This document shows, piece by piece, positions 1-26,108 of a DNA stretch of 26,108 nucleotides. The translations under genes were made by a program, and so were the position numbers. Under the pieces are notes generated by a model. The model was not told where the DNA came from. It saw only the letters and a program-made list of their open reading frames with translations, and made no database searches. Each line of letters opens with the position of its first letter. Within the stretch, counting starts at the first letter, position 1. The DNA is from a virus, in IMG/VR virus record IMGVR_UViG_3300028364_000128, positions 1 through 26,108 of that record. One strand, written 5' to 3'.

Positions 1-1363
1 CATCTATCTTCCCTGTTGCTCCAGTCTTTACTACCTGATTCACATTTCCTTCTAGTGTCTTGTAGTAGAGAAATGATGATGCAAGTTGTACCCATCCATT
101 GGTAGCGTTTCTGTAGTACACAGTTCCGTCACCTCCTGAAGTATCTGCTCCGAGATTAGGATGGTTTGAGTTATCTGCTGTTGATGTTGTCACTACAATC
201 CAGTAGAAAGCACCAATAACGAGAGCTCCGTACTCTGTTGTAAATATAGCCTCGAACTCTGCTGCACTTAACCCTAGCCACTTTGCGTTTGTAAGTGTCA
301 CTGTTGCAAGGTTTGTTCCTGTCGGAGCGATTCCTGCACCTGCATCAGCTTGTAGTGAAACTGTTACTGTACCCGTGAATGTACCTGTATCAGCTTTCTT
401 GAACAGTGAGGCACCTCGCATCTTTGTCTTTGTCGCAACAAATCTTTGTGCCAAGTCATTATTTTTAGTAGTTGCATCTGCCTCTCCCACTGCAATAGTA
501 TTTGTTGATACTAGCTGAGTTTGTAGCACTGCTGATTGGGTGATTTCGTTTGTCGAAACAAAGTCTGTGATTCTGTTCTCAAAGTTTACAAATAATTCTG
601 TTGCGCTTTTTGCTACACCCACAAAGATGTCATTTGTTGGAGCTGTTTGTGTAATATCTCCTACTGTTGTAGAGATGTATTGCGATGCTCCTGGAGTCAT
701 CCCTGATTGGTTCGTATCAGTTCCTCGCACAAGTACACCACCTGTGATTGCAACACCATCAGTTCCTGCTCCTTGAGCAATACCAAATTGTGTATCATCT
801 CCATACGCTGTATCTGCATCGGCTCTGTACCATTCTTGGTCTGTAGTATTAAAGTATAGGACTCTTCCTATTGTAAATGTTTCGCCTGCATTTCCTGTAG
901 CGATAACTTTTGCATAAGAAATAGCGCCAGCCGATCCTGAATCATCAACATATCCCTTTGTTGCAAGTTCTTCTCTATTTGAAAGAGTTGGTTCTGTTGC
1001 ATATCTTAGAGAATTTGGAAGAGCATCGTCTCCATTAATCATTCCCTTAAGTAGCTGTATGATCGGCGCATCGGTTATTTTTATATTGGCTCCCCGCCTG
1101 TGAGAGAACTTGTTTGCATTCACTGATGTTTTTCCATCCGCATATGATACCCCTCTTATGAGTGAAGTCATTTCGGTTCCATCTACAGTTCCACAAACTA
1201 TCTCCGCTTGGGCCGATCCTTCGTCTACTGTTATACATACAAGCCCGGACAATGCACCACCTCCTCTCACCGCGTTTGCGGTCAGAGTTAAGCTCGTCGA
1301 TGCTGATGTTATTGGTGATGCTAGTGAGGTTTCCCACACTGCTGCTATTTCGGGTAATGACAT
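1..1363 (-). CDS. Fibre-like virion protein, N-terminal part (cut by window edge)
   Basis: An open frame runs from ATG at 1363 to the window edge without a stop, giving at least 454 residues, so the C-terminus is missing. Residues 1-100 resemble a module common in phage virion proteins: a Thr/Ser-rich beta stretch, then a hydrophobic segment with ITVDEGSAQAEI, then SLIRGVSYADGKT. Residues 134-141 read ATKGYVDD, frequent in phage tail fibres before a trimeric shaft. Residues about 150-260 look like a beta-rich decoration repeat (GETFTIGRVLYFN, later FVGVAKSATELFVNF). I infer a tail fibre, tail spike or head-decoration protein at the distal end of the late operon. No SD is present; the leader is A/T only. 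Coding is clear from the long frame and codon pattern; the exact virion role is uncertain. Confidence 0.75.
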   Translation of the reverse strand, partial: MSLPEIAAVWETSLASPITSASTSLTLTANAVRGGGALSGLVCITVDEGSAQAEIVCGTVDGTEMTSLIRGVSYADGKTSVNANKFSHRRGANIKITDAPIIQLLKGMINGDDALPNSLRYATEPTLSNREELATKGYVDDSGSAGAISYAKVIATGNAGETFTIGRVLYFNTTDQEWYRADADTAYGDDTQFGIAQGAGTDGVAITGGVLVRGTDTNQSGMTPGASQYISTTVGDITQTAPTNDIFVGVAKSATELFVNFENRITDFVSTNEITQSAVLQTQLVSTNTIAVGEADATTKNNDLAQRFVATKTKMRGASLFKKADTGTFTGTVTVSLQADAGAGIAPTGTNLATVTLTNAKWLGLSAAEFEAIFTTEYGALVIGAFYWIVVTTSTADNSNHPNLGADTSGGDGTVYYRNATNGWVQLASSFLYYKTLEGNVNQVVKTGATGKID

Positions 1364-1401
1364 ATTGTATATATTAAATTATTAATGTTGTTTTGTCGCA
1401 T

Positions 1402-3303
1402 TTATACTGTTCGTGACGGAGTGTTCTTCCTTCCTTTGTCTCTGATGTCTTTAAACTTTATCTTATTCGCCTGGACGTACCCCACCTTTGTGGCCACAAG
1501 TCTTACCTGTACATCTACAAACTTGTCGGAGTTTACCGGGAAGTCTACCTCGAATGGACTCGCTGTGTCCGACCCTCCTGAACCAATTGTTTTTGACCCA
1601 AGTGTTGGACCTCCGATTGATGTATTTTTTCCTGCGTCCACGTAGATTCCATCGCCTTGGATAGTGAACACCTTGGTGAATGATCCACTGTCGTATGATA
1701 GCCACACCTCTAGCTCCTGCTCTTTTTGGATAAGTCCATCTATAACCATTTTCCGACAGTTCTTTAGGTGATCCGTTCCGAGGTTGAGCGCTGATGATGT
1801 CCAGTAGTTTTCTATCACGTCTCCATCCTCGTCATATCCTGAAAATAGGATGTAGCAGTTGTTGGTTATTGAGTCTCCTGCGATTAGAAGCCCATCGTAT
1901 TCGGCCAAGCACCCCACGTAGTAGTTGAGTCTATCCCACACCTTATTTTCTGATGCGATGTTTCGTATCCAGGTTACTGAATTGTGATTATCTGCTATTC
2001 CATTTTGTTTCGCCTGGGATGAGAATATTTCATAGTCTCCCCATCGATACACTACTCCCTTTGAGTGTCCGAATTCCGACAGGTTAATTCTATCCGAGAT
2101 TGGTTCCGGCTCGATTGTTGTGATGTCAGTTCCCTGGAGTACCTTCATTTTTCTGTACTTTGGTTCGCTTGGATTTGATAGGTCGGCCATGATTATTCCA
2201 TCCGGTGTTTGGTGCGCTGCGAGTGTGTGTGGAATACCTACGTTTCGATACTCAAGGTTTACTGACTCTGTGTCATCTACGCTTGATTGAAATTGCCATG
2301 TCTTGAGTTCGTGAAAGCAGTATACTGTCGTGTTGATGTTGTAGATGGCCATTAGCTTTCCACCACCTGTGTCTTGTCTAAACGATTTTCCTTGTCCGTT
2401 TAGGTTTCCTGTGAAGTCTAGGATTCCTGTCGAGGTTGATGTCTCGTGGTAGTACGATGCGGTGATTGCTTGCGCGTTTGTTGGTGCTGTATTGAAAGTC
2501 ACAGAGAATGCTCCTGTTGCGTAGTTTATAGTCCCGGTTCCGCCGAGGTCACCTACCATGTTTCCATCACGATCGTCTACGAATGTTTCCACAGTATCGG
2601 TGATTGATGGGAACATCACTGTTTTTGGCGCTGTGGCGACAGCAAAGGTCCCGGTGAACGTTATTGCCACACCTGTCCCTGAGCCCACATTCTCCCCTGT
2701 GACCTGCGTGAAGTCCGATAGTTGGTCTTTGTCGATATATGACAAGTAAAGCCCTGTACGGTCATTATTACCTGCTACAGTACCATTCCTCTGTCCGGCG
2801 AAGACTCTTGATTGCCCTGGATGGAATACTCCCCACCGGTAGTTGTTTACCTCCTGGTCTACCGCGCTTCCGGGATTTGCTGTTGGTATCTTATAGACTG
2901 ATGAGTTCTGCGACCCTATGTACATAAAAGACCCTGCAAGGCCTTGGTATAGTTTCATCCAAACATCCTCTCCGTTTGCAGTCGCCGGGAGCAGGTCAGT
3001 ATCGATTTCCACAGTGTCGTCCAGGTCCGCATCATAGTATTTTACTTTTCGGCCATAAGCGAAGAACAGCACCTCGGTTCCGTTGTACTTTTTTCCTCTA
3101 CCTATTCCGGTCACCCTTCCTGTACCATTTACTCTGGTTTGCCCCAGGAGCGTATATCCTCTCCGAAGAGCGATACTGTCTTGCTCCTTTGAAGTGACCC
3201 AGTTGAGCGCATCTGGCGAGTACCCCGCCCTGAGTGTCTTTATATCTCTTACGGAAGTGTTTTGTCCGTAGAATGTGTCTATTGTGAAGTCATTAATAAT
3301 CAT
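1402..3303 (-). CDS. Virion structural protein, possible tail or stabilisation protein
   Basis: This 633-residue protein lies between the neck adaptor and the fibre-like gene. The N-terminal segment (TLRAGYSPDALNWVTSKEQDSIALRRGYTLLG in outline, residues about 24-55) has the pattern of phage proteins that begin with a list of sites followed by a RRGY/RKGY motif. The rest is beta-rich with many short Gly/Asn/Asp turns, compatible with a beta-propeller or tail-hub fold. In P22-like podoviruses the same place after the gp4-type adaptor holds the DNA-stabilisation/tail protein; that analogy is by position only. The stop is followed after 38 bases by the fibre gene. The leader TATTTAAT-ATG has no SD. 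Virion role is likely, precise role unknown. Confidence 0.65.
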   Translation of the reverse strand: MIINDFTIDTFYGQNTSVRDIKTLRAGYSPDALNWVTSKEQDSIALRRGYTLLGQTRVNGTGRVTGIGRGKKYNGTEVLFFAYGRKVKYYDADLDDTVEIDTDLLPATANGEDVWMKLYQGLAGSFMYIGSQNSSVYKIPTANPGSAVDQEVNNYRWGVFHPGQSRVFAGQRNGTVAGNNDRTGLYLSYIDKDQLSDFTQVTGENVGSGTGVAITFTGTFAVATAPKTVMFPSITDTVETFVDDRDGNMVGDLGGTGTINYATGAFSVTFNTAPTNAQAITASYYHETSTSTGILDFTGNLNGQGKSFRQDTGGGKLMAIYNINTTVYCFHELKTWQFQSSVDDTESVNLEYRNVGIPHTLAAHQTPDGIIMADLSNPSEPKYRKMKVLQGTDITTIEPEPISDRINLSEFGHSKGVVYRWGDYEIFSSQAKQNGIADNHNSVTWIRNIASENKVWDRLNYYVGCLAEYDGLLIAGDSITNNCYILFSGYDEDGDVIENYWTSSALNLGTDHLKNCRKMVIDGLIQKEQELEVWLSYDSGSFTKVFTIQGDGIYVDAGKNTSIGGPTLGSKTIGSGGSDTASPFEVDFPVNSDKFVDVQVRLVATKVGYVQANKIKFKDIRDKGRKNTPSRTV

Positions 3304-3314
3304 ATTAAATATCG

Positions 3315-4031
3315 TTAGTCGTATCGGTTTATGGCACCTGATCTGAACCCTCCTCCATATCCATCTGTTGGGTCATTTGACTGAATGGCTCCGAGTGACT
3401 TTTCGTTGTCCCAGGACTCCATTGCGTTTTTAATTGCGTTTAGTACCGCTTGGTTTGAAGGAAGCATTTGTCGGTTGATTGAGTCGTAGTCGACTGCGCC
3501 TTTGTGAATTCCTATTGCATAGTATGCGAGGATAGGCAAGAACCTTGAGGGGAAAACTGGCCACGCTATCGTCGCTGAATCCTCCAGGTCTACCTCTGCG
3601 CTTGTTGCTAGATATGTCAGCCAGATGTTTCCACTGAACGGAGGTTTTCCGTTGAGGTAAAGTATCTTTGCGTTCTCATCATATACACAGGTGTGTGATG
3701 AGTCCTTGAACTCTAGTCGTTGATCAAATGGTTTCAGCGTGTAGTATTCTACTCGATTTTCTCCATCAAATATCTTTAGCGCAGTTCCATCGCTTGTGAC
3801 GTATATTCTCGACAGGTCTGTGATGGTCGACAGGTCGATTGCAGTTTGCCACGTACCTGATGCGCTTACTACCTTTGTGGTATCTGTTTTGAGTAGCACG
3901 TTCCATGGTCGCTCTTCTTCCAAGATCGCTTTGGCGTTACTTATGAGTATGTTTGCAAGGGACACGTCGATAGTCGCACCTCCATTGAGTTGCGTTAGAA
4001 AGTTGTATAATTCTGTGCCTTTTGTAATCAT
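3315..4031 (-). CDS. Head-tail connector/adaptor-like protein
   Basis: A 238-residue protein two genes downstream of the capsid gene. Residues 1-50 are helical with AKAILEEERPWNVLL, a common opening of head-to-tail adaptor proteins. A beta region follows (residues about 60-150), then a helical part with a Pro/Phe-rich segment (FPSRFLPILAYYAIGI) and a C-terminal helix. This helical-beta-helical outline and the location suggest a neck protein that docks on the portal, like P22 gp4 or functional equivalents. The start follows the upstream stop in the form TAA-T-ATG, so translation is probably coupled. The alternative is a tail-completion protein. Assignment rests on context and general pattern, not on a signature motif. 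Confidence 0.55.
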   Translation of the reverse strand: MITKGTELYNFLTQLNGGATIDVSLANILISNAKAILEEERPWNVLLKTDTTKVVSASGTWQTAIDLSTITDLSRIYVTSDGTALKIFDGENRVEYYTLKPFDQRLEFKDSSHTCVYDENAKILYLNGKPPFSGNIWLTYLATSAEVDLEDSATIAWPVFPSRFLPILAYYAIGIHKGAVDYDSINRQMLPSNQAVLNAIKNAMESWDNEKSLGAIQSNDPTDGYGGGFRSGAINRYD

Positions 4032-4032
4032 A

Positions 4033-4290
4033 TTATTGTGCTAAATCATTTATACTAAATGGAGGTGTTTGTGTCGCATTTTTCTCTTCTTTTCCCTTTT
4101 CCATTGCCTCTGATATCTTTTGTTCGACAATTGTCCCCACGTTATCCACGATCGTCTGTGCAAGCGTTTGAAGTGTTCTGACAAGGTCCATGTTTAACTG
4201 TTCGTACTTTTCTACCTTCTTACCAAGTTCCTGGACGATAACGTCTAGGTCTTTTTCTGTTTCTTCTTTTTTTTCTGTTTCTTTTTCCAT
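4033..4290 (-). CDS. Small acidic/basic coiled-coil protein of the capsid cluster
   Basis: An 85-residue protein rich in Glu and Lys. Residues 1-15 are highly charged, residues 14-65 form a likely continuous helix with heptad-like spacing of Leu/Val/Ile, and the tail is short and Pro-containing. There is no signal peptide or membrane segment. Between the major capsid and neck genes such proteins may be minor capsid, decoration or assembly chaperone proteins, but no family is recognisable. The start is ATG after AAAAAACAATT with no SD. The stop overlaps the adaptor leader as TAA-T-ATG. A 70-base gap with a GC-rich inverted repeat separates it from the capsid gene. Confidence 0.6.
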   Translation of the reverse strand: MEKETEKKEETEKDLDVIVQELGKKVEKYEQLNMDLVRTLQTLAQTIVDNVGTIVEQKISEAMEKGKEEKNATQTPPFSINDLAQ

Positions 4291-4360
4291 AATTGTTTTT
4301 TGTCTTGGCGCTATCTCAACCCTCCGGGGAGAGCTGAGTAGTGCAGAGACTTTATCGAGA

Positions 4361-5647
4361 TTATCGACTTAGTGGTTCTGAACCTGAGAATGCTGATGAT
4401 GCTACTGCATATGAAACAATTTGCGGAGCTTGGTCTGTGAAGACTTCGATTCCGTAAGCTGTCCATACGATGTAGTCTCGTCCGATTTTTCGGCTCACTG
4501 AGTTTTCTTCCATTGAGGGGTTCTTTTGAACCACAAGAGAACATGATCGTGCAAGCGCAAAGATGCAATTTACTTTCTGTTTTACAACAGTGAAGATTGC
4601 AGATGTTACGTTTGTCGATACTACAATAGTACCTTTTCCTGCTCCTTGGAGAGTCATGGTATCTGCTGCGTTATCGTTTACTGCAACGAAGTTTCTAAGT
4701 AGTCTTTGTTCTGCTCGAGTTGCTGATGAGGCACCTGCATCTGCTGATTCCGCTACTGAAGTTCTTCCTCCTGCATTCAAGAATGCTGCAAGGTTAGCTC
4801 GAGTAATGTCCACAGTTGATGCGATGTGAATCTCAGTTGCTCCTGTTGCTGCTGACAGTGTAGAAACAAAAGTGATTACAACACCATTGATTGTGACAGT
4901 TTGTCCGTTCGTAGGATTTGTTGCCATTGCAAGTGTTACTGATCCTGAAAGTGCGTTCGAAGTGAAAGTTTCAAACCCTTGGAAATAACCTGAGTATCCG
5001 TTTCGTGATACTTGGTCTCCAAGTAGAGTGTCTTTTCCTCCTAGGTACAATTCAATCGCTGTAAGAATTTCTGGAGAGATTGCCGCTGCAGGCATTCCTT
5101 CTGGAACTTCTAGCTTCATCTTTGAACTAAATCGCTTGTGGTATACCACGTTCTTTAGTCGAAGTTTTTGCATGGCAGTAGTGAAGACTGTTGCAACGTT
5201 TGATGCAGTAAGTACGTGTCCGTTTCCGGCTGTACCTGCAAATGTTCCATCATCCATCACTGTTCCTGCGCCTAGGTGCAATTGAAGCAATACGTCTGCA
5301 TCGATTTGGTTAATCAAAGCATTCGCAAGTTTCTGGCCATACTTTTGCTTAACAGGAAGGTGAGCTTGTAGCTCGTCAAGTTTCTTGATGTAGATACTTG
5401 ATTCCTTCTCGTAGTTGATAGTAAGTGTTTCTTGAGTGTCAGTAATCGCTTGTGGATCGTAACTTCCGTCTCCTCCCATGTCATTCACATCAACATCTGA
5501 TGCGAACGATCGAGCAATTGTTTGACCCTTTGTGAGTGACGCTTCTAGACGTGAGTCAGCAAAAATTTGATACACGGGCTCTTTGTAGTGAGACATCTGG
5601 TACTCTGCTGAGAACACAGTTTTGAAGGTCATTGTATTTGGGTTCAT
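4361..5647 (-). CDS. Major capsid protein with an inserted beta domain
   Basis: At 428 residues this matches the usual size of HK97-fold major capsid proteins and directly follows the scaffold gene. Residues 1-100 resemble the N-arm and E-loop region (QIFADSRLEASLTKGQTIAR, then TLTINYEKESSIYIKKLDE). Residues 100-230 look like the P-domain spine helix and beta sheet, and residues about 360-428 look like the A-domain end, closing with AYGIEVFTDQAPQIVSYAVA. Residues about 236-355 look like an insertion: NPTNGQTVTINGVVITF, then a Thr/Ala stretch and ANLAAFLNAGG, a module also seen in other phage virion proteins. Translation has no SD (TTAT-ATG). Expression is presumably high; no separate strong promoter is evident just upstream. 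Confidence 0.85.
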   Translation of the reverse strand: MNPNTMTFKTVFSAEYQMSHYKEPVYQIFADSRLEASLTKGQTIARSFASDVDVNDMGGDGSYDPQAITDTQETLTINYEKESSIYIKKLDELQAHLPVKQKYGQKLANALINQIDADVLLQLHLGAGTVMDDGTFAGTAGNGHVLTASNVATVFTTAMQKLRLKNVVYHKRFSSKMKLEVPEGMPAAAISPEILTAIELYLGGKDTLLGDQVSRNGYSGYFQGFETFTSNALSGSVTLAMATNPTNGQTVTINGVVITFVSTLSAATGATEIHIASTVDITRANLAAFLNAGGRTSVAESADAGASSATRAEQRLLRNFVAVNDNAADTMTLQGAGKGTIVVSTNVTSAIFTVVKQKVNCIFALARSCSLVVQKNPSMEENSVSRKIGRDYIVWTAYGIEVFTDQAPQIVSYAVASSAFSGSEPLSR

Positions 5648-5668
5648 ATAATGATTTTAAATTAACGT

Positions 5669-6592
5669 TTAAATGATAATTTTTCGTCCATTACTGTCGG
5701 TTGATAGCTCACCATTAGATGAAGTTGCTTTATTGTATTCATTGTACCAAGCAATGGTCTCGGATTCGGTCATCTTTGAGAAGTCAGGTGATGTATTTAG
5801 GTCTACTGTTGTAGTTGGTTTCACACCATTCTTTTCTTGAGGACTTTTTGACTCGAGGCCACGTTTTTTTGGTGAGATAAGTTTCGATAATGCATCCTTG
5901 CTTTTGTATATGATGTAGTCAATTTCTTTATCGTGATACTGGTCAGTATGAGCAAGTTCACTTAATTTACTTTTGATCACTTCTTTATCTATCTCCGATA
6001 GTTCTGGGAAAAATTCTTTTAGAGTTGGAGCCGCTTGGTCGAACTCTTGATTGAATGATTGCTCATCGCTCTGTGTGTTCGATATCCGCTTTGCATCGTC
6101 AAGTGTCCGCCGATCATCCTCTGAAAGTGACGAGATATCCTTGGTCAAGATTGTTTTTAGTTGCCTTAGAGTGTCCGGGGACATCTCGTTTTCTTCAGCA
6201 AACTTTGACAATTCGTCCTGAACATCTTCATTCTCTTCCTGGGTCGAAGCGCTGTTTCCTTTTTCGATGATAGCTTTTAGTTCCAAGTTTTCTCTCTCTA
6301 ATTCTTTGCTTCGCTCTTTTTCATTTCTAAGGTCTTTCTTTTTCTCCTTATACTCTTCATAGATACGTCGCGGTTTACTAGCTTGTTTCTCCTCTTCTTG
6401 ATTCTCGGGTTTTTCAGGCTCTTCTTCATGATCGTCTTTTCCTTCAGGGTCAGCTTTCGGCTTATCTTCCGGTGTGTGATCGTCTTGAGGTTTCGCTTCT
6501 GGTTCCTTTGTTTCAGGAGGAGTTGGATTCTCTAGTTCTGGTAAGTCGACTCCGTTAGCTTTCAAATCTTCCAAATATTGTTTTTCGTCCAT
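5669..6592 (-). CDS. Capsid scaffolding protein
   Basis: A 307-residue, highly charged protein immediately upstream of the capsid gene. Residues 15-75 are Pro/Glu/Lys/Asp-rich and probably disordered. Residues about 75-115 form a strong coiled coil (YEEYKEKKKDLRNEKERSKE onwards). A further helical region extends to about residue 235, and the C-terminal tail ends in GRKIII. Size, charge, coiled coil and location between portal and capsid genes are typical of internal scaffold proteins that are released or cleaved during head maturation. No Ser-His-Asp protease motif is obvious, so a separate or absent prohead protease is assumed. The start follows AAATACACC without SD. Confidence 0.8.
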   Translation of the reverse strand: MDEKQYLEDLKANGVDLPELENPTPPETKEPEAKPQDDHTPEDKPKADPEGKDDHEEEPEKPENQEEEKQASKPRRIYEEYKEKKKDLRNEKERSKELERENLELKAIIEKGNSASTQEENEDVQDELSKFAEENEMSPDTLRQLKTILTKDISSLSEDDRRTLDDAKRISNTQSDEQSFNQEFDQAAPTLKEFFPELSEIDKEVIKSKLSELAHTDQYHDKEIDYIIYKSKDALSKLISPKKRGLESKSPQEKNGVKPTTTVDLNTSPDFSKMTESETIAWYNEYNKATSSNGELSTDSNGRKIII

Positions 6593-6710
6593 GGTGTATT
6601 TATTTATGTTTCGTTCTCACGAAAAATGGTTTTGTAGTCATGTCCATTAACACCGCTGTTCTTAAAACCTGCACAGCTCGGGAAAACCACACTAATGATG
6701 TGATTTATCG

Positions 6711-6731
6711 GACCTTGGATATACCAAGGTC
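6711..6731. repeat. Perfect 8-bp inverted repeat (hairpin)
   Basis: GACCTTGG and CCAAGGTC form a perfect 8-bp stem around a 5-base loop, seven bases beyond the stop at 6738. No T-run follows on either strand, so it is not a standard intrinsic terminator. On the minus strand TTGGTG, 17 bases and TATATC also overlap it, a weak promoter match that could add transcription of the scaffold and capsid genes. It may instead be an mRNA-processing or stability hairpin. Confidence 0.5.
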
Positions 6732-6737
6732 TTAAAA

Positions 6738-7034
6738 TTACACCAACTTTCCTCCTGTATTTTCAGCGAATTCCTCCGCCTCCTTCTTTGTCTTGAAGTC
6801 TTTGTATGCAATTGGTCCTTTTCGAGTTCCGTTTTCGAGTAGCTCCCGGTACACAGCTTTAAATGCTCCTGCTTCCTCTGCTTCTGGCGCTGATTCTTCT
6901 GCTCGTCCTGGATCAAGTGCTTCTGCTGCGGCTTTCTCAGCTGCTTTTTTTGCTGCGGCTTTTTCTGCTGCTTCTGCCTTTGCTTTTTTTTCTGCTGCTA
7001 AGGCCTTAGCCTCTGCTTCTTTGTTGTTTGACAT
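6738..7034 (-). CDS. Ala/Lys/Glu-rich helical protein with compact C-terminal domain
   Basis: A 98-residue unknown protein. Residues 4-40 are a low-complexity helix of Ala, Lys and Glu (repeats of AAEK/KAAEKAA). Residues about 56-98 look like a small folded domain (FKAVYRELLENGTRKGPIAYKDF, then a KKEAEEFAENTGGK helix). It sits between the 124-aa gene and the scaffold gene, so a head-assembly or minor virion role is possible, but no family is recognised. The start has no SD. An AGGAGG lies at the very end of its coding region. A -1 frame stays open past its stop to 6604 (see findings). Confidence 0.6.
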   Translation of the reverse strand: MSNNKEAEAKALAAEKKAKAEAAEKAAAKKAAEKAAAEALDPGRAEESAPEAEEAGAFKAVYRELLENGTRKGPIAYKDFKTKKEAEEFAENTGGKLV

Positions 7035-7086
7035 TGTTTTATATTATAAATTATTAACGCTTTTTTAATCTAGCAATTATGCAACA

Positions 7087-7461
7087 CTATGTCGCATTTA
7101 TCGCCTGCTCAATTTCTCTTTTGATTGTTTTCACTATTCCCTTCGCATCTACATCCGAAAGCATAAGCTCAAGCATGAGCATGATTGCATCCTGTTTATT
7201 CCACAAGTTTGCTCGGTCCTGGTCGCTTAGGCTACGATCGTATGCAAGTTTTACACCAATTTCTTTGTATGCGCTTTTGAATAGCTGCACGATATGTTCT
7301 GTGTACTCATGCTCCTTCCATGATGCAAGTGGTTCATTCTCACTTAGTACTTGTTGCCACTGGTCTAGGGTGCGCCGATTATCCTCAATGATATCTGAAT
7401 CAAGTTCGTCATCTAGGAATATCTTCCTTATCCTTTCCATTTGGTTGTTTTCGTTTGACAT
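7087..7461 (-). CDS. Conserved small protein following the portal gene
   Basis: A 124-residue, acidic, all-helical protein. The pattern of a helix ending in EHIVQLFKSAYKEI, then a Ser/Asp linker, then DRANLWNKQDAIMLMLELM is often found in short unknown proteins coded next to phage portal genes. It lacks metal-binding, membrane or nucleotide motifs. Its start (AATAAT-ATG, no SD) lies four bases from the end of the portal gene, so the two are probably translated from one message. A head-assembly accessory function is inferred from position only. Confidence 0.65.
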   Translation of the reverse strand: MSNENNQMERIRKIFLDDELDSDIIEDNRRTLDQWQQVLSENEPLASWKEHEYTEHIVQLFKSAYKEIGVKLAYDRSLSDQDRANLWNKQDAIMLMLELMLSDVDAKGIVKTIKREIEQAINAT

Positions 7462-7465
7462 ATTA

Positions 7466-9490
7466 TTATATTGTGTCTTCGGCCATACTTAGTGCTTTGC
7501 TCATTCCTCCTGGCATTCCGGGGTTCTCCGCTTTGGACTCTGGAGGCAGTTGCATTCCTTCTGGTTGTTGTTGCCCTGCCATCCCTTCATTCTCTAGCAT
7601 CTTACGTTCTATGTTTTGTCTTGCAATCTCTTCGTGTTGCATTGCATAGTCAATCATTTGTTGAAACTTAGGACCGAGGGTTGCTCGCTTATCTGAGGCA
7701 ACGTCCACAATCTTTTGGACGAATGCGATGTTGGCTCCGTACCATATCTGTGGCTGTTGGCCCATCAGTATGAACTGTACCGCCTCTGCAGCTTTGGCAA
7801 GTGCCTTCCGGTCCTGGAATGTTTTCATGTCTAGGAACTCTGCTACCTCCGAGTCATCATACTCTCCAATTGATGTGAGGATCTCTTCGTTGAGCTTCTG
7901 TGGGTTCACAGTTCCTGGCATGATCATCTTTAGAGCCTCTACTCTTCGGTCCTTCTTCATTTCTGATTCTTGCACCTTGAGGTCTGATGATTCTACGAAT
8001 ATGTCGATGTCCTTATCAGTGTTCAGGTCTAGTCTTGTGATGTCATCCCAGTCCCATCCACCTTCGCCCATGATTCGTACAGCCATCTTCCCAGGCATGT
8101 GGTCTTTGAGTCCCCAGATGTATGATTTACCAAGGTCGGCCATCATGTCCTGGAATGGTTGTGATCCCCATCCAATTCGTTTTGATACTGACTTCTGTTC
8201 TGCGAATGTCACTGATGCTTTCTTTGATACGTTTTGTACACCTCCCATGGCTAGGTCGGTTGCTCCTGTGTTTCTTCCGAGTGACCCTGTGATCCAGTCG
8301 ATGAGGTTCACAGTTCCTTGTAGCTCGCCTGTCTTGAATTCAAATACCCCTTGCGCGATTTGCTTTGTACCTCCTTTTGTATCTGCAGGCACCAATGCAT
8401 CCGGTCGGTGCATGGCCTCGTCTAGCTTTCGCACGTCCTTGAACATGTCCTTGTCATAGGCTCTCGCTCCGAAGTTTCTCTTTTCTCGGTTGGTTAGCTC
8501 CTGGTTGAACATCGCTACGATCGCATCTGCTGCAGGGTAAAGGTCATCGGCGTACGACTTTGATAGGAAGTTCTTTTTGTCCTGGTGAGTTGCAAAGGTT
8601 TTCCAAGGGTAGAGTCCTGATGAGTCTATGTTCTTCCACTTCTCGAAGCGTAGCCATGTCTTGGTCCAGGGATGGAAGCATAGGTAGTATCGCTCTCCTT
8701 TTATGTTCAAGATATGTTCTGCTATTCGGAACACTGGTTCGCCTACGTATGTTTCGCTTGTTGGATCAAGGCCAAGTGGTTTGAACCTTGCGAGCCTTTC
8801 ATTCATGTCCATGTTTTCTCGGTCCGGGAGGTACTCCTGGTCAGCTGACCTTTCCACGAGTAGTTTTACTTGCTTTGCATCATATATTCCGGCTTCAGCT
8901 CCTGATTCCAAGTCTGACTTTGTTTTTTCTACGTTCTCCACACCTGCGAAGAGGTGATTCTCCAGGATGTATCCTCCTTCCGGTTGGAAGTTGAAGTCAG
9001 TCAGGTCTACGTTTGTTATCTCTGATTTGTATTCAGGGTTTGATGTCGCTCGGTACTCTATGATTCCTACTCCGGTCATGATTGCATCCTTTCTGGCCAT
9101 CCGCAGTTTTGATTCCCACTTACTGTTCTTGTTCGCATCCATCACTTCCATTTGGAATGCTGCGTTTACTTTCTTTACCTTGAAGTAATCCTCCGGTCCT
9201 CCTTCCTTAAAGTTCAGGATGATTGGCGTGTCGTATTGTGTATTCAAAGTGTCAATCATTCCGGGGAACACTGGGATGGCTACGTTGAAGAGTTGTCGTA
9301 GTTTCTTTGGTGTCTTGCCATCATATAGCTCATAGAATTTTGTAGTCCTGGCTATTCTAGGTTTCTTGAATTGATGGCAGGCATTGATTTGTAAAGTTGC
9401 ACGCCTAACAGCATCCTCTGCCATTGTTTCTTTTTCTGTTTGGTCGAGGGTTGACGATTTTTCTTCAGTAGAGTTTTTGTATTCTTGCAT
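7466..9490 (-). CDS. Portal protein
   Basis: A 674-residue protein between terminase and scaffold genes, in the expected place and size for a large portal protein (P22-like portals are about 700 aa). It shows the alternating helix and beta outline of the family: an early RIARTTKFYELYDGKTP, then LRQLFNVAIPVFPGMIDTLN, a DAIMTGVGIIEYRA segment, and a central Tyr/Trp-rich part (YYLCFHPWTKTWLRFEKW). A long C-terminal helical barrel-like part runs from about residue 540 and ends in a Gln/Pro/Gly/Met-rich tail. It forms the dodecameric DNA gate at the capsid vertex that docks TerL and neck proteins. The start has no SD (TTTATCACT-ATG). Confidence 0.9.
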   Translation of the reverse strand: MQEYKNSTEEKSSTLDQTEKETMAEDAVRRATLQINACHQFKKPRIARTTKFYELYDGKTPKKLRQLFNVAIPVFPGMIDTLNTQYDTPIILNFKEGGPEDYFKVKKVNAAFQMEVMDANKNSKWESKLRMARKDAIMTGVGIIEYRATSNPEYKSEITNVDLTDFNFQPEGGYILENHLFAGVENVEKTKSDLESGAEAGIYDAKQVKLLVERSADQEYLPDRENMDMNERLARFKPLGLDPTSETYVGEPVFRIAEHILNIKGERYYLCFHPWTKTWLRFEKWKNIDSSGLYPWKTFATHQDKKNFLSKSYADDLYPAADAIVAMFNQELTNREKRNFGARAYDKDMFKDVRKLDEAMHRPDALVPADTKGGTKQIAQGVFEFKTGELQGTVNLIDWITGSLGRNTGATDLAMGGVQNVSKKASVTFAEQKSVSKRIGWGSQPFQDMMADLGKSYIWGLKDHMPGKMAVRIMGEGGWDWDDITRLDLNTDKDIDIFVESSDLKVQESEMKKDRRVEALKMIMPGTVNPQKLNEEILTSIGEYDDSEVAEFLDMKTFQDRKALAKAAEAVQFILMGQQPQIWYGANIAFVQKIVDVASDKRATLGPKFQQMIDYAMQHEEIARQNIERKMLENEGMAGQQQPEGMQLPPESKAENPGMPGGMSKALSMAEDTI

Positions 9491-9503
9491 AGTGATAAAG
9501 ATA

Positions 9504-9800
9504 TCAGGTTATGTGTTTTTTGTCGCATTTACTTCGTTGGTACGCTCTCGAGCATCTTATACATCTACCTTTCGAGTGGTACTTCACCACTGTGAATGCT
9601 ATCTTGCAGTCCGCACATCGCCCGGCGAGGTTTCCGTTTGGAACCAGTGGGTTCTTTACGTATTCACAGTGGGTGCAGGGCATGAACTCAATGAGTATAT
9701 CCCTTGCGATCGACTCTCTGATGTTTGGCAGTAGGAATATCTCCTCGCACCGGTGACACCTCTTTTTAATGTTCTCGGGCCTATTCATTGAAGTTGTCAT
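9504..9800 (-). CDS. Multi-CxxC zinc-knuckle protein
   Basis: A 98-residue protein with four CxxC pairs: C15/C18, C42/C45, C62/C65 and C80/C83, plus a ninth Cys at 92. This spacing could bind two structural zinc ions. The protein is basic near its ends and has no membrane segment. It overlaps the upstream 59-aa gene by 20 bases and ends 13 bases before the portal start, so it is part of the packaging-portal message. Zinc ribbons of this kind usually bind nucleic acid or protein; a role in packaging, late transcription or host takeover is open. I do not recognise a named family. Confidence 0.75.
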   Translation of the reverse strand: MTTSMNRPENIKKRCHRCEEIFLLPNIRESIARDILIEFMPCTHCEYVKNPLVPNGNLAGRCADCKIAFTVVKYHSKGRCIRCSRAYQRSKCDKKHIT

Positions 9801-9960
9801 TTAGTGGACCTTCATACGGAGGTTGAATGAAGGGTTCTTCGCATCCGTTTATGCATTGGTATCCATCATTCTTATCAAGCACAGCATCAGCATCGGCCTG
9901 CAGTAGTTTGCATATCTTACATCTAAACATTTTGTTTCTATCGTATTGTTTCGATATCAT
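9781..9960 (-). CDS. 59-aa zinc-finger protein
   Basis: Reading the minus strand from ATG at 9960 gives 59 residues ending at TAG 9781-9783. Cys residues at 14, 17, 36 and 40 form CxxC and CxxxC pairs, a typical single-zinc arrangement. The C-terminal third is acidic and Pro/Asn-rich. An internal ATG at 9930 would give 49 residues; the upstream one is preferred because it starts ten bases after the terminase stop, leaving less gap. It overlaps the next zinc-knuckle gene by 20 bases. Two small zinc proteins side by side between terminase and portal genes suggest a joint function. No family is recognised. Confidence 0.6.
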   Translation of the reverse strand: MISKQYDRNKMFRCKICKLLQADADAVLDKNDGYQCINGCEEPFIQPPYEGPLNDNFNE

Positions 9961-9970
9961 AGTTTTAGTA

Positions 9971-11584
9971 TTACATGTCTAACCCCGGTGACTCATAGTC
10001 AGGCTGTTGATAACTTTCATTGCTTTCTTCTGACACTTCTGATTGATGTCTTGTTTCGTACGCTATCGCGCAGGCCATGAGTAGGTCGAAGTGTCTCGTT
10101 GTTAGTCTTGGGTCCACTTCGTTTTCCATCAGGTCATCTCTTGAGTACGACTTGAGTTCGTTGATGAGATTCTCGTCCGACAGTTCCAGGTGTCCATTGG
10201 CCACCGCAGCTTTGAGGTTTGATAGTATTTTGTTTTTAGTGTGCATGTTCGTGTTGTATCCGTACTCTCTTGTCTTTGGAGGCATCCCGGATCTTGTGCT
10301 TTTTACGTCTCTGAAGTAGAGGTTGTTATATTCTAAGTGTCGGAGCCTTGCAATGGTCTGGTCGTACTTATTGTTTTCCACAGCGATTATGCATTGCCCG
10401 AAGTGATCGCCCTGGCTCATCAGCTCGTCTCCGAATACCATTGGGTCGATGGTGTTGTTGGCGAACGTTGCTACCACCCTCGATGGTGTTGTTGTGAAGT
10501 CTATGAACACAGAGGTTGAGGAGTCGAGTCCTACTCCGCCGGCGACATCTGCTCCACATCCAATTCGATGTCCTGGTGTGTACTTGTGGAATATCTTGAA
10601 GCCTGCGATTGTTCGTATCGGTTCTTTTTTTTCTTGCTTATTGAGTGTGTCTCGGTCAAAGAACACGTCTGCTCCGGCTGATGGTTGGCCTAAGTATTCA
10701 CCCTCGAAGTCCTCGGCGTTATCCTCGATCGTTTGTATCTCTTCCTTGGTGTACGCTTGTGGCCACGTAGGTTCTCCGTCCTCTCGAATGGGTGTGTTTA
10801 TCATTCTTCTGTTGAGTGCTTTTTTCATAACAAGTCTGTGAACGTTACCTCGCTCTGATACGTAGTTGCAGTTGTACAGCGCTGCACCTGATTTTGCGAG
10901 TCCATCTTTTGCTTCCTCCATGTTGTCCCATATCTTTTGAGTTTCGACTGCGGACCTTAGCGTTTTTCTAGTTTCGAAGTCATCGAACCACACGAAGTCC
11001 GGGCGCGCCTCTTCCTGGATGTCTCCTCGTTGATCTACTCCCACTGAGTCGGCCTGCATCTTTATTCCTGATGATGTCGTGAACACGCTCATCCGCTCCG
11101 GTCTCTTCTCTGTGGTCTTTTGGAATATCTCTGGGTAGTACTGGAGTACTCTTTTTCTAATAAGTAGGTTGTACACATCGGTTACAATCTGTACCGCATT
11201 CCCTTGGTCGGCGCTCAACACCTTGATGTACTTTCTCGACATGTTGGCATCGTTAGCTATGCAGAAGGCCACGAAGAGTTTGGTCCGGGTAGTCTTTGCT
11301 GCTCCTCGGAATGCTATGTCGGTGAAGAACTTTATTGTACCTCGGTACACGTCTAGGTTTCCCCTATCGATTTCGTTGTGGAATGGCGCATCATCGAAGG
11401 CAAAGAACTTTGGATAAAAGTGGCGAGTCCACAGGTTGAAACGAAAAATCACCTCATCGCTTGGAGTGTTCGAGTTGAACTTGAAGATCGCCCTAGTCTT
11501 TATCCTGTCCTTGCTTTTTAGTATTTGAAGCAAGTCCCATGAACCTTCGGACGGCTTCGTTTGCTTTTTCGTCGATTTCTTCAT
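9971..11584 (-). CDS. terL: Terminase large subunit (packaging ATPase and nuclease)
   Basis: This 537-residue protein has both TerL domains. The ATPase has Walker A at residues 91-99 (AFRGAAKTT) and Walker B at 197-202 (FVWFDD). The RNase H-like nuclease has D346 in GADVAGG, E403 in AVENN and D500 in HFDLLMACAIA, in the usual order and spacing. It cuts concatemeric DNA and drives it into the head through the portal. The N-terminal 30 residues overlap the TerS gene by 92 bases in another frame; no other Met occurs before the Walker A motif, so this start is favoured, though a GTG near residue 45 is possible. Translation may be coupled to TerS. Confidence 0.95.
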   Translation of the reverse strand: MKKSTKKQTKPSEGSWDLLQILKSKDRIKTRAIFKFNSNTPSDEVIFRFNLWTRHFYPKFFAFDDAPFHNEIDRGNLDVYRGTIKFFTDIAFRGAAKTTRTKLFVAFCIANDANMSRKYIKVLSADQGNAVQIVTDVYNLLIRKRVLQYYPEIFQKTTEKRPERMSVFTTSSGIKMQADSVGVDQRGDIQEEARPDFVWFDDFETRKTLRSAVETQKIWDNMEEAKDGLAKSGAALYNCNYVSERGNVHRLVMKKALNRRMINTPIREDGEPTWPQAYTKEEIQTIEDNAEDFEGEYLGQPSAGADVFFDRDTLNKQEKKEPIRTIAGFKIFHKYTPGHRIGCGADVAGGVGLDSSTSVFIDFTTTPSRVVATFANNTIDPMVFGDELMSQGDHFGQCIIAVENNKYDQTIARLRHLEYNNLYFRDVKSTRSGMPPKTREYGYNTNMHTKNKILSNLKAAVANGHLELSDENLINELKSYSRDDLMENEVDPRLTTRHFDLLMACAIAYETRHQSEVSEESNESYQQPDYESPGLDM

Positions 11585-11939
11585 CTTGTATTTCGATGTC
11601 TAGATTAATGTTTTTCTGCACAGGTTTGTCGTGCTTTCTGTCCATGTAGTCTTGATAGAACTTGTAGTCTCCGAGCCTCGCCTTCTTGATACCCATCTCA
11701 AATATCTCTAGCTCCATCTTGTCCGGGTCGCCTCCATTCTTTTTAGCGAGCGATATCATTGCTTCGCGCATCAGAGTTCTGTAGTTCTTTTGTCCTTTAG
11801 GACGACCGTTAGGATTACCTCCTGGTATGAGATTTAATTTTCTCTTTTCTATACCAGTCAGTGTTTTTCGAGTTTCATTCGAGTTTTTGACCTTAGTCGC
11901 TTTTAATGGTACAGTTTTTTTTACTAGCTTTTTGGCCAT
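11493..11939 (-). CDS. terS: Terminase small subunit-like protein
   Basis: A 148-residue protein just upstream of TerL. The N-terminal 30 residues are Lys-rich. Residues about 40-55 read GGNPNGRPKGQKNYRT, the NPNGRPKG signature found in many phage small-terminase-like proteins, followed by a helical segment REAMISLAKKNGG. The C-terminal half is helical and charged. The small subunit recognises the packaging site and stimulates TerL. It overlaps the methyltransferase by 16 bases upstream and TerL by 92 bases downstream, making a tightly packed packaging cluster. The assignment relies on the motif plus position. Confidence 0.75.
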   Translation of the reverse strand: MAKKLVKKTVPLKATKVKNSNETRKTLTGIEKRKLNLIPGGNPNGRPKGQKNYRTLMREAMISLAKKNGGDPDKMELEIFEMGIKKARLGDYKFYQDYMDRKHDKPVQKNINLDIEIQDEEIDEKANEAVRRFMGLASNTKKQGQDKD

Positions 11940-13168
11940 TTTATTTTCTTCTTATTCTTGACCACCTCGCCTCCTTCAGTGAAGTCTACCCACCTCTGTA
12001 CGATCACGTCACAGTATTTTGGGTCTAGCTCTAGTCCATAGCATAGTCTACTCGACTTCTCGGCTGCAATCACTGTTGATCCTGATCCAAGGAATTGGTC
12101 CAGGACGATGTCATCCTCTTTGGTACTGTTTGTGATTGCTTTAACCACTAGCTCTACAGGCTTCTGGGTCGGATGCACGTAGTCATTCACGTTTGAACGT
12201 TTCATTGACCACACCGTTGATTGCCCACCCTCGATTGATTCCGTTTGTTTCCGGAGCCAGTCGAGAGCCTTGAGGTCATCTGCAGGTATTTTCCACACTG
12301 TTGTTCCTCGCCTGTCACCATAAAAACTTTTCTTTTTGTTCAGGTAGCAATAATAGAAAGGCTCATGTTTTGTCCTGTAGTCATTCATGCCGAGTCCGGC
12401 TGATGGTTTATTCCAGATGAGTTGTGTATCTATGATGAAGCCTACATGGTTTAGCGCCATGTCGAAGTCGGTCATTGTCTTGTGTGAGTGAAAGACATAG
12501 CATCCGGCGGTCGCCTTAATGTTCTCCTTCATTCGTTCGAACGTTCCGAGTAGGAACGTAGAGAACTGCTCGTCTGACATCTTGTCATTCAGGATTGTGT
12601 TCGAAGTCTTTTTACCTGTACCTGAGTAGTTCACGTTGTACGGAGGATCTGTGAAGACTGCATCCGCCTTGTGTCCATCCATAAGTTTCTCCAGGGCCTC
12701 GACACTGGTGCTATCTCCACAGAGGAGTCGGTGTCCGTTTAGTTCATACAAGTCGCCTAGCTTGCTACGTGGTTCGTCTGGTAGTCCCGGAACGACGTCA
12801 TCCTTTGAGTCCACATCAATTATGAGGTCAGCTTCGAAGCCTGTCATCTCGAGTAGTCGCATCTCTAGCTCTTTGAGTTCCTCGATTACGAGTTCCATAT
12901 CCCAGTCTGATTCATTCAATTTGTTGTCGGCGAGCCGATACGCTTTCGCTTGCTGTTCGGTCAGGTCTACGACCTTTATCCATTCAGGTTTCACATCCCA
13001 CCCAAGCATTTGCAGCGCTGCGAATCGTCCATGGCCAACAATGATTACTCCATCATTATCCACGACGATTTGTTGGTTCATTCCAAACTCTTCAATTGAC
13101 TTTGCTACTTGCTCAATCTGTTTCTTGGGATGCTTTTTAGCATTTTTTGAGTAGGGTCTGATATCCAT
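11924..13168 (-). CDS. ParB-like domain fused to DNA adenine/cytosine-N4 methyltransferase
   Basis: A 414-residue two-domain protein. Residues 1-110 form a ParB/Srx-like domain, with GHGRFAAL at 45-52 and a QxxAYRLADNKLNE segment at about 73-86. Residues about 135-414 form an amino-methyltransferase: DPPY at 174-177 (catalytic motif IV), HPTQKP at 332-337, and the S-adenosylmethionine loop FLGSGS at 359-364, an order seen in beta-class enzymes. It would methylate N6 of adenine or N4 of cytosine. The fusion is widespread in phages and mobile elements. Its place directly upstream of TerS suggests a role linked to packaging or to protecting late DNA from restriction. The start follows AATAACTT without SD. 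Confidence 0.92.
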   Translation of the reverse strand: MDIRPYSKNAKKHPKKQIEQVAKSIEEFGMNQQIVVDNDGVIIVGHGRFAALQMLGWDVKPEWIKVVDLTEQQAKAYRLADNKLNESDWDMELVIEELKELEMRLLEMTGFEADLIIDVDSKDDVVPGLPDEPRSKLGDLYELNGHRLLCGDSTSVEALEKLMDGHKADAVFTDPPYNVNYSGTGKKTSNTILNDKMSDEQFSTFLLGTFERMKENIKATAGCYVFHSHKTMTDFDMALNHVGFIIDTQLIWNKPSAGLGMNDYRTKHEPFYYCYLNKKKSFYGDRRGTTVWKIPADDLKALDWLRKQTESIEGGQSTVWSMKRSNVNDYVHPTQKPVELVVKAITNSTKEDDIVLDQFLGSGSTVIAAEKSSRLCYGLELDPKYCDVIVQRWVDFTEGGEVVKNKKKIKWPKS

Positions 13169-13171
13169 AAG

Positions 13172-13765
13172 TTATTTTTTACTTTTTACTCTCTCATCAG
13201 CTTCCTCTTGGGTTTTTCCCGATGCTTGAGTCTTGCCATTTTCTGACACAGCTGTGAATATTCTGTTAGGCTCTATTGCCTCATCAACAACACCTTCCTT
13301 GAGGACCGCATCAATCATCAGCTTTCTCACTTCGATTTCATCCATGATGTCAGTTATCTCTGGAGAGTTCATTGCGAGTTGATTTGATTTCTGATCTCGT
13401 GCATTTTTAAGATTACTCATACGATCAACAATTAATTTCTTTGCATCGTAGTTATCCTTTGACTTTCCTTCGATAGCATCAAGCTCCGCTTGCAGTCCTT
13501 CGATTTGAACATTAATCCTTTGAACCTGCATGGTGTATTTGTGTTGCACAAAAAGTATCACATCAAGCTCCTGGAGTTTCTTGTTGATTTCTTCTTTATG
13601 CGCAGTTACTACCTGCTCTTTGTTGAGCTGACTTCCATCCTCGTATGGAATTAGTATCTCACCGCTGTTTGAGAACACAGGTTGTCCGTTGGCAATTGTA
13701 TTCTTTGACAGTAGCTCATTGATTCCATCTGAGTCTGATAGTTTGAAACTTTGATATTTAATCAT
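13172..13765 (-). CDS. Unknown coiled-coil protein
   Basis: A 197-residue protein. Residues 1-50 may be a small folded domain, residues 55-150 are predominantly helical with coiled-coil character, and the C-terminus is a charged tail ending in KSKK. No enzymatic motif, signal peptide or membrane segment is visible. Its stop lies three bases from the methyltransferase start, so both are on the same message. Function is unknown; a structural or adaptor role in the packaging cluster is only a guess. The start context is AATAAT-ATG, the commonest one in this genome. Confidence 0.65.
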   Translation of the reverse strand: MIKYQSFKLSDSDGINELLSKNTIANGQPVFSNSGEILIPYEDGSQLNKEQVVTAHKEEINKKLQELDVILFVQHKYTMQVQRINVQIEGLQAELDAIEGKSKDNYDAKKLIVDRMSNLKNARDQKSNQLAMNSPEITDIMDEIEVRKLMIDAVLKEGVVDEAIEPNRIFTAVSENGKTQASGKTQEEADERVKSKK

Positions 13766-13769
13766 ATTA

Positions 13770-14027
13770 TTATTTGTTACTTTCTAATCTTGCTTGTTGG
13801 TCTTTTTGAAATGGCATCCAATCCCATTGTCCTCCTTCTTGCCCTTGTGACACTTTTTCGTTAAAAAACATTCCTGATGGATTTAGCACACAAAGGCTTA
13901 CCTCTGTTTCGCTAATGACTTCTGTAATGACTGCAGCACGATCCACTGAAGGGAACTTTCCTCCCGCGCTTCCATAAGATTTGTAGTAGACCATTCTTCC
14001 TGTTGTCGGTTTAATATTATTTGACAT
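13770..14027 (-). CDS. Small conserved phage protein (SH3-like pattern)
   Basis: An 85-residue protein with the pattern TTGRMVYYKSYGS, then RAAVITEVISETEVSLCVLNPSGMFF, then a Gly/Gln stretch and WDWMPFQ. This beta-rich arrangement recurs in small unknown phage proteins. The length and short strands suit a small SH3-like barrel, but this is inference. It overlaps the 61-aa gene upstream by 11 bases and is four bases from the next gene. No catalytic residues stand out. Function is unknown. Confidence 0.7.
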   Translation of the reverse strand: MSNNIKPTTGRMVYYKSYGSAGGKFPSVDRAAVITEVISETEVSLCVLNPSGMFFNEKVSQGQEGGQWDWMPFQKDQQARLESNK

Positions 14028-14202
14028 CTTGTTTTTTCTTATTTCTTTTAACTTCGTTCATAAATAAAGCGTGCGCTCGGTGATCCTTGGGACTTATCTT
14101 TGCATGCTTTTTCAAGGCAACGTCCCTCATGATTTTTGTCCTCTCTTCTGGAGGGATATTTTGCCACCTTTTTTTTGCAGCTATGGATTGGTTCCTTGAC
14201 AT
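14017..14202 (-). CDS. Small basic protein, first gene of the late operon
   Basis: A 61-residue, strongly basic protein with no recognisable family. The start (RNQSIAAKKRWQNIPPEERTKI in outline) has the shape of short helical DNA-associated proteins often found next to phage HNH or terminase genes. It is the first gene of the leftward operon. A good promoter lies so close upstream that the predicted transcript begins at, or within a base of, the ATG, so translation may be leaderless. It could be a regulator or a DNA-binding accessory protein; the sequence alone does not decide. Confidence 0.6.
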   Translation of the reverse strand: MSRNQSIAAKKRWQNIPPEERTKIMRDVALKKHAKISPKDHRAHALFMNEVKRNKKKQDVK

Positions 14203-14208
14203 GGTCTG

Positions 14209-14237
14209 ATATTAGCACCTGCCTTGCGTTACTGCAA
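14209..14237 (-). promoter_or_regulatory. Sigma70-like late promoter, probably leaderless
   Basis: On the minus strand TTGCAG (14232-14237) and TAATAT (14209-14214) are separated by exactly 17 bases. The A of the first ATG (14202) is seven bases past the -10 element, where transcription normally starts. The spacer holds the motif CCTTGCGTTACT (plus-strand orientation), shared with the promoter region at 21.9 kb, so a common regulator may bind here. It would drive the whole leftward late operon. Confidence 0.6.
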
Positions 14238-14244
14238 CCATACG

Positions 14245-14253
14245 TTATACACA
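14245..14253 (+). promoter_or_regulatory. DnaA-box match
   Basis: TTATACACA fits the bacterial DnaA-box consensus TTWTNCACA at all nine positions. It lies 95 bases from the iteron array and just upstream of the late promoter. A single box can occur by chance, so its weight comes from the company of the iterons. Confidence 0.4.
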
Positions 14254-14347
14254 GGGGTTTATTGCCATATTACGCACCATAACTTGACAACCCGTCAAAT
14301 TATGTGAATTCGTTTAAACGTTGGTATATATAGCTTTTGCCTCTAAC

Positions 14348-14648
14348 TTGCACACCTTTAGGGGGTGTGCAAGGGGTGTGCAAGGGGTGTGCAACCTCCA
14401 CAGAGCGTTATATATTCCCCTCTCCTGTCTATTTGCATACCTCACACACCTATTTAGGGGGTATAAACTAGTAGGGAAAGTACAGCACCAGTGGACCCCA
14501 CCCCGATCCCCCACCCCCACCCCAGTGTTGGGAAAAGGTATGCAAATGTTGTCAAGGTGTGCAAGCCCCTTTGCCACACTCGTCTAAGGCTTGCACACCC
14601 CCCTTGCACACCCCCTATTTGTGGTGTAATACTGTCAAAGGTATGCAA
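14348..14648. repeat. Iteron array: ten copies of GGTRTGCAA in both orientations
   Basis: Exact copies in plus orientation start at 14364, 14375, 14386, 14537, 14556 and 14640. Copies in minus orientation (TTGCRYACC) start at 14348, 14433, 14591 and 14604. Seven carry GTG and three carry ATG at the variable position. The three tandem copies at 14364-14394 are spaced exactly 11 bases, about one helical turn, so a protein would line up on one face of the DNA. The first two copies face each other as a palindrome (14347-14373). Copies at 14361-14384 and 14590-14615 form a larger inverted repeat around the G-quadruplex motif. Such arrays bind replication initiators or repressors. Confidence 0.85.
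14496..14523 (-). other. G-quadruplex motif with five G-runs
   Basis: The minus strand has G-runs of 4, 5, 5, 4 and 4 with spacers of 1, 1, 3 and 1 bases (plus-strand C-runs at 14496-14499, 14501-14504, 14508-14512, 14514-14518 and 14520-14523). Long runs with one-base loops are the most stable quadruplex class. It sits in the middle of the iteron array. Confidence 0.7.
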
Positions 14649-14663
14649 GTTTTCCCCATAATT

Positions 14664-14679
14664 AGGGTATCGGTACCCT
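14664..14679. repeat. Small perfect hairpin upstream of a TATAAT box
   Basis: AGGGTA and TACCCT pair perfectly around TCGG. A TATAAT element follows at 14691-14696 and the -35 area would overlap the hairpin, so it could be an operator that replaces or blocks a -35 element for rightward transcription. Confidence 0.4.
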
Positions 14680-14690
14680 TATTTGTATTG

Positions 14691-14696
14691 TATAAT
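14691..14696 (+). promoter_or_regulatory. Possible rightward -10 element
   Basis: A perfect TATAAT preceded by TTG, with no good -35 hexamer 16-18 bases upstream. It may need an activator, perhaps the iteron-binding protein, and would read towards the 32-aa and HNH genes. Confidence 0.35.
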
Positions 14697-14735
14697 GCTA
14701 ATTAGATGCACTGTACTCACTTAAATAATCAGAGA

Positions 14736-14770
14736 CACCTCACTACTTTCACGAGCATTGGGGTGTTTTT
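14736..14770 (+). terminator. Possible intrinsic terminator or attenuator
   Basis: CACCTC (14736-14741) pairs with GGGGTG (14760-14765), including one T-G pair, and five T residues follow. The 18-base loop makes it weak. It would stop or attenuate rightward transcription from the iteron region. Confidence 0.35.
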
Positions 14771-14793
14771 GATTCCCATGATATGATATATCT

Positions 14794-14892
14794 ATGAATA
14801 ATCACCCTGATTCACAGAATATTGATGACACAGAAAAATATGCAGTTATGCAGGATCCATCCGACTTGAACGTTTGTGATTCTTGCCAGTAA
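14794..14892 (+). CDS. Possible 32-aa peptide
   Basis: A 32-residue frame starts at ATG 14794 and ends at TAA 14890-14892. It is acidic and Asn/Asp-rich and ends in a CDSC pair, a possible half zinc site. TTGGGG (14758-14763) and TATGAT (14782-14787) lie 18 bases apart upstream; if used, transcription would begin near the ATG itself, like the late operon. There is no SD. It could be a real leaderless gene or a chance frame. Confidence 0.3.
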   Translation: MNNHPDSQNIDDTEKYAVMQDPSDLNVCDSCQ

Positions 14893-15089
14893 CATGGTAC
14901 AATTAACTAGTCGTATTATTCATGTTTACGACAGACCTTTTAATTTTTTTTTTGTTATTAAATAAAAATTTACCTTAGCAAGGCACATCCGATTTCCCCG
15001 GGTGTGTTTTTGTTTACTATATAAAAGTGTATAACTTTTTAATCACGCGCTTGGAGGGTGTATAATTAAATAGAAAGGAGAACATTTAT
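14893..15089 (+). other. Intergenic leader of the HNH unit
   Basis: The stretch contains a T-tract (14944-14953), the hairpin at 14984-15006 and a TATAAT box at 15061-15066. The transcript from that box would begin near 15073, giving a leader of about 17 bases with AAAGGAG at 15074-15080, nine bases before the ATG. The -35 region is poor (TTTAAT at 15038-15043). No gene is seen before 15090. Confidence 0.4.
14984..15011 (+). terminator. Intrinsic terminator
   Basis: CACATCC (14984-14990) pairs with GGGTGTG (15000-15006) as a 7-bp stem including one T-G pair, with a 9-base loop and five T residues directly after. It would end transcripts from the 32-aa frame or from the iteron region before the HNH unit. 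Confidence 0.5.
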
Positions 15090-15209
15090 ATGGAAATACA
15101 ACCGCTACTATTCAAAGAAGTCTTCGGAAAGTACATGTACTGGCACGAAGTTCGCAGGGTATCTCGGTACTCAATCAGGTCATCAGCCCACGACTTTCTA
15201 AGGCAATGA
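15090..15209 (+). CDS. 39-aa peptide coupled to the HNH gene
   Basis: A 39-residue frame from ATG 15090, with AAAGGAG nine bases upstream, one of the few clear SD sequences here. It overlaps the HNH start as ATGA (15206-15209), the classic arrangement for translational coupling. The peptide is basic and aromatic (KYMYWHEVRRVSRYS in outline) and has no recognised family. It may be a genuine small protein or mainly a leader that tunes HNH translation. Confidence 0.5.
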   Translation: MEIQPLLFKEVFGKYMYWHEVRRVSRYSIRSSAHDFLRQ

Positions 15210-15448
15210 AAAAGAAAGGAGAATGTCTTAAGTGTGGTAGCAAGGAACAAATGACCATGCACCACGTAATTCCCAAGGTATTCCGGGTGCCAACACGTCG
15301 GGTCCGGCTATGTCGATCGTGTCACAATTTGATTGAAAAAAGTATATCAGAAGAAGAACATCGCATCGGCAACCTCCACAAGGGAGAGCGCTATCAGCTC
15401 CGCAATATTGACTACATCTATATCCTGGACACCTTCCTTAATGGTTGA
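15206..15448 (+). CDS. HNH endonuclease
   Basis: An 80-residue protein with the HNH/zinc layout: C7 and C10, then H19-H20 in MHHVIPK, then C36/C39 followed by H40-N41 (CRSCHN). The two Cys pairs hold a zinc ion, while the His pair and His-Asn form the metal-dependent active site. Many phages encode small HNH nucleases that nick or cut DNA during packaging or act as homing enzymes. It is coupled to a 39-aa peptide and lies 0.6 kb from the iteron region, so a nicking role in replication is also possible. Its short C-terminus is basic and aromatic. Confidence 0.8.
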   Translation: MKKKGECLKCGSKEQMTMHHVIPKVFRVPTRRVRLCRSCHNLIEKSISEEEHRIGNLHKGERYQLRNIDYIYILDTFLNG

Positions 15449-15512
15449 GTGTCTTTTTTACAGGATCCTTTTGGTTCTTGGCGTATTATTTGCATTGGTT
15501 AGTTATCTTTAA
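15441..15512 (+). CDS. Possible 23-aa membrane peptide
   Basis: ATG 15441 overlaps the HNH stop by eight bases. The 23 residues are almost entirely hydrophobic (ILLVLGVLFALVSYL), long enough for one membrane helix. It runs 14 bases into the 3' end of the convergent methyltransferase gene. There is no SD of its own; translation would rely on coupling. It may be a chance frame. Confidence 0.25.
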   Translation: MVECLFYRILLVLGVLFALVSYL

Positions 15513-16113
15513 TCTCTTTGTCTAGGGAGGAGAGGATATGCAAGCCGAGTTCAGGTTCTACACAATTATTTAATAATGTTCTCTTATCTCTTTTGTAGTT
15601 ATAGAAATCTTGTATAAACATTCCCTGCTGTTCCATTTTTACTGCGAGAGTCATACCTTTGTCGTTTCGCACTTTCTTCCTAGTCTGACCAGTATCTGGT
15701 ATTTCAAAGTTAGCCCAAAAATAATGACTCTGTATTTCTTGTGGTTTAATTAGTGGGTCATAATAACTGCGGACATTCTCAATAACATATTTGCCTTTGA
15801 AAAATTGTCTTAGTAGTATTATTTCTTCGTAGAGTTTCATATCAGGAAACTTTAGATTAAGTCCCCTTTGTGCGTGTAAGAAGTTCATTCGTGAATGAGT
15901 AGGGCAAGGAGGGCTACTCCAAATCAAGTCAAATTCTCTGAAATGCTCTAAAAGATACTGGTGAGCATCTCCAACTATCACAGTGTCGTTAGGAAAGAAG
16001 TCTTGGTAGATTTTGGCAATATCTGGGTCATTTTCTATTGCTACTATTTCGTGTTTATCTCCCCAAAGTTTGCGGTTCCCTCCTATTCCAGCGTACAAAT
16101 TTAGTATTTTCAT
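15499..16113 (-). CDS. Compact C5-cytosine DNA methyltransferase
   Basis: At 204 residues this is much shorter than typical C5 enzymes (300-450 aa). Visible motifs are motif I LNLYAGIGG (residues 4-12), motif IV with the catalytic cysteine C70 in SSPPCPTHSR, and motif VI ENV (112-114). A recognisable long target-recognition domain is absent. The family of short phage enzymes starting with LNLYAGIGGNRKLW is common, so it is likely functional, not truncated. It would methylate cytosine in phage DNA, protecting it from host restriction. It is last in the leftward early operon and converges with the HNH unit. Confidence 0.88.
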   Translation of the reverse strand: MKILNLYAGIGGNRKLWGDKHEIVAIENDPDIAKIYQDFFPNDTVIVGDAHQYLLEHFREFDLIWSSPPCPTHSRMNFLHAQRGLNLKFPDMKLYEEIILLRQFFKGKYVIENVRSYYDPLIKPQEIQSHYFWANFEIPDTGQTRKKVRNDKGMTLAVKMEQQGMFIQDFYNYKRDKRTLLNNCVEPELGLHILSSLDKEIKDN

Positions 16114-16119
16114 AATTTA

Positions 16120-16269
16120 TTATATTATCAAGGCTTTTTCTTTTGTTGTTTCAATTACCACAATGTCTACCACTCCATATTGTCCGAGTTCTCCGTAAGA
16201 CATATCTGGATTCTTTCTCATTTCTTTTTTTAGCATGGTTAGTGCAATTCTGATAAATATTTTTTTCAT
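16120..16269 (-). CDS. 49-aa unknown protein
   Basis: A 49-residue frame from ATG 16269 to TAA 16120-16122. The first half is basic and helical (KKIFIRIALTMLKKEMRKNP), the second has GELGQYGVVDIVVIETT, a beta-like ending. The leader AATAATTAAATAATT-ATG matches the genome's SD-free style, and the frame fills the gap between the 98-aa gene and the methyltransferase. The function is unknown. Confidence 0.6.
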   Translation of the reverse strand: MKKIFIRIALTMLKKEMRKNPDMSYGELGQYGVVDIVVIETTKEKALII

Positions 16270-16279
16270 AATTATTTAA

Positions 16280-16576
16280 TTATCTTTTATTTATTAGTTT
16301 CCAGTTTTTAATATTTATAGGTGTATCATTCCTCATTCCTCTTTCAAGTGCGTAGTCGTAATACTCAAACATCTTATCTTTTGTGTACTTGTGTCTTGTG
16401 AACTGAATCATGTCATCAAGTGAAAAGAAGTAGTCACCAACTTCGATTGTGCCTCCTATCTCATCAGCAATCCAATAGTATTCACTATCTTTTCCAAAAT
16501 ATCTTTGAGTAAATCTGTACGCAAGATTATCGCTCACTTGTTCCCACATTTCGAATGTTTCTTCTAGTTCTTTCAT
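16280..16576 (-). CDS. 98-aa unknown acidic protein
   Basis: A 98-residue acidic protein rich in Tyr and Phe. It has a helical start (ELEETFEMWEQVSDNLAYRF), a middle with YYWIADEIGGTIEVGDYFFSLDDM and a helical end. The central IADEIGG..EVGDYFF pattern is frequent in small phage early proteins. The start follows the upstream stop as TAA-T-ATG. I recognise no catalytic motif. Its role in the early operon is unknown. Confidence 0.65.
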   Translation of the reverse strand: MKELEETFEMWEQVSDNLAYRFTQRYFGKDSEYYWIADEIGGTIEVGDYFFSLDDMIQFTRHKYTKDKMFEYYDYALERGMRNDTPINIKNWKLINKR

Positions 16577-16577
16577 A

Positions 16578-16736
16578 TTACTTTACTTTCTTTAATCTTT
16601 TTAAGTATTCCTCTCTTGATTCGCTCACATAGCTTTTATTGGTAAACCTTTCACACGCTCTTCCACAGAAACTCATTTTGCATGGATTGTCACAGTCTTT
16701 TGCGATACATATTTTTTTGGGTTTTTTCTTAATCAT
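16578..16736 (-). CDS. 52-aa Cys-rich protein
   Basis: A 52-residue frame from ATG 16736 to TAA 16578-16580. Five Cys lie at residues 10, 15, 19, 24 and 28, spaced 4-3-4-3 residues apart, and the rest is basic with a helical tail. The spacing is too regular for chance and could bind a metal ion or an iron-sulfur cluster. It overlaps the upstream 69-aa gene by eight bases, and its stop is in the TAA-T-ATG form with the next gene. Function is unknown; a DNA- or host-protein-binding role is possible. Confidence 0.55.
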   Translation of the reverse strand: MIKKKPKKICIAKDCDNPCKMSFCGRACERFTNKSYVSESREEYLKRLKKVK

Positions 16737-16938
16737 GGTCGTGGTATCCTTCCGGGATGTTTGATCCTCTTCCGTTGCATGTCCTGAAGTAGTTCTTCCT
16801 TCCCGGCATCAGGGTTTTTGCGTACTTCATCCATCGCGCAAGCGGGGTTTTTTTCCGTAGCCTGTTTTCCTTCGTCTGGTAGTCAATGAAGAACGGCTCG
16901 TGTCTTTTTATTATTTTGTTTCGTATGTATTTGATCAT
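16729..16938 (-). CDS. 69-aa basic unknown protein
   Basis: A 69-residue strongly basic protein with a central Arg/Lys-rich part (KENRLRKKTPLARWMKYAKTL in outline) and a C-terminal Gly/His/Asp tail. No family is recognised. It follows the 195-aa gene by seven bases and overlaps the Cys-rich gene, so it belongs to the early operon. Its charge suggests nucleic-acid binding, which is inference. Confidence 0.5.
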   Translation of the reverse strand: MIKYIRNKIIKRHEPFFIDYQTKENRLRKKTPLARWMKYAKTLMPGRKNYFRTCNGRGSNIPEGYHDHD

Positions 16939-16945
16939 ATTTAGT

Positions 16946-17533
16946 TTATCGGTTTATTGGTTCCTTTTCTTCGTAATATCTCACTCCTGGTACTTGCTTC
17001 CCTAGTTTCATTGCAGTCCTGATTTCCACCATGTCCGGTAGGATGTATTCTTTTGGAAGCATAGTTAGGTCCATGACCTCGAACTTTTGCACAGTTCTGA
17101 ATGTCAGCTTTCCTTTTGATGAGGTCAGCTTACTCGGCGCTCGCTCTATCTCTTGGATCCGGTTCACCGCAGTTTCCACTTTCAGCTTTCCCTTTCCTTT
17201 GCCTACTCGCGCTGCTATTTTAGCTTCGGCTTCTCGCTCTATCCGGTCCTGCTCTGTTTGGTAGACTGACATTTTTCTTCTGATGTCTTTGATCACACCA
17301 TCTAGCGCTTCCTCTGCAGGCTTCCATCTTGCTCGCTCCGCTTTCAGCGCTTCGTTCATTGGCTTGGTCACCTTCTCCTTCTCCTCTGTGATTGCCTTGA
17401 GTTGCGCTTTTGCGTTTGATAGGTGATCGTTGGCTTTCTCCATATCCCCTGTGTTCTTTATAGTTATCTCTGACATCTTGTCAGCTAGTGTGATTCCCTT
17501 CTTTATGATCGCTACTTCGTTTATTTTTTGCAT
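16946..17533 (-). CDS. Phage coiled-coil protein of the recombination/early type
   Basis: A 195-residue protein. Residues 20-105 form a long coiled coil with VTKPMNEALKAERARWKP, a motif seen in many phage early proteins of unknown role often coded near recombination genes. Residues 105-130 are basic, and residues about 140-195 hold a conserved-looking end (FRTVQKFEVMDLTMLPKEY to KQVPGVRYYEEKEPI). It overlaps the 46-aa gene by 13 bases. It may support the SSB, nuclease and helicase proteins coded on the other strand, but no direct evidence shows this. Confidence 0.7.
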   Translation of the reverse strand: MQKINEVAIIKKGITLADKMSEITIKNTGDMEKANDHLSNAKAQLKAITEEKEKVTKPMNEALKAERARWKPAEEALDGVIKDIRRKMSVYQTEQDRIEREAEAKIAARVGKGKGKLKVETAVNRIQEIERAPSKLTSSKGKLTFRTVQKFEVMDLTMLPKEYILPDMVEIRTAMKLGKQVPGVRYYEEKEPINR

Positions 17534-17661
17534 AGGTTGTTGATTTTACTCATAATGGTGTAGTCTAGCTTGTTGTTGAATTTTTGCACTTCGTCTGACC
17601 AGTATCCATGTTTGTCTATCAGGTCTTGTAGCGCTTTTTGTATTTCTTTTATTTTTTGCAT
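17521..17661 (-). CDS. 46-aa first gene of the early operon
   Basis: ATG 17661 opens a 46-residue frame ending at TAA 17521-17523. It is basic and helical (KIKEIQKALQDLIDKHGYWSDEVQKF in outline). Its leader carries no SD, and the predicted transcript leader is about 25 bases. It overlaps the next gene by 13 bases. The start sequences of the two proteins are alike (MQKIKEI and MQKINEV), perhaps from a short duplication. Function is unknown. Confidence 0.55.
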   Translation of the reverse strand: MQKIKEIQKALQDLIDKHGYWSDEVQKFNNKLDYTIMSKINNLCKK

Positions 17662-17692
17662 TGTGTATTTTTATTGTTATTAGTACTCTTGT

Positions 17693-17721
17693 ATTATATC
17701 TTTATGCATGGTGTAAGTCAA
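17693..17721 (-). promoter_or_regulatory. Near-consensus sigma70 promoter of the leftward early operon
   Basis: On the minus strand TTGACT (17716-17721) and TATAAT (17693-17698) are separated by exactly 17 bases, matching 11 of 12 consensus positions. Transcription would start near 17686. This is the strongest promoter match in the window, and suggests that the host polymerase alone expresses the small-gene operon early. Confidence 0.8.
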
Positions 17722-17896
17722 CATATTTACGTAGGGTTTTCCCCAGGTGTCGGGTTTGCTTTTTTTCCTTGCGTGCATCATACTTGGTACATGCTTAGAA
17801 CTATTTATACAGACATTTTATTAATTTTGACGGACACACCATTGGGAAATCAACCTTCTCTAAGCAATATGGCGTGTCCTTTTAAGTTTGTAAGAT
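17722..17896 (+). promoter_or_regulatory. Divergent control region upstream of the primase gene
   Basis: It contains GGTTTTCCCCAG (17735-17746), CCTTGCGT (17767-17774) and AACTATTTATACA (17799-17811), all with relatives at 21.9 kb. A moderate promoter reads TTGGTA (17784-17789), 16 bases, TATACA (17806-17811). Between it and the gene an imperfect inverted repeat pairs 17832-17844 with 17865-17879 and is followed by TTTT, so it could attenuate or block primase expression. The rightward promoter is weaker than the leftward one. Confidence 0.4.
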
Positions 17897-20047
17897 ATGA
17901 ATAAAAAAAACCCCCTCGTAAAAAAATACGGTAAGAACGCTCAATGGGTGAATTGGAAGTTCAAGGTTGTGGGAGGTAGAAATACCAAGATACCTCTGCA
18001 GGCCAACGGAAGAAATGCATCATCGACTGACCCTTCTCATTGGCAGACATATAAGGATGCAGTCAAGAACGACCCCAACGTTGGTATTGTTTTTAAGCCT
18101 GATCGTTTGCTCCTGGGTGTGGACATGGATCATGTCCTTGAGGGTTTGAATATTGTTCACGAGAAACGTCAGCAGATTGCTGAGTTTATAATTCAGTCCC
18201 AAACGTATTGCGAGATTTCTCCTTCCGGGACTGGGTTGCATTTATATTTTGAAGTCACTGAGCCTTTCGATATGGTGTCTAATAGAAAAGAACCTTTTGA
18301 GCTGTATACTCATGGCCGCTATTTTACTACCACGTTCAATTCGTATAAGGAAGAGCAGGATGTCCGAACTGTTACGCCCAAGGAAGTCGAGGAGCTTCTT
18401 GCCATCCTGGACTACCCATGGAAGAAGTCTGTGGATCCATCGTCTGCAGTTCCTTCAACCATAAATGTTGGTGACGAGCGTTCTGATGATGTGATTCTTA
18501 AAAACATGTTTAAGTCTAAGAATGGTTCCGGCATCGAGCGATTATATAATGGAGACATCTCGGGCTATAAAGATGATGGCTCGTCTGCTGATATGGCCTT
18601 GCTCTCGCACCTCGCTTTCTGGACTGTGAAGAATGCTGTTCAGATGGACCGCATCTGGCTATCGTCTCCACTTGGTAATAGAGAAAAGACTCAGGATCGT
18701 GAGGACTATCGTGTTCGCAGTGTCGGGAATGCTATCGATAATTGCAAGGCGGTGTATGAGACTAAGGTCGAAAAAATTGCCAAGGAGAACCCTGGTATTA
18801 ATTTTCTCTACGTTCTCAATAAAGAAAAAGAGAAACAGATTATCAGAAACACTGAAAACATCTGCAGGGTTCTTCGTGGCCATCCTGATTTTATCGGTCG
18901 GTATCGATACGACATATTCAACAATGCATACCAAATAAAGATTGGGGAGGTTTGGCGAGGCCTCGAGGATGCTGATGCTATTAATACACAGACTGCTATC
19001 TCTATCTTGTTCCCGGACTTCTTTGGAATGGTTGGAAAGGACATGGCGTATGACTCCATCATAAAAGTTTCTAAGGAGTGTGCGGTCGACACCGCCTCGG
19101 ACTACATTACCTCCCTTGTGTGGGACAAGGTTCCTCGCGTTGATCACTGGCTCTCTAAAGTGTACGGAGTGGCTGATGATGAGTACCACAAGAAGGTTGC
19201 ATCTAACTGGTTGAAGGGGTTGGTCAAGCGTATCGTACGTCCTGGATGTAAGTTCGATTACGTTCTGGTTCTGGAGGGTGACCAAGGTACCAAGAAGTCT
19301 ACTTCTTTGTCGATCCTGGGGGGCGATTGGCATGTTGAGACTACGATGTCTACCGAGTCTAAGGACTTCTTCATGCAGTTCCAGGGTAAGGCTATCATCG
19401 AGTTCTCTGAGGGCGAGACGTTGTCGCGTACTGAGGTCAAGCGTATGAAGGCTATCATTACCACACAGGTTGATAAGTATCGTATGCCCTACGAGCGCGC
19501 ATCGGTCGACTACCCTCGCCGCTGTGTATTCGCCATGACTACGAATCAGGAAGAGTATCTGAAAGACGAAACTGGTAACCGACGATGGCTACCTGTGAAG
19601 TTGGTTTTCCGGGAGGCTAATATCGATTGGCTAAAAAAGAACAAGGACCAATTATTTGCAGAGGCATATCATCGCGCAATCAATCTTGGTGAGACTGTCT
19701 ACGAGTTCCCGGAGGATGAGACTCGGATGCAACAGGATTCTCGACGTGTCCTTGATGCCAATACTGACATGATTGTTGATTGGTACTGGCATTCGCTCAC
19801 CGCCAAGCAACGGAACGATGGTGTCACTGTGCATCAGGTGCATCGTGACTGTCTCAACTCTGGCTTTGTTGCCAAGTCTATGGACAAATTGATTGAGATG
19901 CGGATCTGTGATGTTCTTCGGCTCACTCTTAAATTAAAAAAGAAGCGGAAGATGGTTGGGGGATCGCAGTCGGTGTATTGGGAGCCTGAGACTTTCGAGA
20001 AGGAGAATGTGGTTGATGAGTTTTTTAGGGTTGATAGTAAGTTCTAA
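17897..20047 (+). CDS. PrimPol-VapE/D5-like primase-helicase
   Basis: A 716-residue fusion. Residues about 10-150 form an archaeo-eukaryotic primase-polymerase domain, with a D76-x-D78-H79 metal/nucleotide site and SGTGLH containing H115. Residues about 400-650 form a VapE-type superfamily 3 helicase: Walker A GDQGTKKST at 461-469, then a FQGKAIIEFSEGE segment and TNQEEYLKDETGNRRWLPV, a hallmark of the family. It would lay primers and unwind DNA at the origin. The central lysine in the P-loop (TKKST in place of a GKST-like ending) is a small deviation. First gene of the rightward replication operon; no DNA polymerase is seen, so it probably recruits the host enzyme. Confidence 0.93.
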   Translation: MNKKNPLVKKYGKNAQWVNWKFKVVGGRNTKIPLQANGRNASSTDPSHWQTYKDAVKNDPNVGIVFKPDRLLLGVDMDHVLEGLNIVHEKRQQIAEFIIQSQTYCEISPSGTGLHLYFEVTEPFDMVSNRKEPFELYTHGRYFTTTFNSYKEEQDVRTVTPKEVEELLAILDYPWKKSVDPSSAVPSTINVGDERSDDVILKNMFKSKNGSGIERLYNGDISGYKDDGSSADMALLSHLAFWTVKNAVQMDRIWLSSPLGNREKTQDREDYRVRSVGNAIDNCKAVYETKVEKIAKENPGINFLYVLNKEKEKQIIRNTENICRVLRGHPDFIGRYRYDIFNNAYQIKIGEVWRGLEDADAINTQTAISILFPDFFGMVGKDMAYDSIIKVSKECAVDTASDYITSLVWDKVPRVDHWLSKVYGVADDEYHKKVASNWLKGLVKRIVRPGCKFDYVLVLEGDQGTKKSTSLSILGGDWHVETTMSTESKDFFMQFQGKAIIEFSEGETLSRTEVKRMKAIITTQVDKYRMPYERASVDYPRRCVFAMTTNQEEYLKDETGNRRWLPVKLVFREANIDWLKKNKDQLFAEAYHRAINLGETVYEFPEDETRMQQDSRRVLDANTDMIVDWYWHSLTAKQRNDGVTVHQVHRDCLNSGFVAKSMDKLIEMRICDVLRLTLKLKKKRKMVGGSQSVYWEPETFEKENVVDEFFRVDSKF

Positions 20048-20059
20048 TAAAATAAAAAT

Positions 20060-21304
20060 ATGAAACAAATTGAAGCGTTAGAAATATTAAAGTCTGGTAA
20101 AAATGTTTTTCTCACAGGAGGTCCTGGGTCTGGGAAAACATACACCATAAATAAGTTTATCGAATGGTGTAGGGAGAATGACAAGCGAGTCGAGGTTACC
20201 GCCTCTACTGGAATTGCTGCTACCCATATCGGTGGGATCACAGTTCATTCCTGGGCAGGTATGGGAATCAAGGACAAGTTTACCGACAGCGACATTACCA
20301 ACATCTTGAACAAGCCTTGGGTTATGGCTAAGTTCACATCGGCTAACGTTCTCATTATTGATGAGATATCTATGCTCGATGCTACCTTTGTTGATAACCT
20401 TGATCGCATCCTATCCATTGCTCGTGACGGAATTGTCAGGGACACGTCTCGGCGCTTTGGAGGTTTGCAGGTAGTCTTTGTCGGTGACTTCTTCCAGTTA
20501 CCCCCTGTGTCTAAAGGGCGTGAGATTAGTTTCGCCTTTGAGTCTGATGCGTGGAATAATGCAGGCCTACTTAATTGCTACATTACCGAACAGCACCGCC
20601 AAGAGGACGATGTCTTTTTGGATATTCTCACGTCTCTTCGGGATGGAACTATCACAAAGGATCACGTCTCTATTCTCCGGGACCGGAATGTTAAGCCTTT
20701 GTCTTTGACTGGAGTCACTCAGCTGTTCACGCACAATATCGATGTTGATCGTATCAATGATGCTGCGCTCCGTAATATTAAGTCCGAGACCTGGCACAGT
20801 GAGATGGTTGAGGATGGGAACGAGTATCTTGTGTCGGTTATTAAGAAGGGGTGCTTGTCTCCTGAAACGTTGTATCTCAAGGTTGGCGCGCTTGTGATGT
20901 TTACTAAAAACAAGTTTGAGGAGGATGAGGTTGTTTTTGTGAATGGTACGATCGGCACAGTGGTTGGGTTCAGTGCTTATAATGAGCCAATTGTTGAAAC
21001 GAAGGATGGCCAGACAATCAATGTCATAATGGAGGAGTGGTCTATCCAAGAGGGTAGAAAGGTTATTGCTTCGATTAAGCAGTATCCCCTTCGGCTTGCG
21101 TGGGCGCTGACTGTTCACAAGAGCCAGGGCATGACACTCGACAGTGCTATAATGGATCTATCCAAGTCCTTCGAGTATGGCCAAGGGTACGTCGCGCTTT
21201 CTCGTGTGAAGTCATTGGATGGATTGTTTCTTGAGGGATTCAATAGCCACTCGCTCAGGATGCATCCGAAAGTTATTATTGCAGATAAACAATTTCGCAT
21301 ATGA
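20060..21304 (+). CDS. PIF1/RecD-like SF1 helicase
   Basis: A 414-residue superfamily 1B helicase. Walker A is GGPGSGKT (residues 20-27), followed by the ASTGIAATHIGG motif Ia, TVHSWAG, Walker B LIIDEISML, and FVGDFFQLPPV. The C-terminal half has TVHKSQGMTLDSA and YVALSRVKSLDGL. These match PIF1-like 5'-3' helicases, which remove secondary structures, including G-quadruplexes, and help replication forks and recombination. It follows the primase by 12 bases and shares ATGA with the nuclease gene (21301-21304), so they are translated together. Length is normal for phage versions. Confidence 0.93.
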   Translation: MKQIEALEILKSGKNVFLTGGPGSGKTYTINKFIEWCRENDKRVEVTASTGIAATHIGGITVHSWAGMGIKDKFTDSDITNILNKPWVMAKFTSANVLIIDEISMLDATFVDNLDRILSIARDGIVRDTSRRFGGLQVVFVGDFFQLPPVSKGREISFAFESDAWNNAGLLNCYITEQHRQEDDVFLDILTSLRDGTITKDHVSILRDRNVKPLSLTGVTQLFTHNIDVDRINDAALRNIKSETWHSEMVEDGNEYLVSVIKKGCLSPETLYLKVGALVMFTKNKFEEDEVVFVNGTIGTVVGFSAYNEPIVETKDGQTINVIMEEWSIQEGRKVIASIKQYPLRLAWALTVHKSQGMTLDSAIMDLSKSFEYGQGYVALSRVKSLDGLFLEGFNSHSLRMHPKVIIADKQFRI

Positions 21305-21912
21305 AAAATAAAGAATTCGATATAAAAGAGTTTCTACAGACACGCCCCTTATCCTGGAGCGCTATTTCCTCGTTCGAGTGGGACAAGGAACAGTGGTATC
21401 AGTCGTACATTATGAGAGCGCCTTTTATTGCATCCCCGGAGATGGAGTTTGGGAAGAAGTTCGCTGACTCCTGTGAGGTAGGCAAGCCTATGGCTCCGGT
21501 CACGATGCTTTCTAAAATGGAGCAAAAATTTAACGTTGTCTTTAATGGTATTCCCTTGGTTGGATATGCCGACACGTTTGATGATGTCACAAAGAGGGAG
21601 ACGGGTGAGTACAAGACAGGAGTCAAGAAGTGGGACCAGAAGCGTGTTGATGGCCATGGCCAGATTACTATGTATGCATTGATGAACTTTATCACGAATG
21701 GTGCCAAGCCTGATGAGTGTAAGTTTTTCCTCGAGTGGATTCCCACTACCAGAACAGCGAATGGCGACTTCTCTGTGACGATCGCCTTGAAACAACCTGT
21801 GAAAGTCCACAAGTTTTACACTAAAAAAACAATGGCCGACATTCTTCTATTTGGCGTACTTATCAATAAAGTGGTCCTGGAGATGCAGAAGTATGTTCGC
21901 GCTCACGCATAG
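21301..21912 (+). CDS. PD-(D/E)XK nuclease, RecB/Cas4-like
   Basis: A 203-residue protein with the PD-(D/E)XK layout: LSWSAISSFEWDKEQWY near the start (the usual SxSxxxxFExCP-like opening), a GYADTFDD acidic residue, then ETGEYKTG (E-x-K), and QITMYAL after it. This resembles the RecB/Cas4-type nucleases that process DNA ends. Its position between a PIF1-like helicase and an SSB-like protein suggests end resection for phage recombination. The start is coupled to the helicase stop. No iron-sulfur Cys cluster as in Cas4 is evident. Confidence 0.85.
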   Translation: MKNKEFDIKEFLQTRPLSWSAISSFEWDKEQWYQSYIMRAPFIASPEMEFGKKFADSCEVGKPMAPVTMLSKMEQKFNVVFNGIPLVGYADTFDDVTKRETGEYKTGVKKWDQKRVDGHGQITMYALMNFITNGAKPDECKFFLEWIPTTRTANGDFSVTIALKQPVKVHKFYTKKTMADILLFGVLINKVVLEMQKYVRAHA

Positions 21913-21960
21913 TTTTCCCCAGTTTCTACACCTTGCGTAACTATTTACACAAGGTATAAT
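21911..21960 (+). promoter_or_regulatory. Promoter and operator upstream of the SSB-like gene
   Basis: TTGCGT (21933-21938), 16 bases and a perfect TATAAT (21955-21960) form a sigma70-like promoter. Across it ACCTTGCGTAA (21930-21940) and TTACACAAGGT (21945-21955) form an inverted repeat with one mismatch and a 4-base centre, so a dimeric regulator could block both elements. AGTTTTCCCCAG lies just upstream (21911-21922) and ATTTACACA (21943-21951) is one base from a DnaA box. This allows extra expression of the last three genes of the operon. Confidence 0.6.
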
Positions 21961-22008
21961 ATACCAGTTCGATATTACATAAAAGTTTGATAATAAATTG
22001 ATAAAAAT

Positions 22009-22830
22009 ATGGCAAAGAAAAAAGAAGTAGCAGTCAGTAATGAGGATATTCTCGCTCAGTTAGGTGAGAGCTTCCCCGCTCCTGAAGTTGCTCCAAAGAT
22101 TATCCTCCCAAGACTTGGAATGTTTAGTCAGGATGTTACAAAAAAGGTTAATAAGAAAATCACTGTTATTCATTCAGAGGGAGATTTCTACATCGAACAG
22201 GAGTCTGAAGAAAAAAACAGTGACGGAAAGTTTATTTGGGAAAAGGAAGAGATTGGTAGTGAGATTGAGGCTATCGTTTTATATAAGCGAAAGCAGTTGC
22301 AGATGTATGACGAGACAACAGAGGAGTACACATCATCGCCGGTATTTGATACTGATGAAGAGGTGGTTCCATTGTTTTGCAATCGTAAGGAAGTGAATCG
22401 AGGAACGTCTGAGGACCTTATTGCTCAGTACCAGTACCAAGATAAGGATGGCAGAACTCGATCCAGTCTTGCTGAGGATACTATTTTGTACATCATGTAC
22501 GAGAAAGATATCTACCAGTTTAACTTGCGTGGATCGTCTAAGTGGTCATTCTCTAATTTTGAACGTGACCTTCGAGGGAAGCCTGTTCCATCTGTTGTCA
22601 CCCACATGAAAGGGGAGCATATGGAAAAAGGAAAGATTATTTGGTCTAAGACCATCTTCTCAGAGGTTCGCAATCTAAATAGTTCAGAGCTTGCTAATGT
22701 TCTTGATGAGGTTCAAAAAATTAAGAACTCTATTGCCCTCGAAAAGAAGCAATACCAAAACATTAAAAAGATTGAAAAGAAAGGCGCTAAGGATCTTGGT
22801 TCAGGAGACGATGGATTCGGAGGTCTCTAG
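22009..22830 (+). CDS. SSB-like/DNA-metabolism protein with acidic C-terminus
   Basis: A 273-residue protein. The body is beta-rich with charged loops (residues 30-210), then a helix of Lys/Glu (residues about 225-260), and the last ten residues are GSGDDGFGGL, an acidic hydrophobic-ended tail like those of single-strand-binding proteins that recruit partners. Location between the nuclease and helicase genes and high copy implied by its own promoter fit an SSB. No canonical OB-fold signature is visible by eye, so the function is inferred from the tail and context. The leader AAATTGATAAAAAT-ATG is SD-free. Confidence 0.5.
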   Translation: MAKKKEVAVSNEDILAQLGESFPAPEVAPKIILPRLGMFSQDVTKKVNKKITVIHSEGDFYIEQESEEKNSDGKFIWEKEEIGSEIEAIVLYKRKQLQMYDETTEEYTSSPVFDTDEEVVPLFCNRKEVNRGTSEDLIAQYQYQDKDGRTRSSLAEDTILYIMYEKDIYQFNLRGSSKWSFSNFERDLRGKPVPSVVTHMKGEHMEKGKIIWSKTIFSEVRNLNSSELANVLDEVQKIKNSIALEKKQYQNIKKIEKKGAKDLGSGDDGFGGL

Positions 22831-22869
22831 TTCGTGTTTATACTCTGCCCTTTATGAGGGGGTAGCGAT

Positions 22870-24192
22870 ATGAATATGAATGTCCCATTGTACGATCATG
22901 CTAAAAAAATAGTTGACGAGAACAGAGCAAAGACTGGCCTATTTCTTGGCACAGGTTCGACCAAGACTCGTATCGCTCTGTGCCTCGCTCGTGGCAGGAT
23001 ATTGATTGTTGTACCTAAGTTTCAACGTGACGACCGCAATTGGCAGAAGGAAGTTATCAAGGTCCAAAAGAGTGAGCCTCGGTTCAACCCTGACATCACT
23101 GTGGTATCCAAGGAGGACTTCAGGCGTGACCATAAAAAGCTAGGGTATTTTGACACACTGATTGTCGATGAGGCTAGGAAGATGCTCGGCGTGTCTACTG
23201 CAGAGCGTACCTCTAATAAAATAAAATACCCAAAGACATCTACTTTTTTTGATTCTCTTAATTGGTATGTCAAAGAACATGACCCCAAGAGGCTTTACCT
23301 TTGTGATGCCAATATCGACAAGACTCCACTCACTGTTTTTGCTGCAGGTATCATCTTTGGCCGCAAGTGGAACTACTTTGATTTCAAAGATATTTTTTAT
23401 ACTTCTTATCGCCTTCCTGGCGCTTTCTACGATGTGTGGCAAGTGAGGGATGGTGAGGCTATAAAGGAACGTCTAGCAGGGTTTGTCCGGAGTCTCGGAC
23501 ATGTCGGTCGCCTGCAGGATTGGAATGATGTCCCTGAGCAAAACTTTAAGGAACATTATATTGATCTTACCGCTAAGCAGATTGCCAAAATAAAAGATAT
23601 CAAGCTCGATTTCCCGGATCCTCGCGTTTATGTGCAAAAGGTGCATCAGATAGAGAATGGTATTTTGATTGGTAACGAGTTTACTCCGGATGAGGTGATT
23701 GGCACCAACAAAATGGATGCTATCCTAGACTACTCCGATGAGTTTCCACAGCTTATTGTTGTGGCCCTTTTTACTAAGCAAATTGAGGAGATTGAAAAGT
23801 TTCTTAAAAAGAACGGAAAGAACGTCATCACGCTCAGTGGTAAAACTAAAATTAAACATCGTGCCAATATTATGGATCGGGCGCGTGCAGCAAAGAACTG
23901 TGTTTTTCTGGTGCAGTCCTCTATCACCTATGGTTGGGAGCTAAAGGATTACCCTTGTATCGTATTTGCGAGTCGGTCGTACTTCTATGATGACTACGAT
24001 CAGGCCCAGGGTCGCGTACAGCGAGCCGATAAGATAAAGAGGAACATGTACGTGAATCTAATCTCAAAGCCTCGCTACGAGCGAATTCAGGGCAAGAAAG
24101 TGGTATTAAACGACTCTGACCAGTCGGTGCATAATAGTTTATTAAAAAAAGAAAGTTTTTCAGAAGCCAAATATGCAAAAAAAAGAAGCTAG
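22870..24192 (+). CDS. SF2 helicase (SNF2/DEAD-like)
   Basis: A 440-residue superfamily 2 helicase. Walker A-like GTGSTKT at residues 27-33, motif II DEAR at 100-103 (Arg in place of the usual His or Asp), and a C-terminal part with QAQGRVQRADK containing Q378, G381, R382 and R385 (motif VI). It remodels or unwinds DNA during phage replication, recombination or repair. GAGGGGG at 22856-22862 gives it an SD seven bases before the ATG, unlike most neighbours. It overlaps the nuclease gene by 20 bases, so the two proteins may act together. Confidence 0.85.
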   Translation: MNMNVPLYDHAKKIVDENRAKTGLFLGTGSTKTRIALCLARGRILIVVPKFQRDDRNWQKEVIKVQKSEPRFNPDITVVSKEDFRRDHKKLGYFDTLIVDEARKMLGVSTAERTSNKIKYPKTSTFFDSLNWYVKEHDPKRLYLCDANIDKTPLTVFAAGIIFGRKWNYFDFKDIFYTSYRLPGAFYDVWQVRDGEAIKERLAGFVRSLGHVGRLQDWNDVPEQNFKEHYIDLTAKQIAKIKDIKLDFPDPRVYVQKVHQIENGILIGNEFTPDEVIGTNKMDAILDYSDEFPQLIVVALFTKQIEEIEKFLKKNGKNVITLSGKTKIKHRANIMDRARAAKNCVFLVQSSITYGWELKDYPCIVFASRSYFYDDYDQAQGRVQRADKIKRNMYVNLISKPRYERIQGKKVVLNDSDQSVHNSLLKKESFSEAKYAKKRS

Positions 24193-24565
24193 CTTTAGCA
24201 CACAGTTTGGTCACTATCTCATGTCCGGGAGATTCAAAAGTCCTTGGGGACCTACCGAGCTTAAGGACACAAGGGGTAAGGAACGTTTTCCTTTCAAGGA
24301 GTTAAAGGAGGCTCAGGTCAATCACCTCCTGGCCTGTACTACTAAGAAAGGTATTGTTATGCGAACTATTGGCGCTACCGGCATCCCCGACCTGTGTCCA
24401 TATAAGAATTCCCCGGCGTACGTTGCAATCAAGTATCCCAAGGAGTTTTTTATAATTGGCATCAACACGTACGTCCTGGAGCGCGGACGATCTAAATCAA
24501 AATCTCTCACTAGGGAGAGGGCAAGGGATATTTGTATCAAAAGTGTTCGAACTAAGTCTTACTAA
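24173..24565 (+). CDS. Holliday-junction-resolvase-like PD-(D/E)XK nuclease
   Basis: A 130-residue protein. The catalytic E-x-K is seen in TELKDTRG, followed by FPFKELKEAQVNHL and AYVAIKYPKEFFIIGI, the pattern of phage endonucleases related to RecU/Hjc resolvases. It is the last gene of the replication operon and follows a helicase, as resolvases often do. It would cut branched DNA and help produce linear concatemers for packaging. The first acidic residue of the motif is not obvious by eye. A 14-bp hairpin begins in its last codons (24554-24596). Confidence 0.72.
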   Translation: MQKKEASFSTQFGHYLMSGRFKSPWGPTELKDTRGKERFPFKELKEAQVNHLLACTTKKGIVMRTIGATGIPDLCPYKNSPAYVAIKYPKEFFIIGINTYVLERGRSKSKSLTRERARDICIKSVRTKSY

Positions 24566-24596
24566 AAAACCCCTTGCGGAGATTTTAGTAAGACTT
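24554..24596. repeat. Perfect 14-bp inverted repeat at the end of the replication operon
   Basis: 24554-24567 and 24583-24596 are perfect 14-base complements with a 15-base loop. The repeat starts in the resolvase C-terminus and includes its stop. No T-run follows on the plus strand, so it is an atypical terminator; it may instead stabilise the transcript end or be a protein-binding site. Confidence 0.7.
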
Positions 24597-24631
24597 TATA
24601 AAACAGGAGTCGAGAACTGTTCTGTAAATGG

Positions 24632-24657
24632 CCGATAGCCAATTTTAATACTATCGG
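24632..24657. terminator. Possible bidirectional terminator
   Basis: CCGATAG (24632-24638) and CTATCGG (24651-24657) form a perfect 7-bp stem with a 12-base A/T loop, followed by TTAATTATATT. It lies between the converging resolvase and endolysin genes, a usual place for a terminator, though the T-run is weak. Confidence 0.45.
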
Positions 24658-24673
24658 TTAATTATATTATATA

Positions 24674-25330
24674 CTACTTTCGTGCGAGGTCTGCGAGGAA
24701 GTCTGCTGTTCGTGCAGAGAGTTCTTTTATTTGTCGCCACAGTCCTGCAAATTGGATTGCATTGATTTTATCAAGGTGGGGAAGTGGGTCTACCGCTCCG
24801 AAGTATCCATTTGATTGTAGGATGTTTGAGAACCTTCTTATTGATCCATCCTCTCTCCATGTAACATTCACAGGTTTTATTTCTAGGTGCAAGTGTACAC
24901 CTGTTGAGTAGCCTGTTGATCCACAATAACCAATTAAGTCGCCCACCTTTACTTTCTGACCTACCTTCACACTATTAGCCCAGAAGTGCCAGTTTCTTAT
25001 CTTAAAGTGTTCTTGCTTTCCAGTTTCAGGACAGAAGTACTTTTCTTGCGTTATAATTCCCACACCTAGCCCTCTAGCCTCCTCGGTTGATACTTCTGCT
25101 ATCACACCTGTTTGAGCAGCGTAGCAAGGCTCCCAGCTCGTAGCATGCAAGTCTAGTCCGTTGTGTCCTTTCATTCTTGAGTACACTGATCTGTATCCAT
25201 CTGGAGGATTGTGACCATCACATAAAATGATTCTATTACTTGTTGATGCGTTTGGGATGCACGCAAGATTCTCGCCAAACTTTTGATGAATAATTTGTCT
25301 TCGCACAGGATTGAGTAAAAATTTCTTCAT
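24674..25330 (-). CDS. M23-family peptidase endolysin
   Basis: A 218-residue protein with the LytM/M23 zinc-peptidase pattern: H56-x3-D60 (HNGLD), a VKVGQKVKVGDLIGYCGSTG loop (about residues 121-140) and H146-x-H148 (HLHLE). It cleaves peptide cross-links in peptidoglycan. The N-terminus is basic and lacks a clear signal peptide, so exit needs the holins upstream. The C-terminal 40 residues may be a helical cell-wall-binding or stabilising part. A virion-associated lysin is less likely because it lies next to holin genes. The start is SD-free (AATAAT-ATG), one base after the upstream stop. Confidence 0.9.
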   Translation of the reverse strand: MKKFLLNPVRRQIIHQKFGENLACIPNASTSNRIILCDGHNPPDGYRSVYSRMKGHNGLDLHATSWEPCYAAQTGVIAEVSTEEARGLGVGIITQEKYFCPETGKQEHFKIRNWHFWANSVKVGQKVKVGDLIGYCGSTGYSTGVHLHLEIKPVNVTWREDGSIRRFSNILQSNGYFGAVDPLPHLDKINAIQFAGLWRQIKELSARTADFLADLARK

Positions 25331-25331
25331 A

Positions 25332-25430
25332 TTATTGAATTAGACTAATAACTGATAATGCAAAAAGCCACACGAGTATCCAAAAGGCTATCCTACGCAC
25401 TCTTCTTTTTATTGGTTGATTTGGTTTCAT
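25332..25430 (-). CDS. 32-aa single-membrane-helix protein of the lysis cassette
   Basis: ATG 25430 opens a 32-residue frame ending at TAA 25332-25334, with a basic start (KPNQPIKRRVRR in outline) and a membrane helix (IAFWILVWLFALSVISLI). By the positive-inside rule the N-terminus is in the cytoplasm. Both ends are in the TAA-T-ATG form shared by the neighbours, strong support for a real gene. It may be an accessory holin, antiholin or spanin-like component. Confidence 0.6.
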   Translation of the reverse strand: MKPNQPIKRRVRRIAFWILVWLFALSVISLIQ

Positions 25431-25431
25431 A

Positions 25432-25794
25432 TTATTGTGTTAATGCTGTAAATGCTAACGCACCTATGATTGCAGTTGTGAGAACTGTGGTGATGATAGA
25501 TTGTGCAATGCTACCCCATTTAATAGTACCTCCAACAATATGGTCTTTTACGGTTTTTTCTAGCTCTTTAAAGTCTTCTTTACTTGCTTTGGTATCAATG
25601 CGAGTATTTGCACCTAAAAATCTCCCGTCCATTTCTACTTGGAGATTATTCATCTTACTTTCAATCTCCGTTCGTGGCATATATCCCTCAAGCAAAATCT
25701 TCAAAGCTGCTTTAATTTCCGACATGTCACCTTTAATATAGGTGATGTCTTGCATTATTAGTGCTATGTCTTTGTTATCACGATCGTCAGACAT
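25432..25794 (-). CDS. XhlA-like holin-accessory membrane protein
   Basis: A 120-residue protein with an acidic helical N-terminal part (residues 1-90, coiled-coil pattern IMQDITYIKGDMSEIKAAL) and one C-terminal membrane helix (IITTVLTTAIIGALAFTAL, residues about 100-118). This layout resembles XhlA/hemolysin-type proteins of Bacillus phages that work with a holin. It lies between the holin and the endolysin. Recognised by layout, not by a diagnostic motif. Confidence 0.65.
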   Translation of the reverse strand: MSDDRDNKDIALIMQDITYIKGDMSEIKAALKILLEGYMPRTEIESKMNNLQVEMDGRFLGANTRIDTKASKEDFKELEKTVKDHIVGGTIKWGSIAQSIITTVLTTAIIGALAFTALTQ

Positions 25795-25795
25795 G

Positions 25796-25993
25796 TTATT
25801 TATTATTGAGGAACTTAGTGATTTCGCTAGCGATTAATCCGAGAAATACAAGTGTCCCTGTATTCACTACGATATTCCAGTCTAATTGAAAGATATCACC
25901 TGTTGATGTTACATATGCGATTATAGCCACAAAAGCCATACCTCCTGCTCGCCATAGTAATGATTTTATTCTGTGTGTTAGTTGTGTGTTCAT
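25796..25993 (-). CDS. Holin with two membrane helices
   Basis: A 65-residue protein with a basic N-terminus (NTQLTHRIKSLLWR), a first membrane helix (GGMAFVAIIAYVTST, residues about 17-31), a short loop with Asp and Asn, and a second helix (VNTGTLVFLGLIASEIT, residues about 43-59), ending in KFLNNK. Size and two-helix layout fit class II-like holins that open the membrane for the endolysin. It lies upstream of the XhlA-like and endolysin genes on the same message. Confidence 0.75.
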   Translation of the reverse strand: MNTQLTHRIKSLLWRAGGMAFVAIIAYVTSTGDIFQLDWNIVVNTGTLVFLGLIASEITKFLNNK

Positions 25994-26000
25994 ATTATTC

Positions 26001-26108
26001 TTAGTTAATGATTAGTCCTCTTAATGTCGCTGTATCAATTACAGAGTCCTCTAGTCCTGCCTCGTATAGTTCTGCGATCGTTAAGTCCTCGTTACTTCCT
26101 GCGTTTGT
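26001..26108 (-). CDS. C-terminal end of an unknown gene (cut by window edge)
   Basis: The minus strand is open from the right edge to TAA 26001-26003, giving 35 residues including AELYEAGLEDSVIDTATLRGLIIN. The holin leader follows seven bases later. It is the end of a gene in the late/lysis direction, perhaps a tail or fibre protein, but too short to identify. Confidence 0.6.
   Translation of the reverse strand, partial: TNAGSNEDLTIAELYEAGLEDSVIDTATLRGLIIN

Follow-up and report, generated by a model that had tools for sequence, protein, structure and literature searches.

A mirror-symmetric iteron array in a tailed-phage genome is a probable replication origin with the PrimPol-VapE helicase of the same phage as its likely reader

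The whole stretch of viral DNA analysed here (26,108 bases, referred to as the window) carried TerL and major head protein families and was thus assigned to a tailed phage; a portal-like protein was also searched in the phage collection and gave no match. A non-coding region was located at 14203-15205, with the structural operon running leftward on one side and an HNH-like ORF running rightward on the other, and the replication operon started only at 17897. Within the non-coding region, an array of the 9-mer GGTRTGCAA occupied 14348-14648, 3.3 kb 5' of the PrimPol-VapE gene, with the HNH, methylase and small genes lying between. The Rfam search returned nothing. Two DNA methylases were encoded in the window. 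One was a fusion of a ParB-like part to an N4-N6 methylase and belonged to the structural operon (11924-13168), and the other was a cytosine-C5 methylase adjoining the putative origin (15499-16113).

Exact matching on both strands of the window detected 10 copies of GGTRTGCAA, all in 14348-14648 and none elsewhere, comprising 7 copies of GGTGTGCAA and 3 of GGTATGCAA. The chance expectation was 0.47 copies, and 10 copies were reached in 0 of 100 shuffles. The exact-match count thus confirmed three statements of the first-pass annotation, namely that 10 exact copies lie in both orientations within 300 bases, that three of them are 11 bases apart (14364, 14375 and 14386), and that the copy number is far above chance. 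From left to right, the array consisted of an outermost GGTGTGCAA copy on the minus strand (14348-14356), an outer triplet of GGTGTGCAA on the plus strand with 11-bp spacing (14364-14372, 14375-14383 and 14386-14394), an inner GGTATGCAA copy on the minus strand (14433-14441), inner plus-strand copies of GGTATGCAA (14537-14545) and GGTGTGCAA (14556-14564), two outer minus-strand copies of GGTGTGCAA (14591-14599 and 14604-14612), and an outermost plus-strand GGTATGCAA copy (14640-14648). The sites at 14433-14441 and 14537-14545 were both directed away from the centre. A weak, possibly degenerate inner-left site (GGTGTGTGA, 14442-14450, minus strand) appeared with 2 mismatches in a 2-mismatch scan, and the clear sites numbered 10 (5+5), not 12.

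The array was a mirror image about approximately 14484-14489, with 5 sites on each side of a gap of about 95-96 bp, a symmetry that the first-pass annotation had not mentioned. Inverted repeats spanned the centre, including a 22-nt pair at 14359-14380 and 14596-14617 (95% complementary) and an inner pair at 14431-14442 and 14536-14547 (100% complementary). The central gap (14442-14536), the presumed unwinding region, was not AT-rich, with a GC content of 0.56 compared to 0.43 for the whole window and a lowest 30-bp value of 0.37. Its right half was C-rich on the plus strand, with a G4-type motif on the minus strand at 14496-14523. A G-quadruplex centre was rejected as a conserved element, as the window and L129 arrays had a strict G4 motif and most other members of the clade did not.

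The PrimPol-VapE gene (17897-20047, plus strand) encoded a protein of 716 aa, the proposed initiator, helicase and primase-polymerase. Its N-terminal half resembled the PrimPol of phage NrS-1, with a PrimPol and helix-bundle domain (NrS-1 pol HBD, PF22763, E=4e-15; PDB 6a9w and 6k9a, E~1e-20). The VapE/AAA+ helicase core was assigned to residues 405-612 (19109-19732, plus strand; PF05272, E=2e-66). The best fold match of the C-terminal half was 7pds (fold E=2e-25, sequence E=5e-37), a structure whose protein is named 'similar to D. nodosus vapE' in the deposition and whose title describes PriRep1 with dsDNA. Based on these sequence and fold matches, PrimPol-VapE is homologous to SaPI PriRep1 and a relative of the SaPI Rep helicases. 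The NrS-1 protein likewise has a ring-forming helicase half at its C-terminus; as a fold match, this region (E 1e-9) scored far below PriRep1. The AlphaFold model of PrimPol-VapE had a mean pLDDT of 89.8. At its end, helices at 623-633, 645-653 and 664-677 and strands at 680-687 and 690-697 were predicted, mostly with high pLDDT, and in the model the last ~80 ordered residues form a helix-helix-helix-hairpin as in a winged helix. This winged-helix-like domain (residues 623-697; 19763-19987, plus strand) is the proposed iteron reader. A classical iteron-plasmid replicon was rejected, as no Pfam match to the plasmid initiator families (Rep_3, RepC or Pi type) was detected among the 20 window proteins scanned.

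Relatives of PrimPol/VapE were then scanned, without any motif being specified, for single 8-mers that clustered on both strands, using 114 fetched VapE-encoding loci together with the window and at least 5 exact 8-mer copies as the definition of an array. Inverted arrays were found at about 60 loci (59 after removal of duplicates, window included), compared to a maximum of 3 to 5 copies in the Markov null of each locus. The arrays were closely linked to the gene, with 52 of the 59 distinct ones lying less than 1 kb from VapE (expected fraction 0.23, p=6e-26). No clear array was detected at the close loci L131, L142, L143 and L149 or at L167. The near-identical contig L010 was rejected as independent support because it represents the same phage as the window (100% over the region).

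The array word varied by family together with VapE, and many words had a common form. Near this gene, PrimPol relatives with 54-58% identity carried arrays of 9-mers that were similar, though not the same. GGTRTGCAA itself was shared by the window, L132, L134 and L139; the other words were AGGTATGGCA in L130, L145 and L148 (also given as GGTATGGCA for L130), GGTAGGCAA in L136 and L137, GGTGTTGCA in L129, AGGTGTGGCA in L150, and AGGTTAGGCA in L146 and L147. Many distant loci used AGGTTRGGAA and AGGTATGGAA, and quite different words were found in L184 (TCTACGTCC) and L235 (TGTAACAGT). The first-pass annotation had taken an absence of the repeats from the corresponding place in related phages as grounds for refutation, a test that the reading passed, since the relatives were found to keep the layout, with the word changed. 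Among isolated phages, an inverted array lay directly 3' of the VapE gene in Yersinia phage YeP5 (word AGACAACC) and in Staphylococcus phage 47 (words TGTTGCATCA/TGTTGTATCA), which indicated that the architecture is not confined to satellites; no array was found in Elizabethkingia phage TCUEAP1 or Bacteroides phage BC669P3.

A reciprocal scan, in which viral contigs were taken solely for a pair of GGTGTGCAA words, supplied a direction free of the bias introduced by fetching loci through VapE. With the twin contig L010 left out, 119 loci were obtained, and an inverted array (at least 4 copies) was present in 6 of them. A VapE homologue was encoded by 5 of these 6 loci, compared to 1 of the 113 loci without an inverted array (Fisher p=2e-7), and the sixth array, without VapE, sat at a contig end. 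Some of the VapE homologues among the five loci were only 32-39% identical to the others.

The geometry was also retained across relatives. A typical array contained 10-12 sites, arranged as about 6+6 around a central gap usually of 80-95 bp; twelve sites would correspond to the need of two hexamers. At L155, sites at -124, -115 and -104 were directed inward and those at -69, -60 and -51 outward, followed by the mirror image, and the arrays of L184 and L239 formed two opposed blocks of 6+6. When position and orientation were compared with a template built from 12 distant arrays, the window exceeded 400 random arrays (p=0.0025), and L130, L132, L133 and L136-L139 matched the template as well as the window did; orientation alone was not significant for the window (p=0.08). 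Based on the tree of VapE helicase halves, the array was upstream of the gene in 17/17 loci of the window's clade (by 2.5-3.3 kb in the window, L132 and L133) and downstream in 37/37 others, corresponding to one change on the tree with support of 100/100. In the distant VapE families, the array lay immediately 3' of the gene.

The gap sequences differed between groups. Alternating CG/CA/TG steps, Z-DNA-like, were observed in L155, L169 and L204 of the AGGTTRGGAA/AGGTATGGAA group, while gaps were AT-rich in L184, L212 and L239 and strongly purine/pyrimidine-biased in L128, L132 and L136. These gap types are presumed to be different sequence solutions for the melting region. In addition, Komagataeibacter loci L215, L219 and L234 carried inverted arrays (AGGGGTACG or AGGGAACA) that did not adjoin the VapE gene and were located 2-3 kb downstream of it.

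Given its location between divergent transcription units, the array could be operator DNA bound by a phage repressor or acting in a transcription switch, with repressor oligomers on the repeats controlling both directions. A TTGAC-N5-GTCAA inverted repeat (TTGACAACCCGTCAA, about 14284-14298), a possible operator, lay in the interval from the array to the beginning of the leftward operon and would fit such a switch. However, the distant relatives had the same layout just 3' of VapE genes and not in a divergent promoter region, the site spacing was kept while the word changed, no repressor gene was common to the array-bearing loci, and no promoter-like site overlapping the array was found. An operator function was therefore considered very unlikely. 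A replication origin remained the preferred reading of the array, against which the position of the GC-skew minimum was counted (near 17-18 kb, tracking gene direction).

Homologues of the window genes were searched by tblastn (E<=1e-3) in 16 close and 42 distant array-bearing loci, and PrimPol-VapE was the only window gene common to all of them (16/16 and 42/42). Because the relatives had been fetched by VapE, these counts show the other genes dropping out. The first-pass annotation had named the 61-aa and 46-aa products as candidate readers, and an origin read by such a small protein, with PrimPol-VapE recruited later, deserved attention since the 61-aa product is small, basic and encoded beside the array. 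Its homologues were restricted to 4/16 close and 0/42 distant loci, and the 46-aa product had none at this threshold; even the widely shared neighbours (195-, 203- and 273-aa proteins) had no homologue in the 42 distant loci, and SaPI Rep helicases, relatives of PrimPol-VapE, are reported to recognise iteron origins via the C-terminal domain, binding the iterons themselves (PMC7581432). The small basic proteins were rejected as readers, and the recruitment scheme is about as improbable as the operator. Homologues of the HNH and cytosine-methylase genes were found in no array-bearing relative at the same threshold. The array could also be a parS-like or pac-like partition or packaging site read by the ParB-like N-terminus of the methyltransferase at 11924-13168, where a ParB_N-like domain is indeed present. 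Homologues of this methyltransferase were found in only 1/16 close and 2/42 distant array-bearing loci, which led to its rejection as reader, and the array tracked VapE and not the terminase (TerL in 3/16 close loci), making this the least probable of the three alternatives, to be entertained only remotely.

Within PrimPol-VapE, the reader was placed in the VapE half, since proteins of ~420 aa consisting of VapE without the PrimPol half still had arrays (L145, L148, L150 and L184). In the window's clade, motif distance followed the distance of the C-terminal domain given the AAA+ core (partial Mantel r=0.26, p=0.009, n=17; r=0.30, p=0.033 for clade members with PrimPol). Together with the SaPI Rep precedent, this covariation pointed to the C-terminal domain as the probable iteron reader, with moderate confidence, because the partial correlation vanished in the full set with PrimPol and was not significant there.

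Based on these comparisons, the array is probably a replication origin, and its reader the PrimPol-VapE helicase that the phage itself encodes (probability about 0.87), with binding and origin firing inferred from sequence comparison. PrimPol-VapE would recognise GGTRTGCAA through its C-terminal winged-helix-like domain, and its subunits would form two opposing AAA+ helicase rings, one on each half-array. The rings would then open the gap of ~95 bp at the centre and unwind DNA in the outward direction, and the PrimPol half of the same protein would prime and possibly extend DNA. The proposal of a multimeric DNA-binding protein acting as replication initiator thus gained comparative support. 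The accompanying view that no initiator of a known type was present and that the protein would be new did not hold, since PrimPol-VapE is homologous to SaPI PriRep1 and common to all array-bearing relatives.

Satellite phage P4 is a known case in which a primase-helicase, the alpha protein, reads its own origin repeats (ori/crr); both the repeat sequence and the alpha protein family differ from those of the window. In Ubeda et al. 2007 (via PMC7581432) and Fillol-Salom et al. 2018 (PMC6092414), the SaPI/PICI origin is described as a central gap flanked by short iterons in two sets, served by a Rep or Pri-Rep helicase. The window was similar in having two iteron sets flanking a central region (5+5, ~95-96-bp gap) and a VapE/AAA+ helicase as the putative initiator, in this case fused to a primase-polymerase, and, in line with PICIs, the arrays of distant VapE families directly followed the gene on its 3' side. 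Differently, the PICI centre is AT-rich while the window gap had a GC content of 0.56, and the PICI origin lies 3' of rep while the window array was 3.3 kb 5' and those of the whole clade were upstream. The window array would function in the manner of a PICI/SaPI origin; because both the AT-rich centre and the 3'-of-rep position were lacking, it was filed as a variant and not a member. The window also differed from a PICI satellite in carrying TerL and a major head protein, as a tailed phage. SCCmec Cch2 is likewise a helicase of the AAA+ type, and its C-terminal domain in isolation binds short repeats that lie downstream of the Cch2 gene, but its putative origin has only three 5-nt AAGTG repeats and it belongs to a D5-type helicase family (PMC7581432). 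NrS-1 primase recognises the words GTGG and TTTGGTTA (PMC8718748); a resemblance of these words to parts of some iterons and to the C-rich gap was set aside, as the L132 gap is without them.

The two-iteron-set origin has been held to be peculiar to phage-inducible islands (PMC6092414), and the roles of PrimPol-fused helicase domains have been called unclear (PMC8718748). Our results suggested that tailed phages with VapE helicases commonly have the two-set architecture, the geometry being kept and the word changed, and that the helicase halves of PrimPols may be origin-binding loaders. With roughly even odds, VapE-type helicases would define one widespread origin class of tailed phages and satellites, with a shared geometry (about 12 sites, 6+6, two hexamers' worth, 80-95 bp gap) and a word that drifts along with the C-terminal domain of the helicase. 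For the PrimPol clade of the window, this reading would have recognition, melting, unwinding, priming and the first copying of the relocated origin all carried out by one polypeptide, which would give the PrimPol helicase half a role. No paper with both 'VapE' and 'iterons' was found among the open-access papers covered, and because the check was confined to such papers, it is not certain that the phage-wide generalisation has priority. The layout gives a direct and cheap means of finding origins in uncultured phages and of predicting the specificity of their initiators, and the pairs of protein and DNA word form a natural series for decoding the winged-helix reader.

Further elements were observed around the arrays. 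A tentative DnaA-box-like site (TTATACACA, 14245-14253, plus strand) lay 94 bp left of the window array. In the clade, 11 such sites were found near the array in 9/17 loci, compared to 1.3 for permuted motifs, and five of them were perfect TTATCCACA; the enrichment over other non-coding DNA was 1.8-fold (p=0.08) and is suggestive only. In L146 and L147, the AGGTTAGGCA origin array, which lies just before PrimPol-VapE, was overlapped in its right half by a second array, of ATGTGACTTTT, with ~10 copies mostly in one orientation (L146, 5616-5857; L147, 5437-5688). Long complementary segments were also present just before PrimPol-VapE in several relatives (L129, ~5850-5990; L128, ~5880-5990; L005, ~8330-8420), which suggests a structured leader RNA.
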